DNA from: Acaryochloris sp. CCMEE 5410 | Lineage (GTDB): Bacteria > Cyanobacteriota > Cyanobacteriia > Thermosynechococcales > Thermosynechococcaceae | Direction of reading: 5' to 3' | Length of the DNA stretch: 64,000 nucleotides | Assembly (NCBI RefSeq): GCF_000238775.2 | Contig: NZ_AFEJ02000002.1 | Span: 1,287,501 to 1,351,500 of the forward strand | Part shown: positions 1 to 64,000 of the stretch, in pieces | Position numbering within the stretch: the stretch's first letter is position 1 | How the letters are laid out: every line of letters starts with the position of its first letter | Made by a program: the position numbers and the translations under genes | The notes under the pieces: generated by a model | Seen by the model: the letters and a program-made list of their open reading frames with translations, nothing else | Told to the model about the DNA's origin: nothing | Databases searched by the model: none

Positions 1-142
1 GTCCTTCGCGCTGAAATGTTTCTTGAACAAATGCTTCCCAGGCTGCCTTAAAGCTGACCAAGAGCGTTGTAAACTCCTGAACATTGATGCTGGTCAAGCT
101 TTGTAAAACCCGAGGTTTATCCTGAAGCTCTTCAAAGCTCAT
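1..142 (-). CDS. N-terminal part of a transposase-like protein (cut by window edge)
   Basis: An ATG at 142 on the minus strand opens a frame that runs off the window after 47 codons. The peptide begins MSFEELQDKPRVLQSLTS and continues with a segment rich in F, W and A. It resembles the N-terminal helical region of IS5-like transposases common in cyanobacteria. Only the start is visible, so the catalytic domain cannot be checked and the family assignment is a judgement from the opening residues. Confidence 0.5.
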   Translation of the reverse strand, partial: MSFEELQDKPRVLQSLTSINVQEFTTLLVSFKAAWEAFVQETFQREG

Positions 143-253
143 TTTCAAATTTATACTTCAGCACTGAATGACACTACTCAATTCTAAAATGCTTAATTCC
201 GATAAAGTTTAATGAATCACTACCCCCAGATTGTTGAGAGGGCCTAGCCGGGA

Positions 254-880
254 TTATCTCCAGCGATACCTAGTTCTGCTTCTATATCGGCCTTCCATCG
301 TTCGGTTGGCTTGGCGGCGTTGACGCCTGGCCAGCAAGATTGATTTGGTTTTACGAATTAACCCAATAATCACTAATAAGACGATGCCAGCCGCCAGCAA
401 AGGAATCGCTAACCCTAGCAATGTTAAGACCACGGATAATACAGCTTCGATGGTGGAGAGGACAGGGTTCCCGACCCCTCCAGTCATGGTGGTTGCGGCG
501 ACACGGGTGACGGAGGTGGTTGTTTCCACGATTCCGGCGGCACTGCCACCAGCCAGAATCGCTAAGGTCCATTGCAAAACGGGATTGAGATCACCTAACG
601 TAGCTGCGGTTAAGACGGAACCCACTGCAATTGCCGTCGGAATCTCGATTAAATCCAGCAGATTATTGACTCCGGGAATGTAGTAGGCCAACACTTCAAC
701 CACCACGGCAGTGCTCAATACAATCAGAGCAGGATAGGAGCCAATCCACTGCAAATTGGGGGCCAACGGCAGATCACCAAATAGGGCCGCCATACACATA
801 ATCAGGGGTGGGATAAAGACCCGTAAACCGCTAGCTGCACTGAGGGTAATCCCGAGACAGAGACTAATAAGGATTTCCAT
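254..880 (-). CDS. DUF4126 family membrane protein
   Basis: This 208-residue protein is strongly hydrophobic, with about five membrane segments and a basic C-terminal tail (residues about 178-208, rich in R and K). The opening SLCLGITLSAASGLRVFIPP and the glycine-rich stretches are typical of the DUF4126 family of bacterial inner-membrane proteins, whose function is unknown. It lies 24 nt downstream of the dynamin-like GTPase gene on the same strand, so co-transcription is likely. That suggests, without proving it, a membrane-related job shared with the GTPase. The ATG at 880 fits the family start. Confidence 0.85.
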   Translation of the reverse strand: MEILISLCLGITLSAASGLRVFIPPLIMCMAALFGDLPLAPNLQWIGSYPALIVLSTAVVVEVLAYYIPGVNNLLDLIEIPTAIAVGSVLTAATLGDLNPVLQWTLAILAGGSAAGIVETTTSVTRVAATTMTGGVGNPVLSTIEAVLSVVLTLLGLAIPLLAAGIVLLVIIGLIRKTKSILLARRQRRQANRTMEGRYRSRTRYRWR

Positions 881-904
881 GGTGTTGTTGAGATCAATCC
901 TCCC

Positions 905-2578
905 CTATATTGCCTCAATCGCCTCTTCGAGGGATGTCAGGGTGTTTTGCAGGAGGGTGAGTTGATGCTGATTTTGATAAGACTTCGGTTCTGCGTTCGC
1001 TTCCACAACCGGGGTTAAGATAATCTTCTCGGCTGTGCGTTCATACTCTTGCAGGGCAGTTAAAGCCGCAGCTCGAAACTGAGTGAGATAGTAACGGGCT
1101 GCCTGCTGGTAGCTTTCATCGTTCTTTTCAAACTTGGGTAAATCTGCTTTAGAAACAGCGATATTTTCCAGTTTGTTGACGACATATCCAGTACCACCAA
1201 AAATAGCGGCTCCTAGGGGGCCACCCATCAACCAGCCTAATCCGGTTGCGATCGCAACCGGGGCAATTTCATCTTCCTTGGATTGAGTAGAGGATGTAGA
1301 CGGCTGGGGTTGTGATTGGGGTGCAGGACCACTGGGGAATGCAAACCATAATTCTGCCGGGCGAGGTTGGTTAAAGAATGCACAAGCTTTGTGAACCCAA
1401 CCCACCACTTCACGCTGGTGTTTCAGCCAGGTGGGTTTTAAAGTTTCCGTGAGCCAAGCTGGAAAACGCTCTTGTTGGAGCGCGATCTGGGCTCCTGTTT
1501 CATGGTTGCGGAGCAAGGTGGGCAAATCAAGCCACACTTTGGTATCAGCTACACTCTCTCGGAATCCTTTGATAATCAATTTTTGGGCGCGTTGTTTAAT
1601 CTCCAAGCGCTGCTGAGCCCGATCTTGGACGTCGGTCTGGACTTGGGATTGGACAAAGGCAATTTTTTCTTGGAGGGCGAGTTGGAGTTGTTTCGCCAGT
1701 GCGATCGCACGCTTTGATTGAGTCGGCATGCCGTCTGTTTGATAAGCCTGAACAATACTTTGCAACGCCGTTTCTAACATGGGCAAGCCCGTGGTTTGAG
1801 CAGTGGCCATATCGCCTTTCAGTTGGGCACGCAACGCAGGCAATGCATCGACACGGTAAAGATTGCTAATCCCAGGGGGGAGCTGAGACCGAAAGCTTTC
1901 GGCCACAAACCGCATTCGGTTCATCACCTGTTTTTGATCGTCAGGGTCTAATAGGTTTAAGAAATTAACCACAAATACGACGCTTTCGATGCCCCGATCC
2001 AACAGCCAGTCCCGCAGGTGTTCCCGTTCCCCTAAGGTCATCAATTTGCGACCATCCAGCATCTGAATCACTAAATCTGCCGTTAGCAGTTGTTCTTTGG
2101 CCAGAGCATCTTGGGCTTCCCGATCATTGGTTCCCGGTAGGTCTAATAGCTCCACACCCGTTTGTAAAAACGGATGGGGACAGCTCACTTCTACAGACAC
2201 TACGTCTTCTCGCATCCGCCGATTATCATCCAAAATGGCGTACTGCTTGAGAATATCCGTCCCTAGCTCCACAATTTCCTGGCTGCTTTGCAAACAAATG
2301 CGCGTTTGTAGCTGTGGGCCATAGCGAACGGTAATGGCAGCTCCAGTCGTCGGGATCAAATCAATGGGGAGGGCTTTTTCCCCTAGCAAAGCATTGAGCA
2401 GCGTAGATTTCCCATAGTTAAAGGGGCCGAAGATTGCAATTCTAAGGGCTGTCTTCTGGACCCTATTTACAACTGTAAGCACCTCTCGCCGCAACTCATC
2501 TGTTTCTCGAAGCTCCAACACTCCTACAGTCATCTGTAGAGTTTGGAGCAAATTACGGTAGGTATCCAGTTGAGCCAT
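905..2578 (-). CDS. Dynamin-like GTPase (short form, 557 aa)
   Basis: This is a large GTPase of the bacterial dynamin-like family. The P-loop GPFNYGKST is at residues 51-59, a G2-type threonine follows in PTTGAAIT, and the G3 motif DLPG is near residue 145. The G4 position reads VNFLN, which departs from the usual N/TKxD. A helical region follows, with a proline/serine/glutamine-rich linker and a glycine-rich hydrophobic segment (GLGWLMGGPLGAAIFGG) that could be the membrane-inserting paddle. Bacterial dynamins bind and remodel membranes and commonly occur in pairs. A second, longer one lies at 8147-10228 on the same strand. The downstream DUF4126 gene is probably in the same transcript. Confidence 0.85.
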   Translation of the reverse strand: MAQLDTYRNLLQTLQMTVGVLELRETDELRREVLTVVNRVQKTALRIAIFGPFNYGKSTLLNALLGEKALPIDLIPTTGAAITVRYGPQLQTRICLQSSQEIVELGTDILKQYAILDDNRRMREDVVSVEVSCPHPFLQTGVELLDLPGTNDREAQDALAKEQLLTADLVIQMLDGRKLMTLGEREHLRDWLLDRGIESVVFVVNFLNLLDPDDQKQVMNRMRFVAESFRSQLPPGISNLYRVDALPALRAQLKGDMATAQTTGLPMLETALQSIVQAYQTDGMPTQSKRAIALAKQLQLALQEKIAFVQSQVQTDVQDRAQQRLEIKQRAQKLIIKGFRESVADTKVWLDLPTLLRNHETGAQIALQQERFPAWLTETLKPTWLKHQREVVGWVHKACAFFNQPRPAELWFAFPSGPAPQSQPQPSTSSTQSKEDEIAPVAIATGLGWLMGGPLGAAIFGGTGYVVNKLENIAVSKADLPKFEKNDESYQQAARYYLTQFRAAALTALQEYERTAEKIILTPVVEANAEPKSYQNQHQLTLLQNTLTSLEEAIEAI

Positions 2579-3004
2579 CGCCAGTATTTCGTGATATTCA
2601 GCACAGATAAAGTCATCAGAAGATCAATGACAGGGTTTGGAGAAATAACGCCTGCTTATTCAAAACGGTTTGTTTGAGATTCACTTCGATTCTAAGCCTG
2701 TGACGAGAAGTGAACGGAGCAACGGTCAGGCTCATGCCTGATATTAACGGACGAATAGATAGCGTTATTGACTTTAGTTTTCCCACTCAAAAGTCTTAAT
2801 GCACGTGAACTTAGCTTGTAGCTCTACTTTTTATAAATACGATTTTAATCATGACAGCTCTGAGCTTTACGCAAAGCAGCCAAGATAGATATCTCCTCTT
2901 TTGAGCACAAAAAGCTGGGTAAATTATTTGACTCTCCAGAAATATTCACAGACCATAAGAGAGATTAAAAGTGCAAGTTCTTTTTTCCTCTCTAAAAACG
3001 TATC
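2579..3004. other. Gene-free stretch upstream of the dynamin-like GTPase
   Basis: No convincing gene is visible. A short hairpin occurs at 2726-2741 (TCAGGC, loop TCAT, GCCTGA), and the rest is AT-rich. The region should hold the promoter of the minus-strand GTPase gene, but I cannot point to a clear -10/-35 pair. Confidence 0.5.
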
Positions 3005-3111
3005 GTGCTTTCAAATTCAGAGGATGCTGTTCGGATTCTCAATTACATTCAACAAAAGATCAATACCAGTGAGAGTCTCAGTGATATCCAGATTCAGGGC
3101 GTAGCTAATGG
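3005..3111 (+). pseudogene. 5' gene fragment cut off by an IS element
   Basis: A GTG at 3005 opens a frame whose first 36 codons read like real protein (for example EDAVRILNYIQQKINTSE). The frame runs straight into the left inverted repeat of the ISKra4-type element at 3112 and stops five codons later. I do not recognise a family. It may be the beginning of the STAND gene that continues beyond the IS, or the start of a different gene lost by an IS-mediated deletion. No strong ribosome-binding site precedes the GTG. Confidence 0.4.
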
Positions 3112-4490
3112 ATCGGGGATGCCTTAGACTTCGGAATGGTTACCCCTGGGAATAGGGAGTCAAACCGTTGATTGACCCAGGCAAGCCGCAGCATGAGTAG
3201 ATGATTGAAACCATCCTCACTCCAGCGCATACCAACCCCCTTAAAGCGCTGTTGAATCAGCCACTTACAAGCACTTTCGACCATTCCTGACCCCAGCGGT
3301 ATCTGTAGTTGTTCAAAGTGGCGATATTGGATGTGTCGCAGATGGCGCTGGAAATAAGCCTGTACCTGGAGCAACGTCGTAAAAGATTTGCCCGTAAACA
3401 ATTGTGAGTGAATCAACATCGTCAAGGACCGCAATACTAATAGGTGTTGCCCATGTCGCAATTGGTGTCGCCAGCGCCGAAACCAGGCTTGGGCTTGAGC
3501 AGAGCGAACATCCCCAAACATCACTTTGTTGCTCGTGCAAGATGGCCTGCTGCATGAAAAAATCGAGAACTGCCACAGCACAGTGAGAGAACAAGGTGCG
3601 GTAGACTCGCCAGAAGCCTCGCCCCCATCACTCAACCAGATGACGCTTGGGGCCGATTCAAAGTCTTGTTTGCGGGCTTCGAGTTGCAGTAAGGGGATGA
3701 ACTGGTCGATATCGCCCAATACTGCTACCAGTCTTCGACGCAGTAGTTGGGGGACACTCTTTTAGCTCGGGTGAGCCGTGTTCCCAGGCGGGCTAAGATA
3801 GCGACTTTAACTTCTCGCCACTGGATTTTCCCTTGGGGGTTTTCGGAGTGGGGCGAAAGGGCACCATCACACCGTCAGCAGCAATGGCCAAAGGCAGAGC
3901 AGACAACACCTCTGAAATCGCTTCACTAGGAGCCTGTTCACCTGATGCTTGAGCTTTGAGTTGAGCCTCTAGCTCCTGATAAGCTTTGTTGCCCATGACT
4001 TGCACCCAATTCCACAAGCTTGATGAACTGACGGATAAACCACTCCACTGACTCAGCATCCAACTGGCCAGTTCATAGGGCATAAATAGACTTAACAAGC
4101 AGCCTAGACGCACCAGTTCTTTACTGCTGTGCTGGTAAGAGGTAATCCCAATGGATTGGTCCAGAGGAGCTGATAGACTACCTGGACACCCTTTTGGACA
4201 ACGACCCACCCGTCGCTTTCAGTAAATATTTCCCACCAGTGTCTGCATCTGACGAGATTCCCATCCCTTCGAGTGCAAGCGGGTTCCGCAGGTGCTACAC
4301 CTAGGCCATTCAAATACTGTTTTGCTCGCCGTGAGAGTTCATCCTCCAGAAGCCATCGAGCCAAATACAAACCCATTTGCAGAACGATATAAACCATCTG
4401 ACTCAGGCTGGGTGATTCTTTGAGTGCTTCGACCTGTTCTAGAAATTCGTGATGCTCTAGTACGGTTGGCAATTGCGATGTTAGGCTCAT
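3105..4490 (-). pseudogene. ISKra4 family transposase, multiply frameshifted
   Basis: Three overlapping minus-strand frames together give one transposase: N-terminal part 4104-4490, middle 3793-4209, C-terminal part 3105-3719. The C-terminal piece holds the signature PLGSGMVESACKWLIQQRFK followed by GMRWSEDGFNHLL, characteristic of ISKra4. Reading across the joins, continuous sequence needs frame changes near 4150, 3830, 3745 and 3600, so the enzyme is inactive. The frame now ends at 3105, a few bases outside the inverted repeat. Confidence 0.8.
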
Positions 4491-4561
4491 GACAAGTTTT
4501 TGATTCGGGTACAGGATCTATTGTCCTTGACCCGTTTTTCTTTGAGCCATACATCCCCGAT
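3112..4561. mobile_element. Decayed ISKra4-type insertion sequence with matching ends
   Basis: The two ends carry the inverted match ATCGGGGATG (3112-3121, and its complement at 4552-4561) and enclose about 1.45 kb filled by one broken transposase gene. No target-site duplication is evident: the flanks are ...AGCTAATGG on the left and TCTGTGCTT on the right. Missing duplications suggest either a family that makes none here or a deletion that started from one end. The element lies directly against the 5'-truncated STAND ATPase gene. Confidence 0.7.
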
Positions 4562-4564
4562 TCT

Positions 4565-7500
4565 GTGCTTACGCCCCAGATTCATGTTTTCTCCCAATGT
4601 TGGCATGGACAATCCTACCGTCAAATCGCTGATAGCACTGGCTATGAAGTCGGTTATATCAAAAAGGTGGGTTCTCATTTATGGCAGAAGCTATCTAATG
4701 TTTTAAACACAAAAGTATCTAAAAATAACTTCAAAATTGCACTCAGTGAATATATTGGGTTACATCCATTACCCAACTTTGTTCTGTCCCCTAACACCAG
4801 TAATGAGGAATGTGTATATCAAGATTGGGGAGAGGCAGTAAATGTATCTTCCTTTTGGGGGCGGTCAACAGAATTAGCCACACTTCAGGAATGGATATTA
4901 GGTGATCAATGTAGCTTGATTACCCTGTTAGGAATTGGAGGGGTCGGTAAAACAGCACTCTCCGTGAAGTTAGCCCAACAGCTCCAAAGTCAGTTTGCCT
5001 ATGTACTCTGGCGAAGCCTCAAGAATATGCCCCCGGTGATGGAGTTACTAGCAGACTTAATCCTCAACTTATGCAATCAAAGCTTACCTAAATTACCCAA
5101 CACACCATCTCAACGAATTTCAGTTCTTATTCAGTATTTACAGCAACAGCGATGTCTAATCGTTTTAGACAATGTTGAAAGTTTATTTCAGAGTGGTCAA
5201 TTTGGGCGTTATCAACCCATGTATGAAGAGTATGGTGAACTTCTCCAACGAATTGGTGAGGTTGCCCATAACAGTTGTCTGGTTTTGACCAGTCGCGAAT
5301 TGCCAGAAGAAGTTGCCATCCAAATGGGGACACATTTACCCGTCCGTGTCTTTAAGTTAGAAGGATTAGGCACTACGGCTGCCTACGAAATTCTCAAGAG
5401 TAAAGGGCTATCAGGTTCAGCCTCAGAAACAACCTCGCTGATCGAGGCTTATCAAGGTAATCCTCTAGCGTTAAAGATTGCCGCTACATCCATTCAGGAT
5501 GTGTTTTCAGGGAATGTGACTGAGTTTATTCAGCAAGGGACGATGGCTTTCAATGGGATTCGTCGGCTGTTGGATCAACAGTTTGAGCGATTATCTGCGC
5601 TAGAACGACAAGTGATGACCTGGTTGGCTATTTATCGTGAACCTGCCACTATCCAACAACTCGCTAGTGATGTTATCAGTTTGCCTTCCTTTACGACCTT
5701 GCTTGAAGCTCTGGAGTTTCTGGGTCGTCGCTCGCTGATCGAAAAAGTCTTACCGAACGAGACCCGTCCAGCTGGTTTTACATTGCAACCCGTGGTCATG
5801 GAATACGTAACCGAGAATTTAATTTCTCATGTAAGTCATGAACTCGTTGGGGATCAAATGGATGATCTGCATCAATATCCGTTGGTCCTGGTGCAATCCA
5901 AAGATTATTTACGAGAAGCTCAAATTCGACTGATTCTTAAGCCTATTTTTCGTCATCTCTTAGAAACCTATCCCAACCAAGGCCAGCTAGAACAACATCT
6001 CAAACACCTTTTAAATAGTCTGCAAACTCATGCTCAAAATAGACTCACCTATGCGGTAGGGAATATTTTGAATCTACTGCGACTTTGTCAGGCAGATTTT
6101 TGCAACTTAGATTTATCTCACTTAACGATCCAGCAGGCAGATCTACGAGAAGTCAAACTCCACCAAGTCAATTTTGCCCATGCCAACTTAGAATCAACCC
6201 TATTTTCTGAAACCCTAGGCAGTATCTTTAGTCTTGCCTATAGTCCCAATGGAAGTTGTTTGGCCGTTGCTGATACTGGGAACATCAAACTCTATGATTT
6301 CCTGCGATACCAGCATCAGCAGACCTTATCCAGTCACAAGGTGCTGATCTTATCTATCACCTTTAGCGATGATGGTTGTTTAATTGCAAGCTGTAGTGTT
6401 GACCACACCATTAAGGTTTGGAATGTTAAGTCAGGAAGTTGCATCCAGACTTTGAAAGGGCATACGGGGGCAGTGATGTCGGTGGCCTTTCAGCCTCAAA
6501 CTGGGGCTGACCCAGATTATATTTTGGCCAGTGCTAGCCAAGATGGCAGTGTCAAGATCTGGAATATCAGCACTCAAGCCTGCATTCAAAGTTTGAATGC
6601 AGAAGGACAGTCCGCTCGATCCGTGACCTTCAATTCCAGTGGCGATCAATTGGCGATTGGCTATCTTGATGGTCAGGTCAGTCTTTGGCATATGTCATCC
6701 AATCGCAGACAGTGTCTGCCCCCAGACGTCACTAGTCAAGAATCTCCCCTTGCGTTTAGTCCCGATGATCGACAATTAGCTGTGGGCTATAGTGATGGGC
6801 AAATTCAGCTCTGGGATGTGTATCAAGCAAAACGGATCAGAATCCTCCAGGGCCACACAACCCAAATCTTCTCGGTGGCCTTTAGCACTGATGGCCAATT
6901 ATTGGCAAGTAGTTCCGGCGACAATACCGTCAGAATTTGGGATCTGCCAACAGGTCAGTGCTTGAAATGCTTGCAAGGCCATACATCACGGGTGTCTACG
7001 GTGGCGTTCCATCCAGACAATCTGTGCCTGGCGAGTGGAAGTGAAGACTCAACGGTGCGGGTATGGGATGTGCAAACGGGACAACTGCTGAAGTGTCTGA
7101 ATGGATATAACGATTATGTGTGGTCAGTGGCTCATAGTCCAACCCACACGATAGTTGCGAGTGGGAGTAATGATCGGGGGGTACGACTTTGGAATACCCA
7201 ATCGGGTCAAGGTGTGCAAAATCTGGAAGGCCATTCTGGTCGGGTAAGATCAGTGGCCTACAGTGCCGATGGTCAAGTGTTGGTGAGTGCAACCTATTCT
7301 TATGAGATCAAGGTTTGGGATTCTACGAATGGGATTTGCCTAAATACCTTTCGAATGCCAGGCGAATGGTGCTGGGATATAGCGCTAAGACCCGATGGAG
7401 ACGTATTAGCTGTTTCTGGTGGAGACAACAATGTCCATCTATGGAATGTTCATACTGGGGAATTGCTGAATACCCTGGTGGGAGAAGAACATTATGCGCT

Positions 7501-8077
7501 GGGTTTGGCCTATAGTCCTTCGGGGCAATACCTGGCTACGTCAAGATTGAATAGTGTCCAGATTTGGGATCTGGCCTCAGGCGCTTGCGTTCAAACCCTG
7601 AGTGATGAAGATTGGATCTGGTCCGTTGCCTTCCATCCCCAGGAGTCTTTACTGGTGACGGGGGGTAATGACGGAAGCGTCAAACTTTGGGATCTGGAGC
7701 AAGGTAAATGTCTCTGCCATATGAATGAGCATGCGGCCATTGTCTTGTCTGTAATTTTTAGTGCTGATGGTCAGGCTATCGCAAGTGGGAGCTTTGATCG
7801 CACAGTTCGCATTTGGGAAGCACAGACAGGGGAATGCATCCAAGTGCTGGGAGGTCATTCTGACGGTATCTTCTCAGTTTCTTTTGCAGCCGAAGGCAAT
7901 ATCATCACCAGTGGCGGAATGGACGAAACGGTCCGAGTCTGGAATGTGCACACTGGAACATGCTTGCACACCCTGCAGCCCCCGAAATTGTATGAAGGCA
8001 TGAACATTTCAGGGGCCACTGGATTAACTGACGCTGAACGACAGACGCTCAAGATTTTAGGTGCGGTAGAACGCTAG
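4565..8077 (+). CDS. STAND ATPase with HTH-like N terminus, NB-ARC and 14 WD40 repeats
   Basis: The protein starts with a helix-turn-helix-like segment (SYRQIADSTGYEVGYIKKVG, residues 17-36) of the kind found at the start of cyanobacterial vWA-MoxR-associated proteins. The NB-ARC P-loop GIGGVGKTA is at 123-131, followed by winged-helix regions and a short pentapeptide-like stretch near 510-550. I count 14 WD40 units from about residue 555 to 1150, enough for two seven-bladed propellers. STAND ATPases of this layout act as ligand-sensing switches. The GTG at 4565 lies 4 nt after the IS end and has no clear ribosome-binding site. Related proteins carry about 15-20 more residues, so the true start was probably lost to the IS. 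Confidence 0.8.
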   Translation: MLTPQIHVFSQCWHGQSYRQIADSTGYEVGYIKKVGSHLWQKLSNVLNTKVSKNNFKIALSEYIGLHPLPNFVLSPNTSNEECVYQDWGEAVNVSSFWGRSTELATLQEWILGDQCSLITLLGIGGVGKTALSVKLAQQLQSQFAYVLWRSLKNMPPVMELLADLILNLCNQSLPKLPNTPSQRISVLIQYLQQQRCLIVLDNVESLFQSGQFGRYQPMYEEYGELLQRIGEVAHNSCLVLTSRELPEEVAIQMGTHLPVRVFKLEGLGTTAAYEILKSKGLSGSASETTSLIEAYQGNPLALKIAATSIQDVFSGNVTEFIQQGTMAFNGIRRLLDQQFERLSALERQVMTWLAIYREPATIQQLASDVISLPSFTTLLEALEFLGRRSLIEKVLPNETRPAGFTLQPVVMEYVTENLISHVSHELVGDQMDDLHQYPLVLVQSKDYLREAQIRLILKPIFRHLLETYPNQGQLEQHLKHLLNSLQTHAQNRLTYAVGNILNLLRLCQADFCNLDLSHLTIQQADLREVKLHQVNFAHANLESTLFSETLGSIFSLAYSPNGSCLAVADTGNIKLYDFLRYQHQQTLSSHKVLILSITFSDDGCLIASCSVDHTIKVWNVKSGSCIQTLKGHTGAVMSVAFQPQTGADPDYILASASQDGSVKIWNISTQACIQSLNAEGQSARSVTFNSSGDQLAIGYLDGQVSLWHMSSNRRQCLPPDVTSQESPLAFSPDDRQLAVGYSDGQIQLWDVYQAKRIRILQGHTTQIFSVAFSTDGQLLASSSGDNTVRIWDLPTGQCLKCLQGHTSRVSTVAFHPDNLCLASGSEDSTVRVWDVQTGQLLKCLNGYNDYVWSVAHSPTHTIVASGSNDRGVRLWNTQSGQGVQNLEGHSGRVRSVAYSADGQVLVSATYSYEIKVWDSTNGICLNTFRMPGEWCWDIALRPDGDVLAVSGGDNNVHLWNVHTGELLNTLVGEEHYALGLAYSPSGQYLATSRLNSVQIWDLASGACVQTLSDEDWIWSVAFHPQESLLVTGGNDGSVKLWDLEQGKCLCHMNEHAAIVLSVIFSADGQAIASGSFDRTVRIWEAQTGECIQVLGGHSDGIFSVSFAAEGNIITSGGMDETVRVWNVHTGTCLHTLQPPKLYEGMNISGATGLTDAERQTLKILGAVER

Positions 8078-8146
8078 CCCAAACAGCATTGGCAGGAAAG
8101 AACCGTTTCAACTGAAAAAGGCCTGCATTCTGAATCAACACCAGCG

Positions 8147-10228
8147 TTATGCCGTAGCCAATAGATTCTGATAGGCCGTCTCGATCAGCTCACAGTCGGT
8201 AGAGACGGCCTGCTCTAAATTCTCTAAGCGAGCAACTTCCGTTTGGCGATCGATCTCTCGTGAGTTTTTCTGCTCTAGGAGGTTGTCTAACTCTTGTTTG
8301 CGAGACTGGATATCCTCTTGCAAGCGCTGCATCACCTCTTGGTTGTAGGCATCAAAACAGTCTTGGACCGAGCTATAAATGGGCTGGTATTTTTCCTGGG
8401 CAATTTGGGGTAGACATTTCACAAACTCTTCTTTCGTCGCCTTGGTCAATTGTTTGCGGGCATGATCCGCTTGCAACGCCCCAATGCCTAATCCCACCAA
8501 TGCAAAAGTAATCGGCCCCAACATAATGCCAAAGACGGATGAAGCAATCAGGGCAATGCCAGCAGAGGTGAAGAAGTTGAGCATAATGCTCTGGAAGTCA
8601 AACCCCGTAACGGCCATTGCCGCCCCGCCGATATTGCCAGAGGCGAGGGAGAATAAACCCATTGCCCATTTAGCCCATCCAGGTACGTTATCATTGGACT
8701 GACGTTTGGGACCGCGAGCATTCATATTTTGCCCCGTCAATTTTTCGGTAATTCGGTCGGTAATTCTGGCATAAGAGTTACCGTATTGCTCAGCACTTTT
8801 AGACAGTTCTTCGAAGGCATCTTTTAAGTCCCGCTCGGCGCGGATGCTCCAAGCAAAGAACTTATCATTGACATACTGCTGAAAGGCTTGTTGAAAAGCA
8901 GCGTTAAAGGCTTCCCGGCGTCCTTGACTAAATAGATCCAGCAACTCTAGATCAGGGGGTTGATATTTGAGGAAGTCTTGATCAAAGGTTGCCTCTAAAT
9001 CGAATATATAGGTGCGAAATGAATCGGCAATCGAACGCGATCGCTGATCTCGCATCCGATGAATATCTTCTCTAAAGTTCTCACCAATTTCTTTCAAATC
9101 CTCAAATTCCGGCTCGACGGACTCAATGCGTTGCTCTAATTCCTGAACGCTCTGATCTAACAGGGGAATCCGTCGATTTGTGGCATCATGAACTCGGTTG
9201 AGAGCTTGTCGAGCCAAGGTTCGGGCTTGCCGCAATTCTGCGATCGCGCGCTCCTGAGTCAGGAACGTATTCAGTGAGGCCAAAAAGTCGGGAAATCCGG
9301 TGCCCTCTAAGTTAGCATCCGTATCTTTCACTCGCTTGCGGAGAGCCTGCAAGGCTGAAACGGGAAATACCCGCTCTTCATAGAGGTCATAGCCATCGAC
9401 TTGGCAGTATTCTGCCAGGTTGGCATGAAAGACTTTATGGAGTTTGCGGGTAGCATCTTCCAATTCGTCTGGATCATCGGGGTCAATCAGACTTTCCTTA
9501 ATTTGGTCCCAAGCATTAATCAAAAAGAAGATCGACAATCCCCGATCTTTAATATAGTTCTCGAGGTAGCGACGTTCAGCCAGGGTGCAAGGCTGAGTGG
9601 CTCGCAGTACAAACAGAATGGCATGACAGTTTTGGATAAAACCTAGGGAGAGATCGTTTCTGGCTTCCGTATCGTTTAAGCCTGGGCTATCGACAATCTC
9701 AACCCCTTTCTCTAACAACGGCAGCGGATACTCGACCACGGCATGGCTCACATCTGGGAAGGCAATCTGCTTTTGTTCTTCTAGCTGCTTTGCTTCTTCT
9801 GGGTCAATGGTGTAGCGGTCTTTGAAGCTAGCAAAGTCAATTTGTTCGGGGGATTTACCATCATTGAAGTGGACGGTTACAGTTTTATCGGGACCATATC
9901 GCAAGATGGTCAGCAGGGCTGTACAGGGATTGACGTCACTGGGCAGTAAGTTTTCTCCAATCAAAGCGTTGAGGAAGGTGCTTTTCCCTCGCTTCATATC
10001 TCCTAGAACCATCAACCGGAAAACTCCCTGCTTTAAGTTGCGGCAGGCGACACTCACGTCTTCAATTTCTTGTTGAAGCTGCAATGATCCAGAGGCGGAT
10101 TCTCCAGCCCGTTCAGCATCTTCTAAGGTTTCGGCAATGCTGGATAGGTGGGAGGCAATTTCCTGGCGGATTTGAGAAATTCGATCTAAATCTTCCAGGA
10201 AGCTAGCGGTTTCAACGGAATTACTCAT
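8147..10228 (-). CDS. Dynamin-like GTPase (long form, about 693 aa)
   Basis: This is the second bacterial dynamin-like protein. Counting from the ATG at 10228, the P-loop GDMKRGKST is at residues 76-84, followed by G3 DSPG and G4 NAWD. A long helical stalk follows, then a hydrophobic hairpin (SAGIALIASSVFGIMLGP onwards) suited to membrane insertion, then a coiled coil to the C terminus. The open frame extends upstream to a TTG at 10330, but that would overlap the preceding HAD gene and add residues unlike the family, so I prefer 10228. It converges on the STAND gene across 69 nt. Sequence divergence from the 557-residue GTPase suggests a heterotypic pair and not a recent duplication. Confidence 0.87.
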   Translation of the reverse strand: MSNSVETASFLEDLDRISQIRQEIASHLSSIAETLEDAERAGESASGSLQLQQEIEDVSVACRNLKQGVFRLMVLGDMKRGKSTFLNALIGENLLPSDVNPCTALLTILRYGPDKTVTVHFNDGKSPEQIDFASFKDRYTIDPEEAKQLEEQKQIAFPDVSHAVVEYPLPLLEKGVEIVDSPGLNDTEARNDLSLGFIQNCHAILFVLRATQPCTLAERRYLENYIKDRGLSIFFLINAWDQIKESLIDPDDPDELEDATRKLHKVFHANLAEYCQVDGYDLYEERVFPVSALQALRKRVKDTDANLEGTGFPDFLASLNTFLTQERAIAELRQARTLARQALNRVHDATNRRIPLLDQSVQELEQRIESVEPEFEDLKEIGENFREDIHRMRDQRSRSIADSFRTYIFDLEATFDQDFLKYQPPDLELLDLFSQGRREAFNAAFQQAFQQYVNDKFFAWSIRAERDLKDAFEELSKSAEQYGNSYARITDRITEKLTGQNMNARGPKRQSNDNVPGWAKWAMGLFSLASGNIGGAAMAVTGFDFQSIMLNFFTSAGIALIASSVFGIMLGPITFALVGLGIGALQADHARKQLTKATKEEFVKCLPQIAQEKYQPIYSSVQDCFDAYNQEVMQRLQEDIQSRKQELDNLLEQKNSREIDRQTEVARLENLEQAVSTDCELIETAYQNLLATA

Positions 10229-10316
10229 AGTGGAGGAAGGTAAGGCTGCTTTTCCAGCATACCCATCTGCACTTTTAAATCCACCGATAAGCCTGAGAGA
10301 GTCTGCCAACCCTTCA

Positions 10317-10967
10317 CTAGGCAGACTCAAGCGATAGATGCCCTTGACTCAGGCTTTGAAGAATCTGATCAGGGTGCTCCAGTAAAAAATTAGGGGTTTT
10401 CTCCGCAAGAACTGTTCGGTCATTAAACCCCCAACAAACGGCAATACTAGTTAAACCAACCTGTTTAGCTGCCTTCACATCATTAATTTCATCACCCACA
10501 TAAACCAATTCTTTAGGGTCAGTGGCCTTGAGTCTAGCCAATTTTTTTAGCGTCCGTCTCTTCCCCGATAGAATCTGACCACCATAAATAAATTCAAAGA
10601 GATGATCGATAGCATATTTCTGAAGAACATACTCAACATTCCTGCGAGAATTAGCAGTAACAATCCCTAAACGATAACCTTCAGACTTCAAATTATGGAG
10701 GGCGGTTTCGATGCCTTCGACTAACGATAAATCGTCAATACTATGAGTCAGCTCCTGCCGAAAACGCTGCAAATAGCAAAGGGATCTCCATTTGGGAATC
10801 CCTAATTCTTGAGCAATTTCTTGAATCCCTAACTTCCGCATTAGCTCGATTTGAACCGGAGATAGAGGTTCATATCGAAAATCTCTAGCTAGGCGATTGG
10901 TGGCTTCGATAAATATGCCAAGGGAATCGGCAAGGGTGCCGTCAAAATCAAAAACGATCAAGCGCAT
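10317..10967 (-). CDS. HAD-superfamily hydrolase, phosphoglycolate phosphatase-like
   Basis: This 216-residue protein has the HAD nucleophile motif DFDGTLADS (Asp7 and Asp9), a helical cap, motif II in VTANSRR and the metal-binding motif IV VGDEINDVKAA. Such enzymes remove phosphate from small phosphometabolites, phosphoglycolate being the best-known substrate of close relatives. The substrate cannot be fixed from sequence. It lies 40 nt downstream of pcrA and just ahead of the long dynamin gene on the same strand, so these may share a transcript. Confidence 0.85.
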   Translation of the reverse strand: MRLIVFDFDGTLADSLGIFIEATNRLARDFRYEPLSPVQIELMRKLGIQEIAQELGIPKWRSLCYLQRFRQELTHSIDDLSLVEGIETALHNLKSEGYRLGIVTANSRRNVEYVLQKYAIDHLFEFIYGGQILSGKRRTLKKLARLKATDPKELVYVGDEINDVKAAKQVGLTSIAVCWGFNDRTVLAEKTPNFLLEHPDQILQSLSQGHLSLESA

Positions 10968-11007
10968 ACTTCGTTATGTTCGTATCTCCATAACTTGAAT
11001 TTCGATT

Positions 11008-13350
11008 TCATTCCACCCGATCCAATACCGTGATATTCGGGTCAATAATCTTTTTGCCAATCCCTGGAAATTTAACTGCTAAGCAGATTTTATTCCCACC
11101 TCCAAAAATATGGGTCACCTCCCCTAGTCCAAACCCGCGATGAACAAGCCGATCACCGACCGCCCAATCCATGGCATGGGTATTGGGCATCTTTTTCTTT
11201 TTAGTCCCTGGGCCCATTGCAGAATGGGGCGACTCAGACGGGATGGCCGATAAAGAATTAGTCTGTAAGAGATCTCGAGGCAGCTCTGATAGAAACAGTG
11301 AAGGCATCGCTGGCTCCCTTGAACCATAGAGTCGTCGCTCTCGTGCGTGAGAAATAAAGAGTCTTTCTTGAGCCCGAGTAACGCCAACATAGCAAAGACG
11401 GCGTTCTTCTTCGATAGCCGCAGGATCTTCTAAAGAGCGGAAATTAGGGAACAGTCCTTGTTCTAGGCCAACTAAAAAGACGATGGGAAATTCCAACCCC
11501 TTAGCTGCATGCAATGTCATCAGTGACACCGTAGTTTTTTCATCTAAATCATCTAAATCAGAGGCCAAGGCCGTATTAGCGAGAAAAGAAGGGAGAGACT
11601 CATCGGTATTCTCTTCTGCATATTGTAAAGCGGCATTTTGCAATTCCTGGACATTGCCAATTCGATCATCCGCTTCATCAGTTCCCTGATTTTTTAAGTC
11701 CCGAACATACCCCGAATCTTCTAAGATCCCCTGGATAATATTGGCTGCAGATTGGGTTTCCACCTGCCCTTGCCAATGCCGCATCATTTCCACAAACTGC
11801 AAAATTGGCTTGGCGCTACGAGCAGCTAAGGTTTTGACTGCCGTCTCTTCTGTCAGCATTTCCCATAAGGGCACTCCTAGCTCCTGGGCTGCATTCATAA
11901 GGCGATCTAAGGTGGTTTTGCCAATCCCTCTGCGGGGTGTATTAATCACCCGTTTGAGGCTGACCGTATCAGCCGGATTAACAATTAAGCGTAAATAGGC
12001 AAGAACATCTTTAATTTCCCGGCGATCGTAGAACTTCAGTCCCCCGACCACCGTATAGGGAATACTCCAACGGACTAAGCCCTCTTCAAAAGCCCGAGAT
12101 TGAGCATTAGTTCGATAGAGAATGGCAAAATCGCCCCAGCTCAGTTCGGGGTGGGATTGCTCTAGAGTCCGAATCTGCTGCACGACAAAATCGGATTCAT
12201 GCAGCTCGTCATCCGCCCGATAGCAGTAGATGGGTTCTCCCGCACCCCGAGTCGGCTTAAGAATTTTGTCGATGCGTTCTGTATTGTTATCGATGAGTTC
12301 ATTGGCCACTTGGAGGATGTTTTCGGTAGACCGATAGTTCTCCTCTAGCTTCACCATCGTCCGCGTGTCATCATCCGGCAGGCCATCGCCAAAATCCTGC
12401 TGAAATCCCATCAGGATTTTGAAATCTGCTGCCCGAAAGGAGTAAATGGACTGATCAGCATCACCCACTACAAAGATAGAGCGATGCTCCCAATCCTTAA
12501 AGTTGCGGGTATCGGTGCCGTTGGTCGCTAGTAACCGCAGCAAATCATACTGGGTGCGGTTAGTATCCTGGTATTCGTCCACCAGCATATGGCGAAACTG
12601 CTGGTGCCAATAGCCCAGAACTTGGCCGTTCTGTTTTAGCAGCTGCACCAGCACCCGAATCAGATCATCAAAGTCCAGGCCGTTATTGGCAGCTAGGGAA
12701 TCTTGATATTTGCTGTAGACCTGGGCTACCACGCGACCGCGAAAATCCTGTTGATTGGCTTCTAGCTCTTGGGGGTTCCAGCCTTGGTTTTTAGCATTAC
12801 TAATAGCAAAGCGGACGGAACGAGGCTGGAATTTACGGTCGTCGAGATTGAGCTGATTGACCACAATATCTTTGATCAGACTCTGGACATCTGATTCGTC
12901 AAAGATAGAGAAATTACGCTGCCATTTACGGCCCTTCTCATCCTGGTACTTCTCAATTTCCATCCGTAACAGGCGGGCACAAAGACTATGGAATGTGCCA
13001 ATCCAGAGAGGTTTGGTAATGGTTTTGTAGACTTGCGATCGCAACTTTGTCTGCTGCTGAGGTGCTAACAATTCTAGGGCTTTGCCGTGATCCTGCTGGG
13101 CCAGCTGTTCCGCAAATAATTTCTCAATCCGCTCCTTCATTTCCCGAGCCGCTTTATTCGTAAAAGTCACAGCCAGAATATTTTCGGGATTAACCTGATG
13201 GCGCATCACCAAATTAGAGATGCGATAGGTCAAGGCTCGAGTTTTACCCGATCCAGCCCCCGCTACCACCAACAGCGGACCACAGAAGTGTTCCACTGCC
13301 TGTCGCTGGGAAGGATTGAGATGACTTAAAAAGTCAGGAATAGCAGACAT
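11008..13350 (-). CDS. pcrA: UvrD/PcrA-type DNA helicase
   Basis: This 780-residue superfamily 1 helicase unwinds DNA 3' to 5' using ATP, in repair and in clearing replication blocks. Motif I is AGAGSGKTRAL near residue 30, motif II is DEYQDTN, motif III is VGDADQSIYSFR, and motifs V/VI appear as TLHAAKGLEFP and CYVGVTRAQERL. The C-terminal segment from about residue 730 is a PcrA-like tail (GDRLVHRGFGLGEV) that resembles the domain known to contact RNA polymerase. Length and motif order match full-length PcrA/UvrD, and no damage is seen. Confidence 0.95.
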   Translation of the reverse strand: MSAIPDFLSHLNPSQRQAVEHFCGPLLVVAGAGSGKTRALTYRISNLVMRHQVNPENILAVTFTNKAAREMKERIEKLFAEQLAQQDHGKALELLAPQQQTKLRSQVYKTITKPLWIGTFHSLCARLLRMEIEKYQDEKGRKWQRNFSIFDESDVQSLIKDIVVNQLNLDDRKFQPRSVRFAISNAKNQGWNPQELEANQQDFRGRVVAQVYSKYQDSLAANNGLDFDDLIRVLVQLLKQNGQVLGYWHQQFRHMLVDEYQDTNRTQYDLLRLLATNGTDTRNFKDWEHRSIFVVGDADQSIYSFRAADFKILMGFQQDFGDGLPDDDTRTMVKLEENYRSTENILQVANELIDNNTERIDKILKPTRGAGEPIYCYRADDELHESDFVVQQIRTLEQSHPELSWGDFAILYRTNAQSRAFEEGLVRWSIPYTVVGGLKFYDRREIKDVLAYLRLIVNPADTVSLKRVINTPRRGIGKTTLDRLMNAAQELGVPLWEMLTEETAVKTLAARSAKPILQFVEMMRHWQGQVETQSAANIIQGILEDSGYVRDLKNQGTDEADDRIGNVQELQNAALQYAEENTDESLPSFLANTALASDLDDLDEKTTVSLMTLHAAKGLEFPIVFLVGLEQGLFPNFRSLEDPAAIEEERRLCYVGVTRAQERLFISHARERRLYGSREPAMPSLFLSELPRDLLQTNSLSAIPSESPHSAMGPGTKKKKMPNTHAMDWAVGDRLVHRGFGLGEVTHIFGGGNKICLAVKFPGIGKKIIDPNITVLDRVE

Positions 13351-13763
13351 AAAAAATCAAGGAGAAGAATTCAGAAGTATCGTCTTTAGCAGAGATGTTA
13401 TGCCAATGGAATTGAGTATTCGAACAATCTCTGTGCCCACCATACGTGATTCCAATAGAAACGCAAGTTAGAAAAAATTATAAAGTTAGAGAATAAAGGG
13501 CAAGAGTAGCGCCTTATCCTACCCACAAAGCCGCGAGAAACAACCAAACCATAGCCAAATCTCTCCTTAACCCTAAGGAATCTCTAGTCGTCCCTTTTTG
13601 ATGAATTGCTACAAGGCATACCCTCCTCTAGGGCTGTCTAGGACACCCACTGAAGAGATAAGAACACATCATCAACACTCCAGGGAATGATAGATGATTC
13701 TTCCTCCAATACCCATGCAGCATTAAGGCAACGGTATAGGCTACTAAACGCCACCGATCTAGC
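13351..13763. other. Gene-free stretch between pcrA and the MBL-fold gene
   Basis: No open frame with a plausible start and protein-like composition is seen on either strand, and no tRNA-like cloverleaf was found. Both flanking genes are read leftward, so this stretch holds the pcrA promoter region at its left and the 3' side of the MBL gene at its right. Confidence 0.4.
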
Positions 13764-14534
13764 TCAATAACTCAACACTTGAATAACAGGACCGGAACTG
13801 GGAAGGTTACCTGAACTAACCGTTAGACCACTCCCACCAGATCGTCGAATGGTAGCCCCTTGCATCAGGGAAAGAAACGCATCCACCGACTGCAGGTCAC
13901 AGGAACTTTCGTCAGCAGCAGCCGTTTTGTAATGGGTCGGAATCACCATTTTAGGGTTGAGGGCTTGAACCGCAGCCTTTGCCTCTTCTGGGTTATAAGC
14001 TTTTGCACTGCCACCCACGGGAATCAGTAGCACATCCGGCCGCCCCATTAGGATCTTCTGGTCTACACTAATGGGAGAGGCAATACCGCCTAAGTGAACC
14101 ACATTTACCCCCCCTTGAATCCACTTCCAAGCCACATTGGTGCCAAACCGATAGCCGTTGACCCGATCATGGAGCGTCCGTATACCTTGGAACTGCAAAC
14201 CGTTGGTTTTATAAGCCCCCGGTTCAAACAATAACTTGGGTCTTCCGGGTAAACCTTCAACCACCCCTTCATCCAGCAGTCGGCTACTAATAAGAACAAT
14301 ATTGGCCGACGTTTGGGGTGACGGATATTTAGCCGTACAACCCGCAGGACGGAAAGGATTGACCAATACCTGAATACCGCTGCCTGAGAATAAGAAACAA
14401 GTATGGCCTAGCCAACGAATGCTCAGAGAGCCTGCGGCTTGGGCGGATGAAGACTGCCAATGGGTGGCAAGACCAGTTCCCAAGCTGGTGATCAATCCTG
14501 CTTGCACATAGTGCATGAAGCGGCGACGGTTCAT
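13764..14534 (-). CDS. Exported MBL-fold metallo-hydrolase-like protein
   Basis: This 256-residue protein has a twin-arginine-type leader (NRRRFMHY, then a hydrophobic stretch ending in SSAQAAG), pointing to Tat export. The mature part resembles the UlaG/YcbL-like beta-lactamase fold: WLGHTCFLFSG at the start, LHDRVNG in the middle and IPTHYKT near the end. The classic HxHxDH zinc motif is not clearly present; the region corresponding to it reads LISSRLLDEG. Catalytic activity is therefore doubtful, and it may be a non-hydrolytic relative. It follows trpG on the same strand. Confidence 0.75.
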   Translation of the reverse strand: MNRRRFMHYVQAGLITSLGTGLATHWQSSSAQAAGSLSIRWLGHTCFLFSGSGIQVLVNPFRPAGCTAKYPSPQTSANIVLISSRLLDEGVVEGLPGRPKLLFEPGAYKTNGLQFQGIRTLHDRVNGYRFGTNVAWKWIQGGVNVVHLGGIASPISVDQKILMGRPDVLLIPVGGSAKAYNPEEAKAAVQALNPKMVIPTHYKTAAADESSCDLQSVDAFLSLMQGATIRRSGGSGLTVSSGNLPSSGPVIQVLSY

Positions 14535-14585
14535 AGTTCTCTGTGATGTATCCCTGAATGTATGTCCTGTGAAACCCGATCAGTA

Positions 14586-15185
14586 TTAGCCATCGGTAGG
14601 AAGGTGGCTCAGAAAATTCTTGAGCAGTTGTTTCCCAGATGTCGTCAAAATACTCTCTGGGTGAAACTGGACGCCTTCAATGTGAGGATAGTTCCGATGA
14701 CGCACCCCCATAATCGTGCCGTCCTCAGTCCAAGCCGTAATCTCTAGGACCTCTGGACAGGTTTCCTTCTCTATCACCAGACTATGATACCGAGTTGCGG
14801 TAAAAGGATTATCTAACCCGGAAAAAACCCCCGTGGATTTATGACGGATAGGGGATGTTTTACCATGCATCAGCACTGGGGCAGACACAATATCGCCACC
14901 AAACACTTGGCCAATACTCTGATGGCCTAAACAGACTCCCAAGATCGGTACGGTTGCACCCAATTGCTCAATCAGCTCTAGAGAAATTCCAGCATCTTGA
15001 GGCCGTCCCGGCCCTGGAGATATAACGATTGCATCGGGCTGGAGCTTCTCAACTTCGGCTAGGGTAATCTGATCATTGCGAAAAACCTGAATATCTTGGG
15101 CCACTTCAAATTCAGTGGCGAGTTCTCCCAAATACTGAACCAGGTTGTAAGTAAAGCTGTCGTAATTATCAACAACCAGTAGCAA
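14586..15185 (-). CDS. trpG: Anthranilate/aminodeoxychorismate synthase glutamine amidotransferase
   Basis: This class I glutamine amidotransferase (199 aa) supplies ammonia to chorismate-using synthases for tryptophan or folate. The nucleophile Cys lies in [11 protein letters not shown], the oxyanion motif is [11 protein letters not shown], and the catalytic His-Glu pair is in VQFHPESI. The start is TTG at 15185, with AGGAG 8 nt upstream. The protein begins directly with the family motif [16 protein letters not shown], so no earlier start is needed. No trpE lies in the window. Whether it serves TrpE, PabB or both cannot be told. Confidence 0.93.
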
Positions 15186-15297
15186 GGCTTGCGCTCCTGT
15201 CCCAAGAGAAAGTTATCTCTCCAACTTAGCGTGTTTATCCTACTTTGCAGCTATAAACCTGACTGCAAACAGCGCTGTCATCACATCAAAACGCGTT

Positions 15298-15747
15298 TTA
15301 AGCCTGAAAGAGAGCTAGAAAAGGCGGAATAATTAGAAATGCAGCAATCACCACTGCTGCCATTGCTGATACTAAAACAGCTGCGGCTGCACAGTCTTTG
15401 GCTATCTTGGCCAACTCATGGTAAGTCCGCTCCACTGTTAGATCAACAACCGCTTCCAAAGCGGTATTTAGTAACTCCATGACCAGCACTAAACCACTGG
15501 TCAAGGCAATCACAGCCAATTCTACAGGTTCAAGATGAAGGGACAACCCCATACTTAAGGCCACACTACCGATCACGGTATGAATCCGAAAGTTACGCTG
15601 AGTTTGGAAGGTATAACTCAATCCGGCCCAGGCATATTTAAAACTCACAAATAGATTATGAGCGACTTTGAATGACAGCTCACGCTTAAGCCGCGCTGGT
15701 TCAGGCTCAGTGCTACTTTGTGAAGAGATTATAGATTTATTTGACAT
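15298..15747 (-). CDS. dgkA: Diacylglycerol kinase / undecaprenol kinase family protein
   Basis: This 149-residue membrane protein has three predicted helices after a soluble N-terminal stretch of about 35 residues. The family signature is ELLNTALEAVVDLTVERTYHE, followed by AKDCAAAAVL; the glutamate in ELLNTALE is the metal/ATP site of DgkA enzymes. It phosphorylates a membrane lipid, diacylglycerol or undecaprenol. It sits in the run DUF3285-ybeY-dgkA-trpG, all on the minus strand. A dgkA next to ybeY is a recurrent arrangement in bacteria. Confidence 0.92.
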   Translation of the reverse strand: MSNKSIISSQSSTEPEPARLKRELSFKVAHNLFVSFKYAWAGLSYTFQTQRNFRIHTVIGSVALSMGLSLHLEPVELAVIALTSGLVLVMELLNTALEAVVDLTVERTYHELAKIAKDCAAAAVLVSAMAAVVIAAFLIIPPFLALFQA

Positions 15748-15918
15748 AAATTTAATCTTTTTAACGATTCTACACTACGACCGCAAAGGGCATGGCTGCA
15801 ATAAATCTGAAAGCGATGGGTCTGAATCAAGGATTAAATTGTCTATTGCTTAATCAGAGAAGTATTTCTCACTCACTATGGTTTAGGTTACCCACAGTTC
15901 TAACAAACTCTTCTAGGT

Positions 15919-16449
15919 CTAGCTAGTTGCTGCCGATACATTCGTGAGATTGATTAATGATTGCTGCTGCGCCAACATATTTTGGAGGCATTCAGGGGTC
16001 GGGTGATCCCACCCCAATAGATGCAACAATCCATGGGTCGCTAACCAAGCTAGCTCCTGCTGTAAGGGATGCTGTTGCTCTTGTGCTTGCTGCGCTGCAG
16101 TCTCTACCGAAATAATGATGTCGCCGAGCTCCACAGGCATCTCTGACCACAAATCTATCGGCTGATCGGTTAAGTCAAGGGTTGCAAAGGCCAGCACATC
16201 TGTGGGGCGATCTAGGTGCCGATAGGTTGCATTCAAATTCTGGATCGCCGCGTCATCCGTGAGCAGTAGGCTCAATTCATAGGTTTGGATCGGAGAAATA
16301 CCAGGCTGCAAATACTCAAACCAGTGCTGAAACCAAGATTGCCAGGTCACAGCTGTAATTTGATGGGCTTGTTTAAGCACATTCTCTACTAACGAAGATG
16401 GGATGGCTCTGTCTTCAAGATCCCACTGAATATGGACGTCAACTTGCAT
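15919..16449 (-). CDS. ybeY: Endoribonuclease YbeY, rRNA maturation factor
   Basis: This 176-residue metal-dependent RNase acts in 16S rRNA 3'-end processing and ribosome quality control. The zinc-binding signature HGLLHLLGWDH is near residue 135, with all three histidines present. The conserved segment NLNATYRHLDRPTDVLAF lies before it. An N-terminal extension of about 30 residues is longer than in E. coli YbeY but usual in cyanobacteria. The gene starts 18 nt after the DUF3285 gene, so the two are probably co-translated. Confidence 0.95.
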   Translation of the reverse strand: MQVDVHIQWDLEDRAIPSSLVENVLKQAHQITAVTWQSWFQHWFEYLQPGISPIQTYELSLLLTDDAAIQNLNATYRHLDRPTDVLAFATLDLTDQPIDLWSEMPVELGDIIISVETAAQQAQEQQHPLQQELAWLATHGLLHLLGWDHPTPECLQNMLAQQQSLINLTNVSAATS

Positions 16450-16467
16450 GTGGTTTGAGACGATTCG

Positions 16468-16704
16468 CTAACGAGTCAGATAGGACAGCCCAATCAACAA
16501 GGCTAATACCCCCACTGTAGTTAGTCCAAATTCCAGCAACGACCGTCTGCCTTTACGAACCATGTTCCTCATCGCTAACTTGGTGTAGCTATCTGTAGGT
16601 TTAGATGCAGGAGCGACATCATTTGTAGGCGCAGCTGGCCCGACACTGGTCACGTCGGCAGGGTTGGTGCTAGTTTCATCCTTTACGGAAGGGTCAGAAC
16701 TCAT
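16468..16704 (-). CDS. DUF3285 small membrane protein
   Basis: This 78-residue protein has an acidic, proline/threonine-rich N-terminal half and one C-terminal membrane helix preceded by the basic motif AMRNMVRKGRRSL. This matches the cyanobacterial DUF3285 family, often encoded directly before ybeY. Its function is unknown. The single helix with positive residues ahead of it suggests a tail-anchored protein. Confidence 0.85.
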   Translation of the reverse strand: MSSDPSVKDETSTNPADVTSVGPAAPTNDVAPASKPTDSYTKLAMRNMVRKGRRSLLEFGLTTVGVLALLIGLSYLTR

Positions 16705-16911
16705 GATTCAGAGGTGCAAATAACAACGCAGGAGAGAGATACAAACCCTCATTTGAGAGCCAGACTATCTCCATACCTCTAACTGTAAGTCATCCTTATT
16801 GAAGCAAGCAGACCTTGATCTAATAGATTTAAGAAACAACGCGCCCTAGGCAAAGGCATGAGGGCAGGAGAGGAGGCATCGATGCTGTCTCCTTTCGTTT
16901 GTTTCGTTCAC

Positions 16912-17619
16912 TCAGGCTGTCACACCTTGCGCCATGAGGCTGTTCAATAGGCCTTGAAAGAGTAAAAGGCCATCGGTATAGCCCAAGGTCGGATCAGAGG
17001 CTCGCTCGGGGTGAGGCATCATGCCAACCACATTACCTTGTCGATTACAAATACCGGCAATGTTCTCCACCGAGCCGTTGGGGTTGGAATCTGGCATAAT
17101 TTCACCATTGGGCTGACAATAGCGGAACAGAATTTGCTGATTGGCTTGGAGCTGCTTGAGCGTCTCTGGATCGGCATAGTAACAGCCTTCACCATGGGCA
17201 ATGGGCAAGGTAATTACCTGCCCCACTTGATAGGCTTGGGTCCAGGGTAAGTCCGTTCTTTCTACTCGTACAGGAATGCGATCGCAAATAAAATGCAGAT
17301 CTCGATTTCGGACTAAGGCCCCTGGCAATAACCCTGATTCCGTCAGCACCTGAAACCCATTGCAAATTCCCAAGACCAGCTTGCCCTGCTCGGCATGAGC
17401 CATGGTGGCCTGCATAGCCGGTGAAAACCGGGAAATAGCCCCACAGCGCAGGTAGTCCCCGTAGCTAAACCCACCGGGTATAACCACAACATCTAAATCA
17501 CTAATATCTGTTTCTTGATGCCAGACCATACGAGTGGGCTGTTTGAGCAAATCGCGAGTGACCAATACGACATCGCGATCGCAATTTGATCCCGGAAATA
17601 CCAGCACACCGAACTTCAT
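16912..17619 (-). CDS. purQ: Phosphoribosylformylglycinamidine synthase, glutaminase subunit
   Basis: This 235-residue class I amidotransferase subunit releases ammonia from glutamine for the fourth step of purine synthesis and works with PurL and PurS. It starts with [14 protein letters not shown]. The nucleophile Cys is in GICNGFQVL, and the His/Glu pair is in MMPHPERA. The start codon overlaps the purS stop by 4 nt (ATGA), a sign of translational coupling. Length is normal. No purL is in the window. Confidence 0.96.
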
Positions 17620-17906
17620 TTGGTTGCTCCTGTGGGGGTCAATCGCAGATCAAAACGATAATTTTCAATCACTGGATTGGCTAGAAGCTGATCACACATG
17701 CGATCCACCTGTTGACTAGCCGCGTCCTCATCATCGGCGGATACCGTTAGCTCAATATATTTACCAATCCGAATCGGGCCTACGTTGTCATATCCTAGTT
17801 GCTTAAACCCCGTTTGGACCGCTGTGCCCGCAGGGTCTAAGACTGATGGCCTCAAAGTCACATAAATTTTGGCCTGATAGGTTTGTGTCACGATTCCCAC
17901 ATGCAT
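17616..17906 (-). CDS. purS: Phosphoribosylformylglycinamidine synthase subunit PurS
   Basis: This is the small bridging subunit (96 aa) of the PurS-PurQ-PurL complex. The segment [19 protein letters not shown] is the family hallmark, followed by [16 protein letters not shown]. The open frame extends upstream to 17942, but the ATG at 17906 has AGAGGA at a good distance and gives the usual PurS length, so I chose it. It overlaps purQ by 4 nt. Confidence 0.94.
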
Positions 17907-17975
17907 AGCGTTCCTCTTGAATGTACCTGATCCAGGGCACAAACAGACTAGAGAAGAATGGTCTTTCTGAACGTT

Positions 17976-19040
17976 CTAAGGAGTCGGGTCAGGGGTCCAT
18001 TGAGGATAGGTGAGAAACGGAACTTCCACTAACGTTCCGATTCCGGTTCCTACCGAAACTTGAGCGCCTGCATCCCCCGCTTTTGTTTTGACATAGCCTA
18101 ACCCCACAGGACCCTCAGCAGTCTCAACCAAACTCGTCAATACCCCCACCTTTTTGTCTTCAAGCGTGATGGGCGTATCGACAGAGACAGATTCACTGAG
18201 CTGAATCCCCCAGAGTCGCTGTTTGACGCCTTGATAAGTGTTGAGTCGAGCAATCGTTTCTTGGCCGATATAGCACCCTTTGTCAAAGGAAATAGTCTGC
18301 CAAAGTCCGGCTTCTAAAGGATTAAAGTCTTCTGTTAACTCAGCGCCAGGCTTCGGTCGCCCTTCCGTTACTCTTAACTGTTCCCAAGCCTTTTCCCCCA
18401 AGGGACAGGCACCCTGTTCCGTTAAGGCTTGCCATAGCTCAGCCCCCACTTTAGTATCGGCAAACAGGGTATAGCCCGGTGTTGTCAACCCACTACCTGA
18501 CGCAACACGAACAGTATGGCCTTTTATTTGAGTTGTAATGTGATGATGAGGAGATTCAGGCAGGTCTGAAATTCCTAGTTTGTGCAGGATTCGTGAACTT
18601 TCAGGTCCCAATAGGCTAAAAGTAATCGTTTGGGCCGTAATATCTGCAATCTTGACCTTGTCTCCAAAGAAGATATAGCGATCGCACCAGCTCATCAATT
18701 GTGCTCGTCGAGTGGGAGAGACCAGCAGCACAACAGCCTCTTCCGTCACGTATGCACTCACCAGATCAATCGTGCGAGCCGTGGATGTTACAAACACGCT
18801 TTCACAGCCTTCACCTGGCTTCAGAGTTTTGAAAGTATTGGTGGTCTGGTTATGAAGAAAAGACAGTCGATCCTGATCGGTGAACTGTAGACGCCCCCAA
18901 TGGGTACGATCCCAGAGGGCTGCTCCATCTTGAGCCGCCTTTAAGGCGGATTCATCATTGCCAAAACTGAGGATGGAACCCTGATCCTCAGCCCACACTG
19001 CTCCTTTTCGGCGTTGACAGTTCTGTAAGGTCTCTGACAT
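17976..19040 (-). CDS. ygfZ: Folate-binding YgfZ/GcvT-like protein
   Basis: This 354-residue member of the GcvT-like YgfZ family helps maintain certain iron-sulfur enzymes using a folate cofactor. The diagnostic motif KGCYIGQET is at residues 254-262, with the conserved cysteine. The N-terminal half contains LSFLHNQTTNTF, the usual folate-site region. The protein has a glycine-cleavage T-protein fold but lacks the T-protein catalytic context. It stands upstream of purS with 69 nt between them. Confidence 0.9.
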   Translation of the reverse strand: MSETLQNCQRRKGAVWAEDQGSILSFGNDESALKAAQDGAALWDRTHWGRLQFTDQDRLSFLHNQTTNTFKTLKPGEGCESVFVTSTARTIDLVSAYVTEEAVVLLVSPTRRAQLMSWCDRYIFFGDKVKIADITAQTITFSLLGPESSRILHKLGISDLPESPHHHITTQIKGHTVRVASGSGLTTPGYTLFADTKVGAELWQALTEQGACPLGEKAWEQLRVTEGRPKPGAELTEDFNPLEAGLWQTISFDKGCYIGQETIARLNTYQGVKQRLWGIQLSESVSVDTPITLEDKKVGVLTSLVETAEGPVGLGYVKTKAGDAGAQVSVGTGIGTLVEVPFLTYPQWTPDPTP

Positions 19041-19237
19041 TGCGGCGTTTATCCGTTATTCCTGGGGCAAGGTTGATTTTATTCTTTTCGTGAAGCAGGA
19101 GGACTAAATCCCTAGGGTTGTTTACAGTTCATGAAAGAACGCAAAAAAAGATTTCTTTTTGCTAAGAAATCTAACACAAACCCCTACTGGCGGCCCTTTA
19201 TTCGTGGCGATTAGCTGAAACAATTCTGTTCTATGAG

Positions 19238-19318
19238 ATGATGATTGCCAGCATTATCTTTTCATTTATTCTATTACCCCTAGCTTCCAGCCATTTTACA
19301 GGGGACCCTAAGATTTGA
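19238..19318 (+). CDS. Candidate tiny photosystem I subunit (PsaI position)
   Basis: A 26-codon frame with tandem ATGs (19238 and 19241) encodes a single hydrophobic segment, ASIIFSFILLPLASSHF, followed by a short polar tail ending GDPKI. It stops 16 nt before psaL. In most cyanobacteria psaI, a one-helix PSI subunit of about 38 residues that contacts PsaL, sits exactly there. The peptide is shorter than, and not obviously alignable with, standard PsaI. A substitute subunit called Psa27 has been described in Acaryochloris PSI at the PsaI position, and this frame could encode it; I cannot confirm the sequence from memory. No strong ribosome-binding site precedes it. Confidence 0.5.
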   Translation: MMIASIIFSFILLPLASSHFTGDPKI

Positions 19319-19334
19319 GAGGAGATTTATATCA

Positions 19335-19796
19335 ATGACAATGGACTTGGTCACACATGGTGGCGACCCCTTTGTGGGGGATCTCGCTACACCTGTTAAT
19401 AGTTCTGGGATTGTAAAAGCCTGGATCAATAACCTACCGGCTTACCGTAAAGGCATGTCCGCGAATGCTCGGGGTTTAGAAATTGGGATGGCCCACGGCT
19501 ATTACCTCTACGGTCCCTTCGCAACTTCTGGCCCGATTCGAGGCACTACAATGTCTCTTGTATCAGGTGTTCTGTCGGCAAGCGCTGTTATTATCGTCTT
19601 ATCTGTTGCGATTCAGATCTATTCCAGTGTTTCTTCAGCTAAACCTCATCCATCCGTAACAACAGCGGATCCTGGTAGCGACTTCGCAACTAAAGAAGGT
19701 TGGAGCGCTATTGGTAGCGGCTTCCTCATCGGTGGCTGTGGTGGTGCTGTCATCGCTGGCGTTCTTTCCTATGCGATTGCTATCTTCGCAGGCTAA
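19335..19796 (+). CDS. psaL: Photosystem I reaction center subunit XI
   Basis: PsaL (153 aa) is a three-helix membrane protein at the trimer/tetramer-forming face of photosystem I. The recognisable segments are GDPFVGDLATPVNSS at the N terminus, NNLPAYRKGMSANARGLEIG in the stroma-side region including a chlorophyll-ligand area, and HGYYLYGPFATSGPIR. The ATG is preceded by AGAGGAGA at a suitable distance. A hairpin with a GAACCCC/GGGGTTC stem follows the gene at 19857-19889. Confidence 0.97.
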   Translation: MTMDLVTHGGDPFVGDLATPVNSSGIVKAWINNLPAYRKGMSANARGLEIGMAHGYYLYGPFATSGPIRGTTMSLVSGVLSASAVIIVLSVAIQIYSSVSSAKPHPSVTTADPGSDFATKEGWSAIGSGFLIGGCGGAVIAGVLSYAIAIFAG

Positions 19797-19856
19797 GGAT
19801 TTACCCTCTTAACCGTAGCCGTCAATCACTGAATTCAAAGATTGATTCAGCGACCT

Positions 19857-19889
19857 GAACCCCTTTCTATCTTTTTCAGAGAGGGGTTC
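19857..19889 (+). terminator. Hairpin downstream of psaL
   Basis: The arms GAACCCCTTTCT and AGAGAGGGGTTC pair with one mismatch around a 9-nt loop and are followed by TCTTCT. It lies 61 nt after psaL in the gap before the convergent nnr gene, and could stop transcription from either side. Confidence 0.6.
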
Positions 19890-19907
19890 TCTTCTGAACA
19901 AGTACTC

Positions 19908-21470
19908 TTATACACTCGCAATAGTCGGGATCAAAGATTGGCACAGAGTTAGGGGATCAACACCTAATTCTGTTCGTTGGTGAGCAGCAAATAATCCCGC
20001 CTGAGCATGCCACCAAATACCACTACACACCCTCTCACTGAGGGACGGCTGATCTCGTTGCTGGCTCAAGAGTCCTGCCAAAATACCCGTGAGCACATCT
20101 CCGCTGCCCCCACGAGCTAGGGCTGGGGTACTGTCAGGATTAATCCAGACTGGACCTTGTGGAGGGGCTAGCATCACCCTTGCCCCTTTGTACACGATAT
20201 AAGCATCACTAGACTGGGCTGCTTGCCTGACCATCGACAGCATGTCCTGAGATGGCTGAGCCGGGAACAAGCGCTTAAATTCGCCTGGATGGGGCGTCAG
20301 AATCGTGGGGGCTGATCTGGCTTTCAGAGTCTCCACGGGCTGATGCTGTGCTAAAAGATTGAGGCCATCGGCATCAATCACGAGGGGGCAGGTACTGGTC
20401 AACACCTCCCTCAAGATGGCATCCGTTTCCGTTGTCACACCAGGACCATAGGCAATGACGTCAAAGGAGTCCAAGGATACTTCTGGAGACAGACTTGCGA
20501 TCGCACCGTGTTCCGTCTCCGGACAGCCAATCACCAAAGCCTCTGGCACAGATTGCAACACCAGCGGCTTCAAAGAGGCTGGCACAGCAATCGTCATCAT
20601 TCCCACCCCTGTCGCCCTTGCTCCCAAAGCAGAAAGGATAATGCTCCCCGCATATTTTTGTGAACCGCCAACCAATAGGCAATGTCCTTGCCGATATTTA
20701 TGGGTATTGGGATGGCGCTGGGTGGGCAATCCTTGCCTTGCCATCACCGATGTAATTCGGCGAATATCGGGCACCTCACCTAAAACAGCGTTGATATCCG
20801 CGATGGGGATATCAAAATCAATCAGCTGCAGATCACCGTTGTAAGGCAAGCTCTGGTCTTGGAGCAAACCTAACTTCCACAACCCCAGGCATAGGGTATA
20901 GGTGGCATTAATGGCTGTACCTAGAACCGCTCCAGTATCGGTGTGTATGCCAGAGGGCAGATCAATACTGATAACAGGCTGCGACCAGGTGTTGAGTTGG
21001 TGTATCAGATCTGCGATCGCACCTTCAATCCCTCGTTTCAGTCCAAACCCAAACAAGCCATCTACAATCACATCACAGGATTGCAACACTTCGACGCCCT
21101 GGCCAATCTCCACTCCTAGAGAAGCAACATACTGGGCATACTGTTCAGTTAAGTCTTTTGATCGAGGCAGCGGACGACAAAGGCGAATCTCATACCCCTG
21201 AAAATAAAGCTCACGGGCCACCACAAAAGCATCGCCACCATTATGCCCTGGCCCCGCCAGAATCCCAATTCTGGGCATGACTTCATAAGGATAAAGGGTC
21301 TGAATGCGTCGCGCAATCAGACCCCCTACTTTCTCCATAAGAGCGGAAACAGGCATCCCCGCCTTAAAGATGCGTGATTCAATTTTTCGCATCTGCTGAG
21401 CAGTCACCACAGTTTTTTGAATCTGGGTGAAACGCTCATTAATGTGTTGTTCTAAATTTTTATCCTGCAT
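19908..21470 (-). CDS. nnr: Bifunctional NAD(P)H-hydrate repair enzyme
   Basis: This 520-residue fusion repairs damaged NAD(P)H hydrates. The N-terminal YjeF_N epimerase domain spans about residues 20-230 (GILAGPGHNGGDAFVVAREL; IDLPSGIHTDTG). The C-terminal ADP/ATP-dependent dehydratase of the ribokinase fold spans about 240-515 (LLVGGSQKYAGSI; LTPHPGEFKRLF; ARGGSGDVLTGILAGLL). Both active regions appear complete. It lies between psaL and psaJ/psaF but is not functionally linked to photosynthesis. Confidence 0.95.
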   Translation of the reverse strand: MQDKNLEQHINERFTQIQKTVVTAQQMRKIESRIFKAGMPVSALMEKVGGLIARRIQTLYPYEVMPRIGILAGPGHNGGDAFVVARELYFQGYEIRLCRPLPRSKDLTEQYAQYVASLGVEIGQGVEVLQSCDVIVDGLFGFGLKRGIEGAIADLIHQLNTWSQPVISIDLPSGIHTDTGAVLGTAINATYTLCLGLWKLGLLQDQSLPYNGDLQLIDFDIPIADINAVLGEVPDIRRITSVMARQGLPTQRHPNTHKYRQGHCLLVGGSQKYAGSIILSALGARATGVGMMTIAVPASLKPLVLQSVPEALVIGCPETEHGAIASLSPEVSLDSFDVIAYGPGVTTETDAILREVLTSTCPLVIDADGLNLLAQHQPVETLKARSAPTILTPHPGEFKRLFPAQPSQDMLSMVRQAAQSSDAYIVYKGARVMLAPPQGPVWINPDSTPALARGGSGDVLTGILAGLLSQQRDQPSLSERVCSGIWWHAQAGLFAAHQRTELGVDPLTLCQSLIPTIASV

Positions 21471-21594
21471 CTCCCGTCAGGATATGCAACAGTGCATGAA
21501 ATCCAATTATGTTAACGAGAGAGGTTGAGCAACCCGAATCCGAGTGACGTAGACTTTCGCCTAACATTAGCCTCAACCCAGCGTCTTCTATCCC

Positions 21595-21708
21595 TTAGTA
21601 AGGGAAGAACAAGATATCTGGGAAAAAGCGATTTAGCTCAACCAAGAACCCTGCTGTCAGGGTAAAAAAGATAAAAGCAATCACAGGAGCCGTACTAAAA
21701 AACTTCAT
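21595..21708 (-). CDS. psaJ: Photosystem I subunit IX
   Basis: A 37-codon frame reads [20 protein letters not shown] and ends in [13 protein letters not shown]. This is the standard single-helix PsaJ with its conserved C terminus. PsaJ stabilises PsaF in the PSI complex. It starts 47 nt downstream of psaF on the same strand, the classic psaFJ operon. Confidence 0.95.
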
Positions 21709-21755
21709 AAAATCTTTCTCCGAATCAATTTTGAGTGGGCCATCAGCCCATGCAT

Positions 21756-22259
21756 TTAGCGAGGTGAGACCGTAACATCAGAATCTGGGACAGTCAACTT
21801 ACCAGAAGTGACTTCTCCAAGAGCTTTAACGGGCCAAGCTAACGCAGCAATAGTGGAAGAAAGAGCCAAAGGCACATCAATAATGATTTCGCCCATTGCG
21901 GGGTTCTTAGGATTCTTCTTACGGTTAGCAATTTGGTAGTTGCGGCTAGCATTACCAATACCACCAGCGATATAGATGAATAGCAGACCGGGGATCAAGA
22001 AATCACCCGCACGGCTCCAAGGACCACCCGCAATAATTCGAGGTAAACCATCTTCTGGACCACACAAAGCGCTGCTATACATTTCAAAACGCTTTTGACC
22101 CGAGTTAGGATCACCAGTCGTATTACGAGCTTTAGCAGCCCGCTCCTGGAATTTGGGGGACTCACTACAGGGAACGAGTCCACCAATATCAGCAGAGGCT
22201 GGAGGGACAACACCAAGCCAGAGTGTCATTACGAGAAGGACAGCAAACAATCGACGCAT
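21756..22259 (-). CDS. psaF: Photosystem I reaction center subunit III
   Basis: This is a 167-residue precursor. A cleavable thylakoid-lumen signal (residues 1-23, ending PPASA) precedes the mature start [18 protein letters not shown]. The lumenal domain with two cysteines is followed by the [18 protein letters not shown] helix. PsaF is the lumenal docking-side subunit of PSI. The open frame extends to 22304, but the ATG at 22259 begins the signal peptide and has AGGGA upstream. Confidence 0.96.
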
Positions 22260-22430
22260 AGAAATTGTTTCCCTTATAACGAAACAAGAGTTTTTACGTA
22301 ACAAAAAGCATTAACTTTTTGCCAGCGTAGACGCATAGACTTAAGAAGCAATCATACTCTTTGAGTGGGGTCTTGGTAAAGAATTGAGGCCCCTAAATAC
22401 ACGCATACACCATCAAAAAGTTACCAGTTT

Positions 22431-23513
22431 ATGGCAACAGTTTTAGCAATTGAAACGAGTTGTGATGAAACTGCCGCCGCAGTTGTAAAAAAACGTCACA
22501 TTTTAAGTAATATTGTTGCATCCCAAATCGACATTCACCGTCCCTATGGAGGGGTGGTGCCAGAGGTCGCCTCTCGCCACCATGTGGAGTCCATTAATGA
22601 TGTCGTTAGCGAAGCCTTATCCCAAGCCCAGATAGATTGGCCAGATATTGATGGGATCGCTGTTACTTGTGCCCCGGGGCTGGTGGGCGCTCTGCTGGTT
22701 GGATTAACTGCAGCCAAGACCTTAGTCATGCTGCACGATAAACCTCTCATTGGGGTTCATCACTTGGAAGGGCATATCCATGCCTCCTATCTTCAGAATC
22801 CTGATTTAGCCCCCCCTTTTCTTTGTTTATTGGTGTCCGGTGGCCATACCAGTCTGATTAAAGTTGAAGACTGTGGTCTATACCGTACCCTGGGTCAAAC
22901 CCGAGATGATGCAGCGGGAGAAGCTTTTGACAAAGTGGCCCGTTTGCTAGATCTGGGATACCCTGGCGGCCCTGTCATTGATCGCATTGCCAAGTCCGGC
23001 AATCCTAAGGCGTTTGCCCTCCCTGAGGGGAAAATTTCTCTACCAGAAGGTGGCTTTCATCCCTATGACTCCAGCTTCAGTGGCTTAAAAACAGCCGTTC
23101 TCCGCTTAGTGGAATCCTTTCGCCAACAAGGGAACGACGTGCCCGTCGCGGATATTGCAGCCAGCTTCCAACAAACGGTGGCTCAAGCCCTGACTCGACG
23201 AGCCATCAAATGTGCCTTGGACTACGGCTTATCCACTATTGCTGTTGGCGGTGGCGTTGCCGCCAATAGTGCCTTACGCCAACAACTATTAGCCGCCGCT
23301 GAAGACAAAAAACTACAGGTCCTGTTTCCACCCTTATCTCTTTGTACAGACAATGCCGCGATGATCGCCTGTGCAGGCGCAGAACACTTGGATCGAAGCC
23401 ATACTTCAGCACTTACCCTGGCAGCATTATCCCGCATGCCCATTTCTAAAGTGATGGAATTATACCCAGGGTCATCCCCAATGCACCCTCCTTTGGAGCT
23501 TGACGCTGAATGA
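22431..23513 (+). CDS. tsaD: tRNA N6-adenosine threonylcarbamoyltransferase
   Basis: This is a full-length TsaD (360 aa), the metal-dependent enzyme that places the threonylcarbamoyl group on A37 of ANN-decoding tRNAs. The ASKHA-fold motifs are [12 protein letters not shown] at the start, metal-binding histidines in [20 protein letters not shown], and [14 protein letters not shown] with a later [12 protein letters not shown]. The stop overlaps the following ZIP transporter start by 4 nt. Confidence 0.97.
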
Positions 23514-24283
23514 ATCTGATCGTAGTGGGGTCAATCGCTAGCCTAATCGCTGGGTTGGCAACAGGCATCGGTGCATTACCCGTATTATTCGTCAAAACCC
23601 TGACGGATCGTTTGCAAGGTATTTTTTTGGGCTTTGGCGGTGGGGTTATGTTGGCCGCCACTGCCTTTTCCCTGATTGTGCCGGGAGCAGACCTGGCTAT
23701 GGGTCAAGGTAATACTGAAACCCAAGCAGCTTTAATTATGGTGCTGGGTATTTTGCTGGGAGGTGGGTTCCTCTGGCTAGCCCACAACAACTTTCCCCAC
23801 GAACACTTCTTCAAAGGTCAAGAAGGCCCGTCAACCCCTAACTTGGCTCGCATCTGGCTATTTGTGGTCGCCATAACCCTGCACAATTTCCCGGAGGGGA
23901 TGGCGGTGGGGGTAGGTTTTAGTGGCGGCTCTTTATCCAGCGGCATTGCTCTTGCCATTGGCATCGGCTTGCAAAATATGCCCGAAGGACTGGTGGTAGC
24001 CGTCGCTCTGCGGTCCCTTAACTATTCATCCCTCTATGCCCTAGGCGTTGCCTGTCTCACCGGCTTAGTCGAGCCCATAGGTGGTGTTGTGGGGGCTAGC
24101 ATTATTAGCCTGGCTCAACCCCTTTTGCCCTGGGCAATGGCATTTGCAGCAGGCGCAATGCTGTTCGTTATCAGTGACGAAATTATCCCCGAAACTAGCC
24201 GTAAAGGCATTCAACAGGAAGGGACCCTCGGAATCATGCTGGGATTTGTGGTGATGATGTATTTAGATGTTGCTCTAGGGTAA
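23510..24283 (+). CDS. ZIP family divalent metal transporter
   Basis: This 257-residue membrane protein has about eight helices. The ZIP signature lies in helices 4-5: [14 protein letters not shown] and [14 protein letters not shown], each with the His/Asn-x-x-Pro-Glu-Gly metal site. A histidine in the loop before it (FPHEHFFKG) may bind metal. Such proteins bring zinc, iron or manganese into the cytoplasm. The gene overlaps tsaD by 4 nt and is probably co-translated with it. TsaD needs a metal, but a functional link is only a guess. Confidence 0.92.
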
Positions 24284-24328
24284 TCGGTTGAGAACAAGAG
24301 CCTAGGGTTTACCTTCTGGCTAAAGCCG

Positions 24329-25801
24329 TTATGCAACGAGGGGAAAGGCAGCAGCCAAAGACCAGCCAAAAAATAATGCACTGCCAATTCCATAGCTCCA
24401 AGCATTCTTCACATAAGCAGCCACAAAAGAGAGGATGCCGAAAAAGATCGGGAAGATAGGCAACAGCAGAAAAATAAATCCCAATTGAGGAATCAGACTG
24501 ATCGTCCAGACTAATCCGGCAATCAGCACCACGGTTTGACCTAGCCACCATAAAAGACGCTTGCTGATTCCGATCTCCTGTTGGGCAATACCTGAAGCCA
24601 AGAACCAAGGTAAACACGCTAATGACAATAGCGGCCAGAGCTGCAAACGGGCAGGGATAAGCCACCACTGCACCCAGACCACCTGCGCCATGGCCCCAAA
24701 GGCAAACCACAAGAGAATAAACACCAGCATTCCTGTTCCTACGGTTCTAGCGGGGGAAAACTGACCGTATCGGCGCTTTTTGATCGGCCATAACCCTTGT
24801 ACCCCTATCCAAATCAGCCCACCCAAACAGAACCAAATGCCTAGCGCTCCCCCTACTTTTAGGCCACCCAAATTTTCTAACTCTACTCCCCGGCTAATTA
24901 GGCTAACCCCAGCAGTGGCAGCTAGGGGGGCAGCCAGTAACCCTCCCCAGTTTTGCCAAGGTTTTAGGAATGCTTGCTGGACGGCTGGCGCAGCAAACCA
25001 AGGGACAATGGCAGCAAGGGCCATCAAACCACCGATCAGGTGTAAGCCATACCAGCCTATACGTCGGTCCATATAGCTGCTGGTCTTAAATTGGTTAAAG
25101 GTTTGGTTTAGCCACTGAAGAGCACTTTGATGGCTAATATCGCTAAACAAGATGGTAATGTGCTCAACTTTAGGCACAACAATCAGCTTTCTTCCCCTGC
25201 CCTCGGCTAAGTTTTGATTTTTTCCCCCAGCCGTTTGCAGCAGTTTGCGAGCGCTCTCTACAAATTGACCTTCTCCACTGCCCACTTGAAGCTGTAAGTT
25301 AGCGGGTTTATCAGCCGTCACCTCTGCTCGAGTCGGTGAAATGGCAATGGTAGCGTCGAAGCGATCGCGTTGTTCAATACTGGCCGTCATCACCGCACTA
25401 CTTCCCATGGAATGTCCCAAAATCGCTAGTCGCTCTGGATCAACTTCGGGCTGTTCAGTCAAAGCCTGATAAGCAACCTCCAAATCAGGTTGCAGAGTCT
25501 CCATGTTCAATGGGGCAGGATTGGCACCATGACCACTAAAATCCCACAAGAGACTGCCATAGCCTGCCTGGGCAAAGGTGTAGCCATATCCCAACATCAA
25601 TTGCTTAGACCCCGCAAAGCCATGGGCAATTAAAACCCCAGGTACCGGATCGCTATTTTTTGGCGCAATGAAGATCATGGGAATATCATTCGCTGTCAAG
25701 GAACGAACCACCAGCCCTGAGCGAGCTTTGAAAACGCCGAGCCAAGAGATTGCAATAAGTATAATTGCTGTAACTAACACCAAAAAACGCTGACGATTCA
25801 T
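24329..25801 (-). CDS. Alpha/beta hydrolase fused to a multi-helix membrane domain
   Basis: The first membrane segment (residues 6-23) anchors an extracytoplasmic alpha/beta hydrolase domain at about 30-235, with the nucleophile elbow GHSMG at 129-133 and the oxyanion region AHGFAGSK near 59. From about residue 250 to the end there are seven or so hydrophobic helices. The substrate is unknown. The two-part layout suggests an enzyme tethered to, or regulating, a membrane domain. It converges on the ZIP gene. Confidence 0.8.
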   Translation of the reverse strand: MNRQRFLVLVTAIILIAISWLGVFKARSGLVVRSLTANDIPMIFIAPKNSDPVPGVLIAHGFAGSKQLMLGYGYTFAQAGYGSLLWDFSGHGANPAPLNMETLQPDLEVAYQALTEQPEVDPERLAILGHSMGSSAVMTASIEQRDRFDATIAISPTRAEVTADKPANLQLQVGSGEGQFVESARKLLQTAGGKNQNLAEGRGRKLIVVPKVEHITILFSDISHQSALQWLNQTFNQFKTSSYMDRRIGWYGLHLIGGLMALAAIVPWFAAPAVQQAFLKPWQNWGGLLAAPLAATAGVSLISRGVELENLGGLKVGGALGIWFCLGGLIWIGVQGLWPIKKRRYGQFSPARTVGTGMLVFILLWFAFGAMAQVVWVQWWLIPARLQLWPLLSLACLPWFLASGIAQQEIGISKRLLWWLGQTVVLIAGLVWTISLIPQLGFIFLLLPIFPIFFGILSFVAAYVKNAWSYGIGSALFFGWSLAAAFPLVA

Positions 25802-25999
25802 AAAAAATTGAAGAAAGAACTGATAAACATGGACATTTATTCCGTCTATACCACTGTGTTAGAGTTTTTTCTCCTATAATGTGCTGAGTCTCTGATCCTA
25901 TGGAATGACTCAGTGTCGAACCCCATAGCCAATTATTGAAGAAGACTTGTACTTCTTGAGAAGGGATACACACAACATCGGCTAACGAAAGAGGAAATA

Positions 26000-26191
26000 A
26001 TGGCAAAAGGTAAAGTAAAGTGGTTCGACGCCCAAAAAGGATACGGTTTTATCGAACAAGAAAGTGGTGGGGATCTATTTGTACACCATTCAGCACTCAG
26101 TGAAGAATCTTTAGCAGAGGGCCAAACGGTTGAATTTGAAGTGGGCGAAGGCCGCAAGGGTCCTTGCGCTGTAAACGTCAAGACAGTATAG
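26000..26191 (+). CDS. Cold-shock domain protein
   Basis: This 63-residue single CSD protein has RNA-binding motif RNP1 KGYGFI and RNP2 LFVHH. It starts [11 protein letters not shown], as in CspA. Such proteins bind single-stranded nucleic acid and melt RNA structure. AGAGGAA precedes the ATG. Two strong palindromes follow, at 26209-26234 and 26335-26384. True CspA-type proteins are less common in cyanobacteria than RRM-type RNA-binding proteins, so this is worth noting. Confidence 0.93.
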
Positions 26192-26208
26192 ATTCTAAGC
26201 GAATAGAA

Positions 26209-26234
26209 AGGAGAAGGCTGTACAGCCTTCTCCT
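26209..26234 (+). terminator. Perfect 26-bp palindrome after the cold-shock gene
   Basis: AGGAGAAGGCTGT is followed at once by its reverse complement, giving a perfect palindrome with no spacer, 18 nt after the stop codon. No U-run follows, so it may be a terminator, an RNA stabiliser or a protein-binding site. Confidence 0.55.
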
Positions 26235-26334
26235 CTTGAAGATATACATTTAATTTAATCTGTCGGATTGCCTTTTATCTACAATGGCTAGATAAAGACT
26301 TATGAATCTGGCCTCTTTTCTGTTTATGTCAATT

Positions 26335-26384
26335 AGCCATAGCAAAAGTCCTCTGCAATTCTGCAGAGGACTTTTGCTATGGCT
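26335..26384. terminator. 23-bp perfect stem between csp and chlN
   Basis: Arms of 23 identical complementary bases (26335-26357 and 26362-26384) enclose a 4-nt loop, ATTC. It stands 13 nt after the chlN stop and between convergent genes, so it is well placed as a two-way terminator. It is unusually long and perfect for that role and lacks a flanking U-run. Confidence 0.6.
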
Positions 26385-26397
26385 GTTACGCGAGACT

Positions 26398-27828
<1,431 letters not shown>

Positions 27829-27901
27829 TCAGTTCGGCAGCTATTTAGGGGAGAAACGAGATCACTGCAAGCCATCCCAGCTCACAGTGACCAAATGGCG
27901 A

Positions 27902-28762
27902 TTAAACCATCATCAGATCAAGTTCTTCTTCCTCAGTTTTAGGCTGAGTGGGATTGAGGTAGAAATCAGATAGCAGCGCAAAGAGTTCGCGATCTTGGGC
28001 ATCTTCAGGCACAACACCTTCAGGACCAGCCAAGATTTGATCAGCAATATTCAGGTAATAGTTACAAACGGGCTCTAGGGAGGGATCACTCTCTGCCATT
28101 TCGAACATGGTTTTGCCTTTCACCCGAGACACGCGAATGTCTTCAATTAAAGGCAAAATTTCTAACACAGGCATAGGGACCGAATCAATATATTTGTCGA
28201 TTAAGTCACGCTTGGAGGTGCGGTTGCCGATCAACCCTGCAAGGCGAAGGGGGTGAGTCCGAGCCTTCTCCCGAACAGAAGCCGCAATCCGATTTGCTGC
28301 GAATAAGGCATCAAAACCGTTATCAGTAACGATCATGCAGTAGTCCGCATAGTTAAGAGGCGCAGCAAATCCACCGCAAACCACGTCACCCAAGACGTCA
28401 AACAGAATGACATCATATTCATCAAACGCATTGAGTTCCTTGAGAAGCTTGACCGTCTCTCCAACGACATAACCGCCGCAGCCTGCACCCGCAGGGGGAC
28501 CACCCGCTTCTACACAGTCGACCCCACCAAATCCCTTGTAGATGACGTCTTCAGGCCAGACATCTTCATAGTGGTAGTCTTTCTCTTGCAGCGTGTCGAT
28601 GATGGTTGGAATCAAGAAACCCGTCAAAGTGAAGGTGCTGTCATGCTTAGGGTCACAGCCGATTTGTAGAACTTTCTTGCCTCGCTTGGCTAGGGCAACT
28701 GAAATGTTGCAACTGGTTGTAGATTTACCAATTCCGCCTTTTCCGTAAACTGCAAGTTTCAC
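27902..28762 (-). CDS. chlL: Light-independent protochlorophyllide reductase iron-sulfur ATP-binding protein
   Basis: ChlL (286 aa) is the NifH-like ATPase that feeds electrons to ChlN-ChlB. The P-loop GKGGIGKST is at residues 7-15; cluster-ligand cysteines lie in AGAGCGG and DVVCGGFA. The open frame extends upstream to 28804, but the family start KLAVYGKGG and an AGGAGA sequence upstream mark a GTG start at 28762. It is oxygen-sensitive in other species. The long gene-free region upstream may carry its control elements. Confidence 0.97.
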
Positions 28763-29887
28763 AGTGGGTATTCTCCTAATGGTTGTGATTGAAGCAGCGA
28801 GCACCGAATGTTTTTGATTCAGTCAGTCGCAAACGCCAGATGTATTAACTGAAGCTCTGAATGAATTATTGTCCATATCTAGGCGATTGGAAAGGAGTTA
28901 AAGTCTTCAAAATGAGATTAAAAGGCTTATTTTTAGGATTTATTAAATTAAAATCAATAATAATTCCCCTAAAACAGATATCAATCAATATTTAAATCCA
29001 AAATTATATTTTAACTTTTTAATTTATAAAAATAGTTACAACAGACAAAAAATTAAATTGCCATAAACTTGCGAATCGAATAAAAAAATTCACCTAGATG
29101 GCATCTGTAAAGAGTCCAATCACAATGGTCCAATCCAAACAGATGCCAAGAAGGCTTAAGACGCTCCATTGAAGGCTCTGCCAGGTAGGATTGGCGTACA
29201 CACTTCAAGCTAGCAATTAGGTATAGCCCTCTAATCCTCACTAATAGACATAGGCATTCATCTCATCAATTCAAGATGGAGAAGTGGCTGCGGTTCGGAT
29301 TTAGTATGGATATCTGAACCACAAGAGCACCATGCTGATCATGGTTAGAGTCCAGGCATAGCAAACCTTAATGGATTTAAAGGGTCGGAGAAAAAGATTC
29401 AATTTGGGTCTTCATAGTCTTAGCTCAAGCCCTGTAAGACTAAGTTCAGTGATCCCTGTATGACCACCCAATCAACGGCCAGGAGTCTACTTCATCCTGA
29501 TCTTGAGAAACTTGGGATTGTTACGATTAATAAATTTTTCCTTTTTGACCGACATACGAGGGATTGGTTCCTATAAATCCCGTAGTTATCAGGCAGTAAT
29601 GGGCATCGTCTATCCAGGCCATTGAGTCAATAGCGAACCCGACATCTGTACTTTTGCACAACCAAAGACTAATTTTCTTTGGGAAATCGTTAAATTCGCC
29701 ACTGGTCCTTTCAAGATGGGGATAAGCTAATTCCTAGGGATTTACTGAACTAGCATCTCAACTCGGATCCCGATAGGATGAATTTAAGACTGAATGAGTC
29801 GTCATCTTCAGGTCAATTCAGGTCCTTGAGCCTTGCGAAAAACTATCCCCTGAATTCCATGTTCATCAACCCCCTAGGAGAGCTGTT
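28763..29887. other. 1.1 kb region without a gene, upstream of chlL and the SRPBCC gene
   Basis: This is the divergent intergenic region between chlL and the SRPBCC gene. The chlL-proximal part (28,900-29,060) is very AT-rich. A 10-bp inverted repeat TGGCATCTGT/ACAGATGCCA sits at 29099-29108 and 29139-29148. Short open frames here have poor composition and no ribosome-binding site. It may hold promoters and a small RNA, but no known RNA family was recognised. Confidence 0.5.
29099..29148. other. Inverted repeat, possible small-RNA stem or operator
   Basis: The 10-bp arms TGGCATCTGT and ACAGATGCCA are separated by 30 nt. The loop contains two copies of GTCCAATC/GTCCAATCC-like sequence (near 29114 and 29128). 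It could fold as one long hairpin RNA or bind a dimeric regulator. Confidence 0.3.
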
Positions 29888-30415
29888 TTGACCCCTCAAT
29901 GGTTGCTTAAGTTCAACATCTGGAAGCGACGCCAACCCAGCTGGTCCTTGGTAAAAAGCTACGAAGCGATTAGCTCGGCATCGGTAGATTCCATCTGGCG
30001 CAAAGTTGTTGATTTGGCAGATGTATCTTGGCATCCATTGATTACTAGCACCAATGTCCCCTATGGTTTGGTTCCTAAGCCTGGCCTGATTTATCAGGCA
30101 GTGAGTCGGATGGTACCCTTACCGTTTCGTATTTTTGTTGAGCGAGTCAACCCTGGCGAACTGGTCAGTTTCCGCATTATTGCATTACCCGGAGTCGAGG
30201 AAAGAGTGGTGTATCGGGTCGAGTCCAGCATTTGTGGGACCTGTGTCTCTTATTCGGTGATGATGCGAGGCTGGTTGTCGCCCCTCGTATGGTCCATGAT
30301 GCAAAGACATGCAGAAAAGGTGGCCCAACGGCTAGCAGAAGCCGCAGAGAACGAGACCTTGCAATCTGTTTCTGGCTATTTACCGGCTCGAAAGGATACC
30401 TGCTTTGACTTTTAG
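29888..30415 (+). CDS. SRPBCC-fold protein (polyketide cyclase/START-like)
   Basis: This 175-residue protein has the SRPBCC ligand-binding fold: SYEAISSASVDSIWRKVVD as the first strand and helix, a central LISTNVPYG-like region and a long C-terminal helix SMMQRHAEKVAQRLAEAAE. Family members bind lipids or other hydrophobic ligands, but nothing here fixes the ligand. The start is TTG at 29888, preceded by AGGAGA at 7 nt, and no ATG lies nearby. It stands alone between chlL and mrp. Confidence 0.75.
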   Translation: MTPQWLLKFNIWKRRQPSWSLVKSYEAISSASVDSIWRKVVDLADVSWHPLITSTNVPYGLVPKPGLIYQAVSRMVPLPFRIFVERVNPGELVSFRIIALPGVEERVVYRVESSICGTCVSYSVMMRGWLSPLVWSMMQRHAEKVAQRLAEAAENETLQSVSGYLPARKDTCFDF

Positions 30416-30602
30416 CATCCTCACTGCTGGTCTTTACGGCCTGGCATGACTCATTTTCAAGGGGAGGATAAAGGGGGAGCAACGCTACCAATTCACACAA
30501 TCAGAGGCTGCTCTCTGAGGATTCGGTCATTCCGCAAGGATGAAGGTATTCCTCCAAAATTGATACAGTAAGAACCGATAGGAAACTCTGATAAAGAACA
30601 CT

Positions 30603-31676
30603 ATGCCAGACACGATAGCCCCTTCAACCGCAAAAATTTTGGAGGTCTTGCAACCGGTTCAAGATCCTGAACTCCAAAAGAGCCTGGTGGATCTGAATAT
30701 GATCCGCAATGTGAAAGTTGAGAATGGCATCGCAACCTTTACCTTGGTCCTAACCACTCCTGCCTGCCCCTTGAAGGAGATGATTGTCGATGACTGCAAA
30801 AAAGCGGTTCAAGCATTGCCAGGCATTGAGTCTGTAGAGGTGGAAGTCACTGCAGAAACCCCCCAGCAAAAGAGTGTGCCTGATCGCACTGGCGTGCCTG
30901 GAGTTAAAAATATTATTGCGGTTTCCAGCGGTAAAGGTGGGGTGGGTAAAAGCACGGTCGCCGTCAATATTGCCGCCGCTTTAGCCCAGTCCGGTGCAAG
31001 TGTAGGCATGATTGATGCCGATATTTATGGCCCCAATGTACCCACCATGTTGGGCTTAGAAGATGCCGTGGTTGAGGTCCGCAAAGAGGCGCAAGGGGAT
31101 GTGATGGAACCTGCGATCGCACAAGGTATCAAGCTGGTCTCCATGGGATTTTTGATCGACAAAGATCAGCCCGTCATTTGGCGAGGACCCATGTTGAACG
31201 GGATTATTCGCCAATTTCTCTATCAAGTAGATTGGGGGACCTTAGACTATCTGATTATTGATTTGCCCCCCGGCACCGGGGACGCCCAACTCACCTTAGC
31301 CCAGGCAGTACCGATGGCAGGGGTGGTAATTGTCAGTACGCCCCAAACTGTTGCACTCTTAGATGCCCGCAAGGGACTGAGAATGTTTCAACAGTTGGGT
31401 GTGCCTGTATTGGGAGTTGTGGAAAACATGAGTTACTTTATCCCGCCCGATCGGCCTGAAACCCAATACGATATTTTCGGTTCTGGGGGCGGGGAAAAGA
31501 TCGCGAAGGAATTAGGCGTTCCTTTAATTGGCTGTGTGCCCCTAGAAATTCCGGTCCGAGAAGGCGGGGATCAAGGAACACCGATTGTCCTCAGTGGCTC
31601 ATCTGCGTCTGCCCAAGCATTCCAAAAAATTGCGACGGAGGTTGCGGCAAAGGTTTCGGTTGCGGCTTTGACCTAA
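30603..31676 (+). CDS. mrp: Mrp/ApbC-type iron-sulfur carrier P-loop ATPase
   Basis: This 357-residue protein has an N-terminal MIP18 (DUF59) domain (residues about 8-90) and a ParA-like ATPase domain with the deviant Walker A GKGGVGKST near 110 and DLPPGTGDAQL. It carries iron-sulfur clusters to target proteins. The C-terminal CxxC of many relatives is absent: the corresponding segment reads MSYFIPPDRPETQYDIFG. Cyanobacterial members often lack it too. It may be co-transcribed with rodA, which starts 54 nt later. Confidence 0.93.
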   Translation: MPDTIAPSTAKILEVLQPVQDPELQKSLVDLNMIRNVKVENGIATFTLVLTTPACPLKEMIVDDCKKAVQALPGIESVEVEVTAETPQQKSVPDRTGVPGVKNIIAVSSGKGGVGKSTVAVNIAAALAQSGASVGMIDADIYGPNVPTMLGLEDAVVEVRKEAQGDVMEPAIAQGIKLVSMGFLIDKDQPVIWRGPMLNGIIRQFLYQVDWGTLDYLIIDLPPGTGDAQLTLAQAVPMAGVVIVSTPQTVALLDARKGLRMFQQLGVPVLGVVENMSYFIPPDRPETQYDIFGSGGGEKIAKELGVPLIGCVPLEIPVREGGDQGTPIVLSGSSASAQAFQKIATEVAAKVSVAALT

Positions 31677-31730
31677 GTTGTTAGTCTAAGACCACTACTT
31701 TTCATACAGCCTTTAAGATCCGAATTTTCC

Positions 31731-33008
31731 ATGCTGATCAATAAAACTCTGCGCAAATGGTTTCCATGGCGAACCTGGATTCAGCCTTGGGATAATATCG
31801 ACCGTTGGTTGCTACTGTTAGCGATTGGGTTAACCGTTTTTGGCGGTATTTTAATTCGGAGTACCCAAGCCACCCAAGGCTGGACAGATTGGCTCCAGCA
31901 TTGGACGATTGGAGCGATTGGGGTGGCGATTGCCATGACCATTGCCACTTGGCCCTATCAAATTCTGTTGAGTTTGCATTGGCTGATATATGCGGCGACG
32001 AATTTATCGTTGATCGCCGTTATCGCCATCGGAACCAGTGAACTGGGGGCTCAGCGGTGGATCTCCGTTGCCGGTTTTAATGTGCAGCCATCTGAATTTG
32101 CCAAAGTGGGCGTCATTATTTCCCTGGCGGCCCTACTCCACCATCGGCCCGCCACCAAGTTATCGTCAGTCCTCCAGATTCTAGCCATTACTTTTGTGCC
32201 CTGGGCGTTAGTGCTGGTGCAGCCCGATCTAGGAACATCTCTAGTGTTTGCGGCCATTACCCTAGGCATGATGTATTGGGCCAATGCCAATTTGGGATGG
32301 ATTGTGCTGCTTTTTTCTCCTTTAATTTCTGGGATTTTATTTAATATCCCTCCCACCTCCCATTGGCTATGGATTATTTGGGCGATTTGGTTAGTCACAA
32401 TTGCGTTTATCGGTTGGCTTAGCATCCCTGTTCGAATGATCGGAGGACTTGGCGCTCTGTTGATTAATTTAGGCTCTGGTGCATTGGGTAGAGTCGCTTG
32501 GGAATTTCTCCAGGATTATCAAAAAGCGCGGATTATTCTGTTTCTCGACCCTGAGCAAGATCCTTTGGGCGGCGGCTATCACCTCATTCAGTCTCGGATT
32601 GCCATTGGTTCTGGACAGCTATGGGGACGAGGGCTAGATCAAGGCACTCAAACCGGCTTGAGCTTTATCCCAGAACAACATACAGATTTTATTTTTTCTG
32701 CCGCGGGTGAGCAATTTGGCTTTGTCGGCAGTTTGCTTTTGATTGCCGCCATTTGGCTGTTATGCATGCGCCTGATTTTTGTGGCTTTGAATGCGGAAGA
32801 CGATTTCGGCTCTTTAATCGCCATTGGCGTCCTGTCGATGGTTATTTTTCAAGTCTTTGTGAACATTAGTATGACCATCGGCCTGGCTCCTGTAACGGGA
32901 ATTCCTCTACCTTGGCTCAGTTATGGTCGTTCAGCCCTACTGACAAACTTTATTGCCATAGGATTGGTGGAATCCGTGGCCAACCATCGCAAAAAACGCA
33001 GATTTTAG
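31731..33008 (+). CDS. rodA: Rod shape-determining protein, SEDS glycosyltransferase
   Basis: This 425-residue SEDS membrane protein has about ten helices and polymerises peptidoglycan strands during wall elongation together with a class B PBP. Diagnostic segments are AQRWISVAGFNVQPSEFAKV, LVQPDLGTSLVF, LDPEQDPLGGGYHLIQSRIA and FIPEQHTDFIFSAAGEQFG. RodA is favoured over FtsW because of the GRGLDQGTQTGL region. Length is within the family range. Confidence 0.94.
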   Translation: MLINKTLRKWFPWRTWIQPWDNIDRWLLLLAIGLTVFGGILIRSTQATQGWTDWLQHWTIGAIGVAIAMTIATWPYQILLSLHWLIYAATNLSLIAVIAIGTSELGAQRWISVAGFNVQPSEFAKVGVIISLAALLHHRPATKLSSVLQILAITFVPWALVLVQPDLGTSLVFAAITLGMMYWANANLGWIVLLFSPLISGILFNIPPTSHWLWIIWAIWLVTIAFIGWLSIPVRMIGGLGALLINLGSGALGRVAWEFLQDYQKARIILFLDPEQDPLGGGYHLIQSRIAIGSGQLWGRGLDQGTQTGLSFIPEQHTDFIFSAAGEQFGFVGSLLLIAAIWLLCMRLIFVALNAEDDFGSLIAIGVLSMVIFQVFVNISMTIGLAPVTGIPLPWLSYGRSALLTNFIAIGLVESVANHRKKRRF

Positions 33009-33081
33009 CAGCTCCCCCGCGAAGGGGAATTAGTCCACTATGATAAAAAAGCTATTGTGATGCAGTTAAGGTCTAAAACGA

Positions 33082-33279
33082 ATGAGCGCCATGATTTTGC
33101 CCGGTTCATCAGTTCGCGTTGTGAATACGGGTGATACCTATTTTGGATTTGAAGGCCAGGTCCAACGGGTTGCAGACGGTCAGGCCGCCGTTATTTTTGA
33201 TGGAGGCAACTGGACCAAGATTGTCACGTTTCGCCTGCCCGAGTTAGAAATTGTCAAACGAGGCAAGGGCAAGAAGTAA
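33082..33279 (+). CDS. ndhS: NAD(P)H dehydrogenase-like complex subunit NdhS
   Basis: This 65-residue SH3-like protein of the NdhS (CRR31-like, DUF3252) family is part of the ferredoxin-binding site of the photosynthetic NDH-1 complex used in cyclic electron flow. Recognisable segments are [20 protein letters not shown] and [18 protein letters not shown]. An in-frame ATG at 33091 is an alternative start that would begin exactly at ILPG. It lies 73 nt after rodA. Confidence 0.9.
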
Positions 33280-33291
33280 GGCTAGCAAGGC

Positions 33292-35082
33292 CTAGGACTG
33301 GTTGGCTTGTTGACAGGCCAAGTAGGTTGCTTCGACTAATTCCAGATCATCTAAGCCTAATGCGAGGGGCTGGTTGTTTTGCCCCAGAAGGTTCCGAATT
33401 TGGTCGGCGAGTTTGGTGGTGATTTGCGATCGCATCCGTGATGCAAGCTGCGATCGATATCCCAGAAAATCTCGCAACGTCAGAAATTGATCTGGCGTTA
33501 TGGCTTTGAGCTGAGGATTTGCCACCAACTCTGCAGCCAGCTGAGATATGCCGGGCGACACATCAAAAGGTTGTTGAGTCTCATCAGCCCCCTGCCGCTG
33601 ATCCTGAACGACTAATGTGCCAGCCACCAAATCACCTAAACGTTTTTCTGATGAGGTGACCGCAATCCGGATGACCCCGATAAAGAAGAAAAACACATCA
33701 ATACTGCTGAGCAAACTGCGAATACTGCTTTCCCTAAGCCCCACCGGCCGTCCTGTATCTCGAACCACTCGGATTTTAGCGATTCTTTTACCTGGCGTTT
33801 GACCTCGCCACAGGGTTTCAAAGGCGATGAAATAGCAGGTGGATAAGGCAAATGTCAAAAATGTGGCAATTGCTTCGATCCACTGATCGAGTTCACCTTG
33901 TTCGAAGGCCACACTCGCATTATTCAGAATGGGAACGAGGATAGTGAGATAAAGAATCGAACCAAAATACCAAAACAGCATGATACCAACCCACAGCAGT
34001 AGCTGATCAATGGCCCAGGCAAGGGCTCGACTCCCAATGCCACCGAGTGCTAAATCGAGTTCGATACTTTCTGGCGTTTGCAAAATAACCCGTCGTAAAT
34101 GGTTTTGCGGATTGGTGGCCGTGATATCAAGATCAAACGTTAGCCCCTCGTTACGACTGCGTAAATCATAATAAATGACAGCTTTGATCGCTTGATAAAT
34201 CGGGAAAGCCGCAATCGTAATAAATAAAATTGCAAAAATACTAAAAATAGACAAAAACATACTCACCGAGAAGGGAGGGACTAATAGCAACCCACAAATC
34301 ATGACAATGGCTAGAGATTGCCACCCCTGCCCTCGGGTCAGTTGCCAGCTCCGTCGAATCGCGTCTCGAGCCGAGACATCTTCAAACGCAATAACAACAT
34401 CAAATAACCACAATCGAGCAATAAAGTAGCTAAAGAATAAGAACAGTCCTAGATAGAACAATAAAACCAGAACAATGATCGTAATCAGAGTCAGCAGAGC
34501 AGAAGAAAAATCTTGCTCAGGCAACGAAAAGAAATCAACAAAATCTTGGTCGCGGATAGACGAGAAAAAGCCTCTCAGGATTAAACCCAGAATAAATGCC
34601 AAGCCAAAATATAGTCCGACCAGGGCCAACCAGAACAACACTTCTCCTCGGAAGAACCGCCATACGCGCGGAAAGAGCCGTTTTTGAATATCTTCCTTCG
34701 ATTCACTGCGGCTAACAAGTTTATTGAAAATAAGCTGGGAGATTACACCGCCGATGGCCGTCTTCCGCCCTCGACCAAAGGCCAACAATGGTAGAGTAAA
34801 TAGCAGCGCCAAGATCCCCAGTTCGGCCCAATTAGACAACCCAATCGTTTGGCCAATCACAACCCCAAAGCCTGCGCATAAAGATGCGCCCAACCCTATT
34901 AGAAACAGCCAGAGATAGGATTGCAAGCTGGTTGTAATGTAATCATCACTTTTTTCACGAAAAAGTTGAATTGCGACGGTTACGATATTTCCAGCCGTCA
35001 GAGCAGAATGGATGCGATGACTGTTCGTGAATCCCTGCCCATAGGCAGATCCTTCAGCATTGTTCGGTATATTCTCAGCCAT
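33292..35082 (-). CDS. RDD-domain multi-pass membrane protein
   Basis: This 596-residue protein begins with a membrane region of about six helices (residues 45-300) that resembles glycerophosphoryl-diester-type membrane domains. An RDD domain follows at about 340-490, recognisable by GSRALAWAIDQLLLW and RGQTPGKRIAKIRVVRDTGR. A soluble C-terminal region of about 90 residues completes it. The RDD name comes from conserved Arg and two Asp; their role is unknown, with ion antiport suggested for a few. The gene converges on ndhS with 12 nt between the stops. Confidence 0.82.
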   Translation of the reverse strand: MAENIPNNAEGSAYGQGFTNSHRIHSALTAGNIVTVAIQLFREKSDDYITTSLQSYLWLFLIGLGASLCAGFGVVIGQTIGLSNWAELGILALLFTLPLLAFGRGRKTAIGGVISQLIFNKLVSRSESKEDIQKRLFPRVWRFFRGEVLFWLALVGLYFGLAFILGLILRGFFSSIRDQDFVDFFSLPEQDFSSALLTLITIIVLVLLFYLGLFLFFSYFIARLWLFDVVIAFEDVSARDAIRRSWQLTRGQGWQSLAIVMICGLLLVPPFSVSMFLSIFSIFAILFITIAAFPIYQAIKAVIYYDLRSRNEGLTFDLDITATNPQNHLRRVILQTPESIELDLALGGIGSRALAWAIDQLLLWVGIMLFWYFGSILYLTILVPILNNASVAFEQGELDQWIEAIATFLTFALSTCYFIAFETLWRGQTPGKRIAKIRVVRDTGRPVGLRESSIRSLLSSIDVFFFFIGVIRIAVTSSEKRLGDLVAGTLVVQDQRQGADETQQPFDVSPGISQLAAELVANPQLKAITPDQFLTLRDFLGYRSQLASRMRSQITTKLADQIRNLLGQNNQPLALGLDDLELVEATYLACQQANQS

Positions 35083-35161
35083 AGATATAGGCGGGCATCA
35101 ATTGAAAACAATAGCTAGGATGCCCTAGTTTCAGCAAGACCGAGGAGAACAGACAGAAAAT

Positions 35162-36031
35162 TTATTGCTGACGCATTTTTTCTAGATAGCGATTCGCTCG
35201 AATCTCGGCCTCTGCCATCACCTGCTCCAGGCTATCTACAATTTCTCCTGGGCGATTCTCCAACACTTTGGTTGACAAGGACACTCGCCCCCGTCCAGGG
35301 TCTAGATCCAGCACAATCGCTTTGATGGGTTCTCCAATCTTTAGGACTGAACTGAGATTAGGGACAAAGTTTTGGCTCACTTCTTTGATATGCAGTAATC
35401 CAGTCAATCCATCTAATTTAATAAAAGCGCCAAAAGGCTTGAGGTCAGAGACGGTACCACTGACCAATTGCCCGATTTCCAATTCACCAATACGGCTGGA
35501 TTGTTCAGCCATCCGATTCGACAACACCAGCTTTTTGCGCTCGGGATCGACTTCCAAAAAGGTGACCGTCAACTGACTGCCAATTTGTCCCTCCAAATTA
35601 TCACGGTCTAACAGATGAGACCGAGGGATAAATCCCCGCAAGCCTTCAACATCAGCCGTTACGCCACCTTTATTAACCCCTGTAATGGTAACCTGAACGC
35701 TTTGGCTTTGAGATTGCAACTCTAATAATTTTGTCCAAAGATGCTTCAATTCCAAACGGCGAATCGACAACGTTACTTGACCATTGGCATCCTGACCTTT
35801 AATGATCAAAAACTCACGCTCTTCATCTAAAGGAACTATTTCTTCCAGAGAGAATTGTTTACGAAGAGAGGCTTCTTGGCTAGGGAGAAAAGCTGTGGCT
35901 TTACCCCCGATATCGATATAGGCACCATCACTGTCGTAATTAACAGTTTTTCCCTGCACTGTTTGTCCCACTTCAAAAGAATAATCATGTTGGGACAGTG
36001 CTTTAGCAAAATCGTCGGCTGAGAATGACAA
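35162..36031 (-). CDS. S1-domain RNA-binding protein (ribosomal protein S1 homologue)
   Basis: This 289-residue protein carries three S1 repeats: about residues 20-90 (GQTVQGKTVNYDSDGAYIDI), 105-175 (divergent, QVTITGVNKGGVTADV) and 190-260 (GQLVSGTVSDLKPFGAFIKL, the best conserved). Cyanobacteria usually have two or more such proteins, which bind mRNA on the 30S subunit; this length fits the second, Rps1b-like form. No ATG is available at the start; TTG at 36031 has GGAAG 6 nt upstream. Confidence 0.85.
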   Translation of the reverse strand: MSFSADDFAKALSQHDYSFEVGQTVQGKTVNYDSDGAYIDIGGKATAFLPSQEASLRKQFSLEEIVPLDEEREFLIIKGQDANGQVTLSIRRLELKHLWTKLLELQSQSQSVQVTITGVNKGGVTADVEGLRGFIPRSHLLDRDNLEGQIGSQLTVTFLEVDPERKKLVLSNRMAEQSSRIGELEIGQLVSGTVSDLKPFGAFIKLDGLTGLLHIKEVSQNFVPNLSSVLKIGEPIKAIVLDLDPGRGRVSLSTKVLENRPGEIVDSLEQVMAEAEIRANRYLEKMRQQ

Positions 36032-36207
36032 GGTATCTTCCGGGCAGTCTAAAACATCTATGGCTACAATCTTATAGCAAGCACCAAAGATGCAAATACA
36101 AAATTATTGTGAGTTTTTGGAACTCAAACTTTAACGGCAAGAAATGTGAGAAATATTGTTGGGACGCTATTCACCCGTTCAAACTTGCAATCCTGAAAAT
36201 TTCAACC

Positions 36208-36238
36208 AAAAAGGCCAGGATTAGATCCCAGCCTTTTT
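36208..36238 (-). terminator. Rho-independent terminator after the fasciclin gene
   Basis: Read on the minus strand, the stem AAAAAGGCTGGGAT pairs with ATCCTGGCCTTTTT around a short loop and ends in five U. It lies 50 nt after the stop of the fasciclin gene. Confidence 0.7.
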
Positions 36239-36287
36239 ACAATCAACGATTTGATTCGAGCGTTAGATATTAAACCCAGGACTCACT

Positions 36288-37058
36288 TTAGAGATCGGGA
36301 GGGAGCAAAACCTTATCAATCACATGAATCACACCATTGCTTCCCATCACATCAGCCTGAACAACATTAGCGTTGTTAACTGTGACTGCGCCGGATTCGA
36401 CGGTGACTTTTACGGGTGCACCTGCAACGGTTGACACATCTCCAGACTCTAAATCGGTCGAGACTGCTTTTGCCGGTACAACATGATAAGTCAGAATTTT
36501 AACCAATTTATCTTTGTTCTCAGGCTTGAGTAGAGTATCCACTGTGCCAGCAGGTAGAGCCGCAAAGGCTTCTTCTGTAGGCGCAAAGACGGTAAAGGGT
36601 CCTTCGCCTGATAGGGTTTCTGCTAATTCTGCAGCTTTGATAGCTGCGACTAAGGTTTTAAAGGAGTCATTCGCACTCGCAACTTCAACAATGGTTCCAT
36701 CTGTTGAGGCAGCATCGGAAGAGTCTTCGACTTCTGAGCTAGGAGCCTCAGAATCCATTTCTCCCTCAGGAGCCTCGGAATCCATTTCTCCCTCAGGAGC
36801 AGTCTCCTCAGCGGCCTCAGGAGCAGTCTCCTCAGCGGCCTCAGGAGCAGTCTCCTCAACAGCATCTTCAGCGGCAGCAGGAGCAGCCTCGCCTGTACAC
36901 CGAGAGTTAAGAGGAAAATTCTTACAGAGAATTTTCATAATTGCTGGGCTTAGTTCAGCAGGGGCTTCAGAGCCACTAGTTTGAGCGGAGGCACTACCAA
37001 TACTGGTGGTGGTAGCTAATAGAAATAAGCTAACGATGGATAGACATTTAGTTTTCAT
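36288..37058 (-). CDS. Secreted fasciclin-domain protein with acidic tandem repeats
   Basis: A signal peptide (residues 1-26) precedes a short region with two cysteines ([16 protein letters not shown]), then a low-complexity acidic linker (about 58-115), then one fasciclin/FAS1 domain. FAS1 is marked by [17 protein letters not shown] and LTYHVVPAK. The linker contains three copies of EAAEETAP and two of [12 protein letters not shown]1 proteins mediate adhesion or cell-surface contact. The ATG at 37058 begins a good signal sequence; the longer TTG frame at 37070 is less likely. Confidence 0.88.
36762..36852. repeat. In-gene tandem repeats in the fasciclin linker
   Basis: Two adjoining tandem arrays lie inside the fasciclin gene: 27-bp units encoding EGEMDSEAP (two copies) and 24-bp units encoding EAAEETAP (three copies). 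The units are nearly identical at DNA level, so copy number could change by slippage. Confidence 0.7.
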
Positions 37059-37512
37059 TAGGGCACACAAAACGCTACTGAATAGGAACAGCAGTGATCA
37101 TTGAGAAGACCAAGCTGTGAAGTAAGGGATCTGATAGAACCTCTACAAAACTTCATAAACTAATTTGTCTAAATATTAAAACAAAATTAGCATGAATGAT
37201 TATTGTTGCATTTTTAGGTGAATTTGTTCCCAAATCATCTGTTTAAGAAGAAGGAATAAAATAGATTTTTTATTCCTGCAAAGGAATAACCTAAACTCAA
37301 GGCTTAACCTGAAGAGATTGAGGTTAAAAACCTAATTTTTATGGTTTTAAAGCTATAAGCTGAGGAAAAAGAGTGTTTTAAGGGGGGACATAGCTAGGAT
37401 GCGTGGTTGTTCACGGTATTAATTTTCGTAAGACAATCTGGCCTCTAGACGGTCTTCTCCTGGACAATGCAACAGATATCCTAACGACACTACTTTCTCA
37501 TGGAGGTCTCTA
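37059..37512. other. AT-rich gene-free stretch between divergent genes
   Basis: This divergent spacer of about 450 bp precedes both the fasciclin gene (minus) and the lipoprotein gene (plus). The middle (37,140-37,400) is very AT-rich. No gene, RNA or clear promoter hexamers could be supported. Confidence 0.4.
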
Positions 37513-38103
37513 ATGCTCCCCACTCGGTGGTTGAGACGGCTTGCGCCTATGCTTGTCGGCTTGATATTTCTAGTGACCGCTTGTTCATCTGCCCCCAATA
37601 AATATGACCAGGTACAAAAAGACACGACTGGTTTTGGAAAGCCTGCTGCTGTTAGTAAAGAGGCTCAAAAAGGTGGCACATTCAATCAATTTTTTCCCAA
37701 GAGTGAAGGAGACTTTGATGTTGTTCCATCCCAAGAAAAGAAAGGATTTGCTGCTTACAAACTCAATAAAGATGGGGCCACTTTAGCCACCCTCAGTATC
37801 AATGACACCATCAGCTTGCCAGCGGCAGTTACAAAATACGGCACTGCAACAGAGAACATTGCCGGTTATCCCAGTGTGAATCAGGGCACAACCGCTACCG
37901 GCTTACTCGTCAATGGTCGGTACCAAGTCAAAGTTTTATCGAAAAGCACCTCTTTTTCCCAAACCGATCGGGTGGACTGGTTACAGAAGTTTGATCTGAA
38001 AGGATTGGCTGAACTAGAAGTGGCAGACAACAAGAGTTCGGATGCAAAGCAGTCTCCGAACGCGCCCCCCGCACTTAACCCAGTTCTGCAGCCAGCGGCT
38101 TAA
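37513..38103 (+). CDS. Predicted lipoprotein of unknown function
   Basis: This 196-residue protein has a lipoprotein signal with lipobox LVTAC at residues 20-24, so Cys24 would carry the lipid. The mature part (GTFNQFFPKSEGDFDVVPSQ and onwards) resembles conserved cyanobacterial lipoproteins without a named function; the tail is rich in Pro, Ala and Asn. GGAGG lies 8 nt before the ATG, a strong ribosome-binding site. The gene stands alone upstream of another unknown gene and may form a two-gene transcript with it. Confidence 0.75.
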   Translation: MLPTRWLRRLAPMLVGLIFLVTACSSAPNKYDQVQKDTTGFGKPAAVSKEAQKGGTFNQFFPKSEGDFDVVPSQEKKGFAAYKLNKDGATLATLSINDTISLPAAVTKYGTATENIAGYPSVNQGTTATGLLVNGRYQVKVLSKSTSFSQTDRVDWLQKFDLKGLAELEVADNKSSDAKQSPNAPPALNPVLQPAA

Positions 38104-38188
38104 GTTGGCATTCAAAGTCATCTTGACTACATACATGTAGGCCAAGTCCTTATTCAAAATAGTGTTGGCAGATATTGAGGAGCCAGTC

Positions 38189-39073
38189 ATGAGTAAGAAA
38201 ATTTATGAATTAGTGGATAAGCTGCCCAAAGGGGGCATCACAGTGATGGCCCTCAAGTCCTTAGATAAGTTTGTACCGGGGCAATGGGACAACCTAGTGG
38301 GCTTTGATCACACCATTAAAACGGTCACTGGGGAAACGGATCCGGCGATGGTTCAGGCCATTGGTGAACGGGCCATTACGTTGTTTAATGACAAGGGAGA
38401 GGGCTACCAGCGAGCCTTATGGTTGTATCAGTCGGTGGACTCCGCATCAGGCATGTTGGGAACGGCTGCCCTCGCCAATCGGTTGGGGCAAGATACGTTT
38501 TTAGGCTTTTTGAAGAATATTACCCCTAAGCCAGAAAAGGCCCAGACCATTGATTTGAGCGTCAAATTGGTCACTGAGGTCGTAGCGTTCTGCCATATCA
38601 ACGGTATTCCTGGGGATAGTCTGGGGGATTTTCTCAAATCCTTGGGAGACTATAGTGGCGAATCGATTATGCGCATGGCTGCTTTAGTATCCTTCGATGG
38701 CGTCATTCCCTTGGGAGCGGAGTTTTCTTCAAAGGTGTTGTCCAGTATTAAAGGCATGAGCCCTTCAGACTTAGACAACAACCGCACCTTTAAGGGGGTC
38801 AAAGATGCCATTCCAGGGGATAACTCCAAGGGCAAGTTGGCTTTTATCACTGAGAGTTTTGAGTCTACCCAGGGATGGATGGATAAGTTTGTGGCGGAGA
38901 AAGGGATTACCCAGGGGGGAGTGGTAGATGGGCTATCCCGATTCATTGAGGGGTCCCAAAGCAAGCTCGATTACCTGGGAGCCTTTCTGGATATTTCCGC
39001 CAAGTACTACGAGCATACAGGCGTACAAACCTTAGCTCGACGGTTGATTGAACGATCTTTCGCTGAGTTGTAG
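38189..39073 (+). CDS. Conserved soluble protein of unknown function
   Basis: This 294-residue helical, soluble protein lacks a signal peptide and recognisable catalytic motifs. It begins SKKIYELVDKLPKGGITVMA. I do not recognise a named family, though the composition is that of a real, well-expressed protein. The open frame extends to 38162, but the ATG at 38189 has TGAGGAG 7 nt upstream and is preferred. A hairpin at 39083-39123 closes the transcript. Confidence 0.72.
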   Translation: MSKKIYELVDKLPKGGITVMALKSLDKFVPGQWDNLVGFDHTIKTVTGETDPAMVQAIGERAITLFNDKGEGYQRALWLYQSVDSASGMLGTAALANRLGQDTFLGFLKNITPKPEKAQTIDLSVKLVTEVVAFCHINGIPGDSLGDFLKSLGDYSGESIMRMAALVSFDGVIPLGAEFSSKVLSSIKGMSPSDLDNNRTFKGVKDAIPGDNSKGKLAFITESFESTQGWMDKFVAEKGITQGGVVDGLSRFIEGSQSKLDYLGAFLDISAKYYEHTGVQTLARRLIERSFAEL

Positions 39074-39082
39074 GTCCCAATG

Positions 39083-39123
39083 GCTGCAAGGTCAACTTCA
39101 ACCTAGGGGGTCGACCTTGCAGC
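39083..39123 (+). terminator. Hairpin after the 294-residue unknown gene
   Basis: The arms GCTGCAAGGTC and GACCTTGCAGC (11 bp, perfect) enclose a 19-nt loop, 10 nt after the stop codon. A weak U-run follows only later. Confidence 0.6.
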
Positions 39124-39366
39124 TGGATCTTTGTCAACAATGGTGAGAACTTTCTCGGGGGGTTAAAATTCTTTTCTCCAGGTTAGGTGACCCGTTCAGC
39201 CCGATTAGAGGGGGACCATGGCCTGAAATAATCTTGGTTTTGGTATTTGCGATCGCAAGCATACTCTCAGTAGCCTCAATCAAACCCTACTGCCCTCGCG
39301 AAAAGACCCGCTTTAAATGAGTAGCCGGTTCCGCTAGCCCTAATTTGAGTAGATTAAGCCGTTTGT

Positions 39367-40083
39367 TTAGGTAAAAGATCGGCAATGGGCAAGTAAGGTT
39401 CTAAAGTCATCACCACACAGTTCAAAAATGCTGGCAGCATCTGCAGGGTCGAGTTCTTGTTGCCATCGATGTACGCCTTTGATGGATAAATCACTCTGGC
39501 GCTTATTCCGCGTCGGTCCTAATTGTTGCATTGCAACAGAGGCGATATCAGATGTGCGGATTGGTAGACCCAGATGTTGGCAAAGCCCTTGCAAGGTTTG
39601 CTGAGGCGTTTGGTAGATCTCAACATAGTTAATTAGAGTCAGACGCTCTGGAGCACCATTGATGGCCTGAAGTGCTTGTTGAGCATAGGTGCAAAAAGCT
39701 AAAGAGACTCCGTGCCAGAGAGACTCATGGGGACCAAAGCGTTGATTATCCGCCATCGTGGTCACCGTTGGATCGGAGGATTTTTGGGCTTCGGCAATAG
39801 AGCAATAGACATCCCTGGGATCGCGGACTAAATAGATAATTTGGGTTTGAGGGAAGTCTGCCAAAATGCAATCTAAGCATTCTCCCATTCGGGGACATTT
39901 AACGATGTCGGCTTGGGTCAGCTCTTGATGATATTCGCTAACCTGCCGATAGGCCTTCGCCATGCTTGGATGAAAAATCGCCCATTGCGGATCGTCCAAC
40001 AGTTGAAGATGGGTCATGGTCGCTAGCAGCCTGGCCGTGGCGCTAGTTCCTGAACGATGGAGCCCCGTCACTAAAATTTGCAC
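39367..40083 (-). CDS. Sulfotransferase family protein
   Basis: This 238-residue protein has a 5'-phosphosulfate-binding loop at the start (GLHRSGTSATARLLA) and a 3'-phosphate-binding region (YLVRDPRDVYCSIAEA), both typical of PAPS-dependent sulfotransferases. The acceptor is unknown; in cyanobacteria such enzymes may modify polysaccharides or lipids. It is flanked by unrelated genes. Length is in the usual range of the small bacterial members. Confidence 0.88.
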   Translation of the reverse strand: MQILVTGLHRSGTSATARLLATMTHLQLLDDPQWAIFHPSMAKAYRQVSEYHQELTQADIVKCPRMGECLDCILADFPQTQIIYLVRDPRDVYCSIAEAQKSSDPTVTTMADNQRFGPHESLWHGVSLAFCTYAQQALQAINGAPERLTLINYVEIYQTPQQTLQGLCQHLGLPIRTSDIASVAMQQLGPTRNKRQSDLSIKGVHRWQQELDPADAASIFELCGDDFRTLLAHCRSFT

Positions 40084-40272
40084 GAATAATTTGCCGATTC
40101 AGCCTGAACGATAGTCACGATCTGAACATATCAAGAATTCAGCAATTGAACGATACTTGAGCGTATCGATTTGGTTTGGGGTGACTTATAGGTCAAAATA
40201 GTTAGGGGCACCTTGTGGCCTTGAGGATTGACCTCAGTTCAACCTAGTCTATTGTTCCGGTGAGAAGTGCAG

Positions 40273-40977
40273 ATGGTCTTTCCCGATTCTTTGGAAACGT
40301 CAATATCCCAAGCCGTTGAGGCAACAAAGGCTGCGATCGCAGATCACAAAACCCTGCTTCAGGTTGAAATTGCCATCCCCGAACTCAAGCCTTTGCCCGT
40401 CGCCCAGCAATATCTTAGCCAACTGCCAAACCTAGGTGAGAACGTTAAAGTCTTTTTCTCTGATACGGGGGCAGCGGCCTTAGCCCGTCATCAATGGAAA
40501 GATATTTCCTACGAGTTGCGAGGGATTGAAGAATTAATAGACCCCGTACAGCCTGAAAATGATGCCTTTGTTTTTATTGCCCCTACTCCAGTAGAAGTGG
40601 GTAAGGTAGAGCAAATTTGTAGCCAGGCGGGTGATCGCGTCTGTATTTTGCTGAATCCCAAGCTAGAAGATGTTTCCATTGTCGGGATTGGCATGGCTGG
40701 TCGGACCCTGCGAGAGCGATTTCTCAACAATATTGAATCTTGTTATTCTTTTCTGCCCTTAGAACGGGGAGCCGTGATTCGGTCTTACCCCAGCGAGTGG
40801 CAGATTTGGTGGGCCGAGGGGGAAGAAGATGAGCATCAGATTCTGGCCACAGAAGAAAACCGTCCTTCAGGCGAACGGATCAGTCAGCTTTTGGCGTCAT
40901 TGACGGCAACGGAAGAGATCCGTAAACCCGGTCTATTGGACAATATGCAGCAATTTTGGAAAGCCCTTACCCAGTAA
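40273..40977 (+). CDS. DUF1995 family protein
   Basis: This 234-residue soluble protein matches the DUF1995 family of cyanobacteria and plastids. It starts VFPDSLETSISQAVEATKAA and contains LQVEIAIPELKPLPVAQQYL. Plant homologues include chloroplast proteins linked to photosystem assembly or damage, but no biochemical role is established here. A GTG two codons upstream (40267) is an alternative start. The next gene begins 8 nt later. Confidence 0.85.
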   Translation: MVFPDSLETSISQAVEATKAAIADHKTLLQVEIAIPELKPLPVAQQYLSQLPNLGENVKVFFSDTGAAALARHQWKDISYELRGIEELIDPVQPENDAFVFIAPTPVEVGKVEQICSQAGDRVCILLNPKLEDVSIVGIGMAGRTLRERFLNNIESCYSFLPLERGAVIRSYPSEWQIWWAEGEEDEHQILATEENRPSGERISQLLASLTATEEIRKPGLLDNMQQFWKALTQ

Positions 40978-40985
40978 TCCTCCCC

Positions 40986-41438
40986 ATGATTTCTCCTCGA
41001 CGACTCATGTATGAGCAGTCCGTGGTTTATCGCGGACATCTGATCATTCCCTATATCTATAGTGAGATTGCCCAAACCCCTATCTATGCTTATCGATTGT
41101 TGTCTGAACTCGGTAACCGCAGTGAATGGCATCGAGCTAATAACCCAGCGGGCCTGCACTCCAGTCGCATAGAAGGCATTTTGGATATTGCGAGAGAACA
41201 TTTAGAGGCGGAGGTGTCCGCTATTCCCACCATGGATTACTTTAAGCAGCGCTATATCTACAAGCAAAATTTGGTAATTATTTCAGAGATTGCGGGCAAA
41301 TTCTTTTACGATCACTATCCACCCACTCGGCTAAATAATATTGCCGCTCCTAAGATTTTTTCCAGTGAATTAGCCTGTATCAATTGGGTCAAAGCGGGAT
41401 TGGATCGCAACTTGCAAAAATCTGCCTCTACAATGTAA
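40986..41438 (+). CDS. Conserved cyanobacterial protein of unknown function
   Basis: This 150-residue soluble protein has no signal peptide or known motif. It contains YRGHLIIPYIYSEIAQTPIY and several conserved-looking aromatic residues. The ATG at 40986 lies 8 nt after the DUF1995 stop, so the two are probably one transcript; the longer frame starting at 40956 would overlap that gene. Its 3' end is followed 29 nt later by the argD start. Function is not recognised. Confidence 0.65.
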   Translation: MISPRRLMYEQSVVYRGHLIIPYIYSEIAQTPIYAYRLLSELGNRSEWHRANNPAGLHSSRIEGILDIAREHLEAEVSAIPTMDYFKQRYIYKQNLVIISEIAGKFFYDHYPPTRLNNIAAPKIFSSELACINWVKAGLDRNLQKSASTM

Positions 41439-41467
41439 GTCAACCTTTCGTCCGTGCAGGAGTGCTT

Positions 41468-42730
41468 GTGAGCCCTACTGAACTTGCTCAAGATCCGTCT
41501 GCGGTGTCCGCTCAATCCTTTAATGCCGCCACCTTTGATCAGGATGTAATGACCACTTATGGTCGTTTTCCCATCGCCCTAGAGCGAGGACAAGGCTGTC
41601 GCGTCTGGGACACAGAAGGACGCGAATATCTAGATTTTGTCGCCGGGATTGCCACCTGCACCTTGGGCCACGCCCACCCCGCTCTAGTAGCAGCAGTTAC
41701 GGCCCAAATCCAAACTCTCCACCATGTCTCTAATCTGTATTACATTCCCCCACAGGGTGATCTCGCCCATTGGCTGAACCAGCACTCCTGCGCCGATCGC
41801 GCCTTTTTCTGTAATTCAGGGGCGGAGGCCAACGAAGGGGCCATCAAACTAGCCCGAAAGTATGCCCATACGGTTCTAAATATAGAACAGCCGATCATCT
41901 TGACGGCGGATGCGAGCTTTCATGGCCGGACCCTAGCCACCATAACTGCCACAGCACAACCGAAGTATCAAAAGAATTTTGATCCGCTGGTGCCTGGGTT
42001 TGAGTATGTGCCATTTAATGACTTAGCTGCCCTCAAGGATAAAATCGCCACCCTCGATCACGACCAACGCCGAGTTGCAGCTATTCTTCTGGAACCTTTG
42101 CAGGGGGAAGGAGGGGTGCGCCCCGGACAGATGGAATATTTCCAGGGGGTACGCCAAATCTGCGATCAGACTGGAATCTTGCTGATTCTGGATGAGGTAC
42201 AGGTTGGAATTGGCCGAACCGGAAAACTCTGGGGATATCAGAATCTAGGGATTAAACCGGATGTGTTTACCTTGGCAAAAGGGTTGGCAGGGGGCATCCC
42301 GATTGGGGCCATGCTCAGCAAAGAATTTTGCAGTGTTTTACAACCAGGCGATCATGCCAGCACCTTTGGGGGAAATCCCTTTGCCTGTGCAGCGGCCTTA
42401 GCCGTTCTCGATACGTTGGAATCTGAACATCTACTAGACAATTCCGCCCAGCGAGGGGAACAGTTACGGGCAGGACTGCATATGCTGAAGTCCCAATATC
42501 CACGCCTGATCGCTGAAGTTCGAGGATGGGGGCTGATTAATGGCCTAGTTCTTAAGGATGACATTGAACTTACTTCGATAGAGGTGATCAAAGCCGCTAT
42601 GGAAATAGGTTTACTACTTGTTCCGGCTGGCCCCAAGGTTGTCCGCTTTGTGCCACCTTTAGTTGTGAGTGAGGCAGAAGTGGCTAAAGCCCTGCAAACC
42701 GTCCGGCAAGTTTTGGCTGAAAAGGGTTAA
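41468..42730 (+). CDS. argD: Acetylornithine aminotransferase
   Basis: This 420-residue PLP-dependent class III aminotransferase of arginine biosynthesis converts N-acetylglutamate semialdehyde to acetylornithine. Recognisable are FCNSGAEANEGAIKLARKYA, the cofactor aspartate in LILDEVQVGIGRTG and the Schiff-base lysine in TLAKGLAGGIPIGA. The frame is open to 41384, but the GTG at 41468 has AGGAG 5 nt upstream and gives the normal length; an upstream start would overlap the previous gene. Confidence 0.94.
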   Translation: MSPTELAQDPSAVSAQSFNAATFDQDVMTTYGRFPIALERGQGCRVWDTEGREYLDFVAGIATCTLGHAHPALVAAVTAQIQTLHHVSNLYYIPPQGDLAHWLNQHSCADRAFFCNSGAEANEGAIKLARKYAHTVLNIEQPIILTADASFHGRTLATITATAQPKYQKNFDPLVPGFEYVPFNDLAALKDKIATLDHDQRRVAAILLEPLQGEGGVRPGQMEYFQGVRQICDQTGILLILDEVQVGIGRTGKLWGYQNLGIKPDVFTLAKGLAGGIPIGAMLSKEFCSVLQPGDHASTFGGNPFACAAALAVLDTLESEHLLDNSAQRGEQLRAGLHMLKSQYPRLIAEVRGWGLINGLVLKDDIELTSIEVIKAAMEIGLLLVPAGPKVVRFVPPLVVSEAEVAKALQTVRQVLAEKG

Positions 42731-42961
42731 AGCGATCAGGGATATTGCACTATTCACTCCTTTTGGTCTCTTCCCAGCTTTAAACCATTGAAGCTATAGT
42801 CTTTCCAGTTTGCGAAAATTACCAGGTCTTACAAGGATCTGGTCACCCGAGATAAACAGAATCACTTATTAAGGAGAAAACGTTCTAGGAAGCTCATCTG
42901 CTGATTGTTGCTCGAGTTCAAACCATTTGTTATGCAACAAACGCAGTGTATTCGTTTACCC

Positions 42962-43420
42962 CTATTTCAGTTTCCAAACAATACTCTTTGATGCTGAGGG
43001 ATAACCATTGTAAAAATCCGTTTTGTCGAAGGTATCCTCTCCAGTCATCAATCGATGTTTGAACTTTGCCATAGTTGTATGGGTCAGACAGTAGTTCACC
43101 TCTGGCGCGGACCAGTCGAATAATGTTTCCGCAACGCGTTCACCATCGGGAGTATCTGCGTCCCAATTGAAATGGTCAGACGCTATCATACTAAACGCGA
43201 TCCATTCAACGCTTTCTGGTGTCAGTTCATTAGACAGCACAGCGTCACATAGTTTTACCAAGTGATCACTTATGACATCAAATCCAGTACTGAGGTCTTC
43301 CATGTGATGCCGGATGACGGCACTGGAACTCAGTTGATCTCGTGTACCATCTAGAGCATGCATTAACTCAATCCCTGATGTGAGGCCCTCAAAAAAAGAT
43401 TTTAATATATAGGAATCCAT
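42962..43420 (-). CDS. Small acidic protein of unknown function
   Basis: This 152-residue acidic, soluble protein contains SNELTPESVEWIAFSMIASD and a tail FYNGYPSASKSIVWKLK. No family is recognised. Its size, acidity and isolated place beside an IS element recall immunity proteins of contact-toxin systems, but no toxin gene is nearby and this is only a suggestion. The ATG at 43420 has no strong ribosome-binding site. Confidence 0.55.
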   Translation of the reverse strand: MDSYILKSFFEGLTSGIELMHALDGTRDQLSSSAVIRHHMEDLSTGFDVISDHLVKLCDAVLSNELTPESVEWIAFSMIASDHFNWDADTPDGERVAETLFDWSAPEVNYCLTHTTMAKFKHRLMTGEDTFDKTDFYNGYPSASKSIVWKLK

Positions 43421-43532
43421 ATTAATTGAGCGTGAGAATCAGATAAAAAGCTTATTTTAGATAAATAGCGACAGATTAATCCAGCAAAAGGATAAATTCC
43501 CACCAATAAATTGATTTAAATCTATTCTCATA

Positions 43533-44673
43533 CCAAATCCGATTTATATAACTCCGATATAATGCATAATTAGAGAATGCCAAGAAAACTATATCTCGAA
43601 CCCCATTTTTCGCCTGACGAGCTGAAGTCTCATTATCGAGCCAGCCAAGACCCAGTAGAATCGCGCCGCTGGCATCTGCTGTGGCTCGTCAGTGAGCAAA
43701 CAACGCTAACTCAAGCAGCCCAAGTGGTCGGTCTCAACTACGATTACGCTCGAGAAATCGTCAGGGAGTATAACCACAATGGCGCCCATGGGTTACGCAA
43801 CCGACGCAAAGATAAGCGACCTCATCAATCTCGCAGTCTTCTGACTCAAGACCAATGTGCACAATTGTTGACTCGTCTACAAACCCCACCCGCCGACGGT
43901 GGTCTATGGAACGGCCCCAAAGTAGCCCAGGTCATCGCTCAGATGACAGGAGTCGATAAGGTTTGGCCCCAACGCGGTTGGGACTATCTCAAGCGATTGG
44001 AGCAGTCCCTGCAATGCCCACGTCCTCACCACCGTAAAGGTGAACCAGAGGCCCAAGCCGCTTTTAAAAAACTGCCTAAGTACAAAGCAGAATTGGAGCG
44101 ACGCTACCCTAATGCTCAGGTCGAAGTTTGGTCCTTTGATGAACATCGTTTAGGCCTTAAACCCATTATTCGAAAGATTTGGGCGCCTGTGGGTCAGCGT
44201 CCAATTGCTGAGGTGGACCATCGCTATGAATGGACCTATCTGTATGGATTCGTTCATCCCGCAACTGGCAATACCGAATGGTTCATTCTGCCTCGGGTCA
44301 ATGGAGAATGGTTTAATCAAGCCCTACAAAGCTTTGCTCAGCAAGTTGGAGCGGGAAAGCACAAACAGATTCTTCTCGTTCTCGATGGAGCCGGATGGCA
44401 TACCTGTAAAAATCTGGTGGTACCTAAAGGCATTCATCTGAAGGTTTTACCCCCCTATTCTCCAGAGCTACAGCCCGCTGAACGGTTGTGGCGGCTAGCG
44501 GATGAACCACTGGCCAATCGATGCTTTGAGACCCTGGATGAGTTGGAAGATGTGCTCGAGCAGCGCTGTCGAACTTTAATGACAATGCAATCAGACATTC
44601 AAGCTCTCACTCACTACCATTGGTGGCCAGCTTGACAGATAAGATATTTCGGGGGTTAATGAGTCGGATTTGG
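43533..44673. mobile_element. Intact IS630-type element
   Basis: Inverted ends CCAAATCCGA (43533-43542) and TCGGATTTGG (44664-44673) enclose one intact transposase gene. A TA dinucleotide lies directly outside each end (43531-43532 and 44674-44675), as expected for the TA target duplication of the IS630/Tc1 superfamily. The element looks recent and functional. Confidence 0.85.
43577..44635 (+). CDS. IS630 family transposase (intact)
   Basis: This 352-residue transposase has an N-terminal helix-turn-helix (TTLTQAAQVVGLNYDYAREI), a second DNA-binding region, and a C-terminal DDE integrase-fold domain with catalytic positions in WSFDEHRLGL, LVLDGAGWHT and LPPYSPELQPAERLW (the final Glu). All three acidic residues appear present, so the enzyme should be active. 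The ATG at 43577 lies 44 nt inside the left end. Confidence 0.9.
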   Translation: MPRKLYLEPHFSPDELKSHYRASQDPVESRRWHLLWLVSEQTTLTQAAQVVGLNYDYAREIVREYNHNGAHGLRNRRKDKRPHQSRSLLTQDQCAQLLTRLQTPPADGGLWNGPKVAQVIAQMTGVDKVWPQRGWDYLKRLEQSLQCPRPHHRKGEPEAQAAFKKLPKYKAELERRYPNAQVEVWSFDEHRLGLKPIIRKIWAPVGQRPIAEVDHRYEWTYLYGFVHPATGNTEWFILPRVNGEWFNQALQSFAQQVGAGKHKQILLVLDGAGWHTCKNLVVPKGIHLKVLPPYSPELQPAERLWRLADEPLANRCFETLDELEDVLEQRCRTLMTMQSDIQALTHYHWWPA

Positions 44674-44789
44674 TATCAGTGATGAGTCGTCTCGCATCAT
44701 TAAAAGCTGGGAAACCTCTCCCTTCGCTGCAAGCATACTTTACCTAATGAGATATTGACGCACAGCCCATTCCTGAAGGGAAGCGAATA

Positions 44790-45620
44790 TCACTTTTTCT
44801 GGAACTTCACGGCAATAACCGCATAGTGACGAGGACCAAAATTCCAACGCCAAGGGCCAACGGGTTCTAGGCTTGCCACCTGCTTGCTGAGAACCGGATC
44901 TTGGCGAAAGAGATTGACGATTGCAGCAGGGTTGACGCCATGAAAGAAATTCCCCTGTCGAACCAGCTGCACCAGCACCTGGCTCAGATTCTGTGTGGGG
45001 ACAGTGGGTAAGGGTGGATAGGAATCAGAAGAGACCACATCTGTAATTAGCACCCCAAAGCCACCTGGGTTCATCAGCTTTAGCAATAAGCGCAAATGCC
45101 CTAAACGAATAGCTTGAATCACCGTCACAAACTGAGGATGATCTTCGCCTATGGTATCCACGATACTTTTGATCAACTGACTCAAGAGACAGGTTGAGGC
45201 TACCCCATCAAACGGGCCTGGGAGTTGCTCAAGGCAGTGAGTTGGAGCATCAATACAAGCAGCAATATCCGTCTTTGAAAGGGTTACCTTGGGGGACCAG
45301 TGGGACATCAGATCGAGCATTCCAGTTAAATCAATTCCACCATGCAGATGGATATGCCCCTGATTTGCGAGATTTTGCTTGGCGACCCCCTGGGCTAAGG
45401 CATCTAAGTCAATATCTACAAGGTGAATCTCTTGGTGGGATTGGAGAAGAGTCGTCAAATCTAGATCATTGCAATTGCCAGCTCCCAAAATACACAGACG
45501 AGACGGGTCCGTATCATGCTTTAGTAACCATGTGACTTGACTCCGATGACTTGAAAATGCCTCCCATGCATTACTGCTGTTGAGATTAAAGGCAATTTGG
45601 CGTTGAACGAGTGAGTTCAT
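44790..45620 (-). CDS. Methyltransferase-like protein of unknown substrate
   Basis: This 276-residue protein has a Rossmann-like start similar to SAM-dependent methyltransferases: CILGAGNCNDLDL (motif I) and IHLVDIDLDALAQG (motif II acidic loop), followed by DGVASTCLLSQLI near the post-I region. It ends with GPRHYAVIAVKF. The substrate is not evident, and an enzymatically inactive relative cannot be excluded. It is separate from its neighbours. Confidence 0.65.
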   Translation of the reverse strand: MNSLVQRQIAFNLNSSNAWEAFSSHRSQVTWLLKHDTDPSRLCILGAGNCNDLDLTTLLQSHQEIHLVDIDLDALAQGVAKQNLANQGHIHLHGGIDLTGMLDLMSHWSPKVTLSKTDIAACIDAPTHCLEQLPGPFDGVASTCLLSQLIKSIVDTIGEDHPQFVTVIQAIRLGHLRLLLKLMNPGGFGVLITDVVSSDSYPPLPTVPTQNLSQVLVQLVRQGNFFHGVNPAAIVNLFRQDPVLSKQVASLEPVGPWRWNFGPRHYAVIAVKFQKK

Positions 45621-45753
45621 AGAGGGTGCTATCTCAGGCTAAAAATTCTCTAGCAGCATGTTGAGATTACTCAAACGCTCCCATCCCCATCGGCTCCCGC
45701 ATCTCCCTCCGTATCCACCGAGTGTCTGCTTGAATGGGTTGGGTGAGGCATCA

Positions 45754-46707
45754 CTAGGCGGAGGCTAACTTATTCACTTTTCTCAAGGGTGTTATGGCAG
45801 AAAGTGTAGGTTCATCCATAATCTGAGACGTTGATTTTATAGTGATTTGGGGATTTTTATTAAACATGCGCAGTTGTCCGGCCACGTAGGCATAACTCCG
45901 TTTAGGTGCATTCTCAGTACTAAAGTATCGATTATTGAGTAGATTCACGACTGCTTTACCGCCCGGAGATTCCGTATTCGGGAGATATAAACTGAAGGGC
46001 TGTTTGACCGAGCCAATCTCGATTCGGGCACTCGTGGCGGTGATACGACGGAGCGATCGCAACTCCGTAAACACCACAACCTTCTCCTGATGTTGGGCTC
46101 TCGCCACAATCTCTTCAAAGTCTAATCGGGAGTTGAGCAAGTCTGGCTGGTGAGCTTTATATTGACGAAACCCATCGATAATTTCGGCCCTGAGGCCCCA
46201 CCAAATCCCTAAAGCGGCATAATTATGGATTTTTTCGCCATTTACCGCTAATTGGTCCCACACCCCCAAATTGGCCTGTTGGGCATCCCGTTCCGCCTGT
46301 TGATACCGCTGATGGTACTCAGAAAATGCAGCATTGCCATATTTATTGAAATAGGGGCTGTAACCTTCGCGAATCATCACTTCTTGATAATCCACCCCCT
46401 GTTTATGAATCAGCAACAGCGGACGCCCATAATTATCTTGATAACGGCGATGACAAATCTCAGCGGGTTCCGTGCCAGGATATTCCAAAGTCACCAGATC
46501 CTGAGGCTGAAAAAACCGCTCGGCCCGCTCTTTAGCCTGTTGGCCCCAGGGGGTAATGATCTTATTGCTGCCTGAATTCGATTCTTCTGTTTCTAGGTTA
46601 AGTAGTCGCAGGGACTTCTCTTGGTCCAAATAGGGCAGCAGAACTCGAATGGTATCGCCATCAACTACCCGGACAACAGTTGCTTCTATAGTGGTTCCCA
46701 GAAACAT
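45754..46707 (-). CDS. Thermonuclease (SNase-like) domain protein
   Basis: This 317-residue protein has a staphylococcal-nuclease OB fold at residues about 5-155: VVRVVDGDTIRVLL with the metal-binding Asp, LRLLNLETEES in place of the usual RL-x-GIDTPE, and GRPLLLIHKQGVDYQEVMI with EGYSPYF after it. The C-terminal 150 residues form a separate domain (EEIVARAQHQEKVVVFTELR onwards) that resembles OB-like nucleic-acid-binding folds. No signal peptide is seen, so a cytoplasmic nuclease or a binding-only protein are both possible. Confidence 0.78.
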   Translation of the reverse strand: MFLGTTIEATVVRVVDGDTIRVLLPYLDQEKSLRLLNLETEESNSGSNKIITPWGQQAKERAERFFQPQDLVTLEYPGTEPAEICHRRYQDNYGRPLLLIHKQGVDYQEVMIREGYSPYFNKYGNAAFSEYHQRYQQAERDAQQANLGVWDQLAVNGEKIHNYAALGIWWGLRAEIIDGFRQYKAHQPDLLNSRLDFEEIVARAQHQEKVVVFTELRSLRRITATSARIEIGSVKQPFSLYLPNTESPGGKAVVNLLNNRYFSTENAPKRSYAYVAGQLRMFNKNPQITIKSTSQIMDEPTLSAITPLRKVNKLASA

Positions 46708-46827
46708 AACAAGGACGTTCTGTTTGTAAGTCAGTCATAGCAGATATTGAGAATTTATACCTAGCTTCCAGGGGGCTTCCTCATGAATGTTTACTTGGCG
46801 GCCTATGCCCCCATCCAAAATTCACCC

Positions 46828-46861
46828 AAAAAAACCTCGAGGAGCGTTTTACCCCTCGAGG
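46828..46861 (-). terminator. Rho-independent terminator of the Hsp20 gene
   Basis: On the minus strand the stem CCTCGAGG...CCTCGAGG is followed directly by seven U, a canonical terminator 57 nt after the Hsp20 stop. Confidence 0.85.
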
Positions 46862-46917
46862 CAGGTATTACTAGAACTCGGTCCAGTCAATCGTTAGACC
46901 CAAGGGAGAGCTAGCGG

Positions 46918-47385
46918 TTAGGCGTTGTCAGCCGCATCGATAGCAGGTGACTCACCCGTCAGGTTAACCTTCACCACTTTGTGTTGTTCGGCTTCAACCT
47001 TAGGCAGGGTGAGAGTGAGCAGACCTTGCTCAAAGGACGCATCTACTTTGGTGTTTTGCACTTCCACCGGAAGCTTGGTAGCCCGTTGGAACTGTCCATA
47101 ACGGATGTCGGTGTAGAGGCGCTTGGCACCTTCTGGCAGGTCCTCGGCATGGCGCTGACCCGATAGGGAAACGGACTTTCGAGTCACCTGAATGTCCAAA
47201 TCGTCCGCCTTAACCCCTGGCAAGAAGGCTTTGAGAACCAGGGCATTGCCTTGGTCCCAGACTTCAATCGCAGGGGACCAATTGACGGTGGACGTGTCCG
47301 TATCCAACATGCCGTCGAAGAGGCGATCGAGTTGATGACGGATCGCATCTGCTTCTTCAATCGGATTCCAGTAACGAATCATCAT
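46918..47385 (-). CDS. Small heat-shock protein Hsp20/alpha-crystallin
   Basis: This 155-residue ATP-independent chaperone has the alpha-crystallin domain at about 45-140: WSPAIEVWDQGNALVLKAFL at the start and the GLLTLTLPK-type motif near its end. The open frame reaches back to 47463, but the tandem ATG at 47385 with GAGG upstream matches the family start MIRYWNPIEE. Upstream (47391-47545) there is room for a heat-inducible promoter, though no CIRCE palindrome was found. Confidence 0.92.
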   Translation of the reverse strand: MMIRYWNPIEEADAIRHQLDRLFDGMLDTDTSTVNWSPAIEVWDQGNALVLKAFLPGVKADDLDIQVTRKSVSLSGQRHAEDLPEGAKRLYTDIRYGQFQRATKLPVEVQNTKVDASFEQGLLTLTLPKVEAEQHKVVKVNLTGESPAIDAADNA

Positions 47386-47545
47386 AGTTTTGTACCTCGC
47401 ATTGGCTGTTATCAGTGAAGCGGTAACAACCGCTCTGTTTGTTTCGTTACATCCAATATGCAATACCCAAGGGGTGATCGAAAATCATGAGAACCCTATA
47501 CAGGATGGAGAGAAATCCTCCCCTCATTCCTAGGTCTCGACTAGA

Positions 47546-47590
47546 AAAATTGCGGAGAACCGCCCAAAGATATCGGTTCTCCGCAATTTT
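47546..47590. terminator. Strong two-way terminator between the DJ-1 and Hsp20 genes
   Basis: The 17-bp perfect arms AAAATTGCGGAGAACCG and CGGTTCTCCGCAATTTT end in an A-run on one side and a T-run on the other. It would stop transcription of the DJ-1/PfpI gene before it enters the Hsp20 gene. Confidence 0.85.
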
Positions 47591-47729
47591 GAATCTTCTT
47601 ACTGCTTTCAGCCCACATTGATCGTCTTACTTCGACCGCATGATCAAGTAAACAGTGCTGTCCAATCGCCATTATTGTCCTCCTGCCTCTTAAGAAGAAA
47701 GGGCTGAAAAAGAGGAAGACAATTAGCCC

Positions 47730-48458
47730 TTAGTGTGAATACTCATCAAAATCTAAATCCAGCGCCTTCAAGACTAACCCCGCCGTTTGGAAACCAGAAT
47801 TTCTTTGCTGGCCAGTAATCAAGTTTCCATCTTGCATCGCAAATGGTGTGAAGGCAGAACTCGCCACAAATTTTGCACCACGTTTCTTAGCTTCCTCTTC
47901 CAGAACAAAAGGAACCATCATCGGGCCAACGTTTTGATCCATCCACTGCTCTTCTTTCTTGGAGAATCCCGTGATCATTTTGCCTTGAATCAATGGTTCG
48001 CCATTATCTAAGGTGGCATTCAGGAGTAAGCAAGCGCCTCGACAGAGGGTCGCGCTCGGTTTCTCGTCTTGGTAAAAGCTGACAAATAAATCGGTTAAAG
48101 CCTGGTCTTCCGGGAAAGTGTAGAGGGTTCCCTGACCACCACAAACAAAGATGGCATCATAGTCGTGCGTATTGAGATCTGCGATCGCAGGGGTATTCGA
48201 TAACTGATCCGCAAACGTCGATTGCGTTAGGTATCTTGCTGAGAGGATATCTAACGATGAGAATCCCGATGAATCACGGGGGTCACTCAGGGGGTCAAGT
48301 TCAACTGGGCCACCCTGGGAACTGGCGATGGTCACCTGACAGCCAGCAGCTTTGAACACATCGTAAGGATGAATCAGTTCAGCAGCCCAAATCCCCACGG
48401 GTTTGCCGGTGGTGCTGGTCGCAGAGTTGGAAACGATCATTAAGATGTGCTTTGACAT
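47730..48458 (-). CDS. DJ-1/PfpI (Hsp31-like) family protein
   Basis: This 242-residue protein has the DJ-1/PfpI class I amidotransferase-like fold. The nucleophile-elbow cysteine lies in ATLCRGACLLLNA, and the preceding acidic region is DAIFVCGGQGTLYTFP. Family members act as glyoxalases, deglycases or holding chaperones, and the residue after Cys (Arg, not the more usual His) leaves the catalytic type uncertain. Its neighbour Hsp20 suggests a stress role. Confidence 0.85.
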   Translation of the reverse strand: MSKHILMIVSNSATSTTGKPVGIWAAELIHPYDVFKAAGCQVTIASSQGGPVELDPLSDPRDSSGFSSLDILSARYLTQSTFADQLSNTPAIADLNTHDYDAIFVCGGQGTLYTFPEDQALTDLFVSFYQDEKPSATLCRGACLLLNATLDNGEPLIQGKMITGFSKKEEQWMDQNVGPMMVPFVLEEEAKKRGAKFVASSAFTPFAMQDGNLITGQQRNSGFQTAGLVLKALDLDFDEYSH

Positions 48459-48921
48459 TTTGAAGAGTAATGGGGATAGGGTGAATGGGTTAGTTCTGAA
48501 CAGTGGTTCAAATTGTTATTTCAGCAATTCTTTTTGAGTGAGTTATGTTTTAACGAATCAAACCGAACATTTTTATTTTCTGATAGTATTAATATGGCTA
48601 CTGTGAACCAACAATCACAACTGTCTACTGGTTATTTTTCGGAGGGGAAAAGACTAGTCTTCAGGTATCATCCACCTGGATATCCACTCGTATCATTGGC
48701 TATTTTAGGCAGACTATTTCCCACGCATACAGGCTTGTTGAACGGTAGCGGTTCTCGATGCCTAAGGAGCCATAAAGAAAGAACTGAGTAGAGCAATAAC
48801 CGTAAGTGAGGTCTGGGCTTCTGGGGGGAAACCTAAGAGGATTAACCCCTGTTTCAGATCACAGCAAAGCCCTGTAAATTGTCTGTAAGTCACGGGTTGG
48901 GCAGTTGCTAAGACGATTGAA
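48459..48921. other. Gene-free spacer between divergent genes
   Basis: This 460-bp spacer holds the start regions of the DJ-1 gene (minus) and the histidine kinase gene (plus). An open frame at 48513-48791 on the plus strand has mixed composition and no ribosome-binding site, and I do not accept it as a gene. Confidence 0.4.
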
Positions 48922-50412
48922 ATGGTTTCCTTTTTAAAAAAGCGATTATTTGCACCGTTATACGTCAGTTTGACGGTGCTTATTTTGCTGTTACTAACCC
49001 AAGAAGGGTTGAGCTTGGTCGTCAATATTCAGAAGCAACGCAACGTCAACCGTATCACCCAAACCTTCAAAATCAAGCGAGAAAGTGAGCGTTTACTTAG
49101 AGCCGCTCTAGAAGAAAAAGTGGCCCTTCGCGGATACTTGCTCAACAAAGATAAAGAATTTCTCCAACAGTATCGAGATGGGCGAACTGCCTTTAGCACC
49201 AGCCTAGATCGCTTATCCAATCTCCTCCAAGATGATCCGTCTCTCAAGGATAATTTAGGCGACATTTACACCTTCCATTCCCAATGGGAAGATCAATTTG
49301 TGCAGCCCGTCTTGTCCGGTTCCTTTGAACTTGAGGACTTATCCCAGCTGGGATCATTGGATACGTTACGAGGCACTATTGATGGCATTTTGCTGTACGA
49401 GAAGGGACTTTTAAACGCACAAAATAGGCGGCTAGCCCACTTGGAATGGCTCAATCAGTTGAGTTTCGTGTTGAGTGGTCTCAGCATTGGCGTGATTACA
49501 ATTGGCAGTGTTGGCAACTTTGGACTCCTTCGCCGTCGAATGGTTTCTCCGATTCAACACCTGATGAAAGTCGGTCAAGCCTGGAAAACAGGTCAGCTCG
49601 ATGTCAAAATCACCCATACCTCAGAAGATGAAATGGGCCAACTCGCCATCATTCTCAATGATATGGCCCAAGATATTCGCAATCGACAAGAAAAGATTCA
49701 GCAACGAAACCAACAGCTTGAAGATTTAATCCGCACCTTCTCCCATGATTTGCGCACTCCATTACTCGCCAATCGCAGTACCTTACATGCCATGGTCGGC
49801 GGGGCTTTTGGCGACGTTAGTGATTCCTTCAAAGAAATCTTGGGGGAATCTCAAGATGCCAATGACAACCTGATTAAACTGGTGGAAACCCTGCTCGATA
49901 TTAGTCGCTACGAAGCCGAGGGAAGTCGTATCCTCAATCGAGAACGGTTGAATTGGCATAAGATTTGCGATCGCGTCACCCTTTGGATTCAACAAAGCAC
50001 CCAAGACAAATGTCACCTTAAAACTGACATCAAATCCAACTTGCCTGATGCGATTGGGGATGCCATTGAAATTCAACGGGTTCTCCTCAATTTAGTCGAA
50101 AATGCCGTACGCTTAAGCGATCAGGGTAAAACCGTTCGGATTGAGGTCCTATCATCCCAACCCAGCCAGGTTCAAGTCGCCGTCCATGATCAAGGGCCGG
50201 GGCTGAAAGAGAAAGACGCCAAACATTTATTCCGACGATTTTCTCAAGGAACCGGTCGCCAAGGTCGGGCGGGGTTGGGGCTGTACCTTTGTCGTCAAAT
50301 TATTGAAGCTCATGGAGGGAAGATTTGGGTAGAAAGCACCATCGGTCAAGGCGCGACGTTCTGGTTCTCGCTGCCTATCGAGGCTCCCCAATCCCTCAAC
50401 GGTACGGCCTAA
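48922..50412 (+). CDS. Sensor histidine kinase with CHASE3-like sensor
   Basis: This 496-residue membrane kinase has a first helix at about 10-32, an extracytoplasmic helical domain of CHASE3 type (ERLLRAALEEKVALRGYLLN), a second helix at about 185-205, a HAMP linker, a HisKA domain with phospho-acceptor His275 in FSHDLRTPLL, and a HATPase domain with N-box LLNLVENAVRLS and G-boxes DQGPGL and GRAGLGLYL. It pairs with the response regulator that begins 15 nt later. The signal it senses is unknown. Confidence 0.92.
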   Translation: MVSFLKKRLFAPLYVSLTVLILLLLTQEGLSLVVNIQKQRNVNRITQTFKIKRESERLLRAALEEKVALRGYLLNKDKEFLQQYRDGRTAFSTSLDRLSNLLQDDPSLKDNLGDIYTFHSQWEDQFVQPVLSGSFELEDLSQLGSLDTLRGTIDGILLYEKGLLNAQNRRLAHLEWLNQLSFVLSGLSIGVITIGSVGNFGLLRRRMVSPIQHLMKVGQAWKTGQLDVKITHTSEDEMGQLAIILNDMAQDIRNRQEKIQQRNQQLEDLIRTFSHDLRTPLLANRSTLHAMVGGAFGDVSDSFKEILGESQDANDNLIKLVETLLDISRYEAEGSRILNRERLNWHKICDRVTLWIQQSTQDKCHLKTDIKSNLPDAIGDAIEIQRVLLNLVENAVRLSDQGKTVRIEVLSSQPSQVQVAVHDQGPGLKEKDAKHLFRRFSQGTGRQGRAGLGLYLCRQIIEAHGGKIWVESTIGQGATFWFSLPIEAPQSLNGTA

Positions 50413-50427
50413 ACCCAAGAGGTGATC

Positions 50428-51096
50428 ATGTCTGAGCAACCGATTCGCTTACTCCTCGTGGAAGACCATGCCCTGATGCGGATGGGGCTAAAAGGACAAT
50501 TCAGTTTAGAGTCCGATTTTGAAGTGATCGGCGAGGCCGAAAATGGTCAACAGGCAATTGACTTAGCGACACAGCTCCAACCCAATATCGTCCTGATGGA
50601 TATTGAACTGCCTATTCTGGATGGCATCTCTGCCACCCAAAAAATTAAAGCGACCTGTCCAGATATCCGAGTTCTGGCCCTAAGCGCCTTTGGCAAAGAC
50701 AATCAAGTGGTTGGCATGCTCGCCGCTGGAGCCGATGGGTACTGCTTAAAAAGTATTGACTGGCAACAATTATTGGCCGTCATTCGCTTAATTCAAGGGG
50801 GCGGTACTTACTTGGATCCTCAAATCGCCCATAAGCTAGCCTCCATGTTGAAGTCGGCAAACACCCCCACAACCACACCTCCCCATCGACAAGCTGCTCC
50901 GGCAACCGTACTCAGTGATCGAGAGCGAGAAGTCCTGCAACTCATCAGTGAAGGGTGCTCCAATCAAGAAATTGCCAACCAGCTATATCTATCCCTCGGA
51001 ACCATCAAGTCCTATGTGCGCATGATCTTAAATAAGTTAAGCGTGGATGATCGGGTTCAAGCCGCAGCAAAAGCTGTCCGAGAAGGGTTGATCTAA
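50428..51096 (+). CDS. NarL/LuxR-type response regulator
   Basis: This 222-residue protein has a receiver domain with phospho-acceptor Asp58 in VLMDIELP and acidic pocket LLVEDHALMR, then a LuxR-type HTH domain (LSDREREVLQLISEGCSNQE and LGTIKSYVRMILNKL). It should be phosphorylated by the kinase encoded just upstream and bind DNA as a dimer. The ATG at 50428, with AAGAGG ahead of it, is preferred over the GTG at 50422. Confidence 0.94.
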   Translation: MSEQPIRLLLVEDHALMRMGLKGQFSLESDFEVIGEAENGQQAIDLATQLQPNIVLMDIELPILDGISATQKIKATCPDIRVLALSAFGKDNQVVGMLAAGADGYCLKSIDWQQLLAVIRLIQGGGTYLDPQIAHKLASMLKSANTPTTTPPHRQAAPATVLSDREREVLQLISEGCSNQEIANQLYLSLGTIKSYVRMILNKLSVDDRVQAAAKAVREGLI

Positions 51097-51244
51097 CTCC
51101 ATCCAATTCGGTGGATATCCAGGTGGATACTACTGGTCTAGGAGCAAAACTAGCCAGTAGATAGTGGGCGGAAAAATCGGCGTTCGACACACTGAAAACA
51201 CATCAACCATTGGTGCATTTATTGCTCAAAGGAATGCTCTCTTA

Positions 51245-51820
51245 ATGCCCTTTCAACTCAACGCTTGGGTGGCGTTTGCCCTGGGAGGCGTGTTAGGCAG
51301 CCTACTCACTAGCTATACCCATCAAGTCAGCTCTACCCCGCCAACACCTAATTCCCCGATTACCCAGGAGGAGATTCTTCAGGCTCAAAAAGAGTGGGGG
51401 GATGCCATTGTCAGGATCGGTAAAGCCCACAACAACAACGCCGCCTATCAAGTATTAGCGGAAAATATTGTCGATGCTCTTTATGGCTACGATGAGGGTC
51501 CGGTCTTATTTAAACCCACCAAGGCTGCCAAGAAGCAATTTCGGCCCACGGAAGCAGAAGCCATCTCGTACTTTGTGACGGGTATTGTCCCTGAGGACCA
51601 AGGATTTGCCCTTCAACCCTGGAGCAAGGTCCGTTTCGAGAATTCAAAAATTGCCATCGATAGTGATTCGGCTGTTGCCATTGGCAACTACTACTTTACG
51701 AATGCACGCACAGGCCAAGACTTAAAGGTTGAGTACACGTTTGGGTACCAAAAAGCGAGTAGTGGCAGACTTTTAATCAATCTCCACCACTCCTCTTTGC
51801 CCTATAATCCATCACCATAA
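51245..51820 (+). CDS. SnoaL-like/NTF2-fold exported protein, function unknown
   Basis: This 191-residue protein has a hydrophobic N-terminal segment (WVAFALGGVLGSLLTSYTH) that could be a signal anchor, and a conserved-looking domain starting ITQEEILQAQKEWGDAIVRI and containing LYGYDEGPVLFKPTKA. Relatives have been labelled phosphoribosyl-AMP cyclohydrolase, which I regard as a misannotation because no HisI motifs are present. The ATG at 51245 gives a plausible N terminus; the longer frame starts at 51164. It may be transcribed with the two-component genes. Confidence 0.65.
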   Translation: MPFQLNAWVAFALGGVLGSLLTSYTHQVSSTPPTPNSPITQEEILQAQKEWGDAIVRIGKAHNNNAAYQVLAENIVDALYGYDEGPVLFKPTKAAKKQFRPTEAEAISYFVTGIVPEDQGFALQPWSKVRFENSKIAIDSDSAVAIGNYYFTNARTGQDLKVEYTFGYQKASSGRLLINLHHSSLPYNPSP

Positions 51821-51853
51821 TTTAGAATATGGCTCTTGGTCACAGGACTGGCA

Positions 51854-52342
51854 ATGACAATTCATTCATCTCAAACCTCTGATTTAGAAGTTACCCTGAC
51901 CTCCTACGCCGACAGTTCCAGGGATATTTTCTTGATTCGGCAGCAAGTGTTTCATATCGAGCAAAACATTGATCCGGAGCTAGATATGGATGGAGAAGAT
52001 GAAACCGCCAATCACTTTGTGGCCTATTGGCAACAGCAGCCTGTCGGCATTGCCCGTGTCAGAGCCTACGGAGATGGAACCCAAGCCAAAATTGAGCGGG
52101 TAGCTGTGTTAGAGGGATTTCGTCAGCAGGGAATTGGTAAAGCGGTTACGACCTCGGCCCTTCAATATGCCCAACAGCAGGGATTTGCCACAGCTATTCT
52201 GTATGCCCAGTCTCAGTCAGCATCATTTTATGAGCAATTTAGATTCAAACGGCAGGGAGAGCCCTTTCTCCAGGCAGATATGCTGCATATTGCGATGGTT
52301 AAGAAGCTAGCTGAAACTCATAGGCAGGATTCAGCGTCATAA
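51854..52342 (+). CDS. GNAT family N-acetyltransferase
   Basis: This 162-residue protein has the acetyl-CoA-binding motif A in RVAVLEGFRQQGIGKAV and the following ALQYAQQQGF helix; DIFLIRQQVFHIEQNIDPEL is typical of ElaA-like GNAT enzymes. The acceptor substrate is unknown. The ATG at 51854 is chosen over a start six codons earlier because AGGA lies upstream. Confidence 0.9.
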   Translation: MTIHSSQTSDLEVTLTSYADSSRDIFLIRQQVFHIEQNIDPELDMDGEDETANHFVAYWQQQPVGIARVRAYGDGTQAKIERVAVLEGFRQQGIGKAVTTSALQYAQQQGFATAILYAQSQSASFYEQFRFKRQGEPFLQADMLHIAMVKKLAETHRQDSAS

Positions 52343-52406
52343 AGCGTTTGGTCTTGGAATGGGGGAGCCAAGTCTGCAGCTCGGCTTAGGTTTGAAGTAG
52401 GTTTGC

Positions 52407-53123
52407 ATGCTTAAAAAGATAGGACTGGTTGCCTTCTTGTTGGTCCTGGGCGGTGGAGGCTGGCTGGCCTATACCTGGCAGCAGGTCACCCATCTCCCGG
52501 ATTGGTATACCCGATCCTCAACCCCGGAAACAGCCCCTTCCACATTGCTGCCAACCCAAGTCGATGAACCGGCTGAGATAGAGCGCTTGGCTTTCGATCT
52601 GCACCAAAAAGTAGATCGCGTCCTCGGTACCCCTGGCTCCCGGACGCCGGAAGTCCAATTAACGGCCCAAGAATTCAACCAGTTTGTGGTCACGTCACTC
52701 CCGACCCAGGCTCGCAGCCCGAAAGTGATGACCTCTGTTAAAGCGATGAATACCAAAATTGAAGCGGGCCAGCTCCAAACTGGGATTGTGGTGGATACCG
52801 CCGCGCTGCCTTTAGATCAATTGCCGTCTGAGTATCAAACAACGGTCAAGGGATTATTGCAAAGTTTCCCCGTTTTACAAGACAAGGAAATCTATGTGGG
52901 GGTGGAGGGCAAACCCCAGATCCAACAAGGGAAGGTCGTCCTTGGCAAAGAGGCCAGGTTGGTTTTAGGCAATGTTCGATTCTCCTATGCAGATCTGCGC
53001 GATCGCATCAATCTTCCATCCGATCTTTTAGACAACCCCGTCAATCTCCAGTTGGGGCAGCTCCAAATTCAAGATCTGAATTTTCAGGATCAGGCTGTTA
53101 TTCTTAAAGGCCAAGCCAAGTAA
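52407..53123 (+). CDS. Membrane-anchored protein of unknown function
   Basis: This 238-residue protein has one N-terminal helix (IGLVAFLLVLGGGGWLAYTW) and a soluble remainder that is mixed alpha/beta with a proline-rich linker near residues 35-55. It is recognisable as a type of conserved cyanobacterial protein but has no named family that I can give. It stands alone, with a gap of 64 nt before it and 62 nt after it. Confidence 0.65.
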   Translation: MLKKIGLVAFLLVLGGGGWLAYTWQQVTHLPDWYTRSSTPETAPSTLLPTQVDEPAEIERLAFDLHQKVDRVLGTPGSRTPEVQLTAQEFNQFVVTSLPTQARSPKVMTSVKAMNTKIEAGQLQTGIVVDTAALPLDQLPSEYQTTVKGLLQSFPVLQDKEIYVGVEGKPQIQQGKVVLGKEARLVLGNVRFSYADLRDRINLPSDLLDNPVNLQLGQLQIQDLNFQDQAVILKGQAK

Positions 53124-53185
53124 AGTTCATCCCAATCTCACTGGTCTAATCGGCTATACTTGTACGGTAAATAGTACAAGAGTAG

Positions 53186-53440
53186 ATGAACATTATTTCC
53201 TTTAGTGAAGCCCGTAGCAAACTGAAAGCAGTCTTAGATCGAGTGGCAGAGGATGCAGACTATACCATCATCACCCGACGAGATGCCGATGATGCAGTGG
53301 TCATGTCTCTGGAGTCTTTCAACAGCCTGCTAGAAACGGTTCACTTGTTAAAATCGCCTGCAAATGCTGCGCATCTAGAACAATCCATTGCCCAATATCG
53401 ACAAGGGCAAGTCACCGAGCGCGATCTTTTGGATGAGTAA
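53186..53440 (+). CDS. Phd/YefM family antitoxin
   Basis: This 84-residue antitoxin begins NIISFSEARSKLKAVLDRVA and continues YTIITRRDADDAVVMSLESF, the DNA-binding fold of Phd/YefM. The acidic C-terminal tail should wrap and neutralise the toxin. It overlaps the toxin gene by 8 nt. Antitoxins of this kind repress their own operon through palindromes upstream. Confidence 0.94.
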   Translation: MNIISFSEARSKLKAVLDRVAEDADYTIITRRDADDAVVMSLESFNSLLETVHLLKSPANAAHLEQSIAQYRQGQVTERDLLDE

Positions 53441-53690
53441 TCGCAAATTGGCTTGGACCGATGCGGCCTGGAACGGCTACTGGCAAGGACAGGACAAAAA
53501 AACGCTAAAGCGAATCAATAAACTTATTCAGGCGACGAAGAAGCAGCCGTTTGAAGGCATTGGTAAACCTGAAGCGCTACGTGAAAACCTATCGGGCTTT
53601 TGGTCTCGCCGCATAGACGAGGCTCATCGATTAGTCTATGCCGTTGATGATGCCTATCTGACGATTATTTCCTGCCGATATCATTATTAA
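53433..53690 (+). CDS. yoeB: YoeB/Txe family mRNA-interferase toxin
   Basis: This 85-residue RelE-fold toxin cleaves ribosome-bound mRNA. It has AWTDAAWNGYWQGQDKKTLK at the start, PFEGIGKPEAL, FWSRRIDEAHRLVYAV and a C-terminal SCRYHY, which supplies the usual catalytic His/Tyr tail. The ATG at 53433 lies within the end of the antitoxin gene, giving coupled translation. All catalytic positions look intact. Confidence 0.95.
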   Translation: MSNRKLAWTDAAWNGYWQGQDKKTLKRINKLIQATKKQPFEGIGKPEALRENLSGFWSRRIDEAHRLVYAVDDAYLTIISCRYHY

Positions 53691-53714
53691 TGCTCGACAT
53701 GCGCCCAAAGCACT

Positions 53715-55256
53715 TCACACTGACGTTTTGAGCAAATCCTGAATCTGCTGTGGGGAGACTAAAGTGTTAGCACAAAGAATACCGGAGGCAGCCACTGCGG
53801 GAACACCAATTCCAGGCATGGTTGAATCTCCCACTCGATACAGGCCCGATATGGGGGTATGGCAGCTGGGGAAAGTTCCTTTTCCTGCGGCAATAGCAGG
53901 ACCATAGGTGCCTTGATGGCGGCGGAGATAATGACGATGGGTGAGGGGGGTGCCGATAAGTTCTAGGGTGATGCGCGATCGCACATCCGGTATCACGGTT
54001 TCTAAGGCTCGATAGAGGGACTGGGCCCGCTCCTGCTTGAACTGCTCATAATCCTCCACCTGCTCCCAGGGGGCAAAAGGCTCCAGGGTATAAGTGTGAA
54101 TAACATGATGTCCCTTGGGGGCGAGGGACGTATCCCAAACCGAAGGAATCGACACCATGCAGGTATTACCAGGATGAGTGATGGGCTGCTGGTTGCTATG
54201 GATGACCACATGATGTCCTGGGAGGTCCGACAGTCCATCAGAGCAGATGCCCACATGGAGGTGCATAAAGCTATCAACCGCAGGGGTAGCTAAGGATCGT
54301 CGTCGATAGGCCAGCGGTACATCCTCCGGTTTGAGAAGCTGATTGAAGGTGTCCCAGATCGTAGCATTGGAAATGACAATGGGGGCCGTTAGGCGTTCCC
54401 CGTTCTTAAGCTGAATTCCCTGGACTTTTCCCCCTTTCACGAGGATTTGGTCCACATGGGCCTTGAGGCGAAGGTCACCTCCCCACTTCTTCAGGCCCCG
54501 AATCAGGGCTTGGATGATGGCAGGACTGCCACCGACGGGATAATCAATGGTGGAACCCGACCGTTCCCCAAACATAAACGCCATTTCCGGGGCAACGGTG
54601 TCTTGGGCTGTAAGCCCTGAGAGTAGAAAGCATTCCAAATCGAACAAACGACGCACCCAAGGATCCCTCACAGTCCGATCGAGCATAGCTCCAGCAGAAC
54701 TCTGGATATTGCGGAGCTGGGGCAATAGCTGGGCTAAAGCCATAGGCTGATGCCGGATCAGCCAGGGAATGAGGGTCCAATTGCTGCGGAGGGTGAGGAG
54801 AGGAATTCGCTTCAGCGGGGCAAATAGGGCCAGAAAATCTTGTTCCAGTTTTTGAAGCTGACGAGCACCGTCAGGGGTGATTTCAGCGACAGCATCTCGG
54901 TATTTTTGAGCATCTCCGTAGATGGGAAAGCCCCCTACTAAATGCCCAGCTGGGTCGTCTTTGGGAAAGTGATAGTAGCCAAGAGGGTCATATGCGATCG
55001 CATCGACGGTTTCACCTAAAACTTGCAGGACTTGGCGAACTGGATTCAGGCTATGAGGGTCACTCAGGCCACAATAAAAGGAGGGGCCAGTATCAAAATG
55101 AAAGCCTTGGCGTTGAAATCCATGGGCAGCACCCCCCGGAATCCCATGGCTCTCACAGATCAATGCGCGTTTACCGTATCGGGCCAACAAACTACCAGCA
55201 ATCAGTCCGCCAATCCCGCTGCCAATTACGATGACGTCATAATCTATCTCAGCCAT
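53715..55256 (-). CDS. CrtISO-like FAD-dependent carotenoid isomerase/oxidoreductase
   Basis: This 513-residue flavoprotein has a dinucleotide-binding motif IVIGSGIGGLIAGSLLARYG at the start and GLYRVGDSTMPGIGVPAVAA at the C terminus, the signature of the phytoene desaturase/CrtISO superfamily. CrtISO enzymes convert poly-cis-lycopene to the all-trans form. Other members include CrtO-type ketolases and retinol saturases, so the reaction is not certain. No other carotenoid gene lies beside it. Confidence 0.82.
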   Translation of the reverse strand: MAEIDYDVIVIGSGIGGLIAGSLLARYGKRALICESHGIPGGAAHGFQRQGFHFDTGPSFYCGLSDPHSLNPVRQVLQVLGETVDAIAYDPLGYYHFPKDDPAGHLVGGFPIYGDAQKYRDAVAEITPDGARQLQKLEQDFLALFAPLKRIPLLTLRSNWTLIPWLIRHQPMALAQLLPQLRNIQSSAGAMLDRTVRDPWVRRLFDLECFLLSGLTAQDTVAPEMAFMFGERSGSTIDYPVGGSPAIIQALIRGLKKWGGDLRLKAHVDQILVKGGKVQGIQLKNGERLTAPIVISNATIWDTFNQLLKPEDVPLAYRRRSLATPAVDSFMHLHVGICSDGLSDLPGHHVVIHSNQQPITHPGNTCMVSIPSVWDTSLAPKGHHVIHTYTLEPFAPWEQVEDYEQFKQERAQSLYRALETVIPDVRSRITLELIGTPLTHRHYLRRHQGTYGPAIAAGKGTFPSCHTPISGLYRVGDSTMPGIGVPAVAASGILCANTLVSPQQIQDLLKTSV

Positions 55257-55283
55257 TCGATTCTCTGTAAAAAAGTCTTGATA

Positions 55284-55979
55284 CTAGAATGTACCGTTCC
55301 ATGCATCAATAATAGTCAGCATCCTCTTATCTCCTAATCCCTCTACGCGGCTGACTACATCAGATAAAGAGTGGAAAGCCCTTTTCTTTCGTTCTTTAAC
55401 GATACTTGCTTTGATTTTTTCCAATGTCTTACCTGTAATATTAGCCCTTCTTAACTTCAAAGTGAGTTCGACTTCGCTCAGGCTGTTCAATGCTTCTAGA
55501 GCATCAACTTTTTGGGGAACTAGGCTTTTTAATTCAGAAAGCTCATTATTTAGCCTCTGATTCTCCCTTTTAAATTCATCTTTAATATCAGCTATGGCTC
55601 TGTCCAATCGAGCTTCAATATTTGACAGTCGCTGATCAGGTACATAGTTCGTAGATATAGAGTCGGATGGGGCTGGTTTACTAAGAATAGAGATTTGCTT
55701 AGAAACATTTCCCTTTTCTTTTGGTGAGATTACAAATGCACTCACCATTTCTCCACTTCTGGGATTAATTTCCTTAGCTCTTACAGCACCATAATACTCA
55801 AAGTGACCATCAAGAACTTCATATGATTCAGGGCCTGTTTGATCCAAGACTAATGGCTTGAGCAAGATCTCAGATTCAAGAATACTCTTTGCAAGTTTAT
55901 CTAGATCATCTTCGTCAAAACTAGAGCGAGGTTGATTGGAGGTAATACTCTTGACATCTACCAAATAATATTCAGTCAT
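55284..55979 (-). CDS. ParB-fold protein with coiled coil and helix-hairpin-helix tail
   Basis: This 231-residue protein has an N-terminal ParB/sulfiredoxin-like domain (ITSNQPRSSFD; ESYEVLDGHFEYYGAVRA) in which the usual GERR motif reads DGHFEYYG. No KorB-type HTH follows; instead there is a coiled coil (about 115-155, EARLDRAIADIKDEFKRENQ) and a C-terminal segment with a helix-hairpin-helix-like motif (FHSLSDVVSRVEGLGDKRML). It starts 3 nt after the nuclease-ParA gene, so the two are coupled. Centromere binding is uncertain without the HTH. Confidence 0.8.
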   Translation of the reverse strand: MTEYYLVDVKSITSNQPRSSFDEDDLDKLAKSILESEILLKPLVLDQTGPESYEVLDGHFEYYGAVRAKEINPRSGEMVSAFVISPKEKGNVSKQISILSKPAPSDSISTNYVPDQRLSNIEARLDRAIADIKDEFKRENQRLNNELSELKSLVPQKVDALEALNSLSEVELTLKLRRANITGKTLEKIKASIVKERKKRAFHSLSDVVSRVEGLGDKRMLTIIDAWNGTF

Positions 55980-55982
55980 TTT

Positions 55983-57374
55983 TTACTCGCTAATCTTGTT
56001 CAATACCTCAGCAGCCAAATTACGAAACTCTTTAACTGATTCAGAATCACCACCGAATGCAAAAATTGATTTAGGGTCAGGTAAGTTATGAACACCAGCC
56101 ATAATTGTTTTATTGACACAATGGGATAGTGCTGTACGCTCATAGATTATGCTTTCCATGATCGGGAAACTATAGTGATCTATAATATTTTGCTTTTGCT
56201 TAGGAAATACGAACTCTAAATACCTAGTATTACTTAAAATTTTAGAAGGTAAGACACCTATGACATTGAGCTTTTCTTTCCCTATACTTGTTCGTGTCTC
56301 ATCAATTTCTGAGATAAAGTCTTGAACATTCGATAGCCCTTGATTGGCAAAGGGTTTTAAGTCAGAAGGGATAATAAGATAATCGGCAGCAATTAATGCG
56401 ATTTCGGCATAAACATCTCTAGATGGAGGAGCATCAATTATGACAATATCATAATCATCTTCAGCTTGTTGAATTTTATGATGCAGACGGAATCTTGAAG
56501 CGGCAAATCGAGTCAGCTTGTCTTGTTTGTCAATCAAGTTAATATGTGAAGGAATAACATCAATCTCTGGGCTGTTAAATAGTTGAGATGATTGTTTTAG
56601 ATCTGAGATAAAATTAAACTCTCCAGATTCAATTAAATGATAGACATTATTGTCCTTTAAATTATCATCCTCATTAAATTGGAATTTGATTAGACCAGTG
56701 GCAAATGTTGAATTTGCTTGAGCATCTATATCAACCAGAAGAACTCTCTTTCCCTTATTCTGCAAGGCAGCAGCAAGGTTGACTGAAACAGTTGTTTTAC
56801 CAACGCCACCTTTATTATGGTAAATAGCTATTACTTTCATTTTTTGTCCCCATTTTTTAAATTCATTTCTGCTGTGTTTTGTCTGATTTACTTCTGCAAA
56901 GTCAACTCTATTATTTTGAGTGATGATAGGCATATTACCTGGTAGATTCAAATTCTCGCTACCGATGATTTCTCTAATCAACCCGATATTTTTGTGGACT
57001 TCTCTTCCAAAGCATCGAAATAGAAGATCAAGAATATTTCGACTTTGCTTGTAAATTCTGATTTCTCTCCCATTAGTTAAGAGACCAAATTCTACCCCAA
57101 GCTTATTGAGATATTCCTTAAGCTGGGATACGTGTCTCTCTAAATCCTGTTTAGGATGCTTTGTCTCTATAATGAGACACGGTTTCTCATGTGAAATATC
57201 CGTGCAAGAAACTATTCGATTTTTAAATGCCAAAAAATCTAAGCGAATGTTGCCAAACTTTCGTTCTCGATACCAGGTTTCAGGTGTAAACCCCAATTCT
57301 GGAAGCAAATATTGAATAACTAATTTTCCTTCAACATCTCTTTCGTTAAAACAACAGCTAGGGTCGAACACCAA
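55983..57374 (-). CDS. HsdR-type nuclease domain fused to ParA ATPase
   Basis: This 463-residue protein has two parts. Residues about 10-140 resemble the N-terminal PD-(D/E)XK nuclease region of type I restriction subunit R, with Asp46 in RLDFLAF, Glu70 and Lys72 in IIETKHP, and the QLKEYLNKLG...LLTNGREIRIYK tail. Residues about 179-460 form a ParA ATPase with deviant Walker A KGGVGKTT (188-195), DAQANST and IIDAPPS. An internal ATG at 56840 could give free ParA. The fusion is not a standard plasmid partition protein. It may tie DNA cleavage to ParA switching. Confidence 0.85.
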   Translation of the reverse strand: MVFDPSCCFNERDVEGKLVIQYLLPELGFTPETWYRERKFGNIRLDFLAFKNRIVSCTDISHEKPCLIIETKHPKQDLERHVSQLKEYLNKLGVEFGLLTNGREIRIYKQSRNILDLLFRCFGREVHKNIGLIREIIGSENLNLPGNMPIITQNNRVDFAEVNQTKHSRNEFKKWGQKMKVIAIYHNKGGVGKTTVSVNLAAALQNKGKRVLLVDIDAQANSTFATGLIKFQFNEDDNLKDNNVYHLIESGEFNFISDLKQSSQLFNSPEIDVIPSHINLIDKQDKLTRFAASRFRLHHKIQQAEDDYDIVIIDAPPSRDVYAEIALIAADYLIIPSDLKPFANQGLSNVQDFISEIDETRTSIGKEKLNVIGVLPSKILSNTRYLEFVFPKQKQNIIDHYSFPIMESIIYERTALSHCVNKTIMAGVHNLPDPKSIFAFGGDSESVKEFRNLAAEVLNKISE

Positions 57375-57721
57375 TTTCTTTTTCGATCATAGTTTACTGC
57401 TAGTTATTGTGCCCGAAGAATTATATATTCACTCACAAATAGACCATTTTTAAATCATTTCAATCTTAATGCTTTATTCATTGATTTATTTATATGGTTG
57501 GTGAGCAAAAAAATCCATTCTATTTTGATAGCACAGTGATATAAAACACCAGGCCAATCAGTGGCAAACAGTAGGTTGAATTCTGCACTTATTTAGCCAA
57601 AAAGCAATTAACTTTCAAAATAGTTAGCTTAAATTAAAGCCATACGAGTGGATTAACACTCATATGGCTTGATAAGTACTAAGCTTGGGTGATTAATCCA
57701 CCTGATAATCGATCTAGCTAT
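57375..57721. other. AT-rich spacer upstream of the nuclease-ParA gene
   Basis: No gene is seen. The left half is strongly AT-rich and should contain the nuclease-ParA promoter. The right half holds the terminator-like stem at 57637-57670. Confidence 0.45.
57637..57670 (-). terminator. Hairpin downstream of the zinc-ribbon/OmpA gene
   Basis: The arms AAGCCATACGAGTG and CACTCATATGGCTT pair over 14 bp with one mismatch around a 6-nt loop. It lies 52 nt after the stop codon of the gene ending at 57722. Confidence 0.65.
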
Positions 57722-59401
57722 CTAAGGCGTTAATCCTTTTCCGATTGAGACTCTAATATTAGGGCTTTCTGTACCACCAGAATTCAAAGTCGTCTGAACA
57801 CTAGCTGTAGGCAGCTTATCCACAACATATTGCTCCACTGCCGTCGCTCGACTTTTGAGGAGTGCTAAAGCCCTCGCACTACTGGCATCCGCAAAAGTGG
57901 CAGTAATCCGCACCGTATCGTCGGGATTGGCTGCGTCCAACACCTGATCCAATGACTTTTTAGCCTGATCATTAAGTTGGGCCGCCCCCACTTCAAACTG
58001 AATGGCAATGGTTGTTTGCGTTGTTGTCGCCACCGTTGTCTGGGTCTTTGCCACAGGGGGAGAGGCTGTAGGGTTAGGCTTGGATGAAATCGGTGGGGCA
58101 GTCGCTTGGGATGCAGGGCAGCTCGCAGCAGCATCTGACGTCGCCACTTCAGCCACAAACCGGCCATCATAAAGTTGATCCACACTATTCGGCGTAGCGG
58201 TCAGACGGCCACTACCATAGAGCACCTGTTTCGTGTAGTTGAGCCGCTGGCTCAGCAGTTTCGTCGGGCCATTCATCCAATGATTGGCACAATTGGCATC
58301 AAAAAAGTACACGCCTTGTAAAAAGTTCAAGGACTCTGATGCAGTCAATCCCCCTAAATTTTCAAACTGCTGTCGCCAAGCAGTTTTATCAATGGCACGT
58401 CGCGAAATATGCTCATAGTAGGCCTTGACAAACTCTTGGACCTTACCAGGGTGCTCCTTCAGGACTTGGGGAGAGGCCACTACTACATCAACAATCGATC
58501 GTTGAACATGGGCAGACGAGAGAGAAGGGATATACCCGGCTCGGTTGGCCTGAGTGACGTAAGGCTCCCAAAAAATTCCGGCAACGATATTTTCTCCGGG
58601 TTTGGGATTCTGAAACCGCTGCCAAGCCGTTGATGAATCATCCACCCGAATGATGTTGAATTTCTCCAACGCAAAATCTGGCGACTTATCAGCCAACAGA
58701 ATACTGAGATATTCGCTAGGGGTATTCCCTGCAAAAATGATGGAGAGGAGTTCGCCCTGCTGGGCTGCTTGGGTGGCTGCACGATTCAAACCTTGAACCG
58801 TTGTGACTTGGGGAAATTGCTTATTGTTCAGAACCAAACGATCAGCACCACGGGTCCAGTCCCACATGGCGACGATTTTGCCGGTATTGGGGGTCTCAAA
58901 CAGTTGATTGATGGTCGTCACCATAAAATCAACTTCACCACTGGAAAGCTTCTGCGATCGCGTTTCCTGATCTAATTCATCCGCATAGCCAATGGTAATT
59001 TCAGCATCTTTAAGCTTTTTCTGAAAGTCTTGGTCCCAGAGGGTACTGTATCCCAAGAACGTATCGCCTAAAACCTCAATATTGGCAGGGCCAGGACTGG
59101 CAACTGTCTCAGTCGCTCGCTTCCAAGGACTGATTAATGCGATCGCAGCACTGACGGCCCCTGCAAAGAGTAAAAAACTCAGAAGCACCGTTGTTTTCTT
59201 ATTCGGTCGCTTAGCTTTATCGTCAGATGGCAAAGTATTCTGGGGTTGAGTAATACGTTTATGCTTAGGCTTGTCGTACAGTGGAGCCCCACACACGATG
59301 CACTTGGTCATGTGCATTCGGGTTACAAAATCGCATTGCCAGCAGTATTTACGATCGCCTTCGTCGCCAGCTTTTCTTTCAATGTCTAGTTCAGTTGCCA
59401 A
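57722..59401 (-). CDS. Zinc-ribbon, membrane-anchored solute-binding/OmpA-domain fusion
   Basis: This 559-residue protein has four parts. A zinc ribbon (Cys20, Cys23, Cys34, Cys37) is followed by one membrane helix at about 70-92. A periplasmic-type solute-binding domain spans about 105-375, of the NMT1/phosphate-binding class (FLGYSTLWDQDFQKKLKDAE; FVKAYYEHIS). A Pro/Thr-rich linker and a C-terminal OmpA-like peptidoglycan-binding domain (AIQFEVGAAQLNDQAKKSLD) end it. The ribbon would sit in the cytoplasm and the rest outside. Similar fusions exist in bacteria, but their ligand is unknown. No transport permease is nearby. Confidence 0.82.
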   Translation of the reverse strand: MATELDIERKAGDEGDRKYCWQCDFVTRMHMTKCIVCGAPLYDKPKHKRITQPQNTLPSDDKAKRPNKKTTVLLSFLLFAGAVSAAIALISPWKRATETVASPGPANIEVLGDTFLGYSTLWDQDFQKKLKDAEITIGYADELDQETRSQKLSSGEVDFMVTTINQLFETPNTGKIVAMWDWTRGADRLVLNNKQFPQVTTVQGLNRAATQAAQQGELLSIIFAGNTPSEYLSILLADKSPDFALEKFNIIRVDDSSTAWQRFQNPKPGENIVAGIFWEPYVTQANRAGYIPSLSSAHVQRSIVDVVVASPQVLKEHPGKVQEFVKAYYEHISRRAIDKTAWRQQFENLGGLTASESLNFLQGVYFFDANCANHWMNGPTKLLSQRLNYTKQVLYGSGRLTATPNSVDQLYDGRFVAEVATSDAAASCPASQATAPPISSKPNPTASPPVAKTQTTVATTTQTTIAIQFEVGAAQLNDQAKKSLDQVLDAANPDDTVRITATFADASSARALALLKSRATAVEQYVVDKLPTASVQTTLNSGGTESPNIRVSIGKGLTP

Positions 59402-60504
59402 TCGAATGTCCCCTCAGCATTCATGTTATTCATTATATAGACATAATAAGCTGTAAGTCCTCGTTCCAGGACTCTAAAGTTCAAACTCCCCGATAAATAA
59501 GGCGAAGCTGGCAATTTAGCCCTATTATCATCCAGTGACTAAATAATAATTGTTATGAGTGAACCTTTTTGCCATTCGGTGGTTGGGCTGGCTAGAGCTT
59601 TATGAGAAGCCGTTTCGATCCCTTGTAATAGGTTGCACAGATTTTGAGCGAAGGAAAATGTCCAAACGGCTCAAGAATAGATCCTACTAGGCATTTTTCC
59701 AGGTGATGCATTACATTGACCCAAATTTGAACATGTAGCTTCAAGTGACACTTAGGGCAGTTGCCCCAGTCAGTTCAAGCCGAGAGCGGAAAGTCCTAAG
59801 CCTAATTGCCAGTAGCCAGTGCAGTGAGTAATCACTAAATTGCAGAGCTTCCTTGTATGTTGGAGAGCGCTGTTAAAAAACATGTCACGAATCTATTCAG
59901 CCGTCTCAGTAGTTGCGATCACACATAGGCAACACTGCTTACCCATTCACTATTAAAACAACAGTTCTCACAATATAATCACTAAATCAAAAATAGTAGA
60001 GCAAAGAATAACCTCAGACTATTTCAGCAGTAAAAACAGTATAATTTTTAGCCTAATATGGTCAACAGATCAAAACCCCACAGGCAATACAGCCAACTTA
60101 GTAGGAACAATAGACAGGTAGCTTATCAACTAGTTTTTTAGACAAATAAAAGCATTCGACCGACATATTACAATCATTAATCAATGGCTCACAGGAAGAC
60201 AATAAAAAACTCTTTAAAATCATTTTTTTGCATAACTAAAATCTACTCAAAGTCAAAATATCAGACTGCAAATCATTAAGCATTGCACAGACATAGCGTA
60301 AAAAAATGTATCGAACAGCATAAAAATTCAATGCCAATCTGACAGATTTATAGACAATCAATCATAAATACATTGCCAAATTTACAACCATTGTGGCAGC
60401 TAGATTCTAGTAGCAAAAAGCTAATAATAGCAGTCATATATCTAGCTAGAACCCAAGCATGCAAAAAGTGATATTTGGGCAAAGCTCATGGATTTAATAA
60501 TGCA
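59402..60504. other. 1.1 kb AT-rich region without a convincing gene
   Basis: No coding frame of protein-like composition, no tRNA-like fold and no strong palindrome was found. The stretch from about 59,900 onward is very AT-rich. It could hold a remnant of lost genes or an unrecognised RNA. Confidence 0.4.
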
Positions 60505-61836
60505 ATGAAGACTATATCTAGATTTATAGGGCTATTCATAGCTTGCATCGGATTTACTTTGAGTCTGATGGTGCCAATTTCTCCCTCTATAGCTGATACA
60601 TTAACTCTGGACGTCAATGATGTCTCCTTCCTGTGGCCTATCCCCACCACTCAACAAGACGTGGCAAGATTAATTTCCGTGGGAGAAGAAACTTTAACCG
60701 GCGGAAAAATATGGCCACAGCAAGTATTTGATTCTGTTATTAACCAAGCACAAACGGTTAAAGTCTCAAACAATACGATTGATTTTGGTCGCACCTTCGC
60801 ACCTCAGATCCAGCAGATAGACACCTGGAAAGTGGTAGGGGTCAGGGTAGATCCATGCGCACCCGGCACGGACAAAGCCATTAATCGGGTCTTTGGTTGT
60901 GCACCGCAAATCCGTGTGGTTGCTCAGCCTGTAACTGTTAGTGCTGCTGGACCTAAGATCCATGATTTGACAGCGCATCTAGTGTTCAGATACCTCCAAG
61001 GGGTGGATACACCAGCTATCCCCAATGGACCACCCAAAGCCATACCAGATGAACGTAAATTTCGTGAAATCGTTAATGATTTAAAGACCTTAAAAGCAGA
61101 CCTACAGTTAGCTGGAATTGAAACCAACGGGAATTTAAGTATTCATCCCGGACTCAAAGCCAAACAAGCTAAGTTCGAAAGCAGTCTAAAGCAATTTCTA
61201 CAAAAACACCTTTCAGAACAACAACTCGGAGGTGTTGCATTTATGGGGCTAGATGGAACCCAAGAACCCTGGATATTCTTTGCGATGTCTAGACAACCAG
61301 ATGGAACCTTTGTGCAACAGGCTTTCCCAACACTTGGGGGACTAAATGCTCAAATGATCACTGGGACAAGCTTTGGTCAACGCATTATTCCAACCCCCAC
61401 GCCCACCAATATTGATCGGAACCAAGGGGTCAGTACAGCTATGTTGCTTGGCCCCACCACTACAGCTAGATTAGGGAACTCTGTTGTTCAAGGCAGTCCA
61501 ACCCCACAGGTACAGGATATTCCTGACATTATTGCTAATCCTCAAAAATCCAACTTTTTCAATACGGATTGCGTCAGTTGTCATACGGAAAGTGTTTTCC
61601 GTAGCCGACTAATCAAATCCAAAAATAGAGCCTTCAGTTACAAGCGACCCACTAATATTTCTAGTGTTGATCCATCACTCCTACCCAAAAGTGGATGGAA
61701 TGTCAGGAGTTTTGGGTGGTTCCCTCCTGCAAGCCCAACTAGAAAAGCAATTCCAACCATCTCAATGAGAACAGCTAACGAAGCTGCTGAATCCGTAGAG
61801 TTTATCAATCACAAATATCTGGGCGAATCTGATTGA
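60505..61836 (+). CDS. Exported protein with a single CxxCH haem-like motif
   Basis: This 443-residue protein has a signal peptide (residues about 1-30, GLFIACIGFTLSLMV and then SIADTL). Near the C terminus lies Cys356-x-x-Cys359-His360 (DCVSCHTES), a covalent haem c attachment motif. Other cysteines occur in VDPCAPGTDKA and VFGCAPQ. A conserved-looking MSMRT near the end could supply an axial Met ligand. Only one haem motif is present and the N-terminal 300 residues do not match a known cytochrome family. The frame is open to 60475, but the ATG at 60505 starts the signal peptide. Confidence 0.7.
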   Translation: MKTISRFIGLFIACIGFTLSLMVPISPSIADTLTLDVNDVSFLWPIPTTQQDVARLISVGEETLTGGKIWPQQVFDSVINQAQTVKVSNNTIDFGRTFAPQIQQIDTWKVVGVRVDPCAPGTDKAINRVFGCAPQIRVVAQPVTVSAAGPKIHDLTAHLVFRYLQGVDTPAIPNGPPKAIPDERKFREIVNDLKTLKADLQLAGIETNGNLSIHPGLKAKQAKFESSLKQFLQKHLSEQQLGGVAFMGLDGTQEPWIFFAMSRQPDGTFVQQAFPTLGGLNAQMITGTSFGQRIIPTPTPTNIDRNQGVSTAMLLGPTTTARLGNSVVQGSPTPQVQDIPDIIANPQKSNFFNTDCVSCHTESVFRSRLIKSKNRAFSYKRPTNISSVDPSLLPKSGWNVRSFGWFPPASPTRKAIPTISMRTANEAAESVEFINHKYLGESD

Positions 61837-61961
61837 AGTTTTTTATATCTCAAGCATTCTGATCTCCAAAGCTTAGGCCAAAGATGCGGACATATATCGC
61901 TTTCACATCTGCATAAACTTTAGGGTTTTACATCTTGATGACATGGCTAACCAGGATTTTT

Positions 61962-63025
61962 GGCACTGGTCTACTAACAGGGCACATACCTAAACCCTTT
62001 ATTGGTGAGGAGTTCTAGTGTGCTCAACGGACGAGAACAAAATCCCATCTCCATTGCTGGTGTGGTCTGCTTACTGAGCCCCAATGGGGTCTAACCCAGT
62101 TATGAATCAGGCGTTGTACATCTAGCACTCGCTGTAACCCGACCGCTTCTTAGCGTAGAGATTCTGCCGTCTTCGATAAGCACTACATCGTCTCCTCAAG
62201 GCAGCATTGTGAGCCTCATTATGATTGGCATGGACCTCAGACCCTAGACTGATAGCGGTAAAGGGATGCTCTGCTTTCACCCACTCTACTCGCCGATTCC
62301 CCTGAGACCCTTTAACTTTCATCGCGACTTCTAACCCCTCTCGCCAAACCTTGCGATGCCCATAGTCAGGATGACACTCCTCACCATTGAGATAGACATT
62401 GGCGAGCTTCCAAAGTTCTTGTCCATAACGCCTCTCACCATCGGTAAACCATCGAATCCCATCACAGGCTTTGACCCACTCCCAAGCTGAGTAAACGCCA
62501 TTTGCAAAAGTTGTGCATCCTTGAGGCCAGCTTGTGCTGTCAACCAATAGCGGCTTTCGCGTTCAAGGAAATGGATGGTCCAGCCCTGGGATTGGCTGGG
62601 GGGAAGATTTTTGCCTACACGCGTGTAAACTTCATCCCTTCTACCGTCACATCAGAGGCTGCTGGTGCGGGAGGTGACCAGTTCTGTGCTTGGTCTGCTA
62701 GGCGTTTTTCCCAACGCATAATGGTGGTATGAGATTTACCGAAAGTTCGACCTGCAGCACGAATACCCATCCCTTCGGTGCGAGCTTTGATGGCATAGCT
62801 CACTACTGAACTAGCGGTGCGTAAGCGAGCCATTGGGGTACCCGTGCGTTCGTTGAAACGCCGATTGCAATCCTTACACTGATATCGCTGGACTAATATC
62901 CCATCTTGCAGGCTATCAAAGCCGCGCTTTAGGATCTTCTCGCTTAGACAATATGGGCATTCCATTGATCTACATTAGGTTGCGTCGGAAGCATTATAGC
63001 TAGATCCTGCTAACAGACCAGTGCC
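61962..63025. mobile_element. Decayed IS1-type element with intact inverted ends
   Basis: Perfect 11-bp inverted ends, GGCACTGGTCT (61962-61972) and AGACCAGTGCC (63015-63025), enclose about 1.06 kb holding one frameshifted transposase. I found no convincing flanking duplication. The right end sits directly against a lipase-gene fragment. Confidence 0.75.
62122..62965 (-). pseudogene. IS1 family transposase, two frameshifts
   Basis: The N-terminal piece (62615-62965) has an InsA-like zinc-finger pattern CPYC...CKDC and a HTH (GIRAAGRTFGKSHTTIMRWE). The C-terminal piece (62122-62547) has IRWFTDGERRYGQELWKLAN and the end SEVHANHNEAHNAALRRRCS. Between them continuous sequence (VYTRVGKNLPPSQSQGWTIH) runs in a third frame. 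Comparing frames, single-base losses near 62,630 and 62,510 explain both breaks, so the enzyme is dead. Confidence 0.85.
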
Positions 63026-63182
63026 AGTCAGTGGGGTTTACACCTATGGACAGCCCAGAGTAGGCGATCAAACGTTTACAAACAAATTCAATCCCCCCTT
63101 AAGGTCTAAAACCTTCCGCGTGATCAATAACAATGATGTTGTCGCTAGAATTCCCAACATTGGCTATACAGATGTAGGGCAA
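63026..63182 (+). pseudogene. Fragment of a class 3 lipase gene
   Basis: In frame, about 52 codons read GVYTYGQPRVGDQTFTNKFN then TFRVINNNDVVARIPNIGYT, which is the region after the catalytic serine in class 3 (triacylglycerol) lipases, including the catalytic Asp region. Both flanks are IS ends, so the GxSxG part and the C-terminal His are missing. No matching 5' piece was found left of the IS1-type element. Confidence 0.7.
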
Positions 63183-64000
63183 GTTAAGGGGAGCATGTCA
63201 CCTTTGCATTCCAATTAAGCCATTGAGGTAAGCACACCGATGTGCCAGCACTTGCGGGACATTACTTTCATTCCACTGCGCCCCTGAAATTTTGACTCTG
63301 CGACTAATCTGCTTGATAGCAGATTCAACAGCCCCAGACCCAATAGAGCAGATTTGCTCACTCTGGTAATAGTCATAATTGACGATCCGATGCCGATGTT
63401 TGCGAACATAGTTGCAAAAGACTTGGGCCTGCTTTTCTTCAATGACTCAAATAGAGCCAAGGTTTCATCAACCTTCCCCTGCCATAAGAGCTGCTCAGCC
63501 TGGTGCAGACGTTTGAGGGACCCACCGACCTTATGAAGATTTTCCACCAGATGGTACCAGTCCAGAATCTCTCGCCGTTGCTCAGGTATGCTCAGCTGAC
63601 GAATGATATTCCAAATGCCATCATGACCATCCCTAAACAAGTCAGTGGAGAGGCTAACGGTTGCTGGTGAGTCCAGTCAATGAGCCGGGCATTATTGTGA
63701 TAATCCGCGATGAGTCCCACATGCGTTGCCAGGGTTTTATAGTCTTTCCACTGACAAGGGTGTCCTAAAGGGGTGCGGATGCGCACTTTGCCACCATCTA
63801 CACTCACTTCGGTTAAGCTTCATGAGCCTGGGGGTAGGAAACCGTTGTTGATGCACCAATCGCTGCTGGGTTTTGGCTGGTACCTGAATCCCAGTTAAAT
63901 AAGCCACATCTTTAGCAGTTTGAGCATAGGAGACATTGGCACTGATGCGCAAGCAACAATTCTCTAAATGAGGACTGATTTGACGATAGGGGGAAACGGC
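63183..64000. mobile_element. Partial ISKra4-type element (cut by window edge)
   Basis: The left boundary is placed where lipase-like sequence ends and transposase-associated sequence begins (GGGGAGCATGTCACC). The element continues past the window. Its transposase differs from that of the element at 3112-4561. Confidence 0.6.
63198..64000 (-). pseudogene. ISKra4 family transposase, frameshifted and partial
   Basis: Read across frames, the C terminus is intact as QICSIGSGAVESAIKQISRR and NVPQVLAHRCAYLNGLIGMQ, ending at 63198. Upstream parts lie in other frames: RDGHDGIWNIIRQLSIPEQR (63215-63640), SVDGGKVRIRTPLGHPCQWK (63592-63807) and a portion up to 63952. At least three frame changes, near 63,455, 63,630 and 63,810, show it is inactive. 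The 5' end is beyond the window. Confidence 0.8.

Follow-up and report, generated by a model that had tools for sequence, protein, structure and literature searches.

The nuclease-ParA fusion gene

The analysed stretch of 64,000 nucleotides from Acaryochloris sp. CCMEE 5410, referred to below as the window, carries two adjacent genes on its reverse strand. The first (55983..57374) starts with TTG and encodes a protein of 463 residues, in which an HsdR_N-type PD-(D/E)XK domain is joined by a linker to a ParA ATPase. Three nucleotides (AAA) downstream lies the gene of a ParB-fold partner protein of 231 residues (55284..55979, reverse strand; ATG start). The N-terminal domain of the fusion (residues 1-143; 56946..57374, reverse strand) was delimited on the basis of Pfam matches, residue conservation and an AlphaFold model, and scored above the curated Pfam cut-offs for both HSDR_N_2 (33.1 bits, cut-off 25) and HSDR_N (31.0 bits, cut-off 25.1). 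PD-(D/E)XK domains are recognised by an Asp, an ExK motif and a Glu in helix 1, and the fusion shares this set with the HsdR N-terminal domain families, since E15, D46, E70 and K72 are all found in the window protein. D46, E70 and K72 are invariant in the respective alignment columns of 81/81 N-domains, among which E11, E15, K17, H81 and Y88 are likewise conserved. In a separate, earlier alignment, 47 of 48 long ORFs have D46 and K72, the sole exception being locus L114, where (8774-10345) the same type of ParA follows a helicase-type AAA_12 domain that replaces the nuclease.

The AlphaFold model of the fusion reached a mean pLDDT of 81.4, with low confidence for residues 51-60 and for the unconserved linker (residues 144-178; 56841..56945, reverse strand). 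In the N-terminal part, the model runs through a helix (11-26), strands 34-40, 43-49 (containing D46) and 67-71 (containing E70), a helix (78-92) and further strands, an order that by eye resembles the core of PD-(D/E)XK proteins. As the matches of the whole fusion model in the structure library were taken up by ParA folds, the nuclease fold has no library comparison of its own, and a search of PDB sequences with the N-domain profile gave one match below E 0.001, namely 7ue2, named RPB_PLP3_R6. We regard the nuclease activity of the domain as a prediction from its sequence.

The ParA domain (residues 179-463; 55986..56840, reverse strand) matches AAA_31 over residues 179-360 (183.8 bits, E=3.7e-54) and Soj/ParA structures with Z scores of about 30-33, and its deviant Walker A motif KGGVGKTT is intact at residues 188-195. 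The fusion and its intact motifs, including Asp46, Glu70 and Lys72, had been proposed in a sequence-only reading of this DNA, and the Pfam matches bear this out. In an alignment of 36 relatives, every sequence matched both HSDR_N_2 and AAA_31, so the fusion is not a chance join. The same reading had stated that this is not a type I restriction system. Type I HsdR has SF2 helicase domains, whereas the fusion continues into the ParA ATPase and matches ResIII at E=0.026 only, below the Pfam cut-off; a type I restriction subunit was therefore ruled out. Concerning the rest of such a system, hsdM and hsdS are absent among the eight annotated neighbouring ORFs of the window, and these eight do not constitute a defence island.

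A predicted internal start at the domain junction

The first residue of the ParA domain, M179, is encoded by an in-frame ATG (56838..56840, reverse strand), from which ParA alone (285 aa) is predicted to be translated. A weak Shine-Dalgarno (SD)-like motif, GGGGA (56847..56851, reverse strand), lies 5' of this ATG and was scored as SD-like in the counts given below. Among intact fusions, the codon at the junction was a start codon in 115 of 115 cases (109 ATG and 6 GTG), with an unconserved linker preceding it. SD-like 4-mers were found before 69 of these 115 junction starts and before 64 of the 115 gene starts, but before 24 of 671 ATGs elsewhere inside the genes. This enrichment weakens as de-replication gets stricter: after clustering at 75% identity, the motif preceded 13/24 junctions and 7/130 other ATGs, and at 70% identity 5/16 and 6/82, respectively (p 0.016), while a stricter SD motif at 70% gave 3/16 and 5/82 (p 0.12). 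In addition, ParA-only relatives at six loci (L086, L102, L113, L117, L118 and L119) begin at the residue corresponding to the junction start. A divergent fusion on a Nostoc plasmid has no Met at this position. Judged from the start codon at the junction of all 115 intact fusions and the excess of SD-like motifs over other internal ATGs, the gene probably makes two products, the full fusion and ParA alone, a prediction best supported in Nostoc-like loci.

The ParB-like partner

The partner of the window matches ParB_N with 30.9 bits (Pfam cut-off 26.3), and its AlphaFold model has a mean pLDDT of 85.8. Residues 1-103 (55671..55979, reverse strand) adopt a ParB-CTPase-like fold in the model, resembling structures of ParB, Noc and PadC with Z scores of about 11-12 (7bnk_B, Z 11.9). 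They are followed by a long helix, probably a coiled coil (residues 114-153; 55521..55640, reverse strand), and by a helix-hairpin-helix (HhH)-like domain (residues 156-231; 55287..55514, reverse strand), which is probably DNA-binding according to structure matches and weak HHH_6 and DUF655 hits. This C-terminal part matched 5ol9 (Z 8.3), 2edu (Z 8.0) and 8dss (ComEA; Z 7.0), whose domains we take to be of the HhH type, but helical parts of RsmH-type methyltransferases, 1wg8 (Z 8.1) among them, matched equally well (Z 7-8), so that the HhH-like label is only suggestive.

Across 36 partner proteins, ParB_N was matched by 35, and the C-terminal parts matched DUF655 (10), HHH_6 (7), Rho_N (3), SAP (2) and Methyltransf_5 (2), in counts that include matches with E up to 0.01, several of them below the Pfam cut-off. 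The P-motif, GxxR in canonical ParB, reads GHFE in the window partner; in the 36 proteins, its glycine (G58) is invariant, and position +3 is Glu in 33 and Arg in none. Box II is GxxR in nucleotide-binding members of the ParB-CTPase fold, as stated in parts of PMC12704722, and nucleotide binding by a partner with GxxE is therefore doubtful. Neither Pfam nor the model revealed the central helix-turn-helix (HTH) of ParB in the window partner, and the ParA-binding motif LG-R/K-GL occurred in 0/36 partners. The ParB-fold gene expected 3 nt after the fusion is thus there, with the fold and a ParB_N match above cut-off, but sequence and model indicate that it does not encode a canonical centromere-binding ParB, as the HTH and the P-motif arginine are missing and the C-terminal part is of an HhH-like or Rho_N/SAP type. 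We describe it as a ParB-fold adaptor, predicted from the model to bind DNA probably via its C-terminal domain. As a separate observation, residues 1343-1404 of a tail protein, chain B of PDB 9k3a, matched the partner profile at E=4e-9, better than Noc/ParB structures.

Distribution and conservation of the two-gene module

Relatives of the N-domain were found in 229 stretches of a species-genome collection, the best 80 of which are all cyanobacterial. Directly downstream of the fusion, 73 of these best 80 loci carry the partner, with overlapping stop and start codons in 55 of the 73; the other seven comprise six with a contig-end, split or short fusion ORF and one, L128, with a broken frame. 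In a sample of the phylum, the fusion was matched at E<=1e-25 by 67 of 386 cyanobacterial genomes, divergent types included, and the partner at E<=1e-6 in 53. As judged from the sequences, the module is a conserved two-gene operon carried by many cyanobacteria. In 60 loci fetched for comparison, a partner match lay just downstream in 54, and the remaining six were a ParA-only copy, two incomplete copies and three divergent-type loci with another partner family next to them. Among the 60 are also three split loci and, as L120, L121 and L123, three pieces that are incomplete or highly divergent.

The module might be a selfish or addiction-type cassette in which the partner restrains a harmful nuclease fusion. 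The overlap of stop and start codons and the state of the examined fusions without this partner, which are split, short, broken in frame or at the end of a contig, or, at three loci of the divergent type, accompanied by another partner family, would agree with such an arrangement. In toxin-antitoxin operons, the antitoxin gene usually comes first, whereas here the nuclease gene does, and the partner resembles a DNA-binding adaptor rather than an inhibitor. We consider this explanation very unlikely.

Loss of the catalytic residues had been named as a finding that would speak against the sequence-only reading. The residues are retained wherever the domain occurs, but six of the 60 loci (the ParA-only loci listed above) carry ParA without the nuclease domain within the fetched stretch, five of them with the partner. 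The nuclease domain is, on sequence evidence, dispensable in some lineages.

The same reading had envisaged a fusion found only in plasmid partition loci as a contrary outcome; the module is instead located mainly on chromosomes. Collections of phages and plasmids contained no record matching the fusion over 80% of the query, and nothing at E<=1e-20 for a divergent type of the fusion (L125). Within 2.9 million viral contigs, 25 stretches fitted a pattern, and none was a relative. A plasmid or phage partition locus was ruled out on the lack of a full-length plasmid or phage match and of an N-domain relative on viral contigs. The one plasmid with a related gene, from Nostoc, encodes the divergent fusion (28.9% identity over 75%; D and ExK seen by eye), with a site-specific integrase gene 5' of it and, after it, a gene whose product matches Rho_N and, below threshold, ParB_N; this plasmid also bears a gene for ParM and two further parAB pairs.

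The divergent plasmid copy raises the question of a ParABS-like partition system that came from a mobile element and whose N-terminal domain only binds DNA, like the N-terminal DNA-binding domain of other ParAs. There is a precedent in RK2 IncC, where alternative starts give a long and a short ParA and the long N-terminus modulates DNA binding, as described in the abstract of PMC2666795. The two ParA forms from one gene, IncC1 and IncC2, correspond to what we predict for the fusion. According to this abstract, which does not speak of a nuclease, oligomerisation and DNA binding are modulated by an N-terminal domain of ~100 aa in IncC1, while that of the fusion is of the nuclease type. An invariant catalytic set goes beyond the needs of DNA binding, the partner lacks the HTH and the P-motif arginine, no full-length match was found on plasmids, and the sole plasmid on which a divergent copy occurs carries parAB genes besides it. 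On balance, we find a partition system of this kind improbable.

Base composition and genomic neighbourhood

The module of the window has a GC content of 36.3%, while 36 other genes average 49.1%, with 42.7% as the lowest value. In related loci, the GC content of the fusion was below that of the neighbouring genes in 56 of 56 cases, with a mean gap of 7.2 points. As controls, the core ParA of about 294 aa was lower by 2.1 points (27/34) and valS higher by 6 points (16/16), and in a paired comparison the fusion was below core ParA in 15/15. AT-richness is not unique to the module: in the rival operon described below, the FtsK gene was lower by 2.4 points and the KAP/AAA NTPase gene by 6.2 (13/13). 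Many loci share a recurrent linkage of the module to valS, core ParA and glycosyltransferase genes, as expected of a long-resident gene. A search for parS-like sites limited to 300 bp upstream in 139 loci did not reveal widely shared palindromes or operator-like repeats; some perfect palindrome was present in 37 of the 139, against 25 expected from shuffles, and the commonest single one occurred in 3.

Swapping with a nuclease-FtsK operon

In one cyanobacterial family (f7), core ParA is present in 97 of 99 genomes, and beside it often lies either the module or a nuclease-FtsK operon, sometimes neither. The latter operon (L106:5987-11679, L244-L262) encodes a protein that combines a DEDD exonuclease, a Cas4-like PDDEXK domain and an SspH-like FtsK part, together with a KAP/AAA NTPase and a protein without Pfam match. 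Counting as intact a module that is nearly full-length in one open frame and an FtsK gene covering 650 or more of the 860 query residues in one or neighbouring pieces, 2 of the 99 genomes had both, 38 the module only, 47 the FtsK gene only and 12 neither among the matches listed (Fisher p=2e-14). With broken modules included, the numbers were 5, 39, 44 and 11, respectively, again among the matches listed (p=3e-12). As the genomes are related, these p values are guides only. Both states are held within 12 genera of f7. The module lies within 4 kb of core ParA in 27 of 40 f7 genomes, and the exclusion also holds for modules away from core ParA, with the FtsK gene present in 1/13 against 47/59. 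Remnants of the FtsK gene adjoin some modules, and the more divergent fusion type (L125) sits in the same slot beside core ParA. At the level of the phylum, 3 of 37 FtsK genomes also have the module, where about 6 are expected (p=0.17, not significant); the exclusion is seen in one family only.

These data bear on the main rival to the explanation that we favour, namely a specialised maintenance of the chromosome or nucleoid in polyploid cyanobacteria, in which ParA and the partner would spread a DNA-processing nuclease over the chromosome copies, e.g. for resolving or trimming aberrant DNA. The chromosomal location, the recurrent linkage to core ParA, the ParB-CTPase fold of the partner and its retention by five of six ParA-only versions are all compatible with such a role. 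A maintenance function fits less well with the patchy presence of the module, its exclusion by an unrelated nuclease-FtsK gene in f7, its AT-richness, the broken copies in several genomes, a partner without ParB HTH and the lack of a common palindrome in the 300 bp upstream. Taken together, we rate chromosome maintenance as unlikely.

Relation to known systems

The module has a common ParA fold (best Z about 33, for Soj), a partner of the ParB-CTPase fold and the parA-parB gene order in common with ParABS (Soj/ParA, Spo0J/ParB). Unlike in ParABS, its ParA bears a nuclease domain, and the partner has no HTH, GxxE in place of GxxR, and an HhH-like or Rho_N/SAP domain. Fusions of the ParB-CTPase fold to non-HTH domains, as seen in the partner, are reported in PMC12704722, in the main text of which HSDR, Rho and helix-hairpin-helix do not occur; DUF3850 is there, in the parts considered, the only such fusion reported consistently beside parA. 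Restriction nucleases that 'captured' HerA/FtsK ATPases have been described before (PMC10853773), and the systems concerned, e.g. DndFGH, also join a restriction-type nuclease to a genome-segregation ATPase. The ATPase of the module is of the ParA/MinD type, in contrast to HerA/FtsK in DndFGH-like systems. A ParA-type domain has likewise been proposed to act in biological conflict, as MinD/ParA-like effector domains (PMC7159879, in part), yet those domains are predicted to be inactive, while the ATPase motifs of the fusion are intact and a nuclease is attached. PADLOC-DB 2023 had no named system matching both domains, its hits being limited to weak ones, at ParA level, to the candidate PDC-M28B, and the open-licence PMC literature searched contained no paper describing a nuclease-ParA fusion. 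The parts are known, and their combination into a conserved pair of genes seems to be undescribed, in line with the earlier suggestion of an undescribed module.

Proposed role of the module

The two functions offered by the sequence-only reading were a partition system marking the DNA that carries it and a defence device. Accessory defence agrees better with how the module is distributed, with its base composition and with the swapping at its locus than self-marking partition does. Our best explanation, held tentatively and at a little under an even chance, is that an accessory DNA nuclease directed against invaders captured ParA, a chromosome-segregation motor, a proposal made by analogy with the HerA/FtsK capture discussed in parts of PMC10853773. 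It builds on the anatomy, conservation, linkage, base composition and locus swapping described above, and what it says of cleavage, target, ATP control and benefit is conjecture. Since the internal start would also yield free ParA, fusion and ParA could form dimers with two, one or no nuclease domains. ATP-bound dimers would coat DNA non-specifically, and the partner, whose C-terminal module appears swapped between clades (HhH-like or Rho_N/SAP), would mark particular DNA, be it plasmid, phage or aberrant structures, and engage ParA. Paired nuclease domains may thereby be concentrated or licensed at the marked DNA, leading to cleavage, and ATP hydrolysis would recycle the complex.

A bolder form of this proposal, which we consider possible but on the unlikely side, is an undescribed immune strategy of 'ParA capture', in which one gene provides a nucleoid-patrolling ATPase with and without a nuclease head, and a ParA/ParB positioning cycle with a swappable ParB-fold DNA-binding adaptor is used to locate DNA of plasmids or phages and cut it. 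The motors of DNA segregation and the nucleases of restriction normally belong to different systems, and here a conserved pair joins both with the active site intact; if the proposal is true, machinery that positions DNA in cells would have been recruited for its destruction. Culturable cyanobacteria offer a testable system, in which one gene is predicted to give two products and alternative nuclease systems take each other's place in a slot on the chromosome.

Additional observations at the locus

About 1.6 kb off the module, the window contains a Phd/YefM-YoeB toxin-antitoxin pair (53186-53690). In six related loci (L084, L085, L087, L089, L090 and L092), the module is directly followed by a gene of the Uma2-type putative endonuclease family, assigned by Pfam on the member from L084. 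The window genome comprises 8.1 Mb, and the copy of its nearest named relative, Acaryochloris sp. CRU_2_0, stems from a metagenome assembly in which frame changes break the gene. On a different contig, the window genome carries a second, divergent nuclease-ParA copy (L243:3711-6569) with an insert of ~1.2 kb, after which comes a weak ParB_N-like piece. Further ORFs of the window (62122-63952) resemble, by eye, pieces of insertion-sequence transposases, with Pfam returning almost nothing on three of them, and one of these ORFs resembles an ORF inside the insert of the second copy.
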